Positions 1 to 64,000 of a DNA stretch of 64,000 nt are shown piece by piece. Every line of letters starts with the position of its first letter. Within the stretch, counting starts at the first letter, position 1. The notes beneath the pieces are model-generated. The model was not told the origin of the DNA. It made no database searches and saw nothing but the letters and a program-made list of their open reading frames with translations. A program made the translations under genes and the position numbers. The stretch comes from an uncultured Isosphaeraceae bacterium (GTDB taxonomy: Bacteria > Planctomycetota > Planctomycetia > Isosphaerales > Isosphaeraceae). The stretch spans positions 62,001 to 126,000 of the forward strand of contig CAMFLR010000001.1 in NCBI GenBank assembly GCA_945957605.1, given 5' to 3'.

Positions 1-1
1 G

Positions 2-208
2 TGCGAGGCACAAATTCGCGCCCGGCATAAGGCTGTACCCGCAACCGTGGTTCGGCTCGATGACGACGGCGTGCGCGTGATGTTCGACGTCGCGCAGTCG
101 GCGGTGACTCCGGGACAGGTCGTCACGTTGTATGACGGCGATCTTGTAATCGGTGGCGGCTGGATCGAGGCGGCGGTCGATGCACCGGTTCCGTCGCACC
201 AAGCTTAG
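2..208 (+). CDS. mnmA: tRNA-specific 2-thiouridylase MnmA, C-terminal fragment
   Basis: An open frame runs in from the left edge and stops at TAG 206-208; about 68 residues are visible. MnmA (tRNA U34 2-thiouridylase) transfers sulfur to the wobble uridine of Glu, Gln and Lys tRNAs. The visible part looks like the C-terminal beta-barrel domain of that family: an early CEAQIR stretch, then AVTPGQVVTLYDGD, then a GGGWI stretch close to the C-terminus, the order seen at the end of MnmA. The catalytic PP-loop and cysteines lie outside the window and cannot be checked. The assignment rests on these short motifs only. A gltX gene lies 2.4 kb downstream; its enzyme charges one of the tRNAs MnmA modifies, but the two are not in one operon. 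Confidence 0.72.
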   Translation, partial: CEAQIRARHKAVPATVVRLDDDGVRVMFDVAQSAVTPGQVVTLYDGDLVIGGGWIEAAVDAPVPSHQA

Positions 209-304
209 AACACCGCGCGGTGATTGGAATTGCCGCAAATGGGGCCAGGCCCTAAAATCGTTTCAATGTGACGAGACGGTTGATCGCATTCGGACGCATC
301 GGCG

Positions 305-1504
305 ATGATGCATGCGAATGCAGTTGAGGAAAAGCCTGGTTGCCTCGCGGGTGAACTGCCAATCGATCAGGTTGCGGCCCGCTCCGGAGCGTTCGCCGCA
401 ATGCCCACCATCAGCCTGATTGTCCTCGACCGCAACGGCCAGTCCACGCCTCGTTTGCAGGTTGACGGATGGGTCGACGCTCTCTCTGGCACCGGTCACT
501 CGATCGAACTCGTTCGTGTAGGCGCAGACGATAGCTCGTACGCTGCCGATGATTGCTCGTGGGTCGCATCAACGGGCGCCGGTCTCTCACGCGACGCCTT
601 TCACGGCATGCGCCACTCATCAGGCGACATTTTGATCGTCGTCGACGGCTCACGCGCATTTCCCTCGGCCGACATCGCCAAGATCGCCGGACCGTTACTC
701 GACGGCGCAGCGCGAGTTGCAGTGGGAGATTGCAAAACGCGAGGATGGCGCAAGCTCGTGCTTGGTGCGCTCTATCCGCTCACCGGTTCCTGGGCCACTT
801 TCAGTAGCCTGATCGCCATCACACGCGAGGCGTTTCAAGCGATCGAACGAGAAGCCAAACCGGTTGGTACGCGGTTCAGTCTGGAGATTCTCAGCCGAGT
901 CCGCGAGGGACGCACCGATGTCGAGGTGCGCGGCGATGGAATCTCCGGTTCGTCTACTCTGACGTTCGACGACCTTCGCCATGCCAAGTGGCTGGCCGAT
1001 GATAAGCTGGGCAATCTGTCTCGGCTCATTCAGTTCTGCGTCGTTGGTGCGTCGGGGATGGTTGTCGACCTGACCCTCTATGTCGTCTTCCAGTGGATTT
1101 TCGGTCGCACTGGTTTGACGCGGCAGCCGACTTTCATCGGGCCGACACTCGACCTCGTGGCGGCGCGAGTCTTGGCAGTTTGCGTAGCTTTGATTTGGAA
1201 TTTCACGCTCAATCGACGATTAACTTTCAACTACGCAAAAAAAAGCGCGATCCTTCCGCAATTCGTGACCTATGTTTTAAGTAACGCGCTTGGAATAGCG
1301 TTGAGCCTGACATTGAGTCTGACTTTGCCCGAAATCTCCGGATTCTTTTCCCGACACAAGCTGGCGGCAGCGGTGGTGGGGATCGTTTCGGCGACAGGGG
1401 TGAGTTTCTCGATGTCGCGCTGGTTGGTGTTTCGGCACCGGGCGCCAGCTCCCGAGCTGTCTCCGACGCCGGAAACGCCTGAAGTCTCTGTGCCTTCCGC
1501 ATGA
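305..1504 (+). CDS. GtrA-family membrane protein with N-terminal degenerate glycosyltransferase-2-like domain
   Basis: A protein of 399 residues. Residues ~33-225 resemble the fold of dolichyl-phosphate-mannose-synthase-type GT2 enzymes (TISLIVLDRNG start, then GDILIVVDGSRAFP where active enzymes carry a DxD-type acidic motif). Here that site reads VVDGS, so catalytic activity is doubtful. Residues ~240-385 are a GtrA-like domain with four predicted membrane helices, starting at LIQFCVVGASGMVVDLTLY and including the typical WNFTLNRRLTF stretch. Active relatives pass a sugar to a polyprenyl phosphate and move it across the membrane for wall or surface glycans. An internal ATG at 401, directly before the GT2-like core, is an alternative start. 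The tail (residues ~380-399) is rich in Pro, Glu and Thr. No partner glycan genes are adjacent. Confidence 0.75.
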   Translation: MMHANAVEEKPGCLAGELPIDQVAARSGAFAAMPTISLIVLDRNGQSTPRLQVDGWVDALSGTGHSIELVRVGADDSSYAADDCSWVASTGAGLSRDAFHGMRHSSGDILIVVDGSRAFPSADIAKIAGPLLDGAARVAVGDCKTRGWRKLVLGALYPLTGSWATFSSLIAITREAFQAIEREAKPVGTRFSLEILSRVREGRTDVEVRGDGISGSSTLTFDDLRHAKWLADDKLGNLSRLIQFCVVGASGMVVDLTLYVVFQWIFGRTGLTRQPTFIGPTLDLVAARVLAVCVALIWNFTLNRRLTFNYAKKSAILPQFVTYVLSNALGIALSLTLSLTLPEISGFFSRHKLAAAVVGIVSATGVSFSMSRWLVFRHRAPAPELSPTPETPEVSVPSA

Positions 1505-1833
1505 TCTCGGCTGGCGGTCGGTTGCTCGAACGCAACGGATCGCCAAATAAAAAAGTCGAGACGCGTGCAAGAATGGTTCAGACTGCAAGTGAGGTTGCTT
1601 GCACCAGGGAATTGGAGCGCGGTGGATCGATGGTCGATCTGCCCTTGCCGTGATTGAGTGTGCTTGACGAAGAGCACAAACGCCTAGCGACACGCCATAC
1701 TTTGCACAACCGCAGGATGGGCGGTCTCTTTTGGTTGCGCGTCGGGACGATGCGCCCCGGTAACAGCGTTAAAACTCGGCACTCCACGGAAACGACGCAG
1801 GACTTCTTCGAACTCAGTGAGGAGCATCATCTT
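1505..1833. other. Intergenic region, no gene seen
   Basis: About 330 bp between the GtrA-like gene and the next small gene. An in-frame upstream extension of the small gene (from 1654) exists, but it has no ribosome binding site and an Arg/Thr-rich composition unlike coding sequence here. I treat this stretch as the promoter and leader of the small gene; no clear -35/-10 pair or hairpin stands out. Confidence 0.4.
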
Positions 1834-2178
1834 ATGCGTTCTGCACCACTCGCCCCCACGAAGCCCCGGTCGCCGAAAGCTAATCTGACGGACCGCGAAA
1901 ACTCCGCTGCCTCCAGCGCGACTCATGTTGTTGAGGCTGCGCCGAAAAAGGTCGCGGCTTCCAGCATTCCTCCCGCTCCGACGAGCGCTGAGGCGTTTTC
2001 GTGCGAGGAAGCTGAGTTCATGGACGCGATGCAGGCCTATAAGAAGTCGTCAGGCCGGATGTTCCCCACCTGGAGCGAAGTTCTCGAAGTCCTGCGAGAT
2101 CTGGGATATCAAAAGGCCGCCTCGGTAGCGAGCGGTGTGACCCAGACCGCCGAAACGCGTGCGACCGTCTCAGCCTAA
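1834..2178 (+). CDS. Small conserved hypothetical protein (114 aa)
   Basis: I place the start at ATG 1834 because a GGAG sequence (1821-1824) sits 9 bp before it; the frame is open further upstream without such a site. The first ~60 residues are Ala/Pro/Ser-rich and probably disordered. The C-terminal part is compact: [17 protein letters not shown] followed by [18 protein letters not shown]. This [31 protein letters not shown] pattern is, to my knowledge, a recurrent small-protein signature in planctomycetes, with no known function. No signal peptide or membrane segment is visible, so it is probably cytoplasmic. A hairpin at 2234-2266 follows, so it is likely transcribed alone. Confidence 0.65.
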
Positions 2179-2233
2179 GGTTGGCGAGTGATCATGCGAA
2201 GGCGTGATTGAATAAAGTGATTCGAAAGTAAAT

Positions 2234-2266
2234 GAGGATGACCAACCTAATTGGCTGGCCATCCTC
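2234..2266 (+). terminator. Hairpin downstream of the 1834-2178 gene
   Basis: GAGGATGACCAACC, loop TAATT, then GGCTGGCCATCCTC: 12 of 14 positions pair, with two A/C mismatches. The following bases (TTGCTATTTCTG) are T-rich but not a clean run. Probably an intrinsic terminator of the small gene. Confidence 0.5.
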
Positions 2267-2590
2267 TTGCTATTTCTGTACTCGAGAGATTGGGTATCGC
2301 GACATCGAACGCTGCAGCGCCTGAGATGAGATGGGGGCGTGCCGCTTCGCCGCCTTCTTTCCAGGTAAATTCATCCGTGTCCGTGCTGTCGGCCAAACGT
2401 CTGAAGAACACTCCGTTAATTGCGGCGCCGGTACACGTTTCACCGCCGTCAGACGCTGTGAAGGTGGCGTCGTTCTGAATGCATGGGAGGCCTGGGTCTG
2501 CCTCAGGTTGACATCCTCGCGCGCGATGGCTTATCGTGAACCCAATTCGTTCCTCGACAAGCGGTTTCGACGCGAGCTCTCTCGAATACC
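2267..2590. other. Intergenic region upstream of gltX, no gene seen
   Basis: About 320 bp. Short open frames on both strands are unlike known proteins and have no ribosome binding sites. It presumably contains the gltX promoter. I see no T-box-like or other structured leader that I could defend. Confidence 0.4.
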
Positions 2591-4060
2591 ATGACAGTCC
2601 GCACGCGATTTGCTCCCAGTCCCACCGGTTATTTGCACATCGGCGGCGTTCGCACCGCACTTTTTAACTGGCTGCTGGCCCGGCACTACGGCGGGCAGTT
2701 CGTTCTGCGAATCGACGACACCGACCAGGATCGCCACGTTGAAGCCGCGGTCGGTCTGATTCTCGAAGGTTTCCGCTGGATGGACATGGGCTGGGACGAA
2801 GGTCCCGAAGTCGGTGGCCCGCACGGTCCCTACTTCCAATCTCAGCGCGGCGAGAAATATCGCGCAGCCGCCGATCGCCTGATCGCGTCGGGTCACGTCT
2901 ACCGCGACTACACGACTGCCGAAGAACGCGACGCCGAGAAAAAAGCAGCCGATGCTGCCAAGATCGCCTACCGGTTCCGCGGCGCTCGGCCGACGCCGGA
3001 ACAGATCACACAATACGACGCGGAAGGCCGTCCCTACGCGCTGCGGTTCCAGGTACCGCTTGGTCGCAAGGTCGTGATCAACGACGCTATCAAGGGGACG
3101 GTCGAGCAGAGCACCGACGAAATGGGTGATTTCGTCATCATGCGCGCCGGTGGCAACCCGCTCTACAACTTCGCGAGCGTGGTCGACGATGCCGATATGC
3201 AGATCACGCATATCGTCCGCGCTGAAGAGCATCTTGCGAACACGTTTTCACAGATTCTCGTGTTTGAGGCGCTGGGATACGAACTGCCTATCTTCGCGCA
3301 CGTGCCGTATGTCGCCGCTCCTGGTTCGCGCAAAAAGTTGTCGAAGCGAGATGGTGCGGTCGGCCTCGATGAATACATGAATAAGGGCTATCTCCCCGAG
3401 GCGATGATGAATTATCTCGCCCGCCTGGGGTGGAGCCTCGACGCCAGCCAGGAAGTTTTCACCCGCGCCGAATTGATCGAAAAGTTCGGTCTCGACCGTG
3501 TGAATTCGTCTCCGGCCAGTCACGACCCGGACAAGCTCTTCTGGCTTCAGGGCGAGTGGATGAAGACGGTTGATCTGGCCGACAAGGTCGAAGCCGTGCT
3601 CCCCTGGATGCACAAGGAAGGCTTGATTCACGAATCGGTCCATCTCAACGAAAAACGCAAGATTGCCGCCGTGATCTCAGCCTTGGGCGATCGTCTGAAG
3701 ACGTATTCCGATATCATTACCCTCGGAAAATACTTCTTCACCGATACGATCACGTACGATCCCGACGCAGTGAAAAAGCGCCTTCGCAAGCCGGGCGTTT
3801 CCGAGATGCTCGTCAAGTTCGCCGAGATGCTCAAGACGGTTGAGCCTTACGAGATCTCTTCGCTTGAAACCGCCGTGCACGCCTTCGCCGAAACGAACGG
3901 CATCAAAATGGGTGACGTTGTGAACCCGGTGCGAGTTGCGGTGACTGGCCAGGGTGTTGGTCCAGGATTCTACGACTGCCTCCACATTCTGGGCCGGGAC
4001 GTTTGCCTCAAGCGGATTGCCGACACGATCGCCATGCTTGCTGCCGAGCCCACTTCATGA
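2591..4060 (+). CDS. gltX: Glutamyl-tRNA synthetase
   Basis: A 489-residue class I aminoacyl-tRNA synthetase that attaches glutamate to tRNA-Glu in the cytoplasm. The N-terminus has the family start RFAPSPTGYLHIGGVRTALF, containing the HIGH-type motif (HIGG). The KMSKS-type loop is KKLSKRDGAVG at about residues 246-256. The length fits bacterial GluRS. The C-terminal anticodon-binding region ends with NPVRVAVTGQGVGPGFYD and ILGRDVCLKRI, both typical. The stop codon overlaps the next start as ATGA, indicating translational coupling with the downstream membrane protein. Whether it is discriminating or also charges tRNA-Gln cannot be judged from the sequence alone. Confidence 0.95.
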   Translation: MTVRTRFAPSPTGYLHIGGVRTALFNWLLARHYGGQFVLRIDDTDQDRHVEAAVGLILEGFRWMDMGWDEGPEVGGPHGPYFQSQRGEKYRAAADRLIASGHVYRDYTTAEERDAEKKAADAAKIAYRFRGARPTPEQITQYDAEGRPYALRFQVPLGRKVVINDAIKGTVEQSTDEMGDFVIMRAGGNPLYNFASVVDDADMQITHIVRAEEHLANTFSQILVFEALGYELPIFAHVPYVAAPGSRKKLSKRDGAVGLDEYMNKGYLPEAMMNYLARLGWSLDASQEVFTRAELIEKFGLDRVNSSPASHDPDKLFWLQGEWMKTVDLADKVEAVLPWMHKEGLIHESVHLNEKRKIAAVISALGDRLKTYSDIITLGKYFFTDTITYDPDAVKKRLRKPGVSEMLVKFAEMLKTVEPYEISSLETAVHAFAETNGIKMGDVVNPVRVAVTGQGVGPGFYDCLHILGRDVCLKRIADTIAMLAAEPTS

Positions 4061-4593
4061 GCGCACGCAAGGAAAAAAAAGCACGTCTACGCGAGGCGAA
4101 AGCCCTCGAAGCGCAAACGCAGCAACGAAAGAAGGGTTCGCTGCTGTTCCGGCGGCGAATCACGCTCGTTGCACTTGCGGGCGGTCTGGCACTCGCGGCT
4201 GTGACCTTGTTCAACACCAACCGTGAAGCACGGCTGACGTTCATTAACAAGGCCGGGTTTCCGCTCGATTCGATCAAGGTTGAGTTCCCCGGCGGGTCGA
4301 AGTCGTTCGAATCTCTCGCTCCAGACGATAAGATCTCGATCCGCCTGGTGCCCGACAAACCGATTCCACCAGAAGACGCGAACAAACCGCTCGTCATCGA
4401 GATCAACAAGTCGGGAAGTGCTCCACTCAAGTTCCGCTCGTGGGCTGGGAACAAGGATCCCAAGCTTCACCAGATATTTGCGGCGACGAGCCAACCCGAC
4501 GGTCGACTCGAAGTGATGCCTGTGGTTGGCGCCGAGAATGGCACTCGGTTCAGTTTTCGCGCGTTGCTTCGGTCGATCGGGATCGGGCGCTGA
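4057..4593 (+). CDS. Membrane-anchored hypothetical protein coupled to gltX
   Basis: Starts at ATG 4057, overlapping the gltX stop (ATGA), and encodes 178 residues. The first ~32 residues are very basic (Lys/Arg-rich), followed by one membrane helix at ~34-52 (ITLVALAGGLALAAVTLF). This suggests a short cytoplasmic N-terminus and an outside domain of ~125 residues with beta-like composition (LTFINKAGFPLDSIKVEF). I do not recognise the family. The overlap with gltX suggests co-expression, but a functional link is inference only. Confidence 0.65.
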   Translation: MSARKEKKARLREAKALEAQTQQRKKGSLLFRRRITLVALAGGLALAAVTLFNTNREARLTFINKAGFPLDSIKVEFPGGSKSFESLAPDDKISIRLVPDKPIPPEDANKPLVIEINKSGSAPLKFRSWAGNKDPKLHQIFAATSQPDGRLEVMPVVGAENGTRFSFRALLRSIGIGR

Positions 4594-4726
4594 CGCACCG
4601 TCACTTGACGAGCGCGGCCTGCTTTTGCTTTCCTTTTCATTCGCATAACGTACGGTTTCCCTGGATGTCCGAGCGCGACGCGCAACGACTTCATACTCTT
4701 CCGAACATCGCTGGAAGCTTTCATCC

Positions 4727-5629
4727 ATGTCGCTGCTCGTTGTTGGTTCGATCGCGCTCGACTCGGTTCACACCCCCTTCGGAGTGGCTGAAGACGCCCT
4801 TGGCGGGTCGGCAACTTACTTCTCCTATGCCGCGAGCTACTTCACGCCCGTGCGGCTCGTGGGCGTGGTTGGCGAGGATTTCCCGCCCGAGCATCGCGCC
4901 CTGCTCGAATCGCGCAAGGTTGATACCTCGGGACTGTCGATCGAGAAGGGCGGAAAAACTTTCCGCTGGCGTGGCAAGTACGAAGGCGACATGAACAACG
5001 CCGAAACGCTTGAGGTTCACCTCAACGTGCTCGGCACGTTCAACCCCGACCTCTCGCCCGAGTTCGCGAGTACGCCGTTCGTCTTCCTCGCGAATGGCAG
5101 CCCGAGCATGCAGCGCAAGGTGCTCTCGCAGGCCAAGAACCGCAAGCTCGCCGTCGCCGACACGATGAACTTCTGGATTGAAACCCAGCGCGACGAACTT
5201 TACGCGTTGCTGAAAGAAGTCGACGGCCTCGTGCTTAACGATGGCGAGGCCCGGATGCTGACCGAGGAAGTTAACCTCGTTCGCGCGGGTGAAAAAGTGC
5301 TTGCGCTTGGCCCCAAGTTCGTGATCATCAAAAAAGGTGAACATGGCGCCATGTTCCTGAGCGCCGATCAGTCGTTCGTGATGCCAGCCTACCCACTGGG
5401 AGACGTGATCGATCCCACAGGCGCGGGCGATAGCTTCGCTGGCGGCTTCATGGGGTACCTTGCCTCCGTCGGCCGCACCGATGCCGCAGCGCTCAAAACG
5501 GCCATGGCGTACGGCTCGGTCATCGCCAGCTTCAACGTGCAGGACTTCAGCCTCCGGCGCTTCCAGCGCACCGAACGTCCTGAGATCGACGCGCGACTCG
5601 AAGCCTATCGCGCGATGATGAGTTTCTAA
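4727..5629 (+). CDS. PfkB-family carbohydrate/nucleoside kinase
   Basis: A 300-residue ribokinase-fold enzyme that phosphorylates a sugar or nucleoside with ATP. The N-terminus MSLLVVGSIALDSVHTP has the family beta-strand and substrate Asp, followed by the GG motif (ALGGSATYFSYAAS). The second signature is DPTGAGDSFAGGFMGYL near residue 229, which supplies the anion hole and the catalytic Asp of GAGD. The length matches the family. The substrate cannot be deduced; the N-terminal region resembles adenosine-kinase-like members as much as ribokinase. ThpR follows 45 bp downstream on the same strand. Confidence 0.88.
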   Translation: MSLLVVGSIALDSVHTPFGVAEDALGGSATYFSYAASYFTPVRLVGVVGEDFPPEHRALLESRKVDTSGLSIEKGGKTFRWRGKYEGDMNNAETLEVHLNVLGTFNPDLSPEFASTPFVFLANGSPSMQRKVLSQAKNRKLAVADTMNFWIETQRDELYALLKEVDGLVLNDGEARMLTEEVNLVRAGEKVLALGPKFVIIKKGEHGAMFLSADQSFVMPAYPLGDVIDPTGAGDSFAGGFMGYLASVGRTDAAALKTAMAYGSVIASFNVQDFSLRRFQRTERPEIDARLEAYRAMMSF

Positions 5630-5674
5630 GGCTGAGTTGAAGCGAAACGTTTTGCAAGCATAGGCGTGATCGTC

Positions 5675-6262
5675 ATGTCAAAAACCACGAGGACGTTCAT
5701 CGCCCTGCCGATCCCCGACCCGCTGAAGGCGAAGCTCGAACGCCTTCAGCGGTTGATCGCGCCCGACGTTCCCGACGCACGCTGGGCTGAACCCGCTGGA
5801 TTCCACCTTACGCTTGCGTTTCTGGGTGATGTCGACGACACCGATCTCAATGCGATCTGCAAGTCCGTCGCCGAAGCCGTGCGTGATGTGCCCGCCAATT
5901 CCTACACCATCAAAGGGCTGGGCGGATTTCCCGACATGGGCCAACCGCGCACGCTCTGGGTCGGCTTGACCGGCGACATGGACGCGCTCGACGAACTGCG
6001 CCGGCGTGTTGTCGAAGCGACAGCAAGCGCGGGCTATCGCGCCGATCCGAAATTTCACCCACACATTACAATTGGCCGCGTCAAAGTTCGCCGAGGCTCT
6101 GAACTCAACCTTTCCGCACTCGAAGCTCATTACCGCACTTGGGCCGCCGGTGTATTCTCAACTGATTCGGTTGTTACATACTCGTCGAATACACATCCCG
6201 AGGGGCCGCAATACAGCCCGCTTGGCATCGCTCCTTTGAAAACTGTGCCAAAACCACGCTGA
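5675..6262 (+). CDS. thpR: RNA 2',3'-cyclic phosphodiesterase (LigT/ThpR family)
   Basis: About 195 residues from ATG 5675; an in-frame GTG at 5666 is an alternative start. The 2H phosphoesterase fold is marked by two HxT motifs, FHLTLAFLGD (residues ~46-55) and HPHITIGRVK (~130-139), which hold the two catalytic histidines and threonines. Family members open 2',3'-cyclic phosphates on RNA ends to 2'-phosphates and can ligate tRNA halves in vitro. The opening TFIALPIPDPLK is also typical. The gene converges with the thioredoxin-like gene on the other strand, 17 bp away. Confidence 0.88.
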   Translation: MSKTTRTFIALPIPDPLKAKLERLQRLIAPDVPDARWAEPAGFHLTLAFLGDVDDTDLNAICKSVAEAVRDVPANSYTIKGLGGFPDMGQPRTLWVGLTGDMDALDELRRRVVEATASAGYRADPKFHPHITIGRVKVRRGSELNLSALEAHYRTWAAGVFSTDSVVTYSSNTHPEGPQYSPLGIAPLKTVPKPR

Positions 6263-6279
6263 CCGCCGTCGGCAGATAA

Positions 6280-7353
6280 TCACTTGATTTCGGCCAGCAG
6301 TTTTTCGACGGCCGCGTCGAGCTCTTTGCCGTGCGCATCGATGTACCGAATGATGCCCTTGGCGTCGATGACGAAAATCCGCGGCCAGTGCGGGACGTCA
6401 TAATCGATTTCAATCGGGCCGCGCGTTTCCTCGCCGTCATACCACGACGGCCAGCTCATCTCTTTGTCGCCAACGGTTTTCTTCGCCACCTTCAACTCAT
6501 CACCGCAGTTGACGCCGAGCAAGACAAACGGCTTGCCCTGGTGACGTTTCCACAGCTCCTTTTCCTGCGGCACCATTCGCATGCACGGCCCGCACCAACT
6601 GCCCCAGAAAACCACCATGACCACTTTTCCGCGATAGTCAGAAAGCTTCAGGCGCTTGCCATCGAGGTCGTTGGCGTCAATCTCGGGTGCAATGCCGCCG
6701 ACCTTGAGATTCGGCAAGTTATCGAGCCGCTTCAACTCGTGCGTAGCAAGCAGTCCGACGGTGGTTTTGCCGTCAGGAGTTTTGACGTCGCTGAATTTGG
6801 TGGCCTCGGTGAAGTAGCTGCTTGCCTGTTCGAGCAGCGCAGTTTTTTGCTCCTCAGGAACGTCTCGACTGTAGGGAAATGCCTGATCGTGGCACTGTTT
6901 GCCCCGGCAGTACGCCGCTTGCGCTCTGACCTCACGACTGGGATGGGATTCTCTCACGGTTTCAACGATCGACTCTGCCCACGGCTCGCCGCCCCGGTAC
7001 GTCAAGTTGAAACAGAGGCGTCCCATTCGTGGGTCATCTTTTCTGGCAAGGACCAGCTTGGTGATCTCGTCGTCGAGAGGCCACGTCATGTCCCCTGTCA
7101 GCAGTAATACGCCATCAAGTGCCGCTGGGTCATCCGGATGGCTCTTGACCAAAGTTTGAACCGCATCCGCCGCCGAGCGTTGTTTCTCCTGATAGATTCG
7201 GTTTGCGGCGCTGATCTTCGCGCGATCATGCTTCGCCGCCGCTAACTCATCGTCAAACGATTTCTCGAGTTTCGCGAAGTCCGACTTCATCTTGGCAAAC
7301 TGTTCCGAAACAGAAGGCTCGGCCGCCAGCAGGCATAGGGCTAGCAAGAGCAT
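6280..7353 (-). CDS. Secreted TlpA/ResA-like thioredoxin-domain protein
   Basis: I place the start at ATG 7353, which gives an N-terminal signal peptide (MLLLALCLLAAEPS) preceded by GGGGA; the frame stays open to 7428 only with a TTG. The mature protein has a helical N-terminal ~190 residues (charged, with FAKMKSDFAKLEKSF), then a redoxin domain from ~residue 215: APEIDANDLDGKRLKLSDYRGK, then GSWCGPCMRMVPQE. The WCGPC active site is intact, so it can reduce or exchange disulfides outside the cytoplasmic membrane. The N-terminal helical region plus TlpA domain is a common planctomycete arrangement. Its substrate is unknown. Confidence 0.82.
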   Translation of the reverse strand: MLLLALCLLAAEPSVSEQFAKMKSDFAKLEKSFDDELAAAKHDRAKISAANRIYQEKQRSAADAVQTLVKSHPDDPAALDGVLLLTGDMTWPLDDEITKLVLARKDDPRMGRLCFNLTYRGGEPWAESIVETVRESHPSREVRAQAAYCRGKQCHDQAFPYSRDVPEEQKTALLEQASSYFTEATKFSDVKTPDGKTTVGLLATHELKRLDNLPNLKVGGIAPEIDANDLDGKRLKLSDYRGKVVMVVFWGSWCGPCMRMVPQEKELWKRHQGKPFVLLGVNCGDELKVAKKTVGDKEMSWPSWYDGEETRGPIEIDYDVPHWPRIFVIDAKGIIRYIDAHGKELDAAVEKLLAEIK

Positions 7354-7594
7354 GAGCGTCGTCCCCGGTGTTAGCAGAGTGGAATAAACCGAACATATCG
7401 GGCGCCGAGAAAGAAATCGACGAGCCAATGATTCGATGGCGAGCCATGGTGTGTTAGTCCTGATGGCTCAAGGAGAAACTCTCCAGAAACCAGCAGTCAG
7501 CCGCTTGACGCGCCCGCCCAGTAATGCTAGGGTTATCTATCCGAACGTACAGTAGGTTGATTTGCGGCGATTTCATGCAGGGGAGGCACGCGCC

Positions 7595-8671
<1,077 letters not shown>

Positions 8672-8686
8672 ACTGAGATAGCTCGG

Positions 8687-8713
8687 GCGCTCGGAGACGA
8701 AGTCTTCGAGCGC
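8687..8713 (+). terminator. recA terminator hairpin
   Basis: GCGCTCGGAGAC, loop GAA, GTCTTCGAGCGC: 11 Watson-Crick pairs and one G-T pair, followed by CGCCGATTTATTTG. Separates recA from the protease gene. Confidence 0.65.
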
Positions 8714-8763
8714 GCCGATTTATTTGAGTCATCCGGCCGACCTCAACCGCCGAGGCGATTGCC

Positions 8764-10179
8764 ATGATCCACGCGTTGCCGCTCGCCCTGGCCTTGATCG
8801 CTCAGGCCAAGCCCGAATCCCCGACACCGCTGGATCTCGTTTCGGCGATCGAGACCGTGGTGGCCGACGCGGTCGAGAAGACCGAACAATCGGTGGTCGC
8901 GATCGCTCGCGTGCGCGCTGCAAAAGGCGACGAGACGACTGCGATTCGCGGGCGCGAGGCCGCAACTCCTCTCGCCGGCGAACCCGCGTTTGGTTTGAAC
9001 GGGCTTCAAGCATTTCAGAATGATTACGTGTCGATGGACTACGGTTCGGGCGTGGTCATCGGCGACAATGGCGAGATTCTCACCGCGTTTCATGTGGTCA
9101 AGGGCGCAAGTAGCCTTATGGTTCGAGCGTTCGGACGCCAGCAGTTCGAAGCCGAGGTGATCGCTGCCGACCCTCGTAGCGATCTCGCGGTCATCGCTCC
9201 TCGAATTGCTCAAGGAATTCAGCCTCCGAAACTCAAGGCGATCAAGATCGGTTCTTCGACGGGATTGCGCAAGGGGAATTTCCTGCTCGCTCTGGGCAAC
9301 CCATACAACGCCGCTCGAGACGGCCGCGCCTCTGCGAGCTGGGGAATTCTGGCAAATATTGCCCGTAGGCTTGAACCCTCAGACTCCAACAAGCAACTCC
9401 GGCATTACCCCACGCTGCTGCAGCTCGATGCCAAGCTCAACCTTGGGATGAGCGGTGGCGCGGTTGTGAACATGCGCGGGGAACTGGTTGGCCTCACGAC
9501 CAACGCCGTGAACGCTTCGGGATTTGATGCGCAGGCAGGATATGCCGTACCGATCGATGCGATCGGCAAGCGAATCATCGACACCTTGCGCCAGGGCAAG
9601 GAAGTCGAGTACGGGTTCCTCGGAATTGGCCTGGCCGAAGACTATTCCAATCGTGTCGGACGTTTGAGCCCCAACACGCCTGCGAGTGACGCTGGGCTTG
9701 TCGTGGGCGATCAAATCGTCGCCGTGGGCGACCTCAAGGTCATCGACTCTGACTCACTTGTGTCGTCTGTCAACGCGTACGCTCCCGGCGAGCCAATTCA
9801 TCTGAAAATCGTTCGAAACGGCGAAGCGCTCGAAAAGACGATCATGCTTTCAAAGTTTCCGATCACCGGCGAAGTGATCGCTACCAATCGGCCCGCTCCA
9901 TGGCGTGGCCTTCGCGTCGATTACCTCAGTATGCTGCCCGACGGCAACCTCGGCCGCGAGTTGCTCGACGCGATGTCACGAGGCGGCGTGGGTGTCACTC
10001 AGGTCATCCCCGGCTCGGCAGCCGACAACGCGGGTCTTCGCGTTGGTCAGGTGATTTTGCTGGTCAACGACAAGGGAGTTCGCACTCCCGCCGAGTTCTT
10101 GAAGGCTGTCGCCAATGCGCAAGGTCCAGTTGAACTGGGGATTGAGGGAGACCGAAAGATCCGCATTGAGGAAAAGTGA
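8764..10179 (+). CDS. HtrA/DegP-like serine protease with two PDZ domains
   Basis: A 471-residue trypsin-like protease. A short hydrophobic N-terminus (MIHALPLALALIAQA) suggests export. The catalytic triad is visible: His110 in LTAFHVV, Asp140 in DPRSDLAVI, Ser230 in LGMSGGAVV. The last is an unusual form of the family GNSGGPL loop, but the nucleophile is present. PDZ 1 starts near residue 283 (YGFLGIGLAED) and PDZ 2 near 378, ending with ADNAGLRVGQVILLVND. Such proteases degrade or refold damaged exported proteins. Its gene lies between recA and the giant low-complexity protein; both intergenic gaps are >50 bp, so co-transcription is uncertain. Confidence 0.87.
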   Translation: MIHALPLALALIAQAKPESPTPLDLVSAIETVVADAVEKTEQSVVAIARVRAAKGDETTAIRGREAATPLAGEPAFGLNGLQAFQNDYVSMDYGSGVVIGDNGEILTAFHVVKGASSLMVRAFGRQQFEAEVIAADPRSDLAVIAPRIAQGIQPPKLKAIKIGSSTGLRKGNFLLALGNPYNAARDGRASASWGILANIARRLEPSDSNKQLRHYPTLLQLDAKLNLGMSGGAVVNMRGELVGLTTNAVNASGFDAQAGYAVPIDAIGKRIIDTLRQGKEVEYGFLGIGLAEDYSNRVGRLSPNTPASDAGLVVGDQIVAVGDLKVIDSDSLVSSVNAYAPGEPIHLKIVRNGEALEKTIMLSKFPITGEVIATNRPAPWRGLRVDYLSMLPDGNLGRELLDAMSRGGVGVTQVIPGSAADNAGLRVGQVILLVNDKGVRTPAEFLKAVANAQGPVELGIEGDRKIRIEEK

Positions 10180-10260
10180 TTCAGGCGCGTCATTCGGAAA
10201 ACCCGGTCAGGTCCGTGACAATCGTCGAACCTGACTCCTAGGTTTTTCGTAAGAAGCACG

Positions 10261-10266
10261 TATAAT
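10261..10266 (+). promoter_or_regulatory. Possible -10 element (TATAAT) upstream of the giant gene
   Basis: A perfect TATAAT lies ~124 bp before the start of the 2068-residue protein. At the expected spacing there is no good -35 hexamer (CTAGGT), so this is only a candidate housekeeping promoter. Confidence 0.25.
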
Positions 10267-10389
10267 GAGAAGATGGTTCGCATGCCCTCATGAGGCACGC
10301 GAGGCGTTTGTGCGGGAGTTCTTCCGCACTTCGACGCGGCTTATCTGCCTTTCCGATCGCATTGATCCACCCCAGACGGAGCTCTCGCC

Positions 10390-13300
10390 ATGGCGTTGGG
10401 CACGCAGCCGGCAGCGCGGGGGAAATTGCTCGACTACGAGCAATATATCGAGCACCAGCTCAAGCGTACGCGCAACCAGATCAAGAAGGTCGACATTCTT
10501 TCGTCGATTCTTCTACTGGCGACCGTATCGCTCGGTATCTTTTTCCTCGAAGTTGTTCTCGACCATGCCTTTGCGCTACCGCTCTGGATCCGTCAACTCG
10601 TGCTCTTCGGTGGGGGCGGCATTGGGCTGTGGTATGCCGTCCGGCGTGTGGTGCGGCCGATGATCGGCAACGTTAACGGCATGTACGCGGCCAAAACGAT
10701 CGAATCTGCCGAACCCGATTTCAAAAATGGATTGCTTAACTACTTATCGCTCAAGAAGAACCGCGAAAACGTCTCGAAATCGTATCTCGCCGCGATCGAA
10801 GCCAAGGCCGTCAGCCAACTCACCAAGGTGGACGTCGATACCGTCGTTCCCCAGCGCCGCATTTTGAAAACCTCGTATGGCTTTGCGTTCATCGTAAGCT
10901 GCTTGTTTGTCTACATGGCCGTAACTCCGAAGAGCCCCTGGGATTCCGCCCGGCGCGTCTTCCTTGCCGACGTCGCGCCGCCGACCGATACCCGGCTCCT
11001 CAACATCGAGCCAGGCGAAAACGGAAAACTGGCGCAAGTGGTCGCCGGATCGCACGTTCCGTTCTTGGTTGAAGTGGAAGGTAAGCGTCCAGATCGGGTC
11101 GTACTCCATTACAGCATCGACGGCGGCGATTTCTTCGCCGAACAAGAGATCGCCCCCGGCAAGAACTACTACGACAAGTACCAAACGACGCTCCGCAACG
11201 TTCAGCGCAGCATCGATTACTACATCACTGGTGGCGACGCTCGCAGCAAGACTTACCATGTCGAAGTCCTCCCCGCTCCACTCGTGACCGGTGTCACGCT
11301 CGACTACAACTTCCCCGACTACACAGGAGTGGCCGACCGCAAGGGAGTCGAAGGCGGCAACATTGAAGCGATTGAAGGAACGAGGGTTACCGTCCACGCC
11401 AAAACCAGCGAGCCCGCGGTCGACGGCAAGATCAACGTGACCGGCAAGAGTTCCTTTGGCATGGCGCCGCTGCAAGATGATGCGAAGGAAATCGTTGGTA
11501 CCTTCGATGTTACGGAGAACGGTTCGTACACGGTGACATTCCGGACGACTTCGCTCCAGCCCAATCCCGAGCCAGTCGTTTACGAAATCCTGGCGAAGAA
11601 AGACCTTGCGCCCGCAGTCAAAATCACTTCGCCGTCGTCTTCGATCAAGGTGCCCGCGAATTCCAAGGTGGCTGTCGTCTTCGAAGCCAACGACGACTTT
11701 GGCATCAAGGAAGCTGCGCTCAACCTCGTTGATGGGACAAATCGCATCTATGATCCGCTGCCTCCTGGCCCGATAACGCAGCGGAAGATGACCGGTTCGT
11801 TTGAAATCGACCTTGAGCGTCTGCATGCCAAACCCGGCAGCCGTCTGCAGTATTGGATCATCGTCCGGGACAACAAGGAACCGATTCCGAACAAAGCGGA
11901 GACCGTCAAGTACGAAATCGAAGTGACGAATCCGGCTGCCAAGGAAGAACTTGCCAAGCGCGCGGAAGAAGCGCGGCAAGAAAAACAGGAAGCCGATCAA
12001 AAGAACAAAGCGCAGCAAGCTGCGGCTCGCGAAGAACTGGCGCAGAACAATCAAGGCGAGCGTCAACAACAAGACGGTGCACAGGGGGCGAAGAACCCGG
12101 ACAACGAACACGGTGGTAAAGGCGAGCAGCAACCGCCCGATGATCGTTTGATCGCGCGTAACGACGCGAATCAGGACCCGACGGCACCTCCGCGCGACAA
12201 CACTGGGGCGCAGCAACAAGATCAGGATCAAATCGGGCAAGAAAATCAGCCGACTGCAGCCGACGAGAAGCGGTTGCAAGAATTAGCGAAAAATCCGAAT
12301 CTCCAGAATCTTGCGCGGAATACCAAGGGCGGCCAAAACCAGGGCGTCGACAACGGCAACGCACCGCCGCAGCAGCAGACAAATCCCAACGAGCGTCCGA
12401 CTCCCGAGCAGAATCGGGGCAACGCGAACTCACCGAATCAAGCGAACGGCGAGAACAACGTTTCGCGCCCCGAAAATCCGTCGATGCCGGCGAACAACGA
12501 AAACCCGAACGAACTCTCACGGCCTCAGCCGAATGGCAAAGATCAGTCGAACGCGCCTGCGGGAAATGACATCTCTCAACCGCAAGCGAATGCTAACAAT
12601 CAGCAACAACAAGCCAACGGCAATTCGGTCACGCAGGAGCAAGGCGCTCAGCGCAATCAGAATGCTGCTAAGCGAAATGAGCAACAGGAGCCGGTAAAAC
12701 CCGAACGGGGAATGCAACAGAACGGCGCAAGCGGCGCCAATTCCCCGAATCAGCCCGAAAACGGTAACCAGCCTCCAGGGTCGCCCGAAAAGCCGCAAAA
12801 TGCCACGGCGCCGAATCAGAACGGCTCGGCTGGTTCGAATTCGCCGAACAACCAAAATGGTCCGCGAGGCGACTCGACCCAAGGCAAGAACGCGATGTCC
12901 CGTGACAAACAGGACAACGCGGCGAATCAGAAGCAACAAAGTGGCCAGGCGGTTACTCCAAATCAACCGCAGCAAACTCCTGGTTCTTCCAATAATCAAG
13001 CCGGCGCCCAGAGCCAGGGCGCGCAGCCAGAGCCAGGAAAACCCGACGCGAACAAGCCGCAGATGAAAGAAGATCCGGCTCAAAACGGCGCGAACGGTGG
13101 CGCAAATCAGACCAACCCGCAGACAGGTCAGCGCAATGCTGACGGGCAAACTGGCAAACCCGATACGAAGAAGCCTGAAGGGCAGCCGAACCCGAACCAA
13201 ACTGGTGCTGACAATAAGGCCGGGCAGAATAACGAAGCTTCGAAGGGTAACGAAGCAAACGCGGGCAAGCCCGACGCGATGAAGAACCAGACCGGATCAG

Positions 13301-16300
13301 CGGGTAGCCAGGGAACGCAGACGAATCCGTCTCAGACGCCGCAAAACCCCGGGGCAAATCAATCAACCGGCGATCAGAAAACGACGCAAGGAAACAACGG
13401 GTCGCAGAAGCCGGATGGGTCGCAGCGACCTGGACAGCCAGGCGGTAATCAGCAGGGAATGCCGGATGAGAAGACGCAGCAAGGCAATCCCGAGAAGACG
13501 ACTGGCAACGGCGAGAAAGGGAGCCAGTCCGGCGACCAGCAAAATCAGCCCGGTCAGCAGGGTACGCCTGGCGCAATGACGAACCAGCGTAATGAAAAGG
13601 GCACTGGTGGCCAATCAGAGGAAGGTAAAGGCACGGAGAAGAAGGGGCAACCGAACGGTGCCGAGAATAAGAATTCGGCGGTATCTGGTCAGTCGGGCTC
13701 CGACTCTCAAACGGGCCAGGGTAAGCAGAATCAGGCGAATTCTGATCAGAACGGCGACAAATCGAATTCCGGTCAACAGCCGAATGGAGGCCAGGAGGGC
13801 GCGGGCCAGCAAAAACAAAATGGCGCCTCGCCGAATGGCGAGAAGGGTGCCTCCGGCGACAAACAAAATGGCCAGATGAGCCAGGACAAGCAAAACGGGC
13901 AAAACCAGTCCGGAGGTAGTCAGTCGCCGAAACAGTCAAACGGGGCGACTGAGTCGAAGAACAGCCAGGGTGAGAATGCGAGCGGCGCAATGCCTCGCAA
14001 AGACGGCGGTGCCCAATCATCGCAGACGGGAAATCAAAGCGCGGGCAATAACCCCTCGGCGAATTCAGGGGAGAAGGGCGATCAGCCTAAATCCGCTGGG
14101 TCAGGTAATTCGCAAGAGAACACCGAAAAGGGCACGAATGCGGCGGGCGAGAAGGCGAACTCTCGCGACAACAGCGGCGCAGGCGACAAGGCGGCTGGCG
14201 AGAAGTCGGCACAATCTGGTTCTTCGTCCGATAAGCCGAAGAATGCCGGCAATCCCGGTAACGGGCGAAATCCCGACGGTACACCTTCGGCGGCTGGTGA
14301 TCGTAATTCGCAAGCTCAGTCCACGACGGGGGCGAACGGCGAGAAGCAGACCGGCGCCCAGCAGCCGCGTGACGGCTCGCGCTCGATGTCCGGAAACAAT
14401 AACGAACGCAATACCGAGCAAGGTCAGCGTCCGTCTCAGACAGGTCAGCCCGGCGCGGCGAATGATCAGCCGAAACAGTCCCAGACTGGTCGGCCTGGCG
14501 CGATGAATGATCAGCCGAAGCAATCTCAGACCGGTCAACCCGGCGCGGCGAATGATCAGCCGAAGCAATCGCAGACTGGTCAGGCTGGTGCTGCGAACGA
14601 CGAGCCGAAGCAGCCTCAGCGTCCGGACGGGAATGCAAAGCAGTCCAATAACGGTAATCCCCAGACTGAGGAAAACGGAGCACGCAAGCCCCAGGGCACG
14701 CCTGCCGGAACGCCAAACTCGGGCGATCAGAACGGTCTGAAGAACCAATCGTCGCAGACTGATGGTAAGCAGAGTGAAACCGGCGCGGGAGAGAATCAAA
14801 CTCCTAAGGGGCAACAATCGCAGAGCGGACAATCGCAGTCGCCGCAACAGGGTGCTGGTCAGCAGAATCGGCCCGAGCAGGGCATGAATCCGGCAAATCA
14901 AGGGAACGACAATTCGGCTCAACAGAACGCGAACCAGCAGACCCCGGGGCAACCTAGCCCCGGTCAACAGAGCCCGAACCAGCAGACTTCGGCGCAGCCT
15001 AACTCTGGTCAGCAGAACGCGAACCAACAGAATCCGAACCAGCAAAGTGCGGGGCAACCCAGCCCTGGTCAGCAGAATCAGCCTCAGCCGGATCCGGGAC
15101 AGCAGCGCCCGGGAGAACAGAATTCGCCCCAACAGAACCCGAATCAGACGAGCCAGAGCCAACAGAACCAGAACCAGCAAAGCCAGAATCAACAAAGCCA
15201 GAGCCAGCAAGCGTCGGCAAACCAATCTCAACAGAGTCAGTCCAAGCAGCAAGGGATGGCGCAATCGAAGCAAGCCCAGCAAGGCGCAAGTCGGAGCAGC
15301 CCAAATTCGCAAGGACAACAGGGGCAGAGCCAAAGCCAGCAGGGTCAAGGTAAAAATCAGCAAGGACGAGGCCAAGGCCAACAGGGTCAAGGCCAAGGTC
15401 AGCAAGGCGAAGGGAATGGGCAGCAGGGTAAAGGCCAAGGTCAGGGAGAAGGTGGTCAGGGCCAACAGGGCGAAGGAAATAGCCAGCAGGGTCAGGGCAA
15501 AGGCCAGCAGGGAGAAGGTGGTCGAGGCCAGCAGGGTGAGGGTAAGGGGCAGCCAGGATCAGGTACTCCTGGCCAGCAGGGAGAAGGTAGTGCGGGCCAG
15601 CAGAGTGGGGGCCAAGGTCAGAAGGGCGCGGGTAGCTCGGGCCAGCCGGGCGGTGGCCAAGGTCAGCAGGGCGCAGGTAAAGGCCAGATGGGAAATGGCC
15701 AAGGAAATCCGAACCAGGGTGGACAGCCTCAACAAGGTGCAGGTCAAGGCCAGCAGGGAAATCAGGGCACGCAGTCAGGCTCCCAGGGACAGCGCCCAGG
15801 TGCCGGACGGCCTGGCAATCAGGGCAATTCGCCCTCCAACTCTCCTGCCAGCGGTTCTTCGCCGGGCAAGAGCGGCAATACGCCCGGGCAGAGCAACCAG
15901 ACTGGCAACATGCCCGCCAACGACCCCTCGATGAAGCCTGGCGAGGGGCAGCCTGCCGACGGTAATCAACCATCGAAGTCGGACGCGTCTCGCGGCGGTC
16001 GGGGTGCAGGACAGAACGCTGCGGGCGGCGGCGATCGCGATTCGAGCAATCCCGGGAAGGCGAACGAGGATAAGTCAACTGCTCCGCCCGACTCCTCGCG
16101 CGACGTTCCGTCGAACCCCGAAGCATCGGTTGCTCCTGAAACCAACGGTGCGAATCTCGCGTTGCGAACGATCAATGATCTTCTTAACGAGAACAAGGTC
16201 ACGCCCGAGGTTGAGGAAAAACTCGGGATGTCTCGGGCGGAAATGGAACAGTTCGTCAAGAAGTTCGAGAAGGGCAAGCCTCGGCCGGCCGCCGGGCCGG

Positions 16301-16596
16301 GTGGTGAGATCAAGGTGAAGGACGCGAACCGGGCCGAGCGGAAGTTCGATCCTAATCGCAAGGCACCGGAAGGTTTGCCGAACGTCGCGGTGAGCAATCG
16401 CAACGAGCGTTCTGGAGTCGATGCACGGACCGATGATCTTCGCGGCCTTTCTGAAGGCGTGCAGGTTGCGGCCCCCAAAAAGCTTGGCCGTCGCTTTGAC
16501 GCCTATCGTTCCAGCATCGGTCGAACCAGTTCCGGCACGAGCACTGCTCCCGCCAATTCGGGCGGCGCGGCTCCGGCCTCTCGTCCGGAAAATTGA
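10390..16596 (+). CDS. Giant membrane protein with ~1360-residue Gln/Asn/Gly/Ser low-complexity region (2068 aa)
   Basis: The N-terminal ~515 residues form an ordered part with three predicted membrane helices (~35-56, ~66-84, ~162-180) and a beta-rich region (~200-510) containing Ig-like stretches such as LVTGVTLDYNFPDYTG. A charged coiled-coil-like segment (~518-555) follows. Residues ~555-1915 are almost entirely Gln, Asn, Gly, Ser, Pro, Lys and Ala, with changing sub-styles: NQ/AN-rich, then SGQNGE-rich, four 15-residue repeats, PGQQ/NQQ-rich, then GQGQQG-rich. The last ~150 residues are ordered again (NGANLALRTINDLLNENK, then SRAEMEQFVKKFEKGK). I recall proteins of this layout in planctomycetes without a function; the N-terminal part recalls DUF4175-type membrane proteins. 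Likely an envelope protein with an extended polar spacer. Confidence 0.85.
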   Translation: MALGTQPAARGKLLDYEQYIEHQLKRTRNQIKKVDILSSILLLATVSLGIFFLEVVLDHAFALPLWIRQLVLFGGGGIGLWYAVRRVVRPMIGNVNGMYAAKTIESAEPDFKNGLLNYLSLKKNRENVSKSYLAAIEAKAVSQLTKVDVDTVVPQRRILKTSYGFAFIVSCLFVYMAVTPKSPWDSARRVFLADVAPPTDTRLLNIEPGENGKLAQVVAGSHVPFLVEVEGKRPDRVVLHYSIDGGDFFAEQEIAPGKNYYDKYQTTLRNVQRSIDYYITGGDARSKTYHVEVLPAPLVTGVTLDYNFPDYTGVADRKGVEGGNIEAIEGTRVTVHAKTSEPAVDGKINVTGKSSFGMAPLQDDAKEIVGTFDVTENGSYTVTFRTTSLQPNPEPVVYEILAKKDLAPAVKITSPSSSIKVPANSKVAVVFEANDDFGIKEAALNLVDGTNRIYDPLPPGPITQRKMTGSFEIDLERLHAKPGSRLQYWIIVRDNKEPIPNKAETVKYEIEVTNPAAKEELAKRAEEARQEKQEADQKNKAQQAAAREELAQNNQGERQQQDGAQGAKNPDNEHGGKGEQQPPDDRLIARNDANQDPTAPPRDNTGAQQQDQDQIGQENQPTAADEKRLQELAKNPNLQNLARNTKGGQNQGVDNGNAPPQQQTNPNERPTPEQNRGNANSPNQANGENNVSRPENPSMPANNENPNELSRPQPNGKDQSNAPAGNDISQPQANANNQQQQANGNSVTQEQGAQRNQNAAKRNEQQEPVKPERGMQQNGASGANSPNQPENGNQPPGSPEKPQNATAPNQNGSAGSNSPNNQNGPRGDSTQGKNAMSRDKQDNAANQKQQSGQAVTPNQPQQTPGSSNNQAGAQSQGAQPEPGKPDANKPQMKEDPAQNGANGGANQTNPQTGQRNADGQTGKPDTKKPEGQPNPNQTGADNKAGQNNEASKGNEANAGKPDAMKNQTGSAGSQGTQTNPSQTPQNPGANQSTGDQKTTQGNNGSQKPDGSQRPGQPGGNQQGMPDEKTQQGNPEKTTGNGEKGSQSGDQQNQPGQQGTPGAMTNQRNEKGTGGQSEEGKGTEKKGQPNGAENKNSAVSGQSGSDSQTGQGKQNQANSDQNGDKSNSGQQPNGGQEGAGQQKQNGASPNGEKGASGDKQNGQMSQDKQNGQNQSGGSQSPKQSNGATESKNSQGENASGAMPRKDGGAQSSQTGNQSAGNNPSANSGEKGDQPKSAGSGNSQENTEKGTNAAGEKANSRDNSGAGDKAAGEKSAQSGSSSDKPKNAGNPGNGRNPDGTPSAAGDRNSQAQSTTGANGEKQTGAQQPRDGSRSMSGNNNERNTEQGQRPSQTGQPGAANDQPKQSQTGRPGAMNDQPKQSQTGQPGAANDQPKQSQTGQAGAANDEPKQPQRPDGNAKQSNNGNPQTEENGARKPQGTPAGTPNSGDQNGLKNQSSQTDGKQSETGAGENQTPKGQQSQSGQSQSPQQGAGQQNRPEQGMNPANQGNDNSAQQNANQQTPGQPSPGQQSPNQQTSAQPNSGQQNANQQNPNQQSAGQPSPGQQNQPQPDPGQQRPGEQNSPQQNPNQTSQSQQNQNQQSQNQQSQSQQASANQSQQSQSKQQGMAQSKQAQQGASRSSPNSQGQQGQSQSQQGQGKNQQGRGQGQQGQGQGQQGEGNGQQGKGQGQGEGGQGQQGEGNSQQGQGKGQQGEGGRGQQGEGKGQPGSGTPGQQGEGSAGQQSGGQGQKGAGSSGQPGGGQGQQGAGKGQMGNGQGNPNQGGQPQQGAGQGQQGNQGTQSGSQGQRPGAGRPGNQGNSPSNSPASGSSPGKSGNTPGQSNQTGNMPANDPSMKPGEGQPADGNQPSKSDASRGGRGAGQNAAGGGDRDSSNPGKANEDKSTAPPDSSRDVPSNPEASVAPETNGANLALRTINDLLNENKVTPEVEEKLGMSRAEMEQFVKKFEKGKPRPAAGPGGEIKVKDANRAERKFDPNRKAPEGLPNVAVSNRNERSGVDARTDDLRGLSEGVQVAAPKKLGRRFDAYRSSIGRTSSGTSTAPANSGGAAPASRPEN
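14437..14616 (+). repeat. Four tandem 45-bp repeats inside the giant gene
   Basis: Four in-frame units (14437-14481, 14482-14526, 14527-14571, 14572-14616) encode QTGxxGAxNDxPKQx. The first three are very close in bases and the last is more diverged, as in repeat expansion by unequal recombination or slippage. Confidence 0.85.
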
Positions 16597-16631
16597 TCGC
16601 CACCGCGAACGAGGCGACGCTCAAATGCATC

Positions 16632-16686
16632 CAAAAGGGCAGCGCGAGCAGGGGCACTAAATTACCTGCCGCTCTGCCCTCTTTTG
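16632..16686 (+). terminator. Long imperfect hairpin after the giant gene
   Basis: CAAAAGGGCAG near 16632 pairs with CTGCCCTCTTTTG ending at 16686, with a small bulge and further inner pairing (GAGCAGG with CCTGCCGCTC). The 3' arm ends in CTTTTG. It probably terminates the 6.2 kb gene just before nadB. Confidence 0.55.
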
Positions 16687-16714
16687 CGATCGACTACTCG
16701 AGGTTTCTCTGCCG

Positions 16715-18367
16715 ATGATCGCTCCTCTCGACCTACCCCGGCGGTACCTCGTTGGTTTCGACCCGCGCGACCTCGCGCACCATTTCACCGACGTACTCAT
16801 CATCGGCGGCGGCGTTGCGGGATTGCGTGCTGCGCTCGGCATCGATGAACCGCATCGCGTGCTGGTCGTCACGAAGGATGAGGTCCGCGAAAGCAACAGC
16901 ACCTACGCGCAAGGCGGAATCGCCGGCGTGATGGCACCAGAGGACCGCTTCGCCGACCACATCGCCGACACTCTCGCCGCCGGCAAAGGATTGTGCGACA
17001 CAACCGTTGTCGAGCAAATCGTTCGTGAAGCCCCCCAGCGCATCGGCGAATTGATCGCCTGGGGGACCGAGTTCGATCGCGTCGATGGTGAGGTCGCGCT
17101 CACGCGCGAAGGTGGCCACTCCTACCCTCGCATCGTTCATGCCCTCGGCGACGCGACCGGCCGCGAAGTTATGCGCGCCATTATCGGTCGCGCCCGTGCC
17201 CGCCCTAATCTGCGCATCTGGCAAAACAGTTTCACAATCGACCTGCTCACGCACGAAGGCCGATGTCGAGGGGCGATCGTTTGGGATCGTCGCCGCGGTC
17301 CATCGCTTGTCTGGGCGCGCGCGACCGTACTGGCGACCGGTGGTGCCGGCCAACTGTTCCGCGAGACGACCAATCCACCGATTGCCACTGGCGATGGACA
17401 CGCTGTCGCATTTCGCGCGGGGGCCGAATTGCGTGACATGGAATTCATGCAGTTCCATCCCACAGTCCTCTACATCGCGGGCTCTTCGCGGCACCTGCTT
17501 ACTGAGGCCCTTCGAGGCGAAGGAGCATATCTTCGCGATCGCAATGGCCACCGGTTCATGCCCGAATATCACCCCGACGCCGAACTTGCCCCGCGCGACG
17601 ACGTGTCGAAAGCCATCACCGCCCAGATGGCCAAAACGCAACACCCTAACGTCTATCTCGATCTCTCGCATCTCGATGCGAAATACGTCGTCGAGCGTTT
17701 TCCCGGAATCGCCGAACTTTGCCGCAGCTTCGATCTCGATATCACCAGGGACCCGATTCCCGTCCGTCCCGGTGCACACTACATGGTTGGCGGCGTGACG
17801 GTTGATCTCGATGGTCGCACGAATCTGCCGGGTCTCTGGGCGGCTGGCGAGGTGACGAGCTCGGGTCTGCATGGCGCGAATCGGCTTGCGTCGAATAGCC
17901 TGCTCGAAGGGCTCGTTCACGGCGCTCGAGCGGCCGAGGACATCGTACGCACGCTCAACGGTTCGCCAAATCCGCTCGAGATTCCGCCCATCGCCGCGGC
18001 AGTTCCGCCGCCCCTGCGCGAGCCGCTCGACATCGCTGACATTCGCAACTCACTTCGGTCGCTGATGTGGCGATCGGTCGGCATTTCGCGTGATGCCAAG
18101 GGGCTCATCGAAGCGGCCGAGCAGGTTGATCGCTGGTGCCGGTACGTCCTCACGCCAGGCTTTGACGACCCTGCCGGCTGGACGTTGCAGAATATGCTCA
18201 TCGTCTCGCGGCTAATGATTACCGCCGCGCTTCAGCGTGAAGAGTCGCGCGGCGTTCATTCTCGCACCGATTTCCCGAAGACCGACCCTTCCTGGGCTCA
18301 TCACCTGGCTCTGGTTCGGCCGCCGCTCGAGGACGATCCCTACCTGCCGACATCGCTGCCCAGGTGA
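16715..18367 (+). CDS. nadB: L-aspartate oxidase
   Basis: A 550-residue flavoprotein that oxidises L-aspartate to iminoaspartate, the first step of NAD synthesis. The FAD-binding Rossmann motif DVLIIGGGVAGLRAALG is at residues ~26-42. The family's STYAQGGIAGV follows, as does SYPRIVHALGDATG. The C-terminal part of the FAD domain has GLWAAGEVTSSGLHGANRLASNS in pieces typical of NadB and succinate dehydrogenase A. The helical C-terminal domain (SLMWRSVGISRDAKGL) is present, so the protein is full length. NadA and NadC are not in the window, so the pathway is not clustered here. Confidence 0.93.
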   Translation: MIAPLDLPRRYLVGFDPRDLAHHFTDVLIIGGGVAGLRAALGIDEPHRVLVVTKDEVRESNSTYAQGGIAGVMAPEDRFADHIADTLAAGKGLCDTTVVEQIVREAPQRIGELIAWGTEFDRVDGEVALTREGGHSYPRIVHALGDATGREVMRAIIGRARARPNLRIWQNSFTIDLLTHEGRCRGAIVWDRRRGPSLVWARATVLATGGAGQLFRETTNPPIATGDGHAVAFRAGAELRDMEFMQFHPTVLYIAGSSRHLLTEALRGEGAYLRDRNGHRFMPEYHPDAELAPRDDVSKAITAQMAKTQHPNVYLDLSHLDAKYVVERFPGIAELCRSFDLDITRDPIPVRPGAHYMVGGVTVDLDGRTNLPGLWAAGEVTSSGLHGANRLASNSLLEGLVHGARAAEDIVRTLNGSPNPLEIPPIAAAVPPPLREPLDIADIRNSLRSLMWRSVGISRDAKGLIEAAEQVDRWCRYVLTPGFDDPAGWTLQNMLIVSRLMITAALQREESRGVHSRTDFPKTDPSWAHHLALVRPPLEDDPYLPTSLPR

Positions 18368-18675
18368 TTGCAGAATCGGCCGTTCTGCACCGAAGTTGAA
18401 CTTCAAATAATCGCATTGAAAAATACTTGACTTCAGTTCGCGCTACAATGATATTAGGCAAGTCGTACCGGCATATGTGCTCACGGACCAAGGGCGCAGC
18501 CGCTACGGGCGATCAGGATCGCTACGGAAAGCGTGCATGCTTGTCACGGATGATAAGGAAACGATAAATCCTGATCGTTGATTGGCAGAAGCGCTGGGGC
18601 CGTACGCGATGTATGCGATCGGCCTCCCTCACCAGCATCTTGAAGCCGATTCCCAAGTCGTCGAGGACATGTCCG
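18368..18675. other. Leader region of the PEP-CTERM gene with an inverted repeat
   Basis: About 310 bp without a gene. CGATCAGGAT (18510-18519) is repeated in inverse as ATCCTGATCG (18568-18577), 48 bp apart, ~100 bp before the start codon, and CGCTACGG occurs twice nearby. A regulatory role is possible but unproven. I see no clear sigma-54 type promoter. Confidence 0.35.
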
Positions 18676-19641
18676 ATGAGGTTCTCCCTCGTTTCGCTGG
18701 CCGTTCTGGCTGCGCTCGTTGCTGCGCCCCGCGCTCAGGCGCTCCAGATTATCCCAACGTTTGATTCGACGATCACATCTGATCCGAACGCAGCGACGAT
18801 TGAACAGACGATCAATTCGGCGCTAGCAACTTATGGTAGTCTGTTCAGTAATAACGTATCAGTCACAATCAAGTTCGAGGAAATGTCGTCCGGCCTGGGA
18901 CAGAGCCTGACTTACGTCGGCACGATCCCTTATTCGTCGTTTTACTCAACCTTGTCGGCGACCGGTACGACGGCAGTCGCGCAGGAAGCGTTGGCACACT
19001 TGCCGAACCAGACGGCGAACCCGGTGAACGGTAGTAGTCAAATCGAGGTGACGACGGCTGACCTGCGTGTGCTCGGCTTCAACGCGTTTCCGCCGGTCGG
19101 CGATTTTGATAGCACGATCGCTGTGAATACCTCGATCACAAATAACAGCCGCACGAACATCGATCCCAACAAATACGACCTGAAAGCCGTCGTCATGCAC
19201 GAAATCAACGAGGCACTCGGGTTGGGATCGGCATTGGACGGAGTGAGCAACGGCTCAGTTCCGCCAACCGGCGCGATCGGCACGCTCGACCTCTTTCGTT
19301 ACGATGCTAACGGTGTGCGCAGCTTCTCAACTGCGTCGAATGCCCTCGCCTATTTCTCGCTTGACGGTACCACGAAGATCGAGCAGTTCAATCAGGATGC
19401 ACGCGGCGATTTTCACGACTGGGCGAGCGGTTTTCTTGGCTCCGCGCAAGTGCAAGATGCGTTTGGGACACCGGGCGCAACCGCCGATCTCGGCCCCGCC
19501 GAACTCACCGCGCTCGAGGCCATCGGCTACAACGGCCCCGCAGTGCCCGAGCCAACAAGCATCGCGCTCTTCGCGATCGGTTTGCCAGTCGTTGTGATCG
19601 GTCTCCGTCGACGTATGCGGAAGCTGACAGTAGCCGGCTAA
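18676..19641 (+). CDS. PEP-CTERM protein with metalloprotease-like HExxE motif
   Basis: Start ATG 18676 is chosen because GAGG (18663-18666) lies 9 bp before it and a signal peptide follows (MRFSLVSLAVLAALVAAPRAQA). The protein has 321 residues. The middle carries MHEINEALGLGSALDG, the HExxE-type zinc motif of the NF038122-like metalloprotease family, in which the third ligand differs from classic HExxH. The C-terminus is a standard PEP-CTERM sorting signal: VPEPTSIALFAIG, a hydrophobic stretch, then LRRRMRK. It is therefore expected to be exported and processed by an exosortase, which is not encoded in this window. Proteolytic activity is inferred from the motif only. Confidence 0.83.
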   Translation: MRFSLVSLAVLAALVAAPRAQALQIIPTFDSTITSDPNAATIEQTINSALATYGSLFSNNVSVTIKFEEMSSGLGQSLTYVGTIPYSSFYSTLSATGTTAVAQEALAHLPNQTANPVNGSSQIEVTTADLRVLGFNAFPPVGDFDSTIAVNTSITNNSRTNIDPNKYDLKAVVMHEINEALGLGSALDGVSNGSVPPTGAIGTLDLFRYDANGVRSFSTASNALAYFSLDGTTKIEQFNQDARGDFHDWASGFLGSAQVQDAFGTPGATADLGPAELTALEAIGYNGPAVPEPTSIALFAIGLPVVVIGLRRRMRKLTVAG

Positions 19642-19655
19642 TCTAAGCACAAACG

Positions 19656-19700
19656 CCGATCCCAGGAAGGGCCGTGCAGCCCGGGTTGGGGTGGGATCGG
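19656..19700 (+). terminator. Hairpin after the PEP-CTERM gene
   Basis: CCGATCCCA (19656-19664) pairs perfectly with TGGGATCGG (19692-19700) around a 27-base loop that has its own GC-rich pairing. No T-run follows. Terminator-like. Confidence 0.45.
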
Positions 19701-19799
19701 ACGTGAAAATTCGGTATCCTGAAAGGATCAAATCGCGCGGCGGCCCGTCGCGCGATTGCGCTTTCACACACCCAGCCCAAGAATGGTAGCAGCCCGCAC

Positions 19800-22442
19800 A
19801 TGACGACCGATGAATTGCGCGAAGCTTACCTCGACTTCTTCGTTTCGAAGGGATGTATTCGCAAGCCGTCAGACCTGCTTGTGCCGCCAAACGACACGAC
19901 GGTGCTGTTCACGCCTGCTGGTATGAACCAGTTCAAACGTGAGTTCATGGGGCTTGGTGCACCTGGCTTCACCCGGGCGACGACCTGCCAGAAGTGTATT
20001 CGCACCGGCGATATCGAGAACGTCGGCAAAACGCCGCGCCATATGACGTTCTTTGAAATGCTCGGCAATTTCTCATTTGGAGATTATTTCAAGAAAGAAG
20101 CGATTCATTGGGCCTGGGAACTGCTTACAAAGGTTCTCAAGATTCCCAAGGATCGTCTCACGATCACCGTCTATCTCGACGACGATGAAGCTTTCAACAT
20201 CTGGAACAAGGAAGTAGGTGTTCCCGCCAATCGCATCACGCGCATGGGCGAGGACGATAACTTCTGGCCCGCCGGCGCACCGACGCACGGCCCCGACGGC
20301 GTCTGCGGTCCCTGCTCCGAAATTTTCTACCATGGGGACGGTATCGAGTCGGTCGAAATCTGGAACCTGGTGTTTACGCAATTCAACCGCGTGGGACCTG
20401 GCCAACTCGAGCCGTTGCCGAACAAAAATATTGATACGGGGATGGGTCTCGAGCGTGCAGCCGCCGCGCTTCAAGGCGTGAAGTCGAACTTCGAGACCGA
20501 CATTTTCCGGCCAATCGTCGCCCGCGCTGCCGAAGCGGTTGGTGTGAAGTATGAGGTCGACACACCCACCGGCGTTCGCATCCGTCGCATCTCCGACCAC
20601 GCCCGTGCGCTCACTTTCTGCATTCACGAAAACGTCCGCCCCGACAAGCAAAAGCAAGGCTACGTCGTTCGCCGTCTCCTCCGTCGCGCTGTGCTCGACG
20701 CCTATCAGATTGGCCGTCGCGACCCATTCCTGCACCAGATCGTGCCGGTCATCACCGAAGTAATGGGCAAGGCGTATCCCGAACTTAAGGAGAGCGTCAC
20801 GCGGGTGCAGTCTGTCATTCGCGAGGAAGAAGAGGTCTTCCTCAAGAACCTCGAAAACGGCCTGAAGTTGCTGAACGATACGTTCCGCAGGGCGCACGCT
20901 GCCGGTTCCGATACGGTTGGTGGTAAAGAGGCGTTCGTCCTGCATTCGACGTATGGTATCCCAATTGAGATTACGCAGAGCCTCGCTGCAGATAATAATT
21001 TGAATGTGGATATGATCGGTTTTGAACGTGAAAGCGATACGCACGCGGGGATTTCTCGCGGAACGGCGGATCCGGCCCCTGTGTTTACGTCGGGACCGAT
21101 CGACGCACTCAAGGCCGAATACCACGACGGCAGCCAGTTCCTTGGCTACGAAACCACCGCGAGCGAAGGCAAGGTGATCGGCATCATCGCACAAGGGGTG
21201 CTGGCCGAGCGTGCGGCATCGTCGCACCTGGAAGGTGGCAAGCCGGGACACGACGAAAAGCCCATTGCCCTCGTGCTTGATCGTACGCCGTTCTACGGCG
21301 AAAGCGGCGGACAGGTCGGTGATACCGGAACAATCACAGGAGAAGGCTTCGCATTCGAGGTGCTCGACACCAAGAAGGACGAGGGTTTCACTGTTCACAT
21401 CGGCCACGTGACGAACGGAACGATCACGCTCGGCGCGAAAGTGAAGGCAACGGTTAATCTCGAACGTCGCGAGGCGATTCGCCGAGCCCACTCGGCCACG
21501 CACGTCTTGCACCACGCGTTGCACACACATCTTGGGAAGCACGCTCAGCAGGCCGGCTCGAAGGTCGAGCCCGACCGACTTCGCTTCGACTTCTCGAATC
21601 CCGAAGCCGTCGGCCGCGATCGGCTCAAGTCGATCGAGGAGACGGTCAATCTGCGCGTGCTCCGCGCCGAGCCAGTGTCGTGGAAGACGATGCCGATCGA
21701 AGAGGCTCGGTCGCTTGGCGCGATGGCGTTGTTTGGCGAGAAGTATCCCGACATCGTCCGCGTCGTGCAGATGGGCGAATTCTCTCGCGAACTCTGCGGC
21801 GGCACGCATCTCGATAACGTTGGCCAGGTCGGCCTCTTCAAGGTCGTCGGCGAGGAGTCGGTCTCGGCCGGTACCAGGCGCATCACTGCCCTCACCGGCA
21901 AGGCCGCGCTTGATCTGATCCGTCAGGAAGAAGAAGCGCTCGCCGAGGTTGCGGCCGTTCTCAAGGCGCCGGTCGCTCAGGTCGCCGAACGCGTAAACTC
22001 GCTCGTCGAAGAAATCAAAACGCTCAAGAAGCAACTCGCTACCAAGAAGGCCGACACCGCGCCGAAAACCTCGGCCGAGGATCTGCTTAGCTCTGCCGAA
22101 ACGATCGGTGGCGCAAAAGTCGTCACGGCACAGCTTCCCGAAAGCAATGCCGACGAGATGCGTCAACTCGTCGACGTTCTACGTCGCAAGGCCGATAACG
22201 CCGGACTCGCCGTCTTCCTCGCGTCAGCCGCTGAAGGCAAGGTGACGCTGATCGCCGGCGTCACACCCGACCTGATCACAAAGGGCCTGAACGCCGGCCT
22301 GTGGCTCAAGGATGTCGCACCGATTGTCGGTGGCGGCGGCGGCGGTCGCCCCGACCTCGCGCAAGCCGGCGGTAAAGATGCGGCGAAGATTCCCGAGGCA
22401 CTCGCGAAGGCGCTCGCGCATGTGTCGGGCAAACTCGCTTGA
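19800..22442 (+). CDS. alaS: Alanyl-tRNA synthetase
   Basis: An 880-residue class II synthetase charging tRNA-Ala. The N-terminal motif region TPAGMNQFKREFMG and RHMTFFEMLGNFSFGDYF is diagnostic. The editing domain carries both halves of its zinc site: HSATHVLHHALHTHLG (~residues 562-577) and CGGTHLDNVGQVG (~665-677). The C-terminal DHHA1-like domain ends with GGGGGGRPDLAQAGG. All domains are in the usual order and the length is normal. It is followed by a perfect hairpin and then the convergent kinase gene. Confidence 0.97.
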   Translation: MTTDELREAYLDFFVSKGCIRKPSDLLVPPNDTTVLFTPAGMNQFKREFMGLGAPGFTRATTCQKCIRTGDIENVGKTPRHMTFFEMLGNFSFGDYFKKEAIHWAWELLTKVLKIPKDRLTITVYLDDDEAFNIWNKEVGVPANRITRMGEDDNFWPAGAPTHGPDGVCGPCSEIFYHGDGIESVEIWNLVFTQFNRVGPGQLEPLPNKNIDTGMGLERAAAALQGVKSNFETDIFRPIVARAAEAVGVKYEVDTPTGVRIRRISDHARALTFCIHENVRPDKQKQGYVVRRLLRRAVLDAYQIGRRDPFLHQIVPVITEVMGKAYPELKESVTRVQSVIREEEEVFLKNLENGLKLLNDTFRRAHAAGSDTVGGKEAFVLHSTYGIPIEITQSLAADNNLNVDMIGFERESDTHAGISRGTADPAPVFTSGPIDALKAEYHDGSQFLGYETTASEGKVIGIIAQGVLAERAASSHLEGGKPGHDEKPIALVLDRTPFYGESGGQVGDTGTITGEGFAFEVLDTKKDEGFTVHIGHVTNGTITLGAKVKATVNLERREAIRRAHSATHVLHHALHTHLGKHAQQAGSKVEPDRLRFDFSNPEAVGRDRLKSIEETVNLRVLRAEPVSWKTMPIEEARSLGAMALFGEKYPDIVRVVQMGEFSRELCGGTHLDNVGQVGLFKVVGEESVSAGTRRITALTGKAALDLIRQEEEALAEVAAVLKAPVAQVAERVNSLVEEIKTLKKQLATKKADTAPKTSAEDLLSSAETIGGAKVVTAQLPESNADEMRQLVDVLRRKADNAGLAVFLASAAEGKVTLIAGVTPDLITKGLNAGLWLKDVAPIVGGGGGGRPDLAQAGGKDAAKIPEALAKALAHVSGKLA

Positions 22443-22456
22443 TTGCAGGCGATCAA

Positions 22457-22481
22457 TGCGGTCGTTGACGAGACGACCGCA
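22457..22481. terminator. Hairpin between convergent alaS and kinase genes
   Basis: TGCGGTCGT, loop TGACGAG, ACGACCGCA: nine perfect pairs in the 55-bp gap between two convergent genes. Probably the alaS terminator; the kinase side is only 17 bp away, so it may serve both. Confidence 0.55.
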
Positions 22482-22497
22482 CATCGCTCACTGTTGT

Positions 22498-24771
22498 TCA
22501 GTCAAGAATGTTCTGATATGTGAGTGATAGGACCTTGTAGACGGCTCCTTCGTGCGTACAGAGCAGCGGGAACCGCGCCCGTTCCTCTTTCGTGAAGTAG
22601 GGCTGTTGACTGTTAGTGGTACCTCGCGCTGCCTTGGTTGGTGCTGCGCCGTTGCGCAAGTACGACTTCTTGGGAATGGATAGGTGAGTATCTGGGCCGT
22701 CATAGCGTGAAATGATGCGGCCGTTTGCTCGCAGCGTGATTTCTCGTGGTCGGACCCAGACCTCAAGCTCGACCGGATCGGCATTGTACTTGATGATTCG
22801 CCCTTCGTGCCTGGTGGGATTCAATTCGGCCGGCTTGCCGTCGATGTATGAGAAGCCGCTGACTTCTCCGCCCCAACCGTCAATCACCGCGAGAAATTTC
22901 GTATCGCCGCGCGGGAGCCAGATCTGGAAATCGGGCTTTCCCCGCATGTATTTGACCTTCGCTTTGATGACATAACGATCGCCGCAGGAATAGGGGATGA
23001 TCGTCATATCCTGAGCAGCCATGCTCGAAATCAGCGTCGTTCCTTCGCGCCGCCAACTCCCCATGCGGCCGAGTTCATCAGGCCGGAAGAGTGCGACAAG
23101 ATCGACTGGCTCGCTCAAATTCGACTCGACCTTCTCGCCACCAATCTCTGATTTTGCCGATCCTGATTCGCTCTCAGTTTTTCTATGATGTGTCGTTTTC
23201 GTGCCCTGATTCTTGCCCCCCGACATCGTCATCGCCAACCCGCCAATAACCACGGCGCAACCCATCACTCCCGCTGCAACGAAGGCCTTTTTTCGACCGC
23301 TTGATGATGGCGGGACTGGGGCCGGTTCGATCGCGGGTTCAGGATCTGGCTTGTCTTGCGACTGGGGAACTTTGTGCTCGGTCGACGGCTTTGGGTTTGA
23401 TTGATCTGCGACCGCGACGGGCTGAGGTGTCGCGGCTGTCTGAGGCGGCACGACCGCCGCAGCCGAACCGAGCTTTGCATTGGAGCCGGAAGACGACAGT
23501 GACGAATGCGCCTGGATCCATCCAGTCACGGCGGCGGCGAGTTCGCTCATCTTCTGATAGCGGTCGCCGGCGTCACGCGCCATGGCTTTAAGGCAAATCG
23601 CCTCGAGTTTGGGGTCGAGGTCGGGGCGATACTGCGACGGCGGCGTGGGCGGGCTTGTGAGAATTTTCGTCACAACGGCCCAGCCATCGGCCTTGTGCGG
23701 TAGTTTGCCGGTGAGAATTTCGTAGAAGATCACGCCGAGCGCGTAGATATCGGATCGCGGGCCGATGAGGTCGATCTCGCCGCGAAGTTGCTCGGGCGCC
23801 ATGTACCAGAGCGTCCCCAAGATCTGGCCGGCCTGCGTCATCCGCTCGCCGCCCGCATCCAGCCGACGCGCGAGTCCGAAGTCGACGATCACCGGCTCAC
23901 GGCGACTACCCGACTGCTTGAGCATTACGTTCGAGGGCTTCAAATCGCGATGCACTACGCCGCGGTTGTGTGCGTCTTGTAGGGCCAGCGCGAGCTTGCC
24001 GATGAGTGTCGCCGCCTGAAGCTGAGGCATACCATCGGGCCCGATCACCTCGGCAAGCGACTGCCCCTGGATGTACGCCATCTTCAAATAGGGCCGGCCG
24101 TTGACCTCGCCGAAGTCGTAAATCGGGCAAAGGTAGGGATGGTCGAGCGAGGCGGCTGCGCGGGCCTCTTCGAGAAATCGCCGGCGCACCTCGTCGCCAT
24201 CGCCAGGGCCGAAGGTTGGAACCTTGAGCGCAACGTTGCGGTCGAGCTGGTCGTCCATTGCCAGGTAGACCGAACCCATACCGCCTTGCCCCAGCCGCTT
24301 GATCAGGCGATAGCGGCCGAACTGCGGCGAAATGCCTTCCAGGCTCGGGTCGATTGGTGTGGCGGGAGATCCCGCTTGCGACTTCGCGCGTTCTTCCTCG
24401 ACGAGTTTTGCGAACTCAGCCGACTGATCCGGGAAGCGCCGGAAGTAACCTTCCACGGACGTCGTTTGCCCCGAACCTAACCGCGCCTGGAATTCGGCGA
24501 GAATGAGTTTGGGTGAGATCTGGCTCGAACTACCCAGATCACTAAATATGCTTAGGTATTCTTCGAGACCGCGCTGACCGTGGCGGTGTTTCAGATCGAC
24601 TTTTACGAGCTGTTCGAGACCCAAGCGCCGAGCCTCTGGATTGGTTGGCAGGCCTGCAGCGGCTGCCTCGATACCATCGGGAGTCCAGTTCGTGTCGAAC
24701 GCTGCGGCACATGCATCGATTACCGCACGATCGGCGTTCGAAATCTGGCCATGTCCGTCATCGGCTGCCAT
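22498..24771 (-). CDS. Membrane Ser/Thr protein kinase with extracytoplasmic sensor-like domain
   Basis: 757 residues. An N-terminal ~150-residue helical region precedes a complete Hanks-type kinase domain (~153-420): GQGGMGSVY loop, Lys183 in VALKVP, HRDLKPSNV with the catalytic Asp at 276, DFGLAR and WYMAPEQL. A Pro/Ser/Ala-rich linker (~425-490) leads to one membrane helix (~496-516). The outer part (~548-757) is beta-rich (SWRREGTTLIS, FQIWLPRGDTKFLAVIDGW, EVWVRPREITLRANGR) and resembles the concanavalin-like fold of DUF1080-type domains. This is a common planctomycete receptor-kinase plan. The ligand and substrates are unknown. The C-terminus lies next to the alaS 3' end, convergent. Confidence 0.9.
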   Translation of the reverse strand: MAADDGHGQISNADRAVIDACAAAFDTNWTPDGIEAAAAGLPTNPEARRLGLEQLVKVDLKHRHGQRGLEEYLSIFSDLGSSSQISPKLILAEFQARLGSGQTTSVEGYFRRFPDQSAEFAKLVEEERAKSQAGSPATPIDPSLEGISPQFGRYRLIKRLGQGGMGSVYLAMDDQLDRNVALKVPTFGPGDGDEVRRRFLEEARAAASLDHPYLCPIYDFGEVNGRPYLKMAYIQGQSLAEVIGPDGMPQLQAATLIGKLALALQDAHNRGVVHRDLKPSNVMLKQSGSRREPVIVDFGLARRLDAGGERMTQAGQILGTLWYMAPEQLRGEIDLIGPRSDIYALGVIFYEILTGKLPHKADGWAVVTKILTSPPTPPSQYRPDLDPKLEAICLKAMARDAGDRYQKMSELAAAVTGWIQAHSSLSSSGSNAKLGSAAAVVPPQTAATPQPVAVADQSNPKPSTEHKVPQSQDKPDPEPAIEPAPVPPSSSGRKKAFVAAGVMGCAVVIGGLAMTMSGGKNQGTKTTHHRKTESESGSAKSEIGGEKVESNLSEPVDLVALFRPDELGRMGSWRREGTTLISSMAAQDMTIIPYSCGDRYVIKAKVKYMRGKPDFQIWLPRGDTKFLAVIDGWGGEVSGFSYIDGKPAELNPTRHEGRIIKYNADPVELEVWVRPREITLRANGRIISRYDGPDTHLSIPKKSYLRNGAAPTKAARGTTNSQQPYFTKEERARFPLLCTHEGAVYKVLSLTYQNILD

Positions 24772-24991
24772 GAAGTAAACTCCGCGTCGATTACTTAAAT
24801 CATGAACTTCTCATGGTGTCGCGCCGACGTGCCAATCGCAAGAACTTGATAATCCTGGCCCGCCGGGATCAGGATATCGCCTACAATTAAGAGACACTGA
24901 TGCGAAGGTCTCAGAATGAGACGAATTCTCTCCCCAGTCTCGTCTCGCGGCGGTTTTCCCCGACCGGTTTGCGAATCAGGAGGACGGCTCC

Positions 24992-25909
24992 GTGCACGCG
25001 ACAATTCTGGCCATTGCTTTGATTGCGCTTCTGCTCGCGGACCGCAGTGAGGGCCTGCCAAACCCGGCATCGCCGTCGAAGACGATTCCGGCGATCGTGG
25101 ATACGGATAAAGGAGATCGCGAACGTGCTGCGGCTTACGCTCGCGCGGTGCAAAAGCGCGTGGGGGCCGAAGCCGCCGTCGTGCACTATGTCGAAGTGAC
25201 GTTTGAGTCCGAGAAGCGGGCGATCGAGGAAGAAATCGCGAGTACGAAAGCCGATCAGGAAACGAAACAGTTGTTTCTTATGTCAGAACTGGAAAAAGCG
25301 AGCAGAGTGCTCTCGCCGCCCAAGCTCGTAGGCTTCGTGCTTGAGGTCAAAAAAATCCAGTTCAGGGCGGAGAATGCGCTGGTAAAGCGAGATATTCTCA
25401 TCAATATCACCAAAGAAAAAACGATAAAGGCACTTCAGGCAGAGGTGGCAAAACATCGGGTCGATGAACTTGCGCAGAAATTGATCCTCGAATCAAAACT
25501 GAAGGAGCCAGCGCTCGAACAATCGCAACGAGCGCGCAAAGCGATCGAACTCGCGATCAAGGAGTATTCAGATACAGTCTTCCCGGCCGAATTGTCGCGA
25601 CTTGACGCGAAGGTCGATGCTGAAAAAGCGGCGCTTCGGCTGGCGCAAGAACGGTTGGCGTCGACGAAGGCGAAGCCGCCAAGCCCGTATGTCGACGGTA
25701 ATTCAAACCGCCTCAGCGATGAATTGGCGGTGAAAATGCAGGAATACAGACTCGAGAACGTGCAACAAGAGCGGACATTCTTGCTCAAAAACGTGAAAAC
25801 GCGAGTGATTGATGCGCTTCAGTTGGAACTGGAAATCGCCAGGGCTCGGGAGAAAGCTGCAGAGCCGGAGTTTGACGATGCAAAATCTAAGGACGGAAGC
25901 CATAAGTGA
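24992..25909 (+). CDS. Secreted coiled-coil hypothetical protein
   Basis: Starts with GTG 24992, preceded 8 bp upstream by AGGAGG (24978-24983). The N-terminus HATILAIALIALLLADRSEG is a signal peptide. The rest (to residue 305) is highly charged, rich in Glu, Lys, Ala and Leu in long helical runs (EKRAIEEEIASTKADQE; AEKAALRLAQERLASTK). It looks like an extended coiled coil, as in the helical hairpins of periplasmic adaptor proteins, but no lipoyl or barrel domain is present. I do not recognise a family. A short coding-like remnant lies just downstream. Confidence 0.65.
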   Translation: MHATILAIALIALLLADRSEGLPNPASPSKTIPAIVDTDKGDRERAAAYARAVQKRVGAEAAVVHYVEVTFESEKRAIEEEIASTKADQETKQLFLMSELEKASRVLSPPKLVGFVLEVKKIQFRAENALVKRDILINITKEKTIKALQAEVAKHRVDELAQKLILESKLKEPALEQSQRARKAIELAIKEYSDTVFPAELSRLDAKVDAEKAALRLAQERLASTKAKPPSPYVDGNSNRLSDELAVKMQEYRLENVQQERTFLLKNVKTRVIDALQLELEIARAREKAAEPEFDDAKSKDGSHK

Positions 25910-26251
25910 TTTGATATAACAGGTCAAGCGCAAAGAAGTTCTCATAAATTTGCTCGAGGACATCGAATCTGGCATGACTGCCGACAAGTCCAAACAGATG
26001 GGTTCAGTAGAGGTCACGGTCAAAGACGCATAAGAGCGACATCAAGCAGAGAAGAGATAGCCTGTTTCGACACGTCAAATGCGGTATGTACAAGATTTGA
26101 ACTTCGTGGCGCCGGTTCACGTTTTGTGAATCGGTTCTTATTAGTTCTTCACATCGGCTTTGCCTTATCCTGGTACAATCCCGTACGACTCCCGGCCTGG
26201 CCAATACGTAAAGCCAAGCCGAATTCGGACTTCGACCAGGGAGAACCCGCA
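25910..26251. other. Intergenic region with a coding remnant
   Basis: About 340 bp. Bases 25920-26033 form a 37-codon open stretch without a start, described separately. The rest is lower in GC and contains the promoter and leader of the next gene; a TACAAT at ~26176 has no good -35 partner. Confidence 0.35.
25920..26033 (+). pseudogene. Coding-like remnant downstream of the coiled-coil gene
   Basis: The frame reads QVKRKEVLINLLEDIESG, then MTADKSKQMGSVEVTVKDA, then TAA. It has no start codon and is bounded upstream by TAA 25917-25919. The segment VKRKEVLIN resembles VKRDILIN within the preceding protein. It may be the 3' end of a decayed duplicate or of an ancestral longer gene. Weakly supported. 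Confidence 0.3.
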
Positions 26252-26893
26252 ATGCGTGACGTGATCCGGACGTTGGTAGTCGCTGGGATGATCGGTGTTG
26301 GGGCGATGGCTCAGGCCGGCGAGGAGAGCATTCCGCTCAACAAGCTGCCCAAGGGCGTGCTTGCCGCAGTGAAGGCGAAGTTTCCCAAGGGGAAGCCTGT
26401 CGAGGCGGCCAAGGAAGTGGAAGACGGTGAAACAAAGTATGAAGTCGTGATCATGCTCGAGGGCAAACAGATCGACGTGCTCGTCGATGACGAGAATGAA
26501 GTCGAAGGTTACGAAACAGAAATCGAAGCCGACGACTTGACCGTTCGCGTCGCCAAGGCGCTCCGCAAGGCTTACCCCAAGGCGAAGGCCACCAAGTACG
26601 AAGCAGTTTACGAAGTGGAGAACGGAACTGACGAACTCGAGTATTACGAGATCCACCTCGTCACCGACGAGAAGAAAGAAATCGAAGTTAAGATCCAGCC
26701 CAGCGGCACTCTTGTGAAGGGCGAAGAGGAAGAAGACAAAGAAGAGCCGCGCGACGCCAAGGGCAAGGAAAAGGGCGAAAAATCTGGCAAGAAGAAAAAG
26801 GGTGACGGTAAAGCCGAAGCGAAGGGTGAGAAGAAGGAACGCAAGGGCGACAAGAAGGACAACGATGACGACGAGAAGGAAGAAAAGAAGTAA
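26252..26893 (+). CDS. Secreted PepSY-like protein with Lys/Glu tail
   Basis: Start ATG 26252 is supported by GGGAGA (26239-26244). The 213-residue protein has a signal peptide (MRDVIRTLVVAGMIGVGAMAQAG). Two PepSY-like (DUF2874-type) units follow: LNKLPKGVLAAVKAKFPKGK with KYEVVIMLEGKQIDVLVD, and VRVAKALRKAYPKAKATK with LEYYEIHLVTDEKKEIEVK. The last ~65 residues are almost only Lys, Glu, Asp and Gly, a polyampholyte tail. PepSY-like domains are thought to inhibit or regulate proteases, but no target is known here. A hairpin terminator follows at 26938. Confidence 0.75.
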   Translation: MRDVIRTLVVAGMIGVGAMAQAGEESIPLNKLPKGVLAAVKAKFPKGKPVEAAKEVEDGETKYEVVIMLEGKQIDVLVDDENEVEGYETEIEADDLTVRVAKALRKAYPKAKATKYEAVYEVENGTDELEYYEIHLVTDEKKEIEVKIQPSGTLVKGEEEEDKEEPRDAKGKEKGEKSGKKKKGDGKAEAKGEKKERKGDKKDNDDDEKEEKK

Positions 26894-26937
26894 GCGTCTG
26901 ATGACCTGCTAAGGTCAAACCTGACTCAATTGTTCGG

Positions 26938-26971
26938 CGGGCGGTCGCCTCTCAGCGAGGTGAGCCGCCCG
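26938..26971 (+). terminator. Hairpin after the PepSY-like gene
   Basis: CGGGCGG (26938-26944) pairs with CCGCCCG (26965-26971), with additional inner pairs CCTC/GAGG. It is followed by TCTGCTTTAG. Probable terminator. Confidence 0.5.
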
Positions 26972-27159
26972 TCTGCTTTAGATTCGGGCCGATTTCGGAT
27001 GATATAAGCGGATGTTTGCTTTGTAAAAACATCGTGACCAGCGGAGTAAAGCGTTGCTAGAGCGGGCGCGGTGTGCGAAGCTCATCCGCGTTGTCGCGCG
27101 ATGTCGCCGAATTGTTGCCGACGGTGTCGATAGCCCTCATTTTCGACAGGATTGTCGCC

Positions 27160-27810
27160 ATGGCACCCGACGAGAAGAAGCCGTTTTCGTTCAAGGTGAA
27201 CGTCTTGCCGTTCATCGTTGCTACATTTGGTGAATTCGTCGCGCTCTACTTCTGGCTCTGGTTCTTTCTTGAAAAGAATTACATTCTGGCAATCGTGTTG
27301 CTGCTCATCGGCTTTCTCGCCGAGCGATTGGCCGTGCTGTACTGGGTGAGCCAGGTTTTTGGCGCAGAGATTGGCATCACCGGTTCGACCAAGACACCGC
27401 TGCAAAAAGCAATCGGCCTGCTGATGATCACCGGCTCGGAGATCATCGTCTGGTCGCTGTGGTTCTTTGGCGATCGCGCCTTGCGCGAAGCCATTAACCC
27501 GACCGTCGCGATGATCGTGGCCTCGTTGATTTTGATCGTGGGCGAGCAGTTGCAGCACTCGTGGGATCTGGCGCTGCTCAATCAGAAGCGAATCCGAGAC
27601 TACATCTTTCACCCGACCGCCATCTTCATCACCGTGCTCGAATGCGGCGGCGGTATTTTGATGCTTTACTTCTACGACCAGAATATGCGAGGTGTCGCCG
27701 CGGCGATCATGCTCGCAGCGCTGACAATTGAACACGTCGTTCAAGGGAGCATGATTCAGCCTTCAGGTGTTCCAAAGACGCAACCTGCTCCCGAAGTCGC
27801 GAGCACATAG
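27160..27810 (+). CDS. Multi-pass membrane protein of unknown function
   Basis: 216 residues from ATG 27160 (ACAGGA about 8 bp upstream); an in-frame extension from 27073 lacks a site. About six membrane helices are predicted, for example LPFIVATFGEFVALYFWLW, ILAIVLLLIGFLAERLAVLY, AIGLLMITGSEIIVWSLWF, MIVASLILIVGEQLQHSW and FITVLECGGGILMLYFY. Charged residues recur inside helices (Glu in FGEF, GSE, VGEQ and LECG), which may mark ion binding or conduction. I do not recognise the family. The tail is short and polar. Confidence 0.62.
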   Translation: MAPDEKKPFSFKVNVLPFIVATFGEFVALYFWLWFFLEKNYILAIVLLLIGFLAERLAVLYWVSQVFGAEIGITGSTKTPLQKAIGLLMITGSEIIVWSLWFFGDRALREAINPTVAMIVASLILIVGEQLQHSWDLALLNQKRIRDYIFHPTAIFITVLECGGGILMLYFYDQNMRGVAAAIMLAALTIEHVVQGSMIQPSGVPKTQPAPEVAST

Positions 27811-28050
27811 CTCGATATTGGTCTCGTCGCGTTCGGCTTTCGCTCATGAAGGATTGAGGGGTGGTGATCGAAATCTGACCATCGGGTGCCTGCAGGACGT
27901 CACTTAGGGCACACTGGTGGGATCCCACCAGTGGCACCCTGAAAACGCCGACCGCGGCGTGAATTTCGCTCGCCATCCTGACTTCCAGGTGAGTATTGGT
28001 TTCAGCAGTGAGCCCAAAACCTCGCCAGCACCTGGCGTCTGAGTAGAAAC
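27811..28050. other. Intergenic region with a 22-bp perfect palindrome
   Basis: Between the membrane protein gene and the rpsI terminator I see no gene. It holds the palindrome at 27912-27933 described separately. Confidence 0.45.
27912..27933. repeat. 22-bp perfect palindrome
   Basis: CACTGGTGGGATCCCACCAGTG is fully self-complementary. Outer sequences (AGGGCA on the left, GCACCCT on the right) allow the stem to extend with one or two bulges. It lies between convergent genes. It could be a terminator, a short interspersed palindromic element or a protein-binding site. Confidence 0.7.
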
Positions 28051-28086
28051 GAAAAAAGGCCGGGGTTGAAAACAACCCCTGCCTTT
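28051..28086 (-). terminator. rplM-rpsI operon terminator
   Basis: Read on the minus strand: AAAGGC-A-GGGGTTG, loop TTTT, CAACCCC-G-GCCTTT followed by further T. Thirteen pairs with one internal mismatch and a T-tract, a classical intrinsic terminator 35 bp after rpsI. Confidence 0.85.
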
Positions 28087-28120
28087 GGATTTTGATCTCT
28101 CGATCGCGGTCGGTCGTCGA

Positions 28121-28525
28121 TCAACGCTTCGAGAACTGGAAGCTGCGACGGGCTTTCTTGTGGCCATACTTTTTACGTTCGACCTTACGCGAGTCACGAG
28201 TGAGGAACTCGTATTCGCGGAGCTTGGGCTCGAGGTCGGAACGGAATTCCTTGAGAGCGCGGGCCAGACCGAGGAGAACCGCGGCCGACTGGGCGCACTT
28301 GCCGCTGCCCTGCACGTTCACGAACACGTCGACGCGGCCACCCATTTCGGTGACGGTCAGCGGAGCACGTGCGTCCGAGCGCTGGGTTTCTTCGGGGAAA
28401 TACTGATCAACGTCTTTGTCGTTGATGATGTATTTGCCGGTGCCTTCACGAATCCGGACGCGGGCGACCGCGGTCTTACGCCGTCCGGTGCCCCAGATGT
28501 AAGGAGTCGCTGCCGCCGTGGTCAT
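28121..28525 (-). CDS. rpsI: 30S ribosomal protein S9
   Basis: 134 residues. The N-terminal family motif GTGRRKTAVARVR is at residues ~12-24, and the C-terminus KYGHKKARRSFQFSKR is the typical S9 tail, whose last Lys-Arg reaches the P-site tRNA. Length is normal for bacteria. It follows rplM on the same strand after ~160 bp, the conserved L13-S9 order found across bacteria. A strong terminator follows. Confidence 0.97.
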   Translation of the reverse strand: MTTAAATPYIWGTGRRKTAVARVRIREGTGKYIINDKDVDQYFPEETQRSDARAPLTVTEMGGRVDVFVNVQGSGKCAQSAAVLLGLARALKEFRSDLEPKLREYEFLTRDSRKVERKKYGHKKARRSFQFSKR

Positions 28526-28685
28526 GTTGAGCTCAATCCTGTCTGATCGAAAAACCCAGCCCCGCCAGGCGGCTGGTCCGGTTCATGAATCAATCTGTCG
28601 CAATTAATCTTATCGAAGGCCGATCGCATCCCGTCGAGCCAGATTCGTTCGAGCGGCTCGCCGGGATGGAATGAGCAGAGATGCG

Positions 28686-29204
28686 TCAGGCGGTCGCCGC
28701 CGGAGCTTCGGTCGCGGGAGCAGCCGGAGTCTTCGAAGCAGCGAACAGGGCTCCCGAGGAGGTCGGCCGGCCGGTGAGGGCGGCGAGCGGGATCGGGTTC
28801 TGCGCCTGGTGTTCGTGGTTCGGGCCGGCAACGAGCTTGAGCTTGGCCATCATGTGGCGGCCGAGCTTGTTCTTCGGCATCATGCGCTGGATGGCGAGTT
28901 CGAGGACGCGCTCAGGACGGCGCTTGAGCAGCTTCCACGCCTGCTCTTCCTTCTGACCACCCGGGTGACCGCTATAGCGCTGGTAGAACTTCTGTGTCCA
29001 CTTATTACCGGTGAACACAACCTTTTCGACATTCGTGACAATCACGTAGTCGCCGGTGTCAATGTGCGGGGTGTAAGTCGGGCGGTGCTTGCCCATCAAG
29101 ATCGGCGCGATCTGGGCGGCGAGACGGCCCACGACCATGTCGGTCGCGTCAATCACATACCACTGCTTCGTCAGCTCGTTGGCTTTGGCCTGATAACAAT
29201 TCAT
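28686..29204 (-). CDS. rplM: 50S ribosomal protein L13 with C-terminal extension
   Basis: 172 residues; typical bacterial L13 has about 142. The conserved core is clear: WYVIDATDMVVGRLAAQIA near the N-terminus, KWTQKFYQRYSGHPGG, and MMPKNKLGRHMMAKLKLVAGPNHEH in parts. The extra ~30 residues at the end are Ala/Pro/Thr/Ser-rich (ASKTPAAPATEAPAATA) and probably disordered. The gene is first in a two-gene operon with rpsI. L13 is an early-assembly 23S rRNA-binding protein. Confidence 0.96.
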   Translation of the reverse strand: MNCYQAKANELTKQWYVIDATDMVVGRLAAQIAPILMGKHRPTYTPHIDTGDYVIVTNVEKVVFTGNKWTQKFYQRYSGHPGGQKEEQAWKLLKRRPERVLELAIQRMMPKNKLGRHMMAKLKLVAGPNHEHQAQNPIPLAALTGRPTSSGALFAASKTPAAPATEAPAATA

Positions 29205-29314
29205 GGACGTGGGCTACCTGCTACGGCTTCGAGATCGGCGACTCCGGCCCTGCCGGATCAATTCCATCGATCGCTTTAATGAGCGAAACGACCATCATAC
29301 CGATTGGCGGAAAA

Positions 29315-29344
29315 CCGTCAAGCTCGTTTGAACCAGCTTGACGG
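29315..29344 (-). terminator. Terminator of the DUF1579 gene
   Basis: CCGTCAAGCT, 10-base loop, AGCTTGACGG: ten perfect pairs. Read on the minus strand it is followed by TTTTCC. It lies 55 bp after the DUF1579-like gene. Confidence 0.7.
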
Positions 29345-29398
29345 CCCTCCAACCGAAAGATCGACACAAGTTGCTTGTGCGCAACAATCTGCACCAAG

Positions 29399-29956
29399 TT
29401 ACTTCTGCTTGGTGTAGGTGATTTCCATGAACTTCGTCTCCTTGTCGTCTCCCTCCATCTTCATGTAGAGCGAGAAGACGCGAGTGCCGTCGTCGTTCGT
29501 TTTCGTCACCATCTTCTGGGTGAATTTCTTCTTGGACGTGACATCGACGCCGTCGCCCACATAGGTCATCGTCTTGGTTTTGGCGTCGTAAGTGCCTTCC
29601 AGGACGGAAAGTGTGGGGCTCATCGAGTCAACCCACGTACCGACGTACTTCTTCTTGATCGAGTCGTAGCCAAACTGGCCACGGCCCTCGAACGGAAGAC
29701 CGCCGAAGTCGCCGTTGAACTTCGAGACCAGCCAGAAACCGCCGGTCATCAGAGTGTTAACTTCGGTCCCCTTCGAGACCGCCGGCGGGGCATCCGGGCC
29801 GCCCATGAACGCCTTCACCGAGGCGTCCCAGGTTCCTTCTTCCTGGGCCAGAATTTTGTGCTCGGGGCCGGGCTTGGGAAGATCCTGAGCCTCGGCCGGC
29901 ACGTAGCTCATCAGCAAGGCCAAACAGAACCCCGCGAGACCAATTCTCTGAGCCAT
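29399..29956 (-). CDS. Secreted DUF1579-family protein
   Basis: Start ATG 29956 gives a signal peptide (MAQRIGLAGFCLALLMSYVPAEAQ) and has GGGG about 9 bp upstream. The frame extends to 30157 but without a signal. The 185-residue protein fits DUF1579: GPEHKILAQEEGTWDASVKA at the start, WLVSKFNGDFGGLPFEGRG, KKKYVGTWVDSMSP, and an even beta-strand pattern to the end. The family is predicted to be a small beta-barrel related to lipocalin-like proteins; its ligand is unknown. It is divergent from the TolC-like gene. Confidence 0.8.
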   Translation of the reverse strand: MAQRIGLAGFCLALLMSYVPAEAQDLPKPGPEHKILAQEEGTWDASVKAFMGGPDAPPAVSKGTEVNTLMTGGFWLVSKFNGDFGGLPFEGRGQFGYDSIKKKYVGTWVDSMSPTLSVLEGTYDAKTKTMTYVGDGVDVTSKKKFTQKMVTKTNDDGTRVFSLYMKMEGDDKETKFMEITYTKQK

Positions 29957-30187
29957 CGAAGTTCGCCCCTTTTGTACGGATGAATACTGAACCCTTGGCG
30001 CACGGTAGTATGAACGTCTGTTCCAGTCGTGTCCAGAAAAAAAAGCGGCGAATTCTTTTCGAGCCGCGATCGATTTCAACGTCTGTCGATGCCTTTCATT
30101 ACACAACGCCGTCCCGCCGACCGATGAAACCAAGGACGCGACGCGTTGCACGCTCAAGGATGGCGTTGCGGACTCTCAGGACAGGAT

Positions 30188-31732
30188 ATGCGACGGGCGC
30201 GACTGAAAATCGGTCGGAATACGTTGCTCGTCGCGCTCGTTGTCGCGGCTGGGCCCGCGCACGCTCAGCGCAGCCTCGAACCGAAGCCCGCAAAGTCGAC
30301 GTTACCGGAACTGTCGCTGCCAAAGTCGAGTCCCGGGGCACTCGAAACCAGCGATGTCCAGGCGCCCGACGTTTCGATCGTCGCCGGCCGCAAGCGTGGC
30401 GGGGTGATTCCCAAACGCGCCGCGCAATCACCGAGACAGGTCTCTGAACCAACTCTCTCGCCGTTGGAACATGGAATTGCCCGCCCCTCTGCCGATGTGT
30501 TTCCCGATGGAGCGCCGGTCGATGGAGAAGGTCCGGCGAATGGGATCACACTCGACGAAGCCGTCGCGCGTATGATCGCGGAAAACATCGAGCTGCGTGC
30601 GTTTGCGAAGGAAATTCCGCAGGCTGAAGCCGATTTGCTCACCGCTGGCCTCAGAACGAATCCCCTGCTCTTCGCCGACACGCAGTTCATTCCCTATGGC
30701 GCGAACAACGCCTCGCGACGACCCATCGGTCCCACGCAGTACGACGTCGCACTCATCATGCCGGTCGATGTTTCGGGCAAGCGTAGAGAACGAATTCGTG
30801 TCGCCTGTGCGGCGCGTAGCGTTGTTCAGGCGCAGTATCAAGACGCGGTGCGGCGACAAATCGCCAACGTTTGTCATGCATTCGTTGATCTTCAAGTCGC
30901 CTATCAAGCGCGGCTTGCAATTGAACAGGAACGCATCGATCACGAGCAGTTGCTGAAGGATTATCGGCCCGACTCCGGAGCGGCGGGTGGCTCGCTCCAA
31001 ACCTGGAAAGAAAAATGGCTCGCTGCGCACGATGAAAATGATGACGCGCTGGGCGATGCACGCGAGGCCCTGGGACTGCTTCTCAACGTCTCGCCCGAGG
31101 ATTCTTCACAACTCAGTCCGCGCGGCCGTCTGCGCGTCGATCCGCCTGTGCTTCCGCCGCTTGACGAACTGATTCGAATCGCCACGCGTTATCGTCCCGA
31201 TCTCGCCGCCGCGCGTCTTGGAATCACGCGGGCCGACGCCGAAATCGGCCTGGCGAAGGCGAATCGTCAAGACGATGTGATCCTGTTTTACGACCCGCTC
31301 AGCTATCAAGACAACCGCCCCGCGCACCTCCCCAGCGGCCGATCCTGGGATGTCGGCATAACCGTGCCGCTCCAGGTGTTCAATCGCAACCAGGGCAACA
31401 TCGCCAAGGCTCGAACAAACGCCCACCAATCGCGTCTCGAATATGCAGCGCTCGAACGCAGAATGGTGTCGGAGGTGCGGCTGGCTTCGCGCGAACTGAA
31501 GGCGGGCCGCGATATTCTCGACCGAATCGAACAAACGATTCGCCCAGACGCCCTCAAATCGATCCGGGACGCGAAAGCCGATTTGCTTGCCAAGCGCATC
31601 ACGGCCGAAGCATATGCGGCGAAGCTCGACGACGAACAGGATTCGGCCAGGCAGCAGCGTGATGCCCTCGTGCGTTATCGCCGCGCGACGCTCGATCTCA
31701 ACTCAGTTTTGGGTACGCGAATTCTGCCGTAA
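30188..31732 (+). CDS. TolC-family outer-membrane efflux-like protein
   Basis: About 514 residues from ATG 30188, with a signal-like N-terminus (TLLVALVVAAGPAHA). A Pro/Ser-rich linker (to ~residue 115) precedes the efflux-protein core: NGITLDEAVARMIAENIELRA in parts, ending with LDLNSVLGTRILP. Two long helical hairpin repeats are seen, each ending in the family's NP/VFNRN style turn (LRTNPLLFADTQF; ITVPLQVFNRNQGNIAKAR). Such proteins form trimeric channels for type I secretion or RND efflux. No adaptor or inner-membrane pump is encoded nearby, so the partner is unknown. It converges with the next gene, 32 bp apart. Confidence 0.85.
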   Translation: MRRARLKIGRNTLLVALVVAAGPAHAQRSLEPKPAKSTLPELSLPKSSPGALETSDVQAPDVSIVAGRKRGGVIPKRAAQSPRQVSEPTLSPLEHGIARPSADVFPDGAPVDGEGPANGITLDEAVARMIAENIELRAFAKEIPQAEADLLTAGLRTNPLLFADTQFIPYGANNASRRPIGPTQYDVALIMPVDVSGKRRERIRVACAARSVVQAQYQDAVRRQIANVCHAFVDLQVAYQARLAIEQERIDHEQLLKDYRPDSGAAGGSLQTWKEKWLAAHDENDDALGDAREALGLLLNVSPEDSSQLSPRGRLRVDPPVLPPLDELIRIATRYRPDLAAARLGITRADAEIGLAKANRQDDVILFYDPLSYQDNRPAHLPSGRSWDVGITVPLQVFNRNQGNIAKARTNAHQSRLEYAALERRMVSEVRLASRELKAGRDILDRIEQTIRPDALKSIRDAKADLLAKRITAEAYAAKLDDEQDSARQQRDALVRYRRATLDLNSVLGTRILP

Positions 31733-31764
31733 ATATCGAATTGCGGCTCCTGCGAGAATGCGAA

Positions 31765-32820
31765 TCATTTCTTAATTGGTGCCAACTTCGTGAGAGCGAG
31801 CGTGGCCCATGATGCGGCTGCGCAGGTGATCGGCGTCAGCAACTTTGCGCTTCCAGGCTCGCCGTTCGGCGTGGCGCGCGACGTCATTGGCCAGCTCCCG
31901 TCAGACGCTTGCGTCATGAGCAAGAAGCTGATTCCTCGCTGAATCTCGGGGCGATCGACCTTCTCGCCGGCAAGTGCCAGTACATAAAGCGTTTGACCGG
32001 TGGCGAAGGCGTCGCTCTTGGGTGTGGAGATCGTCTGGCTCCAACCGCCGTCGGGGCGTTGCTGGCCAAGCAATTCGTTAATCGCGGGCTGAACCGATTC
32101 GCGCGACTTGCCGGTCCGAATCGCGATCAGCAATTTCATGATCTTGTCTTGATAAACGTCACTTGTCTTGGCCGACTCGAACCAGATGAGTGCCTTTGCG
32201 AGAGCTTCGCGTTGTGATTTGGGAGCGTCGGCAGAAATTTCGTTTTGAAGGGCGATGATGGTCCAGGCGGCCTCGGTGATTTGCGTTTCGTTGATTGGCG
32301 GTCGTCGTAGCGTGGCGAAGAATTCCCAGGAACCATCGGGCTGTTGCTTCTTGATGATCTCTTCAGCAATGAGCGTGAGGCTTTGCTTGTGCCCGCTGCT
32401 CAAAGAAGGCATCGATCGCGCGGCGACCGCCAGAAACGGCAGGCCCATGTTCAAACCTCGACCCTGAGGACGCGGGTCGGGCGCGGCCTTGGGATCGGGA
32501 AAGACTCGCGTGGCCCGCAGTTTTTCGATGTTTCCCAGCAGCGATTCCGTGGTTTCGGCGAGAAATTGCTTGTCGACGTTGTAGCCCTGTCTCGCTGCCT
32601 CGCCGATCGCCCAGAGCGGCATTCCAGCGTGATGGCAGGCGGCACATTTGCGGGTGCTCAGCCAGGATTCGGTTTCATCCTGGAGATATTCCACAGCGCG
32701 TTCGACGGACTGCTTGATTTGCTCAGGCTTCGGGGCGGCGGCGATGGGAGCGTCGGCAAGCACGATGTTCGAGGAACAAAAACCAAAGATAACGAATGCC
32801 AATAATGATCGAAGGTGCAT
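31765..32820 (-). CDS. Secreted squalene-cyclase-like repeat protein with CxxCH motif
   Basis: Start ATG 32820 has GGAGG 8 bp upstream and a signal peptide (MHLRSLLAFVIFGFCSSNIVLADA). The 351-residue protein carries KCAACHHAG at about residues 56-64, a c-type heme attachment motif (CxxCH). The rest consists of alpha/alpha-barrel repeats with QQPDGSWEF, GQQRPDGGWSQT and TQASDGSWPM, the QxxDGSW-type signature of prenyltransferase and squalene-hopene cyclase repeats. The catalytic DxDD motif of true cyclases is not seen, so enzymatic cyclisation is unlikely. This combination recurs in planctomycetes, function unknown to me. Whether heme is bound needs an axial ligand that I cannot assign. Confidence 0.82.
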   Translation of the reverse strand: MHLRSLLAFVIFGFCSSNIVLADAPIAAAPKPEQIKQSVERAVEYLQDETESWLSTRKCAACHHAGMPLWAIGEAARQGYNVDKQFLAETTESLLGNIEKLRATRVFPDPKAAPDPRPQGRGLNMGLPFLAVAARSMPSLSSGHKQSLTLIAEEIIKKQQPDGSWEFFATLRRPPINETQITEAAWTIIALQNEISADAPKSQREALAKALIWFESAKTSDVYQDKIMKLLIAIRTGKSRESVQPAINELLGQQRPDGGWSQTISTPKSDAFATGQTLYVLALAGEKVDRPEIQRGISFLLMTQASDGSWPMTSRATPNGEPGSAKLLTPITCAAASWATLALTKLAPIKK

Positions 32821-33053
32821 GAATGAAGCCTCCGAAGCATTTTCGGGAGGGACTTGCAGGCGGGAAGTTGCGATGGAGGTTGCCGAAGCTAGTCTTTCAC
32901 GGCAAACCTGGATCTGCAATCGAAATCCGAAAAGAGTCCGTCTGACCGAAGCAGGTAAACCCAGGCAGCAAGGATCGTTTCGCGGCAGTTTGAGGTTCGA
33001 TAGGCGGCTAGTTAGGTTTCCACAGGGATTCCGACGGAAGATCATCTCAGCCG

Positions 33054-33260
33054 TTAGGATAACAGCCCACGCATGGTGCCACTAAACCTGCCACACGGGC
33101 AATCGTGTCTAACAGCCGTTCCCCTGTCCCCGATAGGACTAAATTCGATCAGTGCGCGGCAATGGTCGCACCTCACGTTATGAACCTTGCCTGTCTTGGA
33201 ATACTCCTCCCAAGCTGAAATCAGCAAGTCGATGCCGGGCTTATCTGGTCCACTCTTCAT
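33054..33260 (-). CDS. Small zinc-ribbon-like protein (68 aa)
   Basis: From ATG 33260. The protein begins MKSGPDKPGIDLLISAW and contains VRCDHCRALIEFSPIG followed by DCPCGRFSGTMRGL, so two CxxC-type pairs ~22 residues apart could hold zinc. It looks like a real small protein because of the paired cysteines and a compact hydrophobic pattern, but I see no strong ribosome binding site. Function unknown. Confidence 0.55.
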   Translation of the reverse strand: MKSGPDKPGIDLLISAWEEYSKTGKVHNVRCDHCRALIEFSPIGDRGTAVRHDCPCGRFSGTMRGLLS

Positions 33261-33337
33261 GGAATTCAACGTTGAAATGAAGTTTATGGACCCATCACCA
33301 CCCAGCCGTCGAGGTGGTGTTTTGCGAGCGACACCAA

Positions 33338-33883
33338 TTACTGCGTAAGCGCCGGCGCTGGCGGAAAATCGACCGCCGCATCGGTGGCGACGTTGAAATA
33401 GTTGGTGAAAATCGTCAAGGCAACGTGCGCAATGATCTCAGCAATTTCGGCGTCGGAATACCCCGCATCCTTCACAAGTTCAACCTCATCATCGCCGACT
33501 GTGCCGTGGTTCTCGATCAGCAATCGGGCGAAGTTGAGTGCGATTTCGGCCTTGGGATCGTCGGAATGGCCGTGACGGTTTTCCATCCGTTCGTTGTCAT
33601 CGAGGCCCGCGAATTTGCCCAGCATGTTGTGGGCGGCCAGGCAGTAATGACAGTTGTTCGTTTGCGACGTCAGCAGCGCGATGCGCTGGCGAAGCTTCTT
33701 GTCGAGCACGCCGCCTTCGAGAGCGCCGCTGAAGCCGAGATAGGCTTCGAGAACGGCGGGCGAATTCGCCATCGTCCGCATCATGTTCGGAACCTTGTTG
33801 CCCGAACGCGCACGGACTGTGTCGAACAGGGTTTGCGTCTTGCCTTCGGCTTGCGACGGATCGACCAATGGTAAACGAGCCAT
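33338..33883 (-). CDS. AhpD-like / carboxymuconolactone decarboxylase-family protein
   Basis: Start ATG 33883, with GAGG five bases upstream. The 181-residue protein has the alpha-helical CMD fold signature: RIALLTSQTNNCHYCLAAH, where the CHYC pair and following His form the peroxidatic and proton-relay site of AhpD-like proteins. AEIAEIIAHVALTIFTNYFN is the typical C-terminal helix. Members reduce peroxides or act on lactones; the CxxC+H pattern favours the peroxidase-related group. The 5' end is divergent from the first fused sigma-factor gene, with 192 bp between starts. Confidence 0.88.
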   Translation of the reverse strand: MARLPLVDPSQAEGKTQTLFDTVRARSGNKVPNMMRTMANSPAVLEAYLGFSGALEGGVLDKKLRQRIALLTSQTNNCHYCLAAHNMLGKFAGLDDNERMENRHGHSDDPKAEIALNFARLLIENHGTVGDDEVELVKDAGYSDAEIAEIIAHVALTIFTNYFNVATDAAVDFPPAPALTQ

Positions 33884-34075
33884 GATATCCTCGAGTTCGC
33901 TCCTCGAAACAGAATTGCCTGGATCGTAGAAATGAGGCCGGACTGAATCAAGCGGTCGAGCCGGAACTGGTGGAATTTTCGGAATTGGGACAGAATTGTG
34001 ATCGGGTGAGGACGCATGGGTGCATAGATAGGGACGAAGCCGCGACCATTCGCTTTTTCGTAGAGGGTCGAGACG

Positions 34076-37063
34076 ATGTCCGACGTGCGATTCGGGGGCA
34101 TTTTGCCGCAGATTCACCAGCTATTCGCGGCCGGATCCAACGCGGGCCTCTCCGATGGTGTCCTCCTGCGCCGCTATTGCACTCAACGCGACGAATCGGC
34201 ATTCGCCACCCTTGTCGGCCGTCACGGCGCGATGGTGCTGACGGTCTGCCGCAACGTGCTTCGCAGTGAAATTGACGCGGAGGATGCCTTCCAGGCGGTT
34301 TTTCTCATCCTCGTCCGCAAGGCCGGCTCAATTCGCGTCGATGACTCACTCGGCGGTTGGTTGCATGGCGTTGCGTATCGCGTGGCCGTTCGTGCGAGCG
34401 AACAAGCAGCCCGACGAGGAACGCGCGAACGCGATGGACTTGAAACGCGCGACTGGGCGGATTCAACCGCAAGTCCAGCGTCCGACCCGCGTCTCGCTGC
34501 GCTTCACGAAGAAATTGCGCGGTTGCCAGGTTCGCAGCGACAGGCATTGGTGCTCTGCTGGCTCGAAGGCAAGACGCAGGTTGAAGCCGCGCAGGAGATA
34601 GGTTGTGGCGAGGCGACGGTCAGACGCAGAGTGGCCGATGCCCGTGAACGGCTGAAGGAGCGACTCGATAGCCGTCATCAAATTGGCGATGCGGCCCCTG
34701 CTCTACTCGCTTTGCCGACAAGGCTCGCCGAATCGACCCTCGCAGTGGCTGCCGGACCACTCAACGCGCTGGCTGCTTCGATATTGAATGAAATGAAGGT
34801 TGCACACCTGGCACGCGTTGGGTTGATGGGATGTCTGGTGGTTGCTGCAGTGGCGGGCGGAATTATCCTGGCGGCACGACGGAGTACGCCTGACTTGCCG
34901 CCGATGCAGCAACCGGCGGCCGAGCCGATGCCCGTTGCTGATGCCGGTGAAATCAAAACGGCACTCGACCCGGGTGATTTTCACGTCCTCGGCAAAGTGG
35001 TTGGCCCCGACGGCGGACCCGTCGCGGGGGCCGTGATTTATCTCCGTGCGTTCGGCGTGCAAGTTCCCGCTCGCAAGGCGGTGACCGATGCCAGCGGCAC
35101 GTTCCAGTTTCAGACCAAACGTGAGCTTGGGATCAAGATGACCGAAACCGCCCCCAACCACTACGTTGGCGGGCCGTTCCCGGATGAGGAGGAAATCCGC
35201 CACGTCAAGCCACGCATCGTCGCGGTTGCGCCTGGATTTGGTTTCGGCTTGCTCGAACCTGGCGACGGGGTGACGCTGAAGCTCACCGCCGACGAGCCGA
35301 TTTCGGGTCGCGTGACCGATCGTGATGGCAAGCCTGTTTCCGGAGCTGACGTTCGCGTGCGAAATATTTACTGGCCCAAGCACGCGGATGATCCGCTCAA
35401 TGTGCTCAGCCATTTCTATCGGCCTGAACCGCAGGGCGACAAGGCTCCGGAGGGGCCAGCAACGCTCGATCCCTGGCTGGCGACCGTCAAATCCGCGGCG
35501 CATCTTCCCGACCTCACGAGGGCCACGGCGCAATCGCTGTCGGCACTCGCGAATTCGCTCGGCGATATTCCCGCCGCACACGCGCCGATCGTTCATCCGG
35601 TAAAAACCGATGCCGACGGGCGATTCAAATTGATTGGTCTCGGCAAGGAACGCGTCGGCGAGCTGATTATTGATGGCAAACCAGGATTCGCCTCAAATCT
35701 TCTTCTCGCGGCGTCCCGACCGATCGATCAATCGCTGCGAGTTCCCGGCGAGCCCCAGAAAACCAAAGGACTGATCGCGAATCCAAGTGCTGATGTGCTC
35801 ATCTTCGGTAATCGGGCCGACGTGGTGCTCGAACCCGGCTGCGACGTTGAAGGAACGGTCAGCGATCCCGCGTCGCATTTGCCGCTGAGAGGGGTTCGCG
35901 TGATAGGTCCGTGGATCAATCGCCTCGAATACCCTGAATTCGACCGCTTCCACGCCACGACCGACGCGTTTGGCCATTACCGAATTTCGGGTCTGCCGTT
36001 ACGAAAGGATCTCGATTTTACTTTCCGAGCACCCGAAAAATCGGCATATATTGGCCGCGAAGTCGATGTTGATACACGAGATGCGGGCGCGCTCAAACAG
36101 GTCGACGTCGCGCTGCCGAAAGGCGTGTGGATTACAGGTAAAGTCGTTGACGATGCGACAGGAGCACCCATCCCCGACGCGTCGATCGAATATCATGTCT
36201 TCAACAATAATCCCTTTCTTCGCAAGGATCTCGAAGCGAAGGTGTTTCCCGACTTCGATGACCATCTTCGGGCGAACGGCGAGGGTGAATTCCGGATCAT
36301 CGCCTATCCCGGCCGGGGGATCGTCGCGGCCTTCTATTCCGGCTATCTCAACGGCATTGGTGCCGAGAAAATCGCCGGATTGGGGCCGAAAGAGTTCGCC
36401 GAGACACTCTTCTCGACGAAGGGTTTTAGCCCGTCGATTCGAAGTACGATCATCGAAGTGAACGTGCCAGAAGGCGCTCAGGATTACACATGCGAACTTC
36501 GGTTGAAGAAGGGGAAGAGCCGTCAAGTTCGCGTGGTTGGTGTCGAGGGCAAGCCGCGCTTCGGGTTCGAGGCGAGCGGTCTGGCCGGTCAAATTGAAAA
36601 CCCGATGACCAAAGTCGAATCCGACCGATTCACAGTGACGAACCTGTTTCCTGGCGAACGCAGGGCAGTGATTGCCCGAATTGCGAAGGAGAAGTTAACC
36701 GGAACGGTCGAGGTGCCCGCCGACGATACCACGCCCATTACGCTTAAGCTCCAACCATGGGCGACGCTCAAGGGGCGGCTCGTCGACGACGCGGGTAAAC
36801 CGTTGTTCAAGGCGATCGATATCGAGCTAGAAGACGGCAAATTGCCGATCCACACGTTCAACGGCCGCAATTATGATCGCGAGGAGTTTTCGGTTTCGCC
36901 TGATGGGACGTTTGAGTTAATTGGTCTCGTTCCCGGTGCAACGTATCGGCTGTATGCCATTCTGGGTAACGCGCAGGTCCTTGGTTACGTGACGGCTGCG
37001 TTCGAACTCAAACCGGGTGAGATTCGCGAGCTTGGAGACGTCCACGTAATTACCAAGAAGTAG
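34076..37063 (+). CDS. Membrane-tethered ECF sigma factor fused to carboxypeptidase-regulatory-like repeats (995 aa)
   Basis: Residues ~1-195 are an ECF sigma factor: region 2 with AEDAFQAVFLILVRKAGSIR (~68-87) and region 4 with LPGSQRQALVLCWLEGKTQ and an HTH ending RRRVADARERL (~150-193). One membrane helix lies at ~247-267 (VGLMGCLVVAAVAGGIILAA). The outer ~725 residues contain at least five beta-sandwich units of the carboxypeptidase-regulatory/CnaB-like type, starting near residues 301 (VLGKVVGPDGGPVAGA), 408 (ISGRVTDRDGKPVSGA), 590, 686 (ITGKVVDDATGAPIPDA) and 898. ATG 34076 has AGAGGG upstream. The plan implies an external signal that frees or modulates the sigma part without a separate anti-sigma factor; this is inference. 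Similar long ECF proteins (ECF01-Gob type) are known in planctomycetes. Confidence 0.9.
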   Translation: MSDVRFGGILPQIHQLFAAGSNAGLSDGVLLRRYCTQRDESAFATLVGRHGAMVLTVCRNVLRSEIDAEDAFQAVFLILVRKAGSIRVDDSLGGWLHGVAYRVAVRASEQAARRGTRERDGLETRDWADSTASPASDPRLAALHEEIARLPGSQRQALVLCWLEGKTQVEAAQEIGCGEATVRRRVADARERLKERLDSRHQIGDAAPALLALPTRLAESTLAVAAGPLNALAASILNEMKVAHLARVGLMGCLVVAAVAGGIILAARRSTPDLPPMQQPAAEPMPVADAGEIKTALDPGDFHVLGKVVGPDGGPVAGAVIYLRAFGVQVPARKAVTDASGTFQFQTKRELGIKMTETAPNHYVGGPFPDEEEIRHVKPRIVAVAPGFGFGLLEPGDGVTLKLTADEPISGRVTDRDGKPVSGADVRVRNIYWPKHADDPLNVLSHFYRPEPQGDKAPEGPATLDPWLATVKSAAHLPDLTRATAQSLSALANSLGDIPAAHAPIVHPVKTDADGRFKLIGLGKERVGELIIDGKPGFASNLLLAASRPIDQSLRVPGEPQKTKGLIANPSADVLIFGNRADVVLEPGCDVEGTVSDPASHLPLRGVRVIGPWINRLEYPEFDRFHATTDAFGHYRISGLPLRKDLDFTFRAPEKSAYIGREVDVDTRDAGALKQVDVALPKGVWITGKVVDDATGAPIPDASIEYHVFNNNPFLRKDLEAKVFPDFDDHLRANGEGEFRIIAYPGRGIVAAFYSGYLNGIGAEKIAGLGPKEFAETLFSTKGFSPSIRSTIIEVNVPEGAQDYTCELRLKKGKSRQVRVVGVEGKPRFGFEASGLAGQIENPMTKVESDRFTVTNLFPGERRAVIARIAKEKLTGTVEVPADDTTPITLKLQPWATLKGRLVDDAGKPLFKAIDIELEDGKLPIHTFNGRNYDREEFSVSPDGTFELIGLVPGATYRLYAILGNAQVLGYVTAAFELKPGEIRELGDVHVITKK

Positions 37064-37094
37064 GCTTTTTTGTGAGGCGATGAAATCAAAAGAT

Positions 37095-37134
37095 GACGCA
37101 CGGATCGGTGACGTGATTCACCGATCCGTGCGTC
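37095..37134. terminator. Bidirectional terminator between the two sigma-factor genes
   Basis: GACGCACGGATCGGTGA, loop CGTGAT, TCACCGATCCGTGCGTC: 17 perfect pairs centred between the two convergent genes. Confidence 0.75.
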
Positions 37135-37174
37135 GTTGAGTCTTCGCGATGCCGTCAGCGAAGCATCGAATGGA

Positions 37175-39187
37175 TTACTTGCCGAGTTCCTTCTTCAAGT
37201 CGGCAAGTTCCTTCATGAGGGCGTCGATTCGTGCTTCGGACGTCGGCCTGTCGGCAGGTTTTGTCGGGACGGTGGGAGTTGTTGAGGCAGGCACAGTTGG
37301 AGTCAATGGGACTTCGGGATAGACGATCAGTCGATCACCGGCCAGGAGTTGGTAGTTGGTAGTCGACTCACCCTTCTCGACGATCTCTCGAAGATCGACC
37401 CCCAATGTTTGTTCTTTGTGGTTGAACTCAGAAGCGGGGCGGATCAGGCGTATTTTCGCTCCTATCGACGCAAGCTGCAAACCGCCTGCTCGGTTGATCC
37501 CGTCGAGCACGGTGTCGTGGCCGGTGATCGTGAATCGACCTGGCGAGCCGACGGCTCCTTGAACGTAGTACGCCTTGCTGTTGAATTCGGCGATGTCGAC
37601 GAAGACGTAATGTGTTCTGGACGGGGGAACATCGATGTTCTTCTGCGTCTCTTCGTCGAAGGTCCTCAGGCCGAGGGCGCGGTCGGTGAGGTACTCGCGC
37701 AGGTGGGTAACGATCTTTTCCTTCACCTGCATGAGATTGAGGCCGGCGACACTCACCTCATCATAAAAACCCAGGCTGATTTTGCCATCGGGCCTGATGA
37801 GATGCTTGCCCTTAATCGGTCGCCCCGGCAGAGCCTCGAGAACTTCGACGACCAAAACGTCCGACGGTTCCACTTTGTATACGGGCGAGATTCTCATGGC
37901 ACCCTCTCTGGGGAGTGGAGCCTTGACGGGTGCCGAAACGACTGGCTGGTCCTGAACCGGGACAACCTTGAAATCTGACGGTTCAATGACGCTCTTCATC
38001 TCCTTCTTAATTGCATCACGTCGCGTTTGAATTTGGTCGAGGGCCTTGTGGAATCGTTGCGTGCGATCGGTCGAAATGAGCAAACTCCGCTCGGCGCTGC
38101 GGACTGCCACTTTCAGTTCATCAAGCCTTTGAGTCGCTGCAGCAATTTCATCCTCCGAAGCGGCCAGGGACTTCCGATAGTCCGCCTCCTGATCATCGAG
38201 GGTTTTTAGCTCGTCGACACCTGATGCGTGGTTCGACGCAGCCTTCACCGGGTAAGTGATGTTGATGTCGAACTCAGTTTTCGAATCGGGTGAGTTCGCC
38301 TTTGCAGCCGGGTTTTCTTGTTTGGCGGCAACCTTGTCCCTGCCTCCGTCGCCCGCTGCACCGGTCGTATAAGCTCCGACGCAAATCACCAGCAGCGCCA
38401 TCGCGCTGAATTTGAGCTTCGAGAGGAACATGGTCTTCAAAACTCCATTGGCCAGTGTTGCGGCTGGGATGACCGCAGCGCGTCCCGCAGCGAAACCGAT
38501 CGCGGCAGATACCGTTCGTTCGAGGAGCGAGGCGGAAACTGGGTTGGGGCGGAATACCACGGCGAGCGTTCCCGAAGAGACAGCCAGGCCGCGTCGGGTG
38601 AGACGCGAATGAAGGAGCTTCTTTGCCCGGACGAGCCGGCCTTTCACAGATCCCAAGGGCCAGCACAGCCGCCGCGCGGCTTCTTCATGCGTCAAACCAT
38701 CGAGATAGCAGAGCATGACCACGTTGCGGTATGGTTTGGGGAGACTGTCTAGCTCGTCATGAACAGCGATCGCCATTTCTCGACGTTCGTGTTCATCGCT
38801 CGGCCGGTCGTCGTTCACGTCGATGGGGGCAACCGTCCGCCGGTTTCTCCGATCGAGATCGGCACCCGCACGGAGGGCAAGCCGTCGCGTCACGGTGTAA
38901 AGCCAGCGACCGAGGGAATCATCAACGCGGATCGACCCAGCCTTACGGACCAGAACCAGGAACGCCGCCTGGAATACGTCTTCCGCTTCATGCGGATCGG
39001 CGATGATTCGTCGGCAAACCCCCAGCACCATCGGTCCATGGCGATCCACCAAGGCTGTGAACGCGACTTCATCGCGATTCAACGCGAACCGCTGGAGCAA
39101 CTGCCGGTCGGAAAGCCCGATGACGGTCCCCGTCTCGAACAGGTGCTGAATCTGCTTCAGCGCGATGCCTCCGAACTCCTTTGGCAT
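37175..39187 (-). CDS. Membrane-tethered ECF sigma factor fused to a polysaccharide-export/SLBB module (670 aa)
   Basis: From ATG 39187 (TTG at 39208 is an alternative). Residues ~1-198 are an ECF sigma factor (AEDVFQAAFLVLVRKAGSIR at 68-87; region 4 PKPYRNVVMLCYLDGLTHEE with SVKGRLVRAKKLL at ~150-192). One membrane helix is at ~257-276. A coiled coil follows (~325-400). Residues ~437-505 match a Wza-type polysaccharide-export domain (YKVEPSDVLVVEVLEALPG, LIRPDGKISLGFYDEVSVAG), and ~527-590 an SLBB domain (YVQGAVGSPGRFTITGHDTV, INRAGGLQ), closing with LLAGDRLIVYP. The C-terminus is a Pro/Thr linker and a short helix. SLBB domains normally bind glycans in capsule export. A sensor role for envelope polysaccharide controlling the attached sigma factor is my inference. 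Confidence 0.9.
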   Translation of the reverse strand: MPKEFGGIALKQIQHLFETGTVIGLSDRQLLQRFALNRDEVAFTALVDRHGPMVLGVCRRIIADPHEAEDVFQAAFLVLVRKAGSIRVDDSLGRWLYTVTRRLALRAGADLDRRNRRTVAPIDVNDDRPSDEHERREMAIAVHDELDSLPKPYRNVVMLCYLDGLTHEEAARRLCWPLGSVKGRLVRAKKLLHSRLTRRGLAVSSGTLAVVFRPNPVSASLLERTVSAAIGFAAGRAAVIPAATLANGVLKTMFLSKLKFSAMALLVICVGAYTTGAAGDGGRDKVAAKQENPAAKANSPDSKTEFDINITYPVKAASNHASGVDELKTLDDQEADYRKSLAASEDEIAAATQRLDELKVAVRSAERSLLISTDRTQRFHKALDQIQTRRDAIKKEMKSVIEPSDFKVVPVQDQPVVSAPVKAPLPREGAMRISPVYKVEPSDVLVVEVLEALPGRPIKGKHLIRPDGKISLGFYDEVSVAGLNLMQVKEKIVTHLREYLTDRALGLRTFDEETQKNIDVPPSRTHYVFVDIAEFNSKAYYVQGAVGSPGRFTITGHDTVLDGINRAGGLQLASIGAKIRLIRPASEFNHKEQTLGVDLREIVEKGESTTNYQLLAGDRLIVYPEVPLTPTVPASTTPTVPTKPADRPTSEARIDALMKELADLKKELGK

Positions 39188-39746
39188 ACCCTTGTCCCCG
39201 CTGCACAACGCCAGTCCTCGTTTTGCTTACTCTTTTACTAAGGCACGGCATCCGGTTGGAGTTACAACTTTCCGTTTCAAGCGACGAGATTTCGGTTTTC
39301 AGGGAACCGCTGACGTCGTCGCGAAATTACTCAGTGCGCAAGACGCGGCCGGGTTCGAGAACGCCCGTTCGGCATAGACAAACCGCGGATCTCATCGCGA
39401 AACGCCAGTCATTTCGATTTTCTTATCAAGAGATGATAACGATTAAAATTTGCGTGCAGACGTGCAATCGAGTCTGATCGTAAGCTGAAACTAGCCAAAT
39501 GGTTGAGTTTGAGGCTACGACGCCAAAGTCCTGAAATTTTACCGAGCTTTCCCTGCCTCTATAATGATTTATTCGCGCCGGTAGTCGCTTTGAAATCGGC
39601 GTGGTGCAATGCCAGGGCGGGCGGGTTGAATAGGGGGTGAACTTGCGCCATAATGGACCCTGTCAGGGTCGTCTTCCCCGCAAACCAGCCCGCCTCCGTT
39701 TTCCGCCCCCGTGCGGATCGACTGCTCACACTAGGGTGGATTTTTC
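39188..39746. other. Divergent promoter region, AT-rich, no gene seen
   Basis: About 560 bp between the SLBB-sigma gene and ino1, which point away from each other. The part 39390-39570 is visibly richer in A/T than its surroundings. TATAAT at 39560-39565 reads toward ino1 but has a poor -35 partner. I see no coding pattern. Confidence 0.4.
39560..39565 (+). promoter_or_regulatory. Possible -10 element toward the ino1 operon
   Basis: TATAAT in the sequence CCTCTATAATGATTT, ~180 bp before ino1. No recognisable -35 at 16-18 bp. Low confidence. Confidence 0.25.
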
Positions 39747-40955
39747 ATGAGTCGCCGCGTTGGACTTTGGTTGATTGGTGCTTTTGGCGGCGTCGGAACG
39801 ACGATCACGCTCGGCCTGACCGCGATGGCGAAGGGAATCTCGGGCCGCACCGGCTTGGTGACGGATCTACCGCTCTTTGAAGGACTTCCGCTCCCCGAAC
39901 CCGCCGAGTTCATCATCGGCGGCCACGACATTCGCCAGACTACTTTCGTAGAGGCCGCCGAAGAGTTTCGCGCCAACTCGGGCACGTTTAGCGGCGAACT
40001 GATTCAGGCATGCAAGGCCGAATTGCTCGCAGCGAGCGAACGCGTTCGCCCTGGGACCAAGCTCGGTTCAGGTGCTTCGATCGCGCGAATGGGTGACTGG
40101 GGCGACAACAAGCCGGCCCGCACAGCCAAGGAAGCCATCGATCGCATCAGCGCCGACCTCGCGGCGTTTGTGGACACCGAAAAGCTCGATCACCTGATCG
40201 TCCTGTCCGTCGCGTCGACCGAACCGCCGTTCCTGATCGGCGACGTCCACGACAACTGGGACACGCTGAACGCCGCGCTCGCGACCGGCGGGGCCGAACT
40301 GCTCCCATCCAGCTCGCTCTACGCGATCGCCGCTCTTCGTGCGGGGCACTCGTACCTCAACTTCACGCCGAGCCTGGGGGCGTCGATTCCCGCCCTCTAT
40401 CAGTTTGCCGAAAGCACCGGCGCGTTGCACGGCGGCAAGGACGGCAAGACTGGCGAAACGCTGATGAAGACCGTGCTGGCGCCGATGTTCGCCGCGCGGA
40501 ATCTTGAGGTTATGAGCTGGGTCGGCCACAACATTTTCGGCAATCGCGATGGTGTGATTCTCGACGATCCTGTGAACAAGTCGTCAAAGGTTGATACGAA
40601 GGACCGCGTCGTCACCCAGATTCTCGGCTACAAGCCGAAAACGCTGGTGACGATCGAGTACATCCCCGACATGGGCGACTGGAAAACCGCGTGGGATCAC
40701 ATCCACTTCCGCGGTTTCCTCGACACCAAGATGACGCTGCAGTTCACCTGGCAAGGCTGCGATAGCCTGCTAGCGGCACCTCTGGCGATCGATCTCGCTC
40801 GATTGACAGACGTCGAAAAAGTCCGCGGCAAGTCGGGCCTGATGAAGCACCTGGCCGCCTTCTTCAAGGGCCCAGAAGGCGTGGGCGAAAACGACTTCTT
40901 CAAGCAAACGACGATGCTCGAAGAGTACGTCGCCAAGGCCAAAGCGAAGAGCTGA
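39747..40955 (+). CDS. ino1: Inositol-3-phosphate synthase
   Basis: 402 residues. The enzyme converts glucose 6-phosphate to 1D-myo-inositol 3-phosphate with NAD. The N-terminal Rossmann loop GAFGGVGTTITLGL is visible, as are NWDTLNAALATGG, YLNFTPSLGASIPAL, the catalytic-domain stretch GKTGETLMKTVLAPMF and HNIFGNRDGVILDDP, all typical of the family. First gene of a four-gene run; the next start is 57 bp downstream, with likely co-transcription. Its product suggests that a cyclitol is the starting unit of the pathway encoded here. Confidence 0.95.
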   Translation: MSRRVGLWLIGAFGGVGTTITLGLTAMAKGISGRTGLVTDLPLFEGLPLPEPAEFIIGGHDIRQTTFVEAAEEFRANSGTFSGELIQACKAELLAASERVRPGTKLGSGASIARMGDWGDNKPARTAKEAIDRISADLAAFVDTEKLDHLIVLSVASTEPPFLIGDVHDNWDTLNAALATGGAELLPSSSLYAIAALRAGHSYLNFTPSLGASIPALYQFAESTGALHGGKDGKTGETLMKTVLAPMFAARNLEVMSWVGHNIFGNRDGVILDDPVNKSSKVDTKDRVVTQILGYKPKTLVTIEYIPDMGDWKTAWDHIHFRGFLDTKMTLQFTWQGCDSLLAAPLAIDLARLTDVEKVRGKSGLMKHLAAFFKGPEGVGENDFFKQTTMLEEYVAKAKAKS

Positions 40956-41012
40956 CGAAGCCGTCGCGCGAATTCACTCTCCTCGAAATCCGCCCCAGAT
41001 CATGAGGCATGC

Positions 41013-41858
41013 ATGCGTCTCGCCTTCAGCACGAATGCGTACTTGAATTTCCCCTTCGAAGAAGCCGCGGCGCGAATCGCCGCGATCGGCTATGAAGGGC
41101 TCGAGTTGATGGCCGACGTGCCGCACGCCTGGCCTGCCTACATGCTTGAAGGCTCGAAGCAAGGAATTCGCGACGCGATGCAGAAAACAGGCCTCACGTT
41201 CTCAAACGTGAACGCCTTCATGATGCACGCGGTTGACGACCATCGACAGCACTTCTGGTACCCCTCGTTCATCGAGCCCGACCCCAACTATCGTCGGGTG
41301 CGCATCGACCACACCAAGCGGGCCCTCACGCTCTGCAAGGAACTTGGTGCGCCCCACATCACGACCGAGCCTGGCGGACCGATCGACCCTTCGCAAACTC
41401 GCCAGCAGGCGATTGATCTGTTCGTCGAGGCACTCAAGCCACTTGCTGAGCATGCGGAAAGCCTGGGCGTTTTGCTCCTGATCGAGCCCGAGCCGGAGCT
41501 CCTGGCCGAAACGACCGATCAATATGTTGAAATCGCCGAACGCGTGAATTCGTCGGCAATTGGTCTAAATTTCGACGTGGGACATGCGTACTGCATGAGC
41601 GAGGACATCCCCGCGCAGATCAAGAAGTTGACGCCGCACATCAAGCATTACCACTTTGAGGATATTGCACCGACTCGTGTGCACCATCATATGATTCCCG
41701 GTCTCGGGGCGATCAATTTCCCCGAGGTGGTCGATGCGATCAAGGCGTCGGGCTACGACGGGTGGATCACGGTCGAGTTGTACCCGAATATTGATGATCC
41801 CGACGGCGCGGCGAAGCGAGCTTACGAGGTTTTGAAGCCGCTCGTCAAAGGAAAGTAA
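41013..41858 (+). CDS. Sugar-phosphate isomerase/epimerase-like TIM-barrel protein
   Basis: 281 residues of the AP-endonuclease-2/xylose-isomerase-like fold. The start MRLAFSTNAYLNFPFEEAA and IGYEGLELMADVPHAW fit strand 1 and 2. Metal-site residues are likely in LLIEPEPELLAET, INFDVGHAYC (seen as LNFDVGHAYC), HIKHYHFEDI and WITVELYP, which place Glu, Asp, His and Glu in the family positions. The stop is separated from the GTG of the next gene by one base, indicating coupling. It probably isomerises or oxidises the inositol-derived intermediate, but the substrate is not known. Confidence 0.85.
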   Translation: MRLAFSTNAYLNFPFEEAAARIAAIGYEGLELMADVPHAWPAYMLEGSKQGIRDAMQKTGLTFSNVNAFMMHAVDDHRQHFWYPSFIEPDPNYRRVRIDHTKRALTLCKELGAPHITTEPGGPIDPSQTRQQAIDLFVEALKPLAEHAESLGVLLLIEPEPELLAETTDQYVEIAERVNSSAIGLNFDVGHAYCMSEDIPAQIKKLTPHIKHYHFEDIAPTRVHHHMIPGLGAINFPEVVDAIKASGYDGWITVELYPNIDDPDGAAKRAYEVLKPLVKGK

Positions 41859-41859
41859 A

Positions 41860-42741
41860 GTGGCGCTGAAGCCTTACTTTCAGCTCGTGCGGTTGCCGAA
41901 TCTCTTCACGGCAGCCGCCGATCCGCTCGCTGGTTTCTTGATCGCGGGCGGACTGCTGTCGAATCCCGCGAAGTGGCTACCGCTCGTTCTGGCGGGGGTC
42001 TGCCTCTATGCCGCGGGCATGGCCCTCAACGACGTATTCGACTACCAGACCGACCTGCGCGAGCGTCCCAGCCGGCCGCTTCCTTCCGGCCGCGCATCGC
42101 GCTGGATCGCGGCGGTGCTTGGCTGGGATCTGCTCTTTGTCGGACCGGTGCTGGCGGCAGTCGCGGGCCCGCGCAGCCTGATCGTGGCCATCGCACTTGC
42201 GGCTTGCGTGCTGATCTATGACGCGGGACGAGTTCGGCCGTGGCGGCGCCCTGAAGTCATGGGAGGCTGCCGCGGATTGAACCTCTTGCTGGGCATGAGC
42301 GCGTCTGCCGATCTCGGCGGCCCGTCTGGCTGGGCGATGGCGGTCGCCTTCGCGATCTTCGTGATCGGCGTCACGTATATCAGCGGCGACGAGGTCCATC
42401 ACGATCAGTCGCAGGGCGTCAAAGCCGGCATGATCCTTCAAAACGTCGCGATGCTCGCACTCGTCGCGGCGGCTGCGTGGGTTCGGGAATCGAGCATTGC
42501 ACTCGGCGTCGGCGTGGCCGTCTTCGCGACTGTTGCGTTTATTGTGAATCGTGCCGATCTTCGTGCGATTCGCAGGCCCGAGCCGTCGACGATTCAAAAC
42601 GCCGTCAAAACCGGCGTGATCATGCTGATCTGGCTCGACGTGGGATTGGTATCAATCGCAGCAGGCCCGTTGCTCGCCCTTCCCGTCGCCGCGCTCTGGA
42701 TTCCGGCATTCGTGCTGGGCAAGTGGCTTTACTCCACCTGA
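41860..42741 (+). CDS. UbiA-like prenyltransferase (EboC / SCO3242-like)
   Basis: 293 residues starting with GTG 41860; AAGGAAAG upstream overlaps the preceding gene end. About eight membrane helices. The first Asp-rich motif is NDVFDYQTD (residues 57-65), followed by the family's RPSRPLPSG. The second is in YISGDEVHHDQSQG. Both are needed to bind Mg-prenyl diphosphate, so an active transferase is likely. Placement directly beside inositol phosphate synthase and TIM-barrel isomerases matches, as I recall, the Streptomyces SCO3241-3243 arrangement and relatives of the ebo cluster. The acceptor is probably a cyclitol-derived molecule (inference). Confidence 0.87.
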   Translation: MALKPYFQLVRLPNLFTAAADPLAGFLIAGGLLSNPAKWLPLVLAGVCLYAAGMALNDVFDYQTDLRERPSRPLPSGRASRWIAAVLGWDLLFVGPVLAAVAGPRSLIVAIALAACVLIYDAGRVRPWRRPEVMGGCRGLNLLLGMSASADLGGPSGWAMAVAFAIFVIGVTYISGDEVHHDQSQGVKAGMILQNVAMLALVAAAAWVRESSIALGVGVAVFATVAFIVNRADLRAIRRPEPSTIQNAVKTGVIMLIWLDVGLVSIAAGPLLALPVAALWIPAFVLGKWLYST

Positions 42742-42768
42742 GGCCGCCTCACTCTTAACGGTGCATTG

Positions 42769-43611
42769 ATGCGTCTCGGCTATAACACCAACGGCTTGCC
42801 GCACCACCGTTTGCTCGATGCCATCGACTTTCTCGCCGAGGAAGGATTCGAGTCGGTCGCGCTCACGCTCGACGCGGGCGCACTTGACCCCTATCAGGAC
42901 GCCGCCGACCTCGCGCGCCAGGTGGCCATGGTCCGCGAGCGGCTTGATGCTCACGGGATGATTCGGGTGGTCGAGACCGGGGCGCGGTTCCTGCTCAATC
43001 CGCGCAAGAAGCACGATCCCACCTTGATGGATCCCGACCCCGCGCGACGAGCATTGCGCATCGATTTCCTGAACCGGTCGATCGACCTCTGCGACGCCCT
43101 CGGCGCCGAGGCCGTGTCATTCTGGTCTGGTGCACTCCCTGACTCGGCCAGCGAGGATCAGGCGTTCGACCGGATTGTGGATGCCCTTCAACCGGTGATC
43201 TCTCACGCGGAGTCAAAGCGGGTGCGGCTCGCGTTCGAGCCTGAGCCAGGGATGTTCATCGACACCTTTGCGCGGTTCGCCCGCCTCGACGAAAGAATTC
43301 GGCATCCGCTCTTCGATCTCACCGTGGACATCGGCCACGTTCATTGTCTTGAACCCGGCGACACGGCGAGCCACCTTGGTCCCTGGGCGGGACGTATTGC
43401 TAATATCCACATTGAGGACATGAGACGAGGCGTGCATGATCACTTGCTGTTTGGCGAGGGGACGATCGACTTTCCCTCGGTGATCTCTGCGCTTCGCGAC
43501 GCTCAATTCAAAGGTGGGCTCAACGTTGAACTGAGCCGACACGGCCACATGGCGGTCGAAGCTGTCCGCCGGTCAGCAGCATTTCTTAAACCTTTGCTGG
43601 CACATCGCTAA
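42769..43611 (+). CDS. Second sugar-phosphate isomerase/epimerase-like TIM-barrel protein
   Basis: 280 residues from ATG 42769, just after a TTG that could also start. It has the same fold as the product of 41013-41858 (RLGYNTNGLPHHRLLDAI; VALTLDAGALDPY; RLAFEPEPGMFIDT; LTVDIGHVHCLEPGD; IANIHIEDMRRGVHDH; GLNVELSRHGH), with the metal-ligand positions kept. The two copies differ widely outside these motifs, so they likely act on successive intermediates. It lies 27 bp after the prenyltransferase gene. The opening does not match the start I know for EboE, so I do not use that name. Confidence 0.84.
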   Translation: MRLGYNTNGLPHHRLLDAIDFLAEEGFESVALTLDAGALDPYQDAADLARQVAMVRERLDAHGMIRVVETGARFLLNPRKKHDPTLMDPDPARRALRIDFLNRSIDLCDALGAEAVSFWSGALPDSASEDQAFDRIVDALQPVISHAESKRVRLAFEPEPGMFIDTFARFARLDERIRHPLFDLTVDIGHVHCLEPGDTASHLGPWAGRIANIHIEDMRRGVHDHLLFGEGTIDFPSVISALRDAQFKGGLNVELSRHGHMAVEAVRRSAAFLKPLLAHR

Positions 43612-44430
43612 ATCGTTATCGACAAACTGAAAGTGTCTGGCACTCACACGAATGCCTCGATATTACGCACGCTTCCTGAATCACAGGCATGGAAATAAAA
43701 GTGCGTTGATGTAACGTGGCCTCGTTGCGCCACATCTTGCGATCGTTGCGAAGACGCAATGAAGATTCAGCCAATGATACGAAAACATCGAGTTTCCAAG
43801 GGTTTTCGTAACAAACGAGGGTATGTTTTAATCCTTTAGTTAAGAAGAAGTTTATCGCATTCTTTAGGAGATTCGCATCCACGGTACATATATTGCGTTC
43901 ACCTGGAATTCCATGACGTGGATTTCTTTCATTGGGTTTCGGGGCAGACACGACGTGCCTTTGAGTTTGCCCGCGACCCGCGCAACGACGTGGTTGCCGA
44001 AGCCGGAATGGCGGAAATCCTGCGGTTAGCGTACTTGGTCCACAAAGGACGGGCTTTCCTGTCACGCATCTCTGAATGTCTCGTTTACTGAGGTGTTGGA
44101 AGCTCGATAGGTCACGGGGCGAGGAGGTAACAGATCAGTGTTTCGCAAAATCGTCACATAAGTTTGAAGGAAATCTCACGATGACCTTGCGTGTCGATGC
44201 TTTACCTGACATGATTGACTCTGCTAGGAGCTCGACGCACGCTCGGTGGCGTATGCGCTACACATGTCACCCTATCTGATTGCTGAATCTATCCCATCAC
44301 TCGCGTGGTCCTTCGAGCTCTAGCCAACCGATGATGGTTTGCTAAGCGACTCCCCCCTCATGCACCAAATCATTTGGTACCGTTCTTTACGGTATCGCTC
44401 GTGCTTCCCCCTTTCTCACAGGAGCGGACG
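43612..44430. other. Long intergenic region, no convincing gene
   Basis: About 820 bp, the longest gene-free stretch, and locally richer in A/T (43780-43900) than its surroundings. Frames on both strands have Arg/Cys/His-rich translations without family motifs or ribosome binding sites. It carries the promoter and long leader of the DUF1559 gene. I see no tRNA or hairpin terminator after the operon that I can defend. Confidence 0.45.
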
Positions 44431-45459
44431 ATGAGTCAGTTTGCTGAGCGGCCTCGCGACGCAAAGCGCGGTTTTACTTTGATTGAGCTTCTTGTCGTGA
44501 TCGCGATCATCGCGGTTCTGATCGCTCTCTTGCTGCCTGCTGTACAGGCGGCGCGTGAAGCGGCCCGGCGTGCTCAGTGCGTGAACAACCTCAAGCAGAT
44601 GGGTCTCGCGGTTGCCAACTACGAAAGCGCGATGGGCGTGCTTCCGTTCGGCATCCTTTACAACTCGCCGAACTGGGCGGTCGCTGGCGGCCCTCCCGGT
44701 GCTGCACAGTGCGCGAATAATATTCGCCATGGCTGGATGACATATATCCTCCAGTTCCTGGAACAAGGTAATGTTTACAATCTTGTGAATTTCACTGGCG
44801 CGACGAACAGCGTTCGTAACGTCACCGTGTTCAACGTGAAGGTCAAGTCGTTCGTCTGCCCCTCCGACCAGCCGTCGCAGGATACGCCCGCCGGCTATCC
44901 TGGATACTCGCAGGGCTCGTACGCGGGCATGGCCGGTTACATCGAAGTGTTCCGATACACTTACAACCCGCCGACGAATGACAACATCTGCAATCGCATC
45001 GAAGGCAACGGGATCTTCGTCCTCAACTTCTGCCGCTCGATCGCGAACATCCAGGACGGCACGAGCAACACGCTTCTGGCCGGCGAAACGAACCGCTACA
45101 TCCAGGAGCCGCCGTCGATCTTCAACTGGTGGAACTCGGGCGGATGGTGGGGTGACGGCGTCTCGGCAGCGAGCAGCCGCCCAACCACGATTGCATTCTC
45201 GTCGGTCGCTTTGAACGCCCCCGTCTCGGGAGCCGCGGTTGAGCCGCTGATCGACGCCGCTGGGCCGTTCTCGTGGTATCAACAGGCGGGAACGTTACAG
45301 TACGGCCAGTTCGGATTCCGCAGCTTGCACCCAGGCGGCGTGAACTTCCTCTTTGCCGACGGTTCGGTGAAGTTCCTCAAGAACTCCATCAACATGGTGA
45401 CCTACCGCGCCCTCAGCACTCACATGGGCGGCGAAGTTGTCTCGGCCGACTCGTACTAA
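44431..45459 (+). CDS. DUF1559 pseudopilin-like protein
   Basis: 342 residues from ATG 44431 (GGAG at 44421-44424). The prepilin-type signal [19 protein letters not shown] (cleavage G/F, Glu at +5) begins at residue 13, followed by [17 protein letters not shown] and [15 protein letters not shown]. This is the standard planctomycete DUF1559 layout. The C-terminus has [19 protein letters not shown], as in the family. Such proteins are abundant in planctomycetes and are thought to be processed by a prepilin peptidase and to form surface fibres or pores. A hairpin and then a small lipoprotein gene follow. Confidence 0.94.
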
Positions 45460-45504
45460 GCCCATTCCGCCACCGGTCAATGTGCTTACCGATTGATCTG
45501 CACG

Positions 45505-45533
45505 GTGCGCCCGGATCAAATGTCCGGGCGCAC
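45505..45533 (+). terminator. Hairpin between the DUF1559 and small lipoprotein genes
   Basis: GTGCGCCCGGA, loop TCAAATG, TCCGGGCGCAC: eleven perfect pairs, followed by TTCGCGTTTTCTG. It may terminate most transcripts after the DUF1559 gene. Confidence 0.65.
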
Positions 45534-45577
45534 TTCGCGTTTTCTGATGCTTCTGGTTTGACTCCAAGGAGATCTTG

Positions 45578-45811
45578 ATGCGTCGCCCGATCGTTCAACT
45601 TGTGTTTGCACCGGCGCTTGCTGCTGCCCTCTTTACGATGTCGGGCTGTGATGACGCTGCTCCTCCCAAGCCCGCTGCTGGCGGAGCCGGTGCTTCTGGT
45701 GCACCTGCCGAGCCAGGCGGAGGCGCTCCAGCCGGGGCACCGACCGGCGCTCCCAAGGCCAAAATGAAGACCAACACTCCGGCTGGTCCCGCCGTTCCGC
45801 TCGGCAAGTAA
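45578..45811 (+). CDS. Small putative lipoprotein after the DUF1559 gene (77 aa)
   Basis: Start ATG 45578 with AAGGAG (45566-45571) at good spacing. The N-terminus MRRPIVQLVFAPALAAALFTMSGC is a signal with a lipobox-like MSGC; the -3 Met is not the usual Leu, so lipidation is likely but not certain. The mature part is Ala/Gly/Pro-rich (GGAGASGAPAEPGGGAPAG) and ends TPAGPAVPLGK. Short lipoproteins of this kind are often found next to DUF1559 genes in planctomycetes. A 13-bp hairpin terminator follows. Confidence 0.75.
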   Translation: MRRPIVQLVFAPALAAALFTMSGCDDAAPPKPAAGGAGASGAPAEPGGGAPAGAPTGAPKAKMKTNTPAGPAVPLGK

Positions 45812-45820
45812 AAACACAAA

Positions 45821-45853
45821 GGTCGTGCCGATCGCTGTCTGATCGGCACGACC
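45821..45853. terminator. Perfect 13-bp hairpin between convergent genes
   Basis: GGTCGTGCCGATC, loop GCTGTCT, GATCGGCACGACC. It lies between the small lipoprotein gene and the convergent EboB-like gene and may serve both. Confidence 0.7.
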
Positions 45854-45885
45854 TGACTTTCGTTCGCACGAGCGCTGATGCTCGA

Positions 45886-46707
45886 TTAGCCGCTGACGGT
45901 TGGATTCCAGGTGAAGCGGCCGGATTGCCGAAAGAATTCGAGCGGGTTGTCGAAGACAACTTTGCGAATGAGCGCGTCGGAATGGCCGCGCGACTTCATC
46001 TCGAAGATGAACTCGGGAACAGCGAGCGGATCGCTATGTCCCCAATCACCGGCGGAGTTCACCATGATCCGATCGGTGCCATACTGCTCAATCAGATCAG
46101 CCGCGCGTGCTGGCGTGCATTTGGTGATGGGATAGAGGGTCATTCCCACCCAGTGGCCTGCGTCGAGCGCGGGCCGAATCGTGTGTTCTTCGACGTGATC
46201 GATACAAACCCGTTCGGGTTTGATGCGGCCGTCGCCGCGAATCATGTCGAGAATCATTCGCGTTCCCTGGTATTTGTCTGCGAGGTGCGGTGTGTGGACC
46301 AGGATTAGCTCGTTCGTGCGTGCGGCAAGGTCGAGATGGTCGATGAACACGATCGACTCATTGCGCGTGTTCTTGTTCAGCCCGATCTCACCGATTCCGA
46401 TGACCCCCGGCTGGTCGAGGAACTCAGGGATCATCTTGATCACTTCGCGCGACAGGCTGACATCTTCAGCTTCCTTGGCATTGATACACAACCACGTGCC
46501 GTGCCCGATGCCGTACGCCCGCGCCCGCTTGGCCTCGTATTCGGTGAGCTGGCGGAAGTAATCGCGAAACCCTTCAGGCCCAGAGCGATCGAACCCCGCC
46601 CAGAACGCCGGCTCGCTGACGAACACGCAGCCCGCGAGTGCCATGCGTTTGTAGTCGTCGGTCGTCCGCGAGACCATGTGAATGTGGGGGTCGATGTAGT
46701 ACGACAT
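45886..46707 (-). CDS. TatD-family metal-dependent hydrolase (EboB-like)
   Basis: 273 residues from ATG 46707 (GGAG 9 bp upstream). The N-terminus MSYYIDPHIHMVSRTTDDY has the HxH metal pair and matches the start I recall for EboB proteins. VGIGEIGLNKN, LILVHTPHLADK and VCIDHVEEHT give further ligands (Glu, His, His), and NSAGDWGHSDPLAVPEF supplies the Asp near the end. The ebo cluster makes or moves a still unknown metabolite needed, for example, for scytonemin-precursor export. Here the gene lies on the opposite strand, 2.3 kb from the inositol-prenyltransferase operon, and may act in the same pathway (inference). Confidence 0.85.
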   Translation of the reverse strand: MSYYIDPHIHMVSRTTDDYKRMALAGCVFVSEPAFWAGFDRSGPEGFRDYFRQLTEYEAKRARAYGIGHGTWLCINAKEAEDVSLSREVIKMIPEFLDQPGVIGIGEIGLNKNTRNESIVFIDHLDLAARTNELILVHTPHLADKYQGTRMILDMIRGDGRIKPERVCIDHVEEHTIRPALDAGHWVGMTLYPITKCTPARAADLIEQYGTDRIMVNSAGDWGHSDPLAVPEFIFEMKSRGHSDALIRKVVFDNPLEFFRQSGRFTWNPTVSG

Positions 46708-46865
46708 CGAAAGAGGCTCCTTCTTCAGGGGTGCGATTATCACCCCTGGCATTTGCCGAATCGACCGCATCGTGAACGAGGTCTATGCGGAACGTCAACG
46801 AAACGGGATAGAAGCGAGACGCTGCGGCGTGTCTGGTGTGATCAATCATGCGCGGTTGGTTGCGG

Positions 46866-46881
46866 CTCCCACTAGTGGGAG
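46866..46881. repeat. 16-bp perfect palindrome
   Basis: CTCCCACTAGTGGGAG, upstream of the EboB-like gene and just before the stop of the 46904-47257 gene. Could be a regulatory site or short terminator for the minus-strand gene. Confidence 0.45.
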
Positions 46882-46903
46882 GTACTGGCTTCTGCGGCTC
46901 ACG

Positions 46904-47257
46904 TTATCTTCGATCTGTCGCGATCTCAAACCGCTCGCGCCACTCGGGATGATATTCGAGCGAGAAAATGTGTTGAATCGTTTCAGCTCGCCCGGGACCC
47001 GGTTCGAGAAGGGCTTCGAGCGCCTGGCGCAGTTGCGCGAGGCGGCGGTCGGGCACGTCACCTTGCGCGTGGTGGCTGGGCGCGCGGTCGAGACGGTCGA
47101 GCGTTGCGGCGACTTCGAGAATCTTCCCGCGCAACTCGAGAAAGTCGCGGTTCATCACATCGGCCGCGTCACGAGTGTTGAGCATATCACCAAACTCCGC
47201 GCCGACGGGGTGGTCAAAACAAGCATGGCGCGTACGATCCCGCGCGCCGAACACCAT
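46904..47257 (-). CDS. Small hypothetical protein (117 aa)
   Basis: From ATG 47257; ATG 47185 is an alternative start. The translation has a coherent helical pattern: LNTRDAADVMNRDFLELRGK, ILEVAATLDRLDRA, RLAQLRQALEALLEPG and IQHIFSLEYHPEWRERF. The plus-strand frame over the same bases lacks such a pattern. I recall similar short planctomycete proteins (a FLEIRxKxLxxAAxLDR core), with no known function. It lies 197 bp before the EboB-like gene on the same strand. Confidence 0.55.
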   Translation of the reverse strand: MVFGARDRTRHACFDHPVGAEFGDMLNTRDAADVMNRDFLELRGKILEVAATLDRLDRAPSHHAQGDVPDRRLAQLRQALEALLEPGPGRAETIQHIFSLEYHPEWRERFEIATDRR

Positions 47258-47691
47258 AACACCATTGTCCCAGATTGATTCGCCGCGTGCAAATCTTCGG
47301 CCAGTGCGCAAGTTCCTGGGGATCGAACTGCAGCGGATCGACGTCCGCGATTGAGTAAAGCGAGCCGAATCGACTTTCAAAACGACGCTAAATTGCTGCC
47401 AGTGCAAAAGTTACAAAAGTTCGCTTTTATCTGACGAAACTCGGTTTCTTCGGCGCGTTGACTGGAAGCAAACAATTGCATCAAACCTGAAACCCGGCCG
47501 AATTTCGCACCCGTTATAATCGTTACAATCGCTATGGTGCGGGTGGCGAGGACTCTTGTAGGCCGGGGTCGCTCTGGTATTTTGGAATGGTCGGCCTGAA
47601 ACGAATGAAGCGTCGGTAACGATCGAAGCAAGCGCCGGTGGGCCGCGTCCGCTTGCTTTTGCTGGATTGAGACTCCGCGAGGAAGCACCCC
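47258..47691. other. Intergenic promoter region, no gene seen
   Basis: About 430 bp between divergent genes. TATAAT occurs at 47515-47520 in CCGTTATAATCG, reading toward the PT-Y repeat protein, but without a good -35. No coding pattern seen. Confidence 0.35.
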
Positions 47692-49209
47692 ATGAAACGC
47701 AACACGCCGTGGAAGTCCCTTGCCCTGGGACTGACCTTACTGGGAATGGCCGGATCTGCCCGCGCGGAACTCCGCCTGATCGAAACCGTTGAGGTGCTGC
47801 CCTCAACTTCGGTCGTTGCGCTCCCGCGTACTTACATCGTGCCGACAACTTACCTGGCCGATACGCCCACCTACCTCGCGCCGACGTCCTATGTATCGTC
47901 GACGTCGTATATCACGCCTACCTCATACTCGTACGTCGTGCCGACTTCGACCGTCTACAACGTCACGCCGACGAGCTACGCTTACTCGTATGTTCCCACG
48001 GGATATGTCTCCACGCGTTATCGCGGATGGGGCTCGCGGCGCTACGTTGAAACGACCTACTACGCCCCCTCGTCGCGGCTTGTGCCCACTTATTATGTGT
48101 CGCCCACAACCTATGTGAGCCCGACGACCTACATGCTGCCGACTTCGGTGGCAAGCGCGTGCTGCGAAACCGCTGCCCCAGCGGCGACCCCCGCACCGGT
48201 GCAAAAGATTGCCCCCTCGAATGGAAATTCGGGGCCGGCACCCAAGACGGTTGAATCGCGTCCGGCTCCCAGTAACGACACCACCGTTCGCGCCGATGAA
48301 CCTGAAGCCGAGCCGACTCGGGCGACGCGGGATTCGGCGGTCGAGCCTTCGAACAACCGCGCTCTCGAACGAATCGATTCCACGATTGATCCCGCGCAAC
48401 TGCCGAGGCCGAGCGCTGGAATCGGCGAATCAGCCGCTCCGCCCGCGCGTAGCTCGGCGGTTCCCGATGTCTCGCCGCCCGTACCCAGTCCGGCTCCCGT
48501 ACCTGCCCCCGCACCCGTTCCGCCTCTGACCAGCGGGGCTGGCGCTGGTGGCGCCGGTACGACGGGAAATCCGGCTGCTGACACAAGCAAAAAGGCGGCC
48601 GACAAAGCGGCTGAAAAGGCGTCTCCCGCGGCCGCTTCGCCGAACACGTCGGGAAGCGCCGCAACTAAGTCAAACACGCCGCAGAAAGAAGCCACGAAGG
48701 ACGCCACGAAGGGTGCCACGGATAACCCCGCAGACAAAATCGCGCCGCCCGCCCCGGTTCCGCCCGGTGAGTTGTCGCCTTCGAGCATCGACCCTTCGCG
48801 CAACAAGGTCGACGGTCCTCCGCCGCTCGACGATAGCGGATTGCCGCCGCTGCCGAAGGCCGACGGCGTCACCCGGCGCGACGCCTATCGTCCGGTGATT
48901 TCCGCCTCGCCGATTGCGAAGATGAACATCCTTGAGGGTCGCCTCGTCTCGGCGGCCAATTCTCGGGTCGGCGAGCCGGCAATTCAGATCGTCGTGAGCG
49001 ATCGCGGCGGCCGTTTCCTCGACCGCACCACGAAGACCGACGCGACCGGCCGCTTCGCCATGTCGCTGCCGGATGGTGACTGGGTGATCAAGGTGACAAT
49101 GCCAAGCGGCCGCGTGTTGGCGGTCGAGTCGGGTACCGTCACTGCGACCTCGGGCAAGGTGCTCGATATGTACGGTCGCGACCTGAAAAACCTGGTCATC
49201 CAGCGCTAA
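47692..49209 (+). CDS. Secreted PT-Y repeat protein with carboxypeptidase-regulatory-like C-terminus (505 aa)
   Basis: ATG 47692 is preceded by GAGGAAG. A signal peptide (MKRNTPWKSLALGLTLLGMAGSARA) precedes residues ~46-152, where short units such as APTSY, VSPTTY and VPTSY repeat at 5-9 residue spacing, giving a Tyr/Thr/Ser/Pro-rich strand-like region. Residues ~155-400 are Pro/Ala/Ser/Lys-rich and disordered. Residues ~410-505 form a compact domain (NILEGRLVSAANSRVGEPAI, TTKTDATGRFAMSLPDGDWVI), like the carboxypeptidase-regulatory beta-sandwich also seen in the fused sigma factor at 34076. Likely a cell-surface or matrix protein. A strong terminator follows at 49241. Confidence 0.75.
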   Translation: MKRNTPWKSLALGLTLLGMAGSARAELRLIETVEVLPSTSVVALPRTYIVPTTYLADTPTYLAPTSYVSSTSYITPTSYSYVVPTSTVYNVTPTSYAYSYVPTGYVSTRYRGWGSRRYVETTYYAPSSRLVPTYYVSPTTYVSPTTYMLPTSVASACCETAAPAATPAPVQKIAPSNGNSGPAPKTVESRPAPSNDTTVRADEPEAEPTRATRDSAVEPSNNRALERIDSTIDPAQLPRPSAGIGESAAPPARSSAVPDVSPPVPSPAPVPAPAPVPPLTSGAGAGGAGTTGNPAADTSKKAADKAAEKASPAAASPNTSGSAATKSNTPQKEATKDATKGATDNPADKIAPPAPVPPGELSPSSIDPSRNKVDGPPPLDDSGLPPLPKADGVTRRDAYRPVISASPIAKMNILEGRLVSAANSRVGEPAIQIVVSDRGGRFLDRTTKTDATGRFAMSLPDGDWVIKVTMPSGRVLAVESGTVTATSGKVLDMYGRDLKNLVIQR

Positions 49210-49240
49210 CGCGATTATCGAGCTCGCGCTGAATTCTCCG

Positions 49241-49267
49241 ACGAGGCAGGCACACCGCCTGCCTCGT
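49241..49267 (+). terminator. Terminator of the PT-Y repeat gene
   Basis: ACGAGGCAGGC, loop ACACC, GCCTGCCTCGT: eleven perfect pairs followed by TCTGTTTTG. Good intrinsic terminator. Confidence 0.8.
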
Positions 49268-49290
49268 TCTGTTTTGATGAAGCGACCGCA

Positions 49291-50457
49291 ATGGCCGACG
49301 ATGCTCCGCTGCGAATTTGCTACGTTGTAAGCCACTTCCACCCGATGCAAAGCGGGGCGGAGCGGCAGGCACTCGCGCAAGGACTCGAACTCGTCCGCCG
49401 CGGTCATCAGGTTCACGTTGTCACCCGGTATTACGCGAATCTGCCGAGAGAGTCAGTCGTCGAAGGCGTGCAAGTTCACCGCTGGGTGAAGACATCGAGC
49501 CGCGGTCCTCTCTTCGCAATCTCATTCGTGCTTGGAGTTCTCTCGGCGCTCCGGAAACTGCGATCGCAGTATGATCTGATCCACACGCATCAGGCGCTCT
49601 GGGAATCGATCTCGGTCGGAGTCTCGCGACCATTTCTGAAGGGCGTGCCCACGCTCATTCAGCCCGCGAGCTCGGGCTATTTCGGCGAAGCTGAAGAAAT
49701 GGCACGCACGAAAGGTTTTTCATTTCTGCGCCGCGCCGCCATTGCCAACACTGCATTCGCCGCGATTTCCGAAGACATCGAAAACCAATGGCTCGCGCTC
49801 GGCGTGAAGCCCGACCAGATGATCCGCACCGCGAGTGGTGTCGATATCCGAGAGTTCCATCCCGGCGAAAGCGCTGTCGAAAGCTCGCTGCCAGCGCGAC
49901 CGCGTGTCGTTTTCACCGGGCGATTGCATCCCCAAAAGAATCTCGACTTGTTGCTCGATATCTGGCCGGAAGTTACCGCCGAAACCGGGGCATCGCTTGT
50001 GCTTGTTGGCGATGGTCCCGAGCGAGAGCGTTTGACCGCCCGGGCGAAAGAGAGCGGAATTGCCGATCGCGTTTGTTTCGTCGGAGCGGTTCCAAGCCCC
50101 GCCGAGTATCTCCGCGCCGCCGATTTGTTCGTGCTGCCAAGCGTTGCCGAGGGGATGAGCAACTCGCTGCTGGAAGCGATGGCGACGGCCTTGCCGTGCG
50201 TCGCGTCGGCGATTGGTGGCAATACCGATCTGCTCGAAAAGGGCGATGCGGGCGTGCTCGTGACGCCCAACGACCGCCCTGCATGGAGTGCGGCGATTCG
50301 CCAATTACTTCACGACGAGACGCGCAGATCCGCACTCGCAAAGGCTGCGCGGGGACGGATTGACACCGAGTTCGCTTTGCCGGTCGTCGTCGACCGCTAC
50401 GTGGCGATTTACCGCCGACTGCTCGCGGGTCAGCCACTACATCCTGCCTCAGTCTGA
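49291..50457 (+). CDS. Glycosyltransferase family 4 protein
   Basis: 388 residues of the GT-B fold. The N-terminal domain has LRICYVVSHFHPMQSGAERQ, where the donor/acceptor loop lies. The C-terminal domain has FTGRLHPQKNLDLLLDIW, LVLVGDGPERERL and the retaining GT4 Glu pair in SVAEGMSNSLLEAMATALP (E-x7-E). The protein likely transfers a sugar from a nucleotide donor to a glycan or lipid at the membrane. No other glycan genes are adjacent, so the product is unknown. The 3' end overlaps the convergent small gene by 9 bp. Confidence 0.9.
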   Translation: MADDAPLRICYVVSHFHPMQSGAERQALAQGLELVRRGHQVHVVTRYYANLPRESVVEGVQVHRWVKTSSRGPLFAISFVLGVLSALRKLRSQYDLIHTHQALWESISVGVSRPFLKGVPTLIQPASSGYFGEAEEMARTKGFSFLRRAAIANTAFAAISEDIENQWLALGVKPDQMIRTASGVDIREFHPGESAVESSLPARPRVVFTGRLHPQKNLDLLLDIWPEVTAETGASLVLVGDGPERERLTARAKESGIADRVCFVGAVPSPAEYLRAADLFVLPSVAEGMSNSLLEAMATALPCVASAIGGNTDLLEKGDAGVLVTPNDRPAWSAAIRQLLHDETRRSALAKAARGRIDTEFALPVVVDRYVAIYRRLLAGQPLHPASV

Positions 50458-50721
50458 TTGGCGCAGCACCTTACCGGCGAGGACGAGCCGGCTTACTTCC
50501 CAGCGGTTGGGGGCCACCTGTTCGACCTCGGCCTCGAAGCCGCGGCCGGCGACGTCGTCGGTGTCGATCGCGTCGTCGGTCAACAAATAGGAGAACGGCA
50601 CGACGATCTTGCGAGGCTGGCCAGGGCCGACGCCTTGCAAGCGGAGCCAGAGTTCGACCTCATCGCTGCCGGGTGGATTCTCCGCCAGTTCGGCCGACAT
50701 GATGAATCCATGTAATACCAT
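50449..50721 (-). CDS. Small conserved hypothetical protein (90 aa)
   Basis: ATG 50721 has AGGA 8 bp upstream, which decides the start; the longer frame to 50865 lacks a site. The protein is beta-rich: MVLHGFIMSAELAENPPGS, EVELWLRLQGVGPGQPRK, IVVPFSYLLTDDAID, then VAPNRWEVSRLVLAGKVL. It looks like a small single-domain cytoplasmic protein and I know no function for it. It converges with the glycosyltransferase gene with a 9-bp tail overlap. Confidence 0.68.
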   Translation of the reverse strand: MVLHGFIMSAELAENPPGSDEVELWLRLQGVGPGQPRKIVVPFSYLLTDDAIDTDDVAGRGFEAEVEQVAPNRWEVSRLVLAGKVLRQSD

Positions 50722-50941
50722 GCGATGATTCCTTGCCCGTATAGTTTGCCGCCGTGCATTCAGATCGCGATTTTCACAGAAATTTGCGTAATCGACAAGT
50801 TCGGCACGACCGCCAGGGATAAAAGACGATTTGGCGCGGCGGTGCTTGTTCTCTGTCACAGTCATTCTAGACTAACGTTAACGATTGCTGAACTCGCAGT
50901 CGTTTAATGCACCGCGATTGTTTCATCTGGGATTTGCAACT

Positions 50942-51739
50942 GTGGATCTTCTAGCGCATTGCCCGCGCCTTGATGCGCCAGTAGTGCTGGCACATGGACT
51001 GTTCGGCTTCCGGCGAATTGGCGTGGGTCCGGTTACGCTCGCGCGATATTTCCGAGGAATTCCGGCCTTCCTCGAAGAAGCGGGCAATCGTGTCCTGGTG
51101 ACGCAAGTCCCGGCGATTTCAAGCATCGAAACCCGGTCGCGCGTGCTCGAACAGCACATTCGCGAAGCGTTCGGTGGTTGCCCCGTGCACATCATCGCCC
51201 ACTCGATGGGCGGACTCGACGCTCGAGCACTCCTCTCTCGCGAAGGCAACACAGGACTGATCAAAAGCCTTACAACCATCGCGACTCCGCACCTTGGCTC
51301 AACGCTCGCCGACCTTGCGAAGCTCCGGCTGAACGGCGTCTACAAGATGCTCGAGTCGCTGCATGTCGACCACGCGGGATTCGTCGATATCACGCGTCGC
51401 GCCGCGCGAGCGTTTCATCGGCATCACTCAGTGCCCGACGGCGTTCCGTGCTTCAGCGTCGCGGGCGATCCGCATGCCGAGGACGTATGCAGGCCGCTGC
51501 GCCGCTGTTTCGAGGTGCTTGAACGATTCGAAGGCCCGAACGACGGCCTGGTGTCAGTCGAATCGGCGACGGCGTTTGGAAAGCCTTTGGCAAGCTGGTC
51601 GGTCGACCATTTGCGGCAGATGAACTGGCTGACGTCGCGCCCCAGCGAAGAGGTTTTCGAACTGTATGTCGACTTGCTCGAAAACCTCGCCGAGCATGGT
51701 TTTGCCCGGCGCGGGGCTCGTGAGATGGTGATGGCCTGA
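50942..51739 (+). CDS. Alpha/beta-hydrolase, triacylglycerol-lipase-like
   Basis: GTG 50942 is my choice of start; an in-frame TTG at 50885 would add 19 residues. Lipase features are clear: PVVLAHGLFGFRRIG (oxyanion region), HIIAHSMGGLDAR with the nucleophile elbow GxSxG-type HSMGG, ATPHLGST, then Asp in PNDGLVSVESA and His in WSVDHLRQMNW. The Ser-Asp-His triad is therefore complete. No signal peptide is evident with this start, so it may be cytoplasmic or the N-terminus is wrongly set. The substrate is probably a lipid ester. Confidence 0.83.
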   Translation: MDLLAHCPRLDAPVVLAHGLFGFRRIGVGPVTLARYFRGIPAFLEEAGNRVLVTQVPAISSIETRSRVLEQHIREAFGGCPVHIIAHSMGGLDARALLSREGNTGLIKSLTTIATPHLGSTLADLAKLRLNGVYKMLESLHVDHAGFVDITRRAARAFHRHHSVPDGVPCFSVAGDPHAEDVCRPLRRCFEVLERFEGPNDGLVSVESATAFGKPLASWSVDHLRQMNWLTSRPSEEVFELYVDLLENLAEHGFARRGAREMVMA

Positions 51740-51751
51740 GCGTAGTAAGTA

Positions 51752-52108
51752 TCAGTCGAGACGTTCGCCGACCTGCTTCTTAGCGCCGCCATCAATCTCG
51801 GTAAAGTAACGATGCCACGCCCAGGCTCCCTCAAAGCAGAGACGCTTCATTTTGGCAAAGTGTGCGTCGGAGTCGAAGTTAGGGTCGATAAAGTTGCACG
51901 ACTGTAACCAGAAAACGTCTTCGGGCCGAGCAGGAGGCGAAAGTGTGTCCTCGCGCAGTTCCGCCTACCACTCGGCATCAAGATCTCGCACCATAATCTC
52001 CGGTGCAATTTCGGCCGCATTTTGGATCAAAAAGGCTAGGGTTGTAGCCTGCGTGTACCATCCACGATGATAACGCTCGATTAGCTTTGCAGTCTCGATC
52101 AGTGGCAT
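51752..52108 (-). pseudogene. Gene of 118 codons interrupted by one in-frame amber codon
   Basis: Reading from ATG 52108 to TGA 51752-51754, the frame is open except for TAG at codon 48 (51965-51967). Before it: MPLIETAKLIERYHRGWYTQ and AEIAPEIMVRDLDAEW. After it: AELREDTLSPPARPEDVFWL, SCNFIDPNFDSDAHFAKMK and EGAWAWHRYFTEIDGG. Both parts look like normal coding sequence in the same frame, with no shift. The likeliest reading is a recent nonsense mutation or a sequence error; stop-codon readthrough is less likely. I do not recognise the family. Confidence 0.6.
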
Positions 52109-52148
52109 TGTGGCACCCGCAGGCTAACGATGAATCATTGGCCGCCGC

Positions 52149-53456
52149 TCAAGTCGACGACGGCGTCTGAATGCACGTCTCAGTCGGTAGCGCTTCGTGC
52201 GTCTGGTCGAGCAGCACAGCCACCGTCATATCGCCCAGCACGTTCGACGACGTTCTGCAGCGGTCGAGGAACCAGTCGATCGTGAGGATGATCGGAATCT
52301 GATCGGCGGGTAGGCCGACGGCCGCAAAGATGAGCGGCAAGGTGACGAATCCGCCCGATGGGATATTCCCTGCGCCAATGCTCGCGACCACCGTCGTCAG
52401 CACGATGACGACTTGCGCGGTGAAGCTCAGATTCGAGCCCATCGCCTGCGCCATGAAGAGCACCACCGACGCCTGATAGAGCGCGGTGCCGTCGTTATTG
52501 AAGTTCGTGCCGACGCATGCTGCGAGCTGCGCAGACGGTCGCGAAACACGGAGGGGGCCCGTCAGTGCGCGGAGCGTCATCGGCATCGTTGCGCCGGTAC
52601 TCGCGGTGCTGAAAGATGTGGCCATCACATCCTTCACGCCACTCGCGAATCGCAAAGGCGACATCCGGGCGAAGAGACCCATTTGCAGCAGATACCAGCT
52701 AATCTGCAGCGCCAGACCGGCAAGCACCACCACGATGAACCAGAGCAGCGATCGAAAGGTCTGTCCGAACCCTTCCTGACCCACGTTCGACGCCACGACG
52801 CCAAATACCGCGATCGGCACGAGCGCCACAACCCAGAGCAAAACACGCATCAGTAGCTCAAAACCCATCGTGATCAGGTCGACGACCACGAGGTAGGTTC
52901 TTTCGCCGCGTTTTCTCTGATCGTTGCGAATTTGTGCCAGGCCGATCCCGAGCGCGAGCGTCACCACGACAAGCTGCGCGATGTTGTTCTTCGCGAAGGC
53001 GTCGCCGATGCTTTCTGGAAAGATCATGTAGAGCAACGATGTCGCAGTGGGAGCTTCGGGCTTCACAGCCGTTGCCGTTTTCGAAGCGAGCGAGCTGAGA
53101 TTGGCCCCAACGCCCGGCTTGATCAGATTGGAAAGTCCCAGGCCGATGCAAATCGCCACGGTGGTGTTGATGAAGTAATACAGCATCATGCGTGCACCCT
53201 GCCGGCCGCGGACGTCGTTGGTGACGATCGCGTGCAGGGTTGCGAAGACGATCAGCGGCGTGGCAAGGGCCTTCAGGAGGCGAATGATCAGGTTGGGGAG
53301 GATTTCGAGCGACTTCGCCCCCTGCCCCCAAAAATAGCCGACCGGCACGGCAAGTATCGCCGCGCCGATGACCCAGACGTAGAGCGGAATACCGCCAGGG
53401 GCGCTTTCGGGATCGTCACTTACCGTCGATGTTTCCGCCGACTCTTTCGGGATCAT
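52149..53456 (-). CDS. Dicarboxylate/amino acid:cation symporter (DAACS family)
   Basis: 435 residues with about eight membrane helices plus re-entrant hairpins, as in GltP/DctA. The Ser-rich first hairpin region is FSTASTGATMPMTLRAL, and the conserved C-terminal part has GAGNIPSGGFVTLPLIF and LTIDWFLDRCRTSSNVLGD, the substrate and cation binding segment with the NxxxD motif. It takes up glutamate, aspartate or C4-dicarboxylates with Na+ or H+. A short N-terminal Ser/Thr-rich leader precedes the first helix. It stands alone on the minus strand. Confidence 0.93.
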   Translation of the reverse strand: MIPKESAETSTVSDDPESAPGGIPLYVWVIGAAILAVPVGYFWGQGAKSLEILPNLIIRLLKALATPLIVFATLHAIVTNDVRGRQGARMMLYYFINTTVAICIGLGLSNLIKPGVGANLSSLASKTATAVKPEAPTATSLLYMIFPESIGDAFAKNNIAQLVVVTLALGIGLAQIRNDQRKRGERTYLVVVDLITMGFELLMRVLLWVVALVPIAVFGVVASNVGQEGFGQTFRSLLWFIVVVLAGLALQISWYLLQMGLFARMSPLRFASGVKDVMATSFSTASTGATMPMTLRALTGPLRVSRPSAQLAACVGTNFNNDGTALYQASVVLFMAQAMGSNLSFTAQVVIVLTTVVASIGAGNIPSGGFVTLPLIFAAVGLPADQIPIILTIDWFLDRCRTSSNVLGDMTVAVLLDQTHEALPTETCIQTPSST

Positions 53457-53561
53457 TACGCTTCGACTCCAACGGCAAGAACCGGCCTGAAACCCTGGCT
53501 AGGAGGCGGCCGGATCGTCGTTCATAACCGGTGATGGTGGGTTGTGGCAAGCAGTACGCGA

Positions 53562-54470
53562 CTATCTCGCGTCTTTTGCCCGCTTTGCCAGATCGTCCCA
53601 CAGGCGACCGCCGTCAATTTCGGTCACCCAACCAATAGTGCCCCGCGTGTGCGCATGGTCGAAGGTTAAATCGTCGCGGAGCGAAGGTCGGGGATGTTCG
53701 GCGATCTTCGCGTAACCCAGCAAGACGGCGACGGTGCCGCAATCCCAGACCGGCCAGGCGTCGCGCGAACCGGTGACAGCCTGTGCCATCCCGCCCGCGC
53801 GGTCGAGCCACGAATTGAGATAGTTCACGAGCGTTTTGCCGATTGGACCAGCATCGCCAAACCGCTGTGTCGCTTGCTCGCGCGTGAGCGTCAGGCGTAG
53901 TTTCGTCACAGCGCCATCGACGACAACAAGCGGCACCCGCGACTCGATCAAGACCTTCCACGCCTTCACGTCATTTTTCACGTTGAACGGATCGTCGCCG
54001 CGCGGCCATTCGTCAAACGCCATTGCGACGACCTTGATTCGATCGACAATCGTGGGATCGATCAAAAGGGCCGAGGCAACGTCGGTCGCGGGACCAATTT
54101 GCACAACCGTCAGCCGGTTTTCCGCCGAGAACCCGCGCGACTCGACGATCAATCGCTCAGAGCCCGCTGACTTTTGCGGAGTCTTTCGGTCGACGAGCGG
54201 CTCATGGGCTCCGGCAATCACCGGCGGACGGCGCGATTCGGGGAGAACTGCCACAACGTTTCGCGCGACGTTCGCGGAAAACTCGGCGCGCGGTTGGGGG
54301 AACTTGGGGGCATGCGCCGTGATGATTGCCGTCACCTGCAACGTCGGCGCGAGGCAAAGGTGCGTGATGGCCCACTGATCATCCATCTCGCAGCCGCTAT
54401 CCGTTGAGATAACGACGGGAGTGGGCGTTTGCGCAAGAAGGGAGAGCATGAACAGGGAGTAAATCATCAT
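53562..54470 (-). CDS. Secreted nucleoside-hydrolase-like protein
   Basis: Start ATG 54470 (or 54467) gives a signal peptide (MIYSLFMLSLLAQTP); the frame continues upstream to a TTG at 54524. The N-terminal motif VVISTDSGCEMDDQWAITHL in shortened form matches the Ca-binding DTDxGxDDxxA motif of inosine/uridine-preferring nucleoside hydrolases, with the paired Asp kept. VQIGPATDVASALLIDP is the typical second region. The C-terminal part (RDAWPVWDCGTVAVLLGY) is shortened or diverged. It probably hydrolyses N-glycosidic bonds outside the cytoplasm; the substrate is unknown. Confidence 0.8.
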   Translation of the reverse strand: MMIYSLFMLSLLAQTPTPVVISTDSGCEMDDQWAITHLCLAPTLQVTAIITAHAPKFPQPRAEFSANVARNVVAVLPESRRPPVIAGAHEPLVDRKTPQKSAGSERLIVESRGFSAENRLTVVQIGPATDVASALLIDPTIVDRIKVVAMAFDEWPRGDDPFNVKNDVKAWKVLIESRVPLVVVDGAVTKLRLTLTREQATQRFGDAGPIGKTLVNYLNSWLDRAGGMAQAVTGSRDAWPVWDCGTVAVLLGYAKIAEHPRPSLRDDLTFDHAHTRGTIGWVTEIDGGRLWDDLAKRAKDAR

Positions 54471-54526
54471 GATGAACTTGTCGCAGTAGGGAGGATCGAT
54501 GACACCGCGCCCGACGACATTCAACT

Positions 54527-54961
54527 CTACTGATCGAGGGCCTCAAGCCCCTCAAGGATCTGCGACGCTTTCCTGCGTTCTTCCTCGATAAACCCAGCCA
54601 TGAAAGGCGAATTCTTACCTCTGCGTAGGATCTCGTCGTCGATCAGCGTACGTCGGCCCTCAGCAATTTCGCGAAGGATGCCGCGCAGAGTTTCATCATA
54701 GTGACCTCGTTTTCGACCTTCGACGTTCTCGACAAGATTAAGCGCCATGAGATATCCATCGAGCAATGGGGAGAACTCTGCACCCTCGTCCATAACCTCT
54801 CCAAGTGGGTAAAGCTGCACCACTTTGCAGTCGTCAAAACCGTCGTCGGCAAGAAAACGTCGCGAGGGCCTCTCAAACCCCGCAAGACTCGCCGCAAGTT
54901 CATTGGGCGGGGTCGCGGGATCCGATTGGTTGCTTTCCATTGGACCCGGCTCGATAATCAT
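54527..54961 (-). CDS. Hypothetical protein (144 aa)
   Basis: ATG 54961 or ATG 54940 can start it. The protein has a Pro-poor, acidic helical C-terminal half: DDCKVVQLYPLGEVMDEG, FSPLLDGYLMALNLVENVEG, LRGILREIAEGRRTLIDD, GFIEEERRKASQILEGL. This pattern is protein-like, while the overlapping plus-strand frame is not part of the GspF-like protein, whose own start is at 55013. No family is recognised. The 5' ends of the two genes are divergent and ~50-70 bp apart. Confidence 0.62.
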   Translation of the reverse strand: MIIEPGPMESNQSDPATPPNELAASLAGFERPSRRFLADDGFDDCKVVQLYPLGEVMDEGAEFSPLLDGYLMALNLVENVEGRKRGHYDETLRGILREIAEGRRTLIDDEILRRGKNSPFMAGFIEEERRKASQILEGLEALDQ

Positions 54962-55012
54962 AAACAAGCGTCCAACCGGGCGTTGATCGACCTTCGTGGG
55001 AGCGCGCCACCG

Positions 55013-56323
55013 ATGAGTTCCGCCGACAAACCTCGCCCCACGCGTCCGAATTCGTCCTCTGGCAAGCCAAACCCTGCGCAGGGGAAACCCAAACCCCGGC
55101 CGGGCGATTTTCCGTCGGATCAAGTCGGCGGGTGGCGTCCCCCGACCGAACCTGGCGAGGAACCCTCCACCTGGCAGCCCAGCACACCCAAGAAGAAAAC
55201 GCGTCAGCCCTTGGCCGCGACGGGTGGTCCCAGGCTGATGGAACGCATCTTCTTTGGTCGCGTCAGCTCCGTTCACCTCGCCGCGTTCTGTCGGCAGTTC
55301 GCCACATATTCCGACGCCGGCGTCGATCTCATCAGGTCGCTCGAATCGCTCCGCACTCAATTTCAGAACACAGCGCTCGGGCCGATTTTGGGACGCATCA
55401 TCCCGCAAATTCGCGCCGGCGAATCGCTGTCCGACGCCATGGCAGAAGAGCCAGAAGCGTTCGACCGCCTTTTCTTGAGCATGGTCCGCGTGGCCGAGGC
55501 GCGTGGCGGCATTCCCGAAACGATGCGCATGCTCGCCGACCAGTACGATTCGCGGGTTCGGCTGATTCGCCAGGCGCGATCGGCGATGATTTATCCGGTT
55601 ATCGTAATCGTCGTGATGCTCGCCGTGATGTTCCTGATGACAACCATGCTCCTGCCGATGCTCGCCGATCTTCTCAAGGATCTGGCACGCGGATCTGGCG
55701 GCGAGGCCGACTTGCCAATGCCAAGTCGCGTGTTGATCGGGTTCAGCAGCTTCGTGCAAGGCGCGGGCTGGTGGCTGGCACCGTTGCTCAACGTCGTCTT
55801 CATTATCGTGGTGCTCAACGCATACAAGTCTAGAGCGGGCAAGGCGGCGATGGACGAGCTTGGGCTCATGACGCCAGTTCTGGGCAAGATGCTTCGACTT
55901 TTTGAAGTCAGCCGATTTTCGCGCACGCTCTCGGTACTGCTCAACGCAGGTGTCGATATGAAATCCGCGCTTACGCTGACTGCCGACGTGATGCGCCTCG
56001 AACCGTATCGCAGGGCAGTTGAAGGCACGCGTGAAGAAGTGATCGCTGGCGAGGAACTTTCGGAGGCGTTGAGTTATTCGGGCCGATTTGCGACCGACGT
56101 GATTGCGCTGGTGAACTCAGGCGAGGAAACGGGACGCATTCCTGAATGCCTCGACAAGGTGGCCGACGACTACGAGGAACGGGCCGGCATGATGGTGAAA
56201 AACCTCGGCCAGCTCATTCAGCCGTTGATTTTGCTGGTCCTCGCCGCCCTTGCGCTCTTCATCATCCTTGCGGTCATCTTGCCGTATATCAAAGTTATCA
56301 CCAGCCTGGCGGGCGGAGGGTGA
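55013..56323 (+). CDS. Type II secretion system F-family (GspF/PilC-like) protein
   Basis: 436 residues from ATG 55013 with GGGAG upstream. The first ~75 residues are Pro/Lys-rich and disordered (KPNPAQGKPKPRPGDF). Two T2SF domains follow: the first from ~residue 85 (LAAFCRQFATYSDAGVDLIR, GESLSDAMAEEPEAF), the second from ~residue 300 (RFSRTLSVLLNAGVDMKSAL, GEELSEALSYSGRF, NSGEETGRIPECLDK). Each is followed by membrane helices (MIYPVIVIVVMLAVMFLM; LILLVLAALALFIILAVILPY). This is the inner-membrane platform protein of type II secretion or type IV pili, which would process substrates such as the pseudopilin at 44431. No ATPase or secretin gene is nearby. Confidence 0.9.
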   Translation: MSSADKPRPTRPNSSSGKPNPAQGKPKPRPGDFPSDQVGGWRPPTEPGEEPSTWQPSTPKKKTRQPLAATGGPRLMERIFFGRVSSVHLAAFCRQFATYSDAGVDLIRSLESLRTQFQNTALGPILGRIIPQIRAGESLSDAMAEEPEAFDRLFLSMVRVAEARGGIPETMRMLADQYDSRVRLIRQARSAMIYPVIVIVVMLAVMFLMTTMLLPMLADLLKDLARGSGGEADLPMPSRVLIGFSSFVQGAGWWLAPLLNVVFIIVVLNAYKSRAGKAAMDELGLMTPVLGKMLRLFEVSRFSRTLSVLLNAGVDMKSALTLTADVMRLEPYRRAVEGTREEVIAGEELSEALSYSGRFATDVIALVNSGEETGRIPECLDKVADDYEERAGMMVKNLGQLIQPLILLVLAALALFIILAVILPYIKVITSLAGGG

Positions 56324-56374
56324 TTGCCCTCCCCTTTGCCTGTTTTCACATCGTAACGGAAAAGGAATTCGCGC

Positions 56375-57742
56375 ATGACATCAGCATTCTTGCTGCTGAG
56401 TCTGGCCCTTTGCTCGGGTGCCGACGACGCTGCCACACACCATTCTGGATGGAAAGCTGGCGTCGCGCGGACAGTGATTACCCCCGAGCAACCGATGTGG
56501 ATGGCGGGCTACGGATCCCGAAACAAACCGTCGAGCGGCAAGATTCACGACCTCTGGGCCAAGGCGCTGGTGCTCAAGGATCCCGCCGGAAACGCGGCCG
56601 TGCTGGTGACGATCGACGTTTGCGGCATCGGAGCCGACGTCTCAAACGAAATTCGAGATGCCCTGAAAGCGCGACACAAACTCGGCCGGGATCGAATCGT
56701 GCTCGCATGTTCGCACACGCATTCCGGGCCAGTGATCGGCAGTAATCTGATCACCATGTACAAGATCGATGATGAGCAGCAGGCACGAATCACGGCCTAC
56801 ACCAAGCATTTCATCGAGATGGTGCTCGCGACGATTGATAAGGCATTCACCAAGCTTGAACCAGCCGAGGTAGCCTGGGGAACTGGTCGAACCGACTTCG
56901 CGGTGAATCGACGGACGAACAAGGAGCCGGAAGTCCCGGCGCTAAGGGCAGCGCTTAGCCTCAAAGGGCCGGTCGATCACGACGTACCAGTCCTTCGCGT
57001 GAACACCGCGGCCGGCAAACTGAAAGCGGTCGTCGCCGGTTATGCTTGCCATTGCACGGTGCTCAGCGGATACGAATTCTGCGGCGATTATGCGGGTTTC
57101 GCACAAATCGCGCTCGAGAAAACGCATCCCGGTGCGCAGGCGATGTTCGTCGCCGGTTGTGGGGCCGATCAGAATCCGCTCCCGCGGCGAACCGTTGAAA
57201 TTGCCGACAAGTACGGCCACCAACTCGCCGAGGCGGTTGATGATGTGCTCGTCGACTCCCTGCACGCAGTCGGCGGTCATTCCGGTGCAAGCTACGAGGA
57301 AATTCCGCTCAAACTCGCGGCAATTCCCTCGCGCGAGGAGATTGCCAAGGATGCGGAATCAAAAGACTTCTTCAGGGCGAACCGCGCGCGGATGTTGCTC
57401 AAGAAGATTGACGCGAACGGTTCGCTGAGTCAGACCTATCCCTATCCGGTTCAGGCCTGGAAGCTGGGCGATCTTACCTGGATTTTCCTGGGCGGCGAGG
57501 TGGTTGTCGATTATTCGTTGCGGTTCAAAACCAACCTCGGCGGTTCGCACGTTTGGGTGTCGGCTTATTGCAACGACGTGATGGCCTACATTCCTTCCGT
57601 GCGCGTGCTGACGGAAGGCGGTTATGAAGGCGGCGGGGCGATGATGTATTACGGCCTGCCTGCGCCTTGGGACGCGTCGGTCGAGGAAGACATCGTGGCG
57701 GCGGTGGGACGACGCATCAAGGAACTGGCTGAGTCGAAGTGA
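56375..57742 (+). CDS. Secreted neutral-ceramidase-like protein
   Basis: 455 residues with a signal peptide (MTSAFLLLSLALCSGADD). The start of the mature part (WKAGVARTVITPEQPMWMAG) and the metal-site region LACSHTHSGPVIG match the N-terminal domain of neutral/alkaline ceramidases. At the place where true ceramidases have the nucleophile Ser in GDVSPN, this protein reads GCGADQNP, so the classic nucleophile seems absent. It may be a zinc amidase of different specificity or a non-catalytic relative. The last 26 bp overlap the convergent MFS gene. Confidence 0.82.
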   Translation: MTSAFLLLSLALCSGADDAATHHSGWKAGVARTVITPEQPMWMAGYGSRNKPSSGKIHDLWAKALVLKDPAGNAAVLVTIDVCGIGADVSNEIRDALKARHKLGRDRIVLACSHTHSGPVIGSNLITMYKIDDEQQARITAYTKHFIEMVLATIDKAFTKLEPAEVAWGTGRTDFAVNRRTNKEPEVPALRAALSLKGPVDHDVPVLRVNTAAGKLKAVVAGYACHCTVLSGYEFCGDYAGFAQIALEKTHPGAQAMFVAGCGADQNPLPRRTVEIADKYGHQLAEAVDDVLVDSLHAVGGHSGASYEEIPLKLAAIPSREEIAKDAESKDFFRANRARMLLKKIDANGSLSQTYPYPVQAWKLGDLTWIFLGGEVVVDYSLRFKTNLGGSHVWVSAYCNDVMAYIPSVRVLTEGGYEGGGAMMYYGLPAPWDASVEEDIVAAVGRRIKELAESK

Positions 57743-59012
57743 AATCGGCTCGAGCGCGAAGTGCGCCGGTTAGCCAGGCGGTGAGTCCGAGCGTTGCACA
57801 CATCGCGGCGCACAGCTTCAAGACGTTGCCGACGCCGATCGCTTGAGCCAACTCACCCGCCCAGAGACATCCCAGCGGCACCGAACCCGAATAAACCAGC
57901 ATCCAGATCCCCATGATCCGGCCGCGCAGGCTTTCGGGCACGGCCGATTGGATCATCGTCTGCGTCGCCGCGTAGAAAACGATCGCCCCCATCCCTGCGC
58001 CGAGCAAGGCGATTGATCCCATGATTAACCGGCCTGTGCCGCCCAATGCGCCTGCGAGCGTCGGCAGCAACGCTGCGGCAACGAGCGAAACAGAGAATCC
58101 CAAAATCCCCGATACGACGATGCGCTCGCGCCGTTCGACCCATCCCAGCGAAGCCACGAGCAAAGCACCAACTGTTGCGCCCACGCCGCTCGACGCGAGC
58201 AGCATGCTATACCCACGCGTTCCCGTGCCTATGACTCGCTGTGCATAAGCGGGGGCGAGGGCGGTGAATCCACCTCCGAGCAGGCCGAACGCCGTCATCA
58301 CGAGGTAGAGCGAGCGAACCCGGCGATCGTGCGCGAGGTACGCGAATCCGCCGAGCAAGTCACGCCGATTGAGCGACGTTTCCTTGTGTTTTCGCGCAGG
58401 AATATGAATGAGTAAAAGTGCGGTCATCGAAGCGATGTAACTCAAGCCGTTGAGTGCGAAGCATGGGGCCTCACCGAAACGGTCGAGACAAAGCCCCGCG
58501 AGCGACGGACCGAGCACGCGCGAGGCATTGAATAGCCCTGAGTTGAGCGCGATGGCATTGACCATCATCTCGCGTCCGACGACGTCGAAGAGAAACACCT
58601 GTCGCGCGGGCATTTCAAACGTCGCGAACACGCGAGTGAGAGCCACGATTACGGCGAGATGCCAGATCTGATCGCTGCCGGTGTAGACCAGTTCCGCGAG
58701 CACGAACGCGAGCAAGAGCTGGGCGAGCTGGCTGAACAGGATCATTGTCCGCGGGACAACCCGGTCGGCGAGTGCTCCCGCGAGCACGCCAACCAGTAGG
58801 CCCGGAACGATCGACGCGGCCTCAATGAGTCCGGAGATCCGCTCTGATTTCGTGCGGTCGTAAACGATCCACGCGACCGCCGCCGATTGGAGCCACGTGC
58901 CGCAGAGGCTGATCCCCTGCCCCACCAGAAACTTGCGAAAGTTCGCATTCCCGAGCGCAGCAAACGTGCCCGGGCGAGATTCGTTACGATCCGCGGTCGC
59001 AGCGTGAGACAT
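57717..59012 (-). CDS. MFS transporter (EntS-like)
   Basis: 431 residues, twelve predicted membrane helices. The start NFRKFLVGQGISLCGTWLQSAAVAWIV, in parts, and ERISGLIEAASIVPGLLVG with ALADRVVPRT (the MFS loop 2-3 motif) fit the MFS_3/EntS-type exporters. MVNAIALNSGLFNASRVLGPSLAG is another family stretch. These proteins export siderophores or other small molecules by proton antiport. The gene lies alone between the ceramidase-like gene (convergent) and the NCS1-like gene (48 bp away, same strand), so it may be co-transcribed with the latter. Confidence 0.88.
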   Translation of the reverse strand: MSHAATADRNESRPGTFAALGNANFRKFLVGQGISLCGTWLQSAAVAWIVYDRTKSERISGLIEAASIVPGLLVGVLAGALADRVVPRTMILFSQLAQLLLAFVLAELVYTGSDQIWHLAVIVALTRVFATFEMPARQVFLFDVVGREMMVNAIALNSGLFNASRVLGPSLAGLCLDRFGEAPCFALNGLSYIASMTALLLIHIPARKHKETSLNRRDLLGGFAYLAHDRRVRSLYLVMTAFGLLGGGFTALAPAYAQRVIGTGTRGYSMLLASSGVGATVGALLVASLGWVERRERIVVSGILGFSVSLVAAALLPTLAGALGGTGRLIMGSIALLGAGMGAIVFYAATQTMIQSAVPESLRGRIMGIWMLVYSGSVPLGCLWAGELAQAIGVGNVLKLCAAMCATLGLTAWLTGALRARADFTSTQPVP

Positions 59013-59060
59013 CGATCCGTCAATTGAAGAAGTTGGGGTCGTCCCGGTCTACTCGCACTG

Positions 59061-60611
59061 TCACGATGGTTCGGCTTGGGGTTCGGGTTCGGTCGCTGCT
59101 TCCACGATCGGTTCGACCGGTTCGGGCGTGGGAGACGATTCGGCCACCGTCGCGAGGACTTGGCTTTCGCCCAGCAAAGTCGCCGCGATCGTATAAACCG
59201 CGAACGCCGCGAGAAACGCCCAGAACGCGGCGGGCTGGAACGACGCGAGTCGTTTTGAGACGAACGGCAACAGCCCAATTGCCAGGCCGCTCGCCCAGCC
59301 CAGCAGGCCGGGAAGATTCACACCAACACGCGCTCCCGGCCAAACTCCGCGGGTGCGTCGGAAGTCGGCGGCGAGGCACGCGACCAACGGCGCGAATACC
59401 GCGCCCATAAGGCCGAAGACCACTTCGAGCCGATCGACCACGCCTGTGAAAATCAGCGGCCACGCGAGCGGGATCATGATCAGCGTCGACCGCGTTCGCG
59501 ATATCGCCGGAATTACGCCGTGCAGTCTGTGGCCGAACGAGAACGACGAATAGACCGCAGGCGCCAGTGCCGCGACGCCCACGATCATCAACATGCCGCA
59601 ACCGATCCGTCCGCCGATGCCATCGATCATCACGCCGCGGAAAGTCGCCTCGGGCACCCTTCCGACCGTTTTGACTTCAGAGATTGCCGAGGGCGGTGGT
59701 GTTCTGGGACGAACCTCACGGCGCACCGGTGCATCGACCGGCATCGCTGGATTCACCTTGCCGATGTATCCGGCGATCGTCACAAACGCGATCGACGCAA
59801 TCACCACCGGCGCGAATCCCACGACAACCCAGCCACCTTTTCGAACATCGGCTTCCGTGGTCGTTGCAGCGCCCCAATCGGCCGAGCAGGCACCAGCCAT
59901 CGCAAAGAAGCCGAAGATAAGCTGCACCACGAGCATCATCGACCAGATGCCGGCACGCGACTCGGGAATGCTAACGAGCCCAAGTGGGTCGATCCCGGTT
60001 GGCGCAAATCCTCGTACCCCGCCGAGCATGGCGAGCATTGCGCTGCCGAACACCATCGCCGGGAAGACCGGGTAGATGTACATGATCGCCGCGATCAATC
60101 GCACGAGCCACCGACCCGTCAACGCGGCGGCGACACTCCAGAAGAGCGCAGTCGCAACGAAGATTGGCCCCTTGATCGTGATCGCACCGAGCTTCCACGG
60201 CTGAAGTAGACGCCCATCGATGAGCTTCGCTTCGAGCAGTCCGCGCAGAGAGAGGTCAGTGCCGTAATAGATCGCCACGGCGAACCAGACGATCTCCGCG
60301 AGTCCCAGTACGAGCAGTCCCCCGCGCGCACCAGTCTGGCCGAACGTCGACTGGGCGATCTCTCCAATCGGCTTGCCGGTGCGGAATCCCCAGACCGCAG
60401 GCACGCGGTAGAGGAAGAGATAACAGAGAGGCCCAGCGATCAATGCGCCCAGGAACGGCCATAAGACGCCGCCTACTGGGAGGGCGCGAAGACCGAGCTG
60501 GTCGAAAAAGACCACCCAGAGAAATAACCCGACATAGTATGGCCCGAGGCCGGCTTGCCAGGGTTTGGAGACGATGACCTTGGAATGCTTTGATATGTCT
60601 GAGGTTGCCAT
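59061..60611 (-). CDS. Multi-pass membrane protein, purine/cytosine-permease-like
   Basis: 516 residues with about twelve membrane helices. The beginning (KPWQAGLGPYYVGLFLWVVF) and the helix pattern recall the APC/NCS1 permease fold, but I find no clear NCS1 signature, so this is a weak assignment. A periplasmic or cytoplasmic loop at ~290-325 is charged and Pro-rich (APVRREVRPRTPPPSAI). The C-terminal tail is acidic and Pro/Glu-rich (TPEPVEPIVEAATEPEPQAEPS in parts). It is divergent from the next transporter gene with a 186-bp shared promoter region. Confidence 0.65.
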   Translation of the reverse strand: MATSDISKHSKVIVSKPWQAGLGPYYVGLFLWVVFFDQLGLRALPVGGVLWPFLGALIAGPLCYLFLYRVPAVWGFRTGKPIGEIAQSTFGQTGARGGLLVLGLAEIVWFAVAIYYGTDLSLRGLLEAKLIDGRLLQPWKLGAITIKGPIFVATALFWSVAAALTGRWLVRLIAAIMYIYPVFPAMVFGSAMLAMLGGVRGFAPTGIDPLGLVSIPESRAGIWSMMLVVQLIFGFFAMAGACSADWGAATTTEADVRKGGWVVVGFAPVVIASIAFVTIAGYIGKVNPAMPVDAPVRREVRPRTPPPSAISEVKTVGRVPEATFRGVMIDGIGGRIGCGMLMIVGVAALAPAVYSSFSFGHRLHGVIPAISRTRSTLIMIPLAWPLIFTGVVDRLEVVFGLMGAVFAPLVACLAADFRRTRGVWPGARVGVNLPGLLGWASGLAIGLLPFVSKRLASFQPAAFWAFLAAFAVYTIAATLLGESQVLATVAESSPTPEPVEPIVEAATEPEPQAEPS

Positions 60612-60797
60612 GGAAATACTCTAGCGAAAGGCTCAGGTAGCTGCCACTAGCCAAAGGCGGTCCGATCGGGTAAGACCGTTTGATTCCATCGATTTCTCGC
60701 ACGAATTCGCGACTTCCGCCGCCGGTCAACCGGGGATGGTCCCCGCCTGGCCTGGTCGTATTCGTGTCGACCCGTGCTGCGCGTTCGAGGGCTCTCC

Positions 60798-62576
60798 ATG
60801 ACTGTCGCCGAAGTAACTGCTCCCAACGCCAAACGGCTACTTTCAGCCGGTTTCATGGCTATCATGGCCTCAGGCGTGGGTTTTTCGATCCGCGCGGGCA
60901 TCCTTGGGCAGTGGGCCGAACAGTATGGCTTCACGCAGACCGAGCTTGGTGCCATCACCGGCGGCGGTTTGACCGGGTTCGGCATCATCATTCTGATCAG
61001 CTCGCTCATCGCCGACAAAATCGGCTACGGCAAGCTGATGTTCTCCGCGTTCGTCATGCACATCGTCTCGGCCGCCCTCACGCTTGCGGCAGGCGCAGCG
61101 TTCGCGGCCGGTGGCAAGTCGGCGGCGTTCCAGTGCCTCTTCTGGGGCATGTTCCTCTTCGCTGTCGGTAATGGTATCTGTGAAGCGGTGGTCAATCCGC
61201 TCGTTGCGACGCTATTCAACAAGAACAAAACCCACTATCTAAATATCCTGCACGCCGGCTGGCCTGCGGGACTCGTCGCCGGTGGTTTGCTTTCGACCAT
61301 CTTCACCGGCGAAAGCCTGTTCGGTTGGAAGCCGCTGGAAAAAGCAATCTCGTGGCAGATGCAGATTTCCTGCTTCCTGATTCCGGTCGCGGCCTATGGC
61401 CTCATGTTGCTCGGCCAGCACTTCCCCAAGTCGGAAGCGAGCCAGCAGGGCATTTCGTACCGCAACATGGTTCGTGAGCTCGGCATTCTCGGCGGTGCGG
61501 TTATTTGCATCCTGCTCGGCCTATTCGTCTACAACGACCTTGGCCTCGGCTTGACGGGCGCAGCGATCGTTGGCGGTGTGCTGTGGGTGGCGTTCTCGGT
61601 TGCGATCGGCTTTCACATCGGGCCGGTTCTTCTCGCCGTGCTTCTGCTTACACACGCACTGGTCGGTTATGTCGAACTCGGTACCGACTCGTGGATCAGC
61701 AAGATCACCGGATCCATCATGGCGTCGCCACAGAAGGGTCTGCTGCTGTTCGTCTACACGTCGAGCCTGATGACCCTGCTTCGATTCTTCGCCGGGCCGA
61801 TCGTCGAGCGAACCTCGCCGCTGGGCCTGCTGTTCGCTAGCGGTATCCTCGGTGCGACGGGTCTGACGTTGCTGTCGTTCGCCGACTCGATCGTCTTCTG
61901 TGTGATCGCAGCGACGGTTTACGCACTCGGCAAGACGTTCCTCTGGCCGACGATGCTCGCCGTTGTTTCCGAGCAGTTCCCCAAGGGTGGTGCGATTACG
62001 ATTGGTGCGATGGGCGGCGTCGGTATGCTCTCCGCTGGTTTGCTGGGCGGCCCTGGCATCGGCTTCGAGCAGGACTATTTTGCCTCGAAGCAACTCAAGG
62101 AAAAGAGCCCGGCAGCGTTCGCTCGGTACGAGGCTGACAAGGACAACACCTTCCTCTCGTTCCAGGCCCGCGGGCTCGACGGTGCCAAGGCCGGTGTGCT
62201 CGAGAAGTACAAGATCGAGGCAGGCAAGTCGCCTGTGGACGAAGGCGGCGAAGGCTTGAAGAAAGATCTCGAACGGCTCAAGGCCGATACGAGCGCCAAG
62301 GCCGAAGCCATTGCCAACCAGGATAAGCTGGTCAAGTGGTGGGATGACGCGAAGCAGACGGCCGATGCCGACAAGGAACTGGTTGTCGGCTCGCAACTTT
62401 ACGGCGGACGCATGGCACTTCGCTTGACCGCGGCAGTCCCCGCGACGATGGCGGTCATCTACCTGCTGATGATCCTCTACTTCAAGACCCAGGGTGGCTA
62501 TCGTGCGATCGAAATCTCGAAGCACGAGGAAGCCGAACTGATGTCGGGCGGTGTCGAAGGGCCGGCCGAGTTCTGA
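60798..62576 (+). CDS. MFS transporter with large insertion before the last helix (592 aa)
   Basis: ATG 60798 has GAGGG seven bases upstream. The N-terminal half has the MFS pattern (ITGGGLTGFGIIILISSLIADKIGYGK, in parts; FAVGNGICEAVVNPLVATLF, reminiscent of FucP-type sugar permeases). Between the penultimate helices and the last one, residues ~424-538, a hydrophilic Lys/Glu/Asp-rich segment of ~115 residues is inserted (SPAAFARYEADKDNTFLS; GEGLKKDLERLKADTSAK). After it the last helix AVPATMAVIYLLMILYF closes the fold. The insertion is not usual for the family. Substrate unknown, possibly a sugar. A strong terminator follows. Confidence 0.85.
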   Translation: MTVAEVTAPNAKRLLSAGFMAIMASGVGFSIRAGILGQWAEQYGFTQTELGAITGGGLTGFGIIILISSLIADKIGYGKLMFSAFVMHIVSAALTLAAGAAFAAGGKSAAFQCLFWGMFLFAVGNGICEAVVNPLVATLFNKNKTHYLNILHAGWPAGLVAGGLLSTIFTGESLFGWKPLEKAISWQMQISCFLIPVAAYGLMLLGQHFPKSEASQQGISYRNMVRELGILGGAVICILLGLFVYNDLGLGLTGAAIVGGVLWVAFSVAIGFHIGPVLLAVLLLTHALVGYVELGTDSWISKITGSIMASPQKGLLLFVYTSSLMTLLRFFAGPIVERTSPLGLLFASGILGATGLTLLSFADSIVFCVIAATVYALGKTFLWPTMLAVVSEQFPKGGAITIGAMGGVGMLSAGLLGGPGIGFEQDYFASKQLKEKSPAAFARYEADKDNTFLSFQARGLDGAKAGVLEKYKIEAGKSPVDEGGEGLKKDLERLKADTSAKAEAIANQDKLVKWWDDAKQTADADKELVVGSQLYGGRMALRLTAAVPATMAVIYLLMILYFKTQGGYRAIEISKHEEAELMSGGVEGPAEF

Positions 62577-62604
62577 TTCGGTTGAATCAGTTGCCAGGAT
62601 CATT

Positions 62605-62641
62605 CAAAAGGCCCGCGCGATTCATTTCGCCGGGCCTTTTG
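62605..62641 (+). terminator. Terminator after the MFS gene
   Basis: CAAAAGGCCCG pairs perfectly with CGGGCCTTTTG around a 15-base loop; the 3' arm is followed by TATTTG. Eleven pairs. Confidence 0.85.
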
Positions 62642-62698
62642 TATTTGCTATCAATGATTTGGCAGTTACGCAGGTAGAACAACGTGGTGGATTGAGTC

Positions 62699-62814
62699 GG
62701 GTGGCCTGGACAACTTGTTGTCCAGGTGGCGCAGCCACAAGAGGTTAATCCGGAAAGATTTGCGGCCCCTCTTGTCGCTTCGCGACCGGGACAACGAGTT
62801 GTCCCGGCCACCCC
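62699..62814. repeat. Compound inverted-repeat element (two ~46-bp arms, each folding into two hairpins)
   Basis: The left arm (62699-62744) and the reverse complement of the right arm (62768-62814) match at 40 of 46 positions around a 23-bp centre. Each arm contains a 10-bp stem with a 2-base loop (CCTGGACAAC-TT-GTTGTCCAGG and CCGGGACAAC-GA-GTTGTCCCGG) and a 5-bp stem with a 3-base loop (GTGGC-GCA-GCCAC and GTCGC-TTC-GCGAC). Four of the six differences form two compensatory pairs. It lies between the MFS terminator and the convergent acyl-CoA dehydrogenase gene. A mobile MITE-like or REP-like element is likely; no flanking duplication was identified. Confidence 0.8.
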
Positions 62815-62854
62815 TTTCTCATTGGGAACGGAGTTTAGTTCGTAGCTTCAGTGA

Positions 62855-64000
62855 TTAAAGCCCTAGACCACGCGCAATCAAATTTTTCTGAATATCATTT
62901 GTTCCGGAATAGATCAGCGAGCCCACACTGTCGCGCAGATCGCGCTCGATGCCGAACTCAGCCACGTAGCCAGCGGCCCCAAAAATTTGCACTGCATCAA
63001 GGCTGTTTTCGACAAAACATCGCGAAACATGCAGCTTGGCCATCGCGGCGGCGGTGGTCGCATCAAGCCCTTGTGACTTGAGCCAGCCGATTTTGTAGAC
63101 GAGCGGACGGCAGGTTTCGAGTCGCAGCGCCATCTCTGCGATCCGATGCGAAACCGCCTGGAACTTGCCAATCGCCTGACCAAATTGCACGCGCGATTGT
63201 GCATGTGCAATGCATCGTTCTAGCTGACGCTTCATAGCGCCGAGCGTCGAGGCGAGAATGGCTCCGCGTTCCCATTCCATCGACGCGTTGAAAATCTCGG
63301 CGCCACGCCCTTCGCGCCCGAGCATCGCATCGGCCGGCACCAAACAATCTTCAAACGCGATTTCGCCCATCGGCACAGTGCGTACGCCCATCTTGTTGAT
63401 CGCGCGCACGACGCGAAAACCAGGCGTATCAACCGGCACGATGAACGCGGTGATCCCCATGATTCCGCGTTCGGGAGCCGTGGTCGCATAACAAACGAAG
63501 ATATCTGCAACCGGACCGGCTGTGATCCAGGTCTTGCGGCCGTTGAGCAACCAACCGCCTTCGGTTCGGCAAGCTAACGTCTGCATGCTGAAGATATCGG
63601 ACCCTGCGTTTTCTTCGCTCGCGCCATTTGCACCGATGAGTGAACCATCGCAGAACTGCGGTAGCAGTTGCTGCTTTTGCGCCGAAGTGCCGAATGTGGC
63701 GACAGGCATGATGCTGGTCCAGAGGCAGGCGTTAATCGCGAAGATTAGGCCGTTATCTGGACAGCCATATCCCAAGCCTTCCATCGCGGCGATCGTTTCA
63801 GGCAAGCCTTGCCCCTGACCGCCGAACTCGCGTGCGACTGGCAATCCCTGGATGCCGAACCGCGCGCATTTCGTCCACCCCTCGCGCCAGAACTCGCGGC
63901 GCTCGTCTCGATCGAGCAAATCGTCCTGGAGTTCGGCCTGAGCGAAAGCAATCGCCCGGTCGTGCCAATCGCGCTGGGTTGCAGTGAGCCCGAAATCCAT
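62855..64000 (-). CDS. Acyl-CoA dehydrogenase
   Basis: 381 residues; the ATG lies exactly at the window edge (63998-64000), so a longer N-terminus cannot be excluded. Family motifs are present: GANGASEENAGSD (FAD/substrate loop), WLLNGRKTWITAGPVAD, GIMGITAFIVPVDTPGF, and the C-terminal YSGTNDIQKNLIARGLGL. In many family members the base is the Glu in YEGT; here that residue is Ser. A Glu occurs instead in MEWERGAILAS, the position used in isovaleryl-CoA and long-chain dehydrogenases. So the enzyme is probably active with an IVD-like base. It reduces an electron-transfer flavoprotein while oxidising an acyl-CoA; substrate unknown. Confidence 0.92.
   Translation of the reverse strand: MDFGLTATQRDWHDRAIAFAQAELQDDLLDRDERREFWREGWTKCARFGIQGLPVAREFGGQGQGLPETIAAMEGLGYGCPDNGLIFAINACLWTSIMPVATFGTSAQKQQLLPQFCDGSLIGANGASEENAGSDIFSMQTLACRTEGGWLLNGRKTWITAGPVADIFVCYATTAPERGIMGITAFIVPVDTPGFRVVRAINKMGVRTVPMGEIAFEDCLVPADAMLGREGRGAEIFNASMEWERGAILASTLGAMKRQLERCIAHAQSRVQFGQAIGKFQAVSHRIAEMALRLETCRPLVYKIGWLKSQGLDATTAAAMAKLHVSRCFVENSLDAVQIFGAAGYVAEFGIERDLRDSVGSLIYSGTNDIQKNLIARGLGL

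Follow-up and report, generated by a model that had tools for sequence, protein, structure and literature searches.

A predicted membrane-tethered ECF sigma factor with a captured OPX module and a candidate nested translation start in an Isosphaeraceae bacterium

We analyzed a window of 64,000 nt from an uncultured Isosphaeraceae bacterium, and examined an open reading frame (ORF) on its minus strand (37175..39187) that begins with an ATG and encodes 670 amino acids. From the N-terminus, the ORF contains an ECF sigma domain, a linker, a membrane helix, a coiled coil, a Poly_export domain, an SLBB domain and a short C-terminal coiled coil, all coordinates within the ORF referring to the minus strand. 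Sigma-70 region 2 spans residues 46-110 (38858..39052; Sigma70_r2, PF04542, 1.2e-12) and region 4 spans residues 141-192 (38612..38767; Sigma70_r4_2, PF08281, 2.6e-12). Region 3 is absent, as expected of an ECF sigma factor, and NCBIfam assigned the ORF to sigma70-ECF (7.4e-25). The next part, from residue 200 to 251 (38435..38590), aligned with 140 relatives as the conserved linker of tailed planctomycete ECFs, and terminates in an L-x-x-G-V-L-x-x motif. It is followed by a membrane helix or signal-sequence-like segment at residues 252-276 (38360..38434), which hydropathy placed at about 253-271/276. A long coiled-coil helix occupies residues 324-401 (37985..38218) and also gave weak coiled-coil Pfam matches. 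The Poly_export domain covers residues 435-502 (37682..37885; PF02563, 1.6e-10), and the SLBB domain covers residues 538-622 (37322..37576; SLBB_2, PF22461, 2.6e-6); the latter matched Wza in a phmmer search of the PDB (6.5e-8). All four Pfam matches exceed their gathering scores, SLBB_2 barely so (27.9 bits vs a cut-off of 27), and the older SLBB model PF10531 stayed below threshold (17.9 vs 27). The short C-terminal coiled coil (residues 650-669, 37181..37240) was recognized in the AF2 model and by sequence comparison; it resembles that of other fusions and of sigma-free partner genes, and the same comparison revealed none in the free OPX lipoprotein.

The AF2 model, built from relatives in the window and in named genomes, contains a helix from residue 240 to 278 across the predicted membrane segment, a 78-residue helix from 324 to 401 and a terminal helix from 650 to 669. 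It is confident for sigma region 2 and for Poly_export (pLDDT about 90), and weak for the SLBB part, whose pLDDT of about 55 is too low for judging surface residues. Foldseek comparison of the model with the PDB returned the ECF sigma factors AlgU, SigW and E. coli sigmaE, and the OPX proteins Wza and class-3 WzaB (9n9a). The architecture thus agrees with the original prediction made from the sequence, which had described sigma regions 2 and 4, a membrane helix at residues 257-276, a coiled coil and a Wza-type export and SLBB module at residues 430-630 in one frame, and had named domain search and structure prediction as checks. An N-in/C-out topology of the full-length chain is likely, because basic residues lie on the N-terminal side of the helix and the tail is homologous to exported lipoproteins. 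A promoter-directing function of the predicted sigma domain is consistent with the residues conserved among its relatives and with the dN/dS values given below.

A plus-strand row of genes (39747-43611) diverges from the studied gene; it encodes a myo-inositol-1-phosphate synthase, two TIM-barrel proteins resembling xylose isomerase and a UbiA prenyltransferase, and presumably resembles an ebo-type cluster. On the other side, a second tailed ECF gene (34076-37063, plus strand; 995 aa) lies tail-to-tail with the studied gene; its product has four CarboxypepD_reg stretches, and the Met ahead of its helix has no recognizable Shine-Dalgarno (SD) sequence. Neither Pfam scans around the studied gene nor the conserved neighbors of its fusion relatives, namely an FAA hydrolase, a Uma2-type protein and an enolase, included polysaccharide or beta-barrel export partner genes. 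The free OPX paralog in the genome of the window has a cytochrome c-type gene beside it. At L045:8302-11989 and at L049:4789-9014, the gene for the free OPX lipoprotein has no polysaccharide genes next to it, its neighbor encoding a large protein of the cytochrome c type with 5 CXXCH motifs.

How often this fusion occurs had been raised by the original prediction. In loci gathered from 45 Isosphaeraceae genomes, we found 33 genes in which a sigma domain shares one frame with Poly_export, SLBB or both, and by our mapping of loci to genomes they are distributed over 31 of the 45. A hydrophobic helix separates the sigma and OPX parts in all of them except one at the threshold used. The variants include fusions with Poly_export alone or in two copies, an OPX split by a long insert, and an open frame of 1450 codons. 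Outside the family, a search of 398 genomes of the class yielded no fusion among its ~150 best matches, a range in which weaker ones could be missed. Two tandem arrangements were observed: a pair of ECF-OPX fusion genes in one genome (L079:6849-11247, plus strand), and four OPX-like genes (L044, G000:C8:4049-8979), in each of which a long insert parts Poly_export from SLBB.

The fusions were assembled several times from different lineages. On the OPX side, a single fused clade was rejected (p-AU 0.016 in an AU test on a quick tree; deep support in the OPX tree is weak). On the sigma side, the domains of the fusions are placed at several points of the tree, and a single origin is unparsimonious (12 changes, of which the starred branches force at least three). 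One sigma clade of 18 rows, 17 of them fusions, looks like an old ortholog group; the studied fusion falls outside it, and its OPX part is closest by identity (62-66%) to the free lipoprotein of the same genome. Across eight close pairs, dN/dS was 0.10-0.30 for the sigma part and 0.12-0.44 for the OPX part where dS was finite, so that both halves are under purifying selection. The recurrence, the separate tree positions and the dN/dS values together indicate a real fusion that arose repeatedly and is under selection, and the recurrence in 31 of 45 genomes with selection on both halves rules out chance.

The studied gene is a member of a large planctomycete ECF class that combines a conserved linker and helix with interchangeable extracytoplasmic tails. 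Extended-ECF groups of planctomycetes include ECF01-Gob. The linker of the class reads L-x-E-G-V-L-x-x-M after region 4 and then runs into a hydrophobic helix, an arrangement also found in the studied ORF; the helix scored at least 1.6 in 139 of 146 relatives. Tails seen in the class are OPX, HlyD, thioredoxin and CarboxypepD. We examined the 20 strongly matching tailed ECFs in the genome of the window; in the subset scanned with Pfam, the tails comprise OPX, HlyD membrane-fusion, AhpC/TSA thioredoxin and CarboxypepD domains, several tails being without a Pfam match. At L239:5354-7054 (minus strand), a HlyD/CusB membrane-fusion domain is joined via the helix to an ECF sigma, and GAAGGAG precedes the internal ATG; at L282:917-4573 (minus strand), a 1219-aa protein combines an ECF sigma with CarboxypepD_reg and an AhpC/TSA thioredoxin-like domain.

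Directly ahead of the helix, the linker-helix alignment of 140 tailed ECFs contains a near-invariant Met, located within -1 to +3 codons in 134 of them. In the studied gene this is Met253 (ATG at 38429..38431, minus strand), a candidate start for a sigma-free tail product, and an SD-like GGAG lies 11 nt before it (38443..38446, minus strand), weaker than in most relatives. This conserved internal start had been overlooked by the original prediction. We scored SD matches of at least 4, 5 and 6 nt at a spacing of 4-12 nt, and found them before the pre-helix Met in 71, 54 and 41% of the 140 genes, compared with 22, 12 and 6% in synonymous shuffles (maxima of 300: 30, 16 and 12%) and 12, 4 and 1% at other internal Mets; the 140 genes are related, but at such protein distances synonymous change between most of the paralogs should have reached saturation. 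Among the OPX-fused genes, 84% have an SD of at least 4 nt. Furthermore, GC3 drops to 0.32-0.43 at the SD codons vs 0.79 elsewhere. The folding energy in 40 nt is -6.6 at the internal ATG vs -10.0 to -14.7 at least 30 nt away and -8.4 +/- 0.17 in synonymous shuffles; the low mRNA structure near the ATG exceeds what the amino-acid sequence requires. The Met is not merely a conserved residue, as its position shifts by up to 3 codons along with the SD: in genes whose Met lies 2 codons off the usual position, the SD has moved too.

The 140 genes served both to define the motif and to place the Met column, so a hold-out set matters here. It consisted of 29 ECFs, few loci from 18 genomes, of the related family f3, which we take to be probably Gemmataceae, and it was scored by a rule that was set before the results were seen and that uses a hydropathy anchor instead of the alignment column. 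An SD of at least 4, 5 and 6 nt was present in 83, 48 and 34% of these genes vs 20, 9 and 3%. As a control, we used 29 Ser/Thr kinases of the same family with the same layout, N-in with an internal helix: none has an SD of 5 nt or longer, and 28% have the Met. In the class, the internal start and its SD are therefore conserved beyond amino-acid constraint; the studied gene has the ATG and the 4-nt GGAG. About 30% of the class relatives have no recognizable SD at the pre-helix Met, as do, by our reading, 8 of the 20 tailed ECFs in the genome of the window; therefore, the feature may be lost or SD-independent there. Where a fusion adjoins a sigma-free partner gene, three fusions lack the SD and two keep it. 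In the clade of genus g12, the gene after the fusion encodes an OPX protein without a sigma domain, whose start resembles a signal peptide and which has a similar coiled coil at its C-terminus; it looks like the proposed second product encoded separately.

Given the conserved ATG and SD before the helix, their recurrence in the held-out family and the lack of such a signal in kinases with this layout, two proteins are probably made from these genes: a sigma tethered to the membrane, and a tail that lacks the sigma and begins like a signal sequence. For the studied gene, we favor with moderate confidence a membrane-tethered ECF sigma that has captured an OPX (Poly_export-SLBB) module as its extracytoplasmic part, the gene containing a nested translation start. 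We likewise lean towards the more general reading that the tailed ECF genes of Isosphaeraceae and Gemmataceae are nested, each encoding a tethered sigma and, from a ribosome-binding site conserved inside the gene, a sigma-free exported tail that shares the sensor domain. Mechanistically, the full-length chain would be N-in/C-out with the OPX outside and the sigma held inactive at the membrane, and initiation at Met253 would also give a sigma-free tail whose N-terminus, MFLSKLK and then a hydrophobic segment, resembles a signal sequence. The two forms could co-assemble through the OPX domain and the coiled coils, in which case only some subunits of the extracytoplasmic assembly would carry a sigma. 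Trimming and intramembrane cleavage, set off by a change of ligand, polymer or envelope state at the outer assembly, may then free the sigma as in IutY, the proteolytic release being inferred by analogy to that protein (PMC5411451).

A reading to which we give a modest chance is that the gene is a nested operon and not a sensor. The internal start would yield a protein that functions outside the cytoplasm, an OPX in this case and HlyD or thioredoxin in others, the sigma would stand upstream mainly for co-production, and the tethering of the full-length chain would be a side effect or a simple off-state. The start-site signatures before the helix would suit this reading, as would tails made of ordinary exported-protein domains (HlyD membrane fusion, AhpC/TSA thioredoxin and OPX) and the 62% identity of the fused OPX, over the domain, to the lipoprotein paralog resident in the same genome. 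However, the branch of the fused OPX is far longer than that of the paralog (0.69 vs 0.09), and the fused OPX has neither the lipobox nor the C-terminal extension of the paralog. Moreover, conservation of the in-frame join, the linker and the helix among many paralogs points to a role for the full-length chain.

Somewhat less probable, and in our view doubtful, is the model of the original prediction, in which one protein leaves the internal ATG unused and an envelope glycan at the SLBB domain controls the sigma by regulated proteolysis. It can draw on IutY, whose ECF, TM and periplasmic parts make up one chain that is released by the action of Prc and RseP (PMC5411451) and which is also a precedent for the proposed replacement of a sigma/anti-sigma pair, and on the polymer contact predicted for SLBB in OPX proteins (PMC9603273). 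However, the start-site signatures at synonymous positions would need another cause, and the glycan genes that might have been expected beside the fusions did not appear: none is conserved there, which led us to discard a glycan-operon context. Glycan sensing by the fusion is a guess. What stands of the proposed one-protein signal path is the single-chain arrangement of an inner sigma and an outer OPX, and what probably does not is the single product, as the internal start would make two. A further reading, that the SD-like motif and the Met pause the ribosome for membrane insertion of the helix and do not serve initiation, is very unlikely. The signal directly precedes the helix in every case, as pausing would have it, yet the kinase control was negative, the SD spacing tracks the ATG when the ATG moves, and the reduced mRNA structure is centered near the ATG. 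An assembly artefact or a decaying fusion, to which the marginal SLBB match might point, has a negligible probability given its presence in 31 genomes and the purifying selection on both halves in close pairs.

Planctomycetes have exceptionally many ECF sigma factors. A constant sigma-linker-helix unit with interchangeable tails would explain how signals reach many ECFs without anti-sigma partners, and the OPX case is a candidate route from the cell envelope to transcription. The conserved internal start predicts another product, one without the sigma, that does not show in gene annotation. If the nested reading is true, translation would set the copy number of the sigma at the membrane, and sensors would be built by swapping OPX, HlyD or thioredoxin behind the constant unit.

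The closest known systems share parts of this architecture. First, planctomycete ECFs with large C-terminal extensions, such as the WD40-repeat ECFs of Gemmataceae (PMC8567305), come from the same phylum and, like the studied gene, combine an N-terminal ECF sigma with a variable extended C-terminal part in a large paralogous family; the sigma and linker of the studied gene align with Gemmataceae relatives, and its tail differs in being an OPX module. Second, ECF41, ECF42 and ECF56 carry fused C-terminal domains such as SnoaL_2 and TPR (PMC8103513), regulatory parts that, as proposed for the studied gene, take the place of a separate anti-sigma factor; these extensions are soluble and cytoplasmic, whereas a membrane helix intervenes in the studied gene. 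Third, the class 3 OPX proteins, defined by Poly_export-SLBB without Wza_C and exemplified by M. xanthus WzaB (PMC9603273), resemble the tail in having Poly_export followed by at least one SLBB with no outer membrane-spanning helix detected, and WzaB was the Foldseek match noted above; Wza_C (PF18412) had no match in the studied ORF. In contrast to them, the studied module is attached to a sigma via a membrane helix, has a long coiled coil before it and a short one after it, and is not encoded beside polysaccharide or beta-barrel export genes. Most class 3 proteins begin with a signal peptide or lipobox; the studied module has no lipobox, and would gain a signal-like N-terminus only if translation begins at Met253. 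Sigma fusion is not mentioned in that account of OPX proteins (PMC9603273), and, in line with the original prediction, which knew of no described SLBB-coupled ECF, we found neither an OPX-ECF fusion nor an internal start in such genes in the open-access literature searched. At last, IutY of Pseudomonas putida, a single-chain sigma/anti-sigma released by Prc and RseP (PMC5411451), has a cytosolic ECF, one membrane helix and a periplasmic part in one polypeptide, as does the studied gene by its inferred topology. The periplasmic part of IutY is an anti-sigma domain that works with a TonB-dependent receptor, whereas the studied gene has a coiled coil and OPX, with no Pfam match to a FecR-like anti-sigma domain in the ORF and no receptor gene seen adjacent to it. 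Tailed and WD40 planctomycete ECFs (PMC8567305, PMC8103513), the single-chain IutY and class 3 OPX proteins are thus already known, and what is newest in the studied gene is its candidate nested start.

Follow-up and report, generated by a model that had tools for sequence, protein, structure and literature searches.

The ebo genes (EboA-EboF) are spread over several bacterial phyla and are also present in certain algal plastids (PMC5133447, PMC6282210). A prenylated cyclitol has previously been put forward for ebo in general (PMC5133447, PMC6092422). Streptomyces clusters of the SCO3242 type run in the order Ino1-UbiA-barrel-EboA-EboB-EboE-EboF (e.g. L106). The ino1, prenyltransferase and barrel genes of Streptomyces coelicolor are SCO3241-3243. 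A haloarchaeal cluster has the arrangement EboB-TIM-UbiA-TIM with Ino1-EboF (e.g. L108), and EboA, EboD and EboE are unannotated in the L108 stretch; Haloferax loci L151, L152 and L154 carry the cluster as well. Among the papers listed in our searches of the open-access literature (PMC), none connects ebo with inositol.

The window analysed here, a stretch of 64,000 nucleotides from an uncultured Isosphaeraceae bacterium, contains a run of four genes, Ino1, TIM1, UbiA and TIM2, and a nearby EboB-like hydrolase (Table 1). All five ORFs were found where a sequence-only reading of this DNA had placed them. The gaps of 57, 1 and 27 bp that it gave also hold, the last one with the TIM2 start at the second codon, ATG 42769, which is the likely start. 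The hydrolase, given there as 45886-46707, was correctly located, but 46707 is an internal Met, from which a shorter form is possible, and the ORF reaches 46770. All Pfam matches of the five ORFs (NAD_binding_5 plus Inos-1-P_synth, AP_endonuc_2 twice, UbiA and TatD_DNase) were above cut-off. Upstream of Ino1 a promoter scan gave 2 promoter-like sites, against a mean of 1.4 in shuffles, and 7 terminator-like sites were counted (mean of 5.3 in shuffles); neither number carries weight. ORF-cluster neighbourhood analysis yielded little information because antisense ORFs dominate this GC-rich DNA, and neighbourhoods were assessed via reference-protein searches instead.

Table 1. Position and assignment of the five genes in the window.
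Feature	Position	Strand	Basis
ino1, predicted archaeal-type myo-inositol-1-phosphate synthase, 402 aa	39747..40955	+	Pfam
TIM1, xylose-isomerase-like barrel, 281 aa	41013..41858	+	PF01261, 155.7 bits
UbiA-superfamily membrane prenyltransferase, EboC/SCO3242-like, 293 aa	41860..42741	+	NCBIfam, Pfam, fold
TIM2, xylose-isomerase-like barrel, 281 aa	42766..43611	+	PF01261, 139.9 bits
EboB-like metal-dependent hydrolase, TatD-related, 294 aa	45886..46770	-	PF01026; own transcription unit

The locus resembles the ebo cluster, as described in PMC5133447 and PMC6282210, in its EboC-like prenyltransferase, EboB-like hydrolase and xylose-isomerase-like barrel and in the presence of EboF, and the role of a sugar-phosphate cyclase is filled in the window too. 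However, Ino1 and TIM2 are present in place of EboD, the genes do not form one operon, EboF is unlinked and the prenyltransferase remains below the EboC cut-off. Over 264 aa the hydrolase shares 43% identity with EboB, the TatD-family protein encoded next to Aureibacter eboC; across the EboB proteins from four ebo-type clusters identity is 42-43%. It scored 29 bits with PF01026 (cut-off 27), and its best solved relative is AF_1765 (3guw), of unknown function. A search of the genome for EboA and EboD-EboF, proposed in the sequence-only reading, was successful for EboF, which lies at about 593.9-595.3 kb of contig C1, ~490 kb away, and is 50% identical over 464 aa to Azospirillum EboF. EboF matches of 178 bits or more were obtained in 41 of 45 Isosphaeraceae genomes. 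None of EboA, EboD and EboE turned up in the window genome. The EboD search gave only an AroB-like match (136 bits), compared with matches of 295 bits or more in 14 Isosphaeraceae relatives. EboE had no match there and exceeded its cut-off in one of the 45 family genomes (G159). The EboA model, which matches a Streptomyces EboA at 172 bits, had no match in the 45 family genomes or in 14 control genomes.

Ino1, the prenyltransferase and a TIM2-type barrel occur together in the window as in the Streptomyces SCO3242-type cluster, whose barrel is 47.6% identical to TIM2 over 275 aa and which also shares EboB and EboF. The window differs in lacking EboA and EboE, in having TIM1 in addition and in a prenyltransferase below the SCO3242 cut-off. 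The haloarchaeal cluster shares Ino1, a UbiA-type enzyme (34% identical), two barrels and EboB, but both of its barrels are closer to TIM1 than to TIM2 and its EboF adjoins Ino1. Kinship with ebo and with SCO3242-type clusters, as proposed earlier, is backed by sequence and by annotated synteny. The description of the product as an unknown lipid of planctomycetes was too narrow, since the module is also found in haloarchaea, actinobacteria and others.

Members of the Ino1 family convert glucose 6-phosphate to 1L-myo-inositol 1-phosphate; they are common, anabolic enzymes. Window Ino1 matched PF07994 (149.7 bits) and PF01658 (116.9 bits), and its nearest solved relative is Archaeoglobus fulgidus Ino1 (1u1i, 298 bits). 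All seven catalytic residues (D225, N255, K274, K278, K306, D332 and K367 in 1u1i numbering) are retained by hand count on the alignment to 1u1i, and together with the family domains they point to a myo-inositol-1-phosphate synthase. The nearest folds of TIM2 are ketose 3-epimerases, and E158, D188, H215 and E255 are invariant in 16 of 16 sequences.

Linkage was scored in the 31 Ino1-bearing Isosphaeraceae genomes with a distance limit of 2.5 kb. UbiA is this close to Ino1 in 26 genomes and to TIM2 in 24; in 22 it is close to both. The proposal of a linked gene set was exposed to failure at this point, and it survived; the linkage of Ino1, UbiA and TIM2 exceeds chance. Among the nine genomes lacking full linkage the genes are truly separate in at least one (G177, with 76 kb between them on a single contig); in the others they are on separate contigs or TIM2 is missing. 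An EboB-like gene was found near UbiA in 13 of 21 family loci including the window, where some of the stretches end at contig ends.

The distribution of the two cyclases was analyzed in 45 Isosphaeraceae genomes and in 149 genomes across the phylum. In the family, 31 genomes carry Ino1 and 14 EboD, with both in one (9.6 expected) and neither in one. TIM2 was present in 30 genomes, all with Ino1 (30/31 Ino1 genomes), and in none of the 13 EboD-only genomes. Across the phylum Ino1 was found in 80 and EboD in 33 genomes, and the two coincide in one genome versus 17.7 expected (Fisher p 3e-12). Here TIM2 was detected in 70 genomes, 66 of them with Ino1 (37.6 expected; 66/80 Ino1 genomes) and none with EboD (0/33; 15.5 expected). 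TIM2 is the genetic partner of Ino1. Counting per taxonomic family (n = 77) gave 45 with Ino1, 17 with EboD and 2 with both (p 1.2e-5). Both cyclases are held by G155 and G106. Exceptions in the phylum are 37 of 149 genomes with neither cyclase, 14 Ino1 genomes without TIM2 and 4 TIM2 genomes without Ino1; among UbiA carriers (E 1e-15), 10 of 51 have neither cyclase. Kinship-corrected contrasts for the exclusion numbered 1 and 3 on supported branches, too few for significance. In G158, G159, G185, G186 and G188 a single contig carries both EboD and UbiA, at a linear distance of at least 1.0 Mb, and linkage therefore does not explain the exclusion. The surroundings of ten EboD genes from families f1 and f2 yielded no other ebo gene. 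In plasmid-borne clusters of other phyla (n = 24), 13 contained Ino1, 9 EboD, 2 neither and none both. A division of UbiA into an Ino1-type and an EboD-type subfamily was rejected, as both types interleave in trees.

The prenyltransferase belongs to the UbiA superfamily by its PF01040 score (67.6 bits, cut-off 34.2) and its first Asp-rich motif. Its best NCBIfam models are EboC (213.8 bits, cut-off 250) and SCO3242 (163.9 bits, cut-off 260), both below cut-off. An earlier statement that both Asp-rich motifs are present was right for the first one only. In a redundant alignment of 131 UbiA-type sequences from the loci, N57, D58, D61 and D65 of the first motif are each absent from at most one row. 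The second motif, DxxxD in the superfamily, is not conserved across these rows; T-x5-E is found at its site (T172 in 128/131, E178 in 129/131). Among solved prenyltransferases, DGGGP synthase (6m31, 7bpu) gave the best profile score, 92.8 bits, and it is also top of both fold lists. Yet identity is about 21%, the window enzyme has lost the second Asp-rich motif and it remains under the NCBIfam models for DGGGP synthase (61.3 versus a cut-off of 296, and 45 versus 353). The predicted model (pLDDT 95.1) matched 6m31 with Z 24.8 (4.3 A, 263 residues) and Aeropyrum UbiA 4od5 with Z 23.6 (2.5 A, 247 residues), and the TM scores are 0.64 and 0.68, respectively. Judged from this predicted fold, DGGGP synthase and Aeropyrum UbiA are about equally close. 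No chlorophyll synthase chain was among the fold matches listed for UbiA, which is no sign of its absence.

Our main point, absent from the sequence-only reading, is the substitution of Ino1 and TIM2 for EboD. We consider it moderately likely that this pair replaces EboD as the cyclitol maker of an ebo-type pathway, in which the UbiA-type enzyme prenylates the ring. From the genes, the substitution pattern and the folds we infer the following chemistry. Ino1, with its active-site residues retained, would convert its family substrate into 1L-myo-inositol 1-phosphate, and TIM2 may act alongside it on the ring, altering its stereochemistry or its oxidation level. Co-occurrence and fold suggest that the two supply what EboD alone supplies in other genomes. 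The membrane enzyme would then couple a prenyl diphosphate to the cyclitol, perhaps still phosphorylated and perhaps through an ether link, by analogy with the action of archaeal DGGGP synthase on glycerol phosphate. TIM1, EboB and the unlinked EboF may serve in rearrangement, hydrolysis or dephosphorylation. The product would be a prenyl-cyclitol lipid that may serve as a carrier in the membrane, in keeping with the part that ebo plays in exporting scytonemin. Weighing against this reading are the genomes with both cyclases or with neither, the unpaired occurrences of Ino1 and TIM2, the small number of kinship-corrected contrasts, the missing EboA, EboD and EboE, the sub-cut-off EboC and SCO3242 scores, the closeness of the fold to Aeropyrum UbiA and the aromatic acceptors of EboC homologues (PMC9235831). 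A prenylated cyclitol-type product had been proposed for the window before; the ebo link behind it is supported, and the idea itself is not new (PMC5133447, PMC6092422). The substitution provides independent evidence for it. As an enzyme of known reaction is exchanged in, the product would be narrowed to the output of an inositol-phosphate synthase and an isomerase, and its identity becomes directly testable. The exchange also offers a reason for the apparent lack of eboD in planctomycetes.

Ino1 could instead provide a general supply of inositol for lipid head groups or solutes and lie in the operon by convenience, with the prenyltransferase acting on an aromatic compound such as a quinoline. 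Its being a common enzyme that does not adjoin UbiA in some genomes would agree with this, as would a study in which flavobacterial EboC homologues farnesylated 8-hydroxyquinoline-2-carboxylic acid in vitro and 6 of 14 aromatic acceptors yielded product (PMC9235831). However, a general supply predicts neither the exclusion of Ino1 and EboD nor the pairing of TIM2 with Ino1 seen in 45 and 149 genomes, and it does not predict that ebo clusters from other phyla carry Ino1; we regard it as unlikely. Still less probable is a transport or trafficking device in which ring chemistry is incidental and no biosynthetic pathway exists. It would account for the loss of scytonemin monomer export in every ebo deletion made in Nostoc (PMC6282210), and for the NCBI name of EboE, 'metabolite traffic protein'. 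The in-frame deletions published for Nostoc punctiforme cover eboA, eboB, eboC, eboE and eboF, with eboD left intact (PMC6282210). But Ino1, two barrels with retained metal-site residues and a prenyltransferase with a retained Mg motif resemble enzymes, and the two readings overlap, as a lipid product could serve as carrier.

Both barrels are similar to sugar and inosose isomerases, which might indicate an inositol or sugar catabolic operon beside an unrelated prenyltransferase. This was rejected as very improbable: Ino1 is anabolic, the barrels reached only 21-79 bits against named catabolic models, which require at least 105, and UbiA and TIM1 remain paired in loci without Ino1 and TIM2. A function of the prenyltransferase in menaquinone, ubiquinone, heme or chlorophyll biosynthesis can hardly be expected either. 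It is a UbiA-superfamily member with chlorophyll synthase as second-best solved relative by profile (42.8 bits), but against its EboC and SCO3242 scores the chlorophyll and 4-hydroxybenzoate models gave 21-32 bits, and heme o synthase and an MqnP-like protein have genes of their own in the same genome. The enzyme stands apart from those of the menaquinone and chlorophyll pathways, with which a grouping would have spoken against the earlier proposal, and a menaquinone or chlorophyll identity was rejected.

Starting from the proposed prenyl-cyclitol lipid with a ring from Ino1 and TIM2, a wider proposal can be made, which is tentative and rather doubtful. EboD might make the same inositol-type ring, not the proposed seven-carbon cyclitol from sedoheptulose 7-phosphate, and the whole ebo superfamily would then lead to one shared prenyl-inositol-type lipid. 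If true, this lipid would span plastids, cyanobacteria, planctomycetes and haloarchaea, as an overlooked isoprenoid class common to bacteria and archaea.

TIM1 is related to IolO/IolI-type epimerases, with MJ1311, TM_0416 and IolI among its solved relatives, and it adjoins UbiA in both Ino1-type and EboD-type loci. It scored 22 bits with the EboE model. A replacement of EboE by TIM1 was considered as well: G159 has EboE, and the search around its UbiA gave no TIM1. Against this, L217 carries EboE and a TIM1-like barrel together.

Among 149 planctomycete genomes, that of the window included, Ino1 was found in 80 (threshold E 1e-30), TIM2 in 70 (E 1e-40) and EboD, the presumed sugar-phosphate ring-former, in 33 (E 1e-55, chosen after the score gap within the family had been seen; matches of at least 266 bits). 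Ino1 and EboD occurred together once against 17.7 expected, TIM2 and EboD never (15.5 expected), and TIM2 and Ino1 in 66 genomes (37.6 expected). The one genome with both cyclases, G106, carries an Ino1 33% identical to that of the window. Counted by taxonomic family, Ino1 was present in 45, EboD in 17 and both in 2 of 77 (p 1.2e-5), 77 being the highest family code seen. Exceptions were 37 of 149 genomes with neither cyclase, 10 of 51 UbiA carriers (E 1e-15) with neither, 14 Ino1 genomes without TIM2 and 4 TIM2 genomes without Ino1. Family f2 was split, with Ino1 and TIM2 in G048 and G069 and EboD in G024, G087, G105 and G137.

Within the window's own family, UbiA was detected in 44 of 45 genomes and Ino1 in 31. 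A search with Aureibacter EboD gave two separate score classes, one of 295-330 bits in 14 genomes, called EboD, and one of 90-149 bits, attributed to AroB and its relatives. Only G155, from the same genus as the window, had both Ino1 and EboD; this genome may be caught in transition, or the contig may be a contaminant. Only G164 had neither, and it also gave no UbiA match. TIM2 was present in 30 genomes, every one an Ino1 genome (G155 included), G168 being the sole Ino1 genome without it. Fisher tests, not corrected for kinship, gave p 2.6e-9 for Ino1 versus EboD and 9e-11 for Ino1 with TIM2. On single contigs of G158, G159, G185, G186 and G188, a linear distance of 1.0 to 5.6 Mb separates UbiA from EboD, and no other ebo genes were detected in stretches of 8-15 kb around ten EboD genes (eight from this family, two from f2). 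Because EboD lies far from UbiA with no other ebo gene around it, the pattern is one of complementarity at the genome level, not of linkage. EboF matches of at least 178 bits were found in 41 of the 45 genomes, EboE exceeded its cut-off in G159 only, and a model search for EboA, which rings on a Streptomyces EboA as control, found none in the 45.

In other phyla, a plasmid search with Streptomyces EboB returned 51 records, and 24 surroundings were read (ten from an earlier UbiA search, fourteen picked for variety). Ino1 was present in 13 of these clusters (Streptomyces, Embleya, Nonomuraea, haloarchaea, Gemmatirosa), EboD in 9 (Azospirillum, Mycetohabitans, Roseivivax, Salipiger, Ketogulonicigenium, two Deinococcus, Aureibacter, Gloeothece), both in none and neither within reach in 2 (Haladaptatus L110, Streptomyces L245). 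Reference searches of L245, on plasmid NBC_01340, show EboB-EboE-EboF only. The genome collection held 163 stretches encoding relatives; among the best 80 of 163, which were kept, haloarchaeal stretches had Ino1 in 21 of 25 (two via short matches) and EboD in 0 of 25. Their usual order is EboB-TIM-UbiA-TIM, with Ino1-EboF as a divergent pair alongside. The Streptomyces order, Ino1-UbiA-TIM2-EboA-EboB-EboE-EboF, recurs on a Rokubacteria contig (L210). Across all 131 loci, a redundant set, Ino1 was found in 54, EboD in 6 and both in 0, the others having neither in the stretch. The stretch of L217, a MAG from the tubeworm Escarpia, likewise holds neither; it may use a third cyclase, an unlinked cyclase or none.

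UbiA of Ino1-type and EboD-type genomes interleaves in trees, which suggests that one and the same prenyltransferase can serve either ring-former. Type changes numbered 6 in the 39-row UbiA tree, 9 in the 62-row tree and 5 in the concatenated tree built for 33 family genomes, many branches being weak or long; starred branches alone, with two labels, force 2-3, 4 and 1-2 changes, respectively. Supported branches gave 1 independent contrast in the concatenated and 3 in the 62-row tree, and in these EboD never moves the same way as Ino1. We consider it very probable that Ino1 and TIM2 together take over the function of EboD in an ebo-type pathway.

The window represents 62.0-126.0 kb of contig C1 in a genome of 8.8 Mb and 33 contigs. 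A gene between the four-gene run and the EboB-like gene encodes a prepilin-type protein whose C-terminus has the form H-X9-DG; it is not counted within the system. The two large upstream genes have ECF sigma factor-like starts and then long extra domains, their translations being judged by eye.

Coordinates of the locus and of individual comparison loci
Feature	Location	Strand	Remark
995-aa and 677-aa genes	window 34076-39208	+ and -	just upstream of the run
Ino1	window 39747-40955	+	first of four
TIM1	window 41013-41858	+	second
UbiA	window 41860-42741	+	third
TIM2	window 42766-43611	+	fourth
EboB-like hydrolase	window 45886-46770	-	2.3 kb beyond the run
EboF	C1, ~593.9-595.3 kb		some 490 kb from UbiA
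G155 (both cyclases)	C209:595-1710		
ScyD/ScyE family gene	L234:3817-5016		directly before Ino1
ScyD/ScyE family gene	L246:4096-5298		directly before Ino1
TIM-UbiA-EboA-EboB-EboE-EboF	L217:9171-15700		

EboF of this genome is 50% identical to Azospirillum EboF (464 aa); EboE was not found in the genome. UbiA scored best with the NCBIfam models EboC and then SCO3242, below the cut-off of both. The 3 of 3 scanned planctomycete and haloarchaeal relatives also fell below both cut-offs, which marks an intermediate branch not covered by a dedicated model. Since the tests for an EboC score above cut-off, EboA, EboD and EboE were all negative, the system is classed as a variant working like ebo, not as a canonical ebo operon. 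DGGGP synthases came first for UbiA by profile and in fold lists; as a fold match, Aeropyrum UbiA had a slightly lower Z and the better TM-score and rmsd. Across 131 UbiA-type sequences from the loci, a redundant set with some contigs twice and some distant rows that may not be ebo-type, the first Asp-rich motif is conserved and T-x5-E stands in place of the second. Of the other four UbiA proteins in the genome, one is a heme o synthase, one is MqnP-like and two resemble decaprenyl-phosphate phosphoribosyltransferase, an enzyme of the mycobacterial arabinan pathway. No ebo genes were detected in the stretches checked around the latter two (L003 on C9, L004 on C5).

In the available parts of the sources, the ebo product was proposed to be an isoprenoid-cyclitol for which EboD would use sedoheptulose 7-phosphate as substrate (PMC5133447), or given as a prenylated cyclitol (PMC6092422), and EboC homologues farnesylate quinolines (PMC9235831). 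Planctomycete ebo genes were described as unclustered, with eboD absent from 2 of 3 planctomycetes in draft assemblies (PMC5133447). Deletion of eboA, B, C, E, F or the whole cluster blocked scytonemin export (PMC6282210), and cyanobacteria show an association of ebo genes with the scytonemin region (PMC6282210, PMC5133447). Given this association, the ScyD/ScyE gene that precedes Ino1 in L234 and L246, two clusters on Streptomyces plasmids, fits a role equivalent to that of cyanobacterial ebo; a multicopper oxidase lies nearby. In the same available parts, 'inositol' is absent from all four papers, 'Streptomyces' from PMC6282210 and 'cyclitol' from PMC9235831, and no link of Ino1 with ebo was found in the open-access literature searched. 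The prenylated cyclitol suggested by the sequence-only reading is somewhat favoured as the product; ether prenylation of inositol phosphate in particular is a tentative proposal.

Ino1 is of the Archaeoglobus type and keeps all residues that we take to be catalytic. Both barrels belong to the AP_endonuc_2 family. E158, D188, H215 and E255 of TIM2, presumably a metal site given the fold, are kept in 16 of 16 homologues. The nearest folds to the predicted TIM2 structure (pLDDT 95.6) are ketose 3-epimerases: Foldseek ranked UlaE first, and VIA-align the epimerase-like protein 3wqo (Z 30.9, 2.1 A, 258 residues). In-frame stop codons, which may stem from sequencing error, a frameshift or recoding, were read through: one TGA each in Ino1 of G181:C59 and G183:C205 and in TIM2 of G163:C426 and G172:C855, and one TAG in Ino1 of G098 and of G072.
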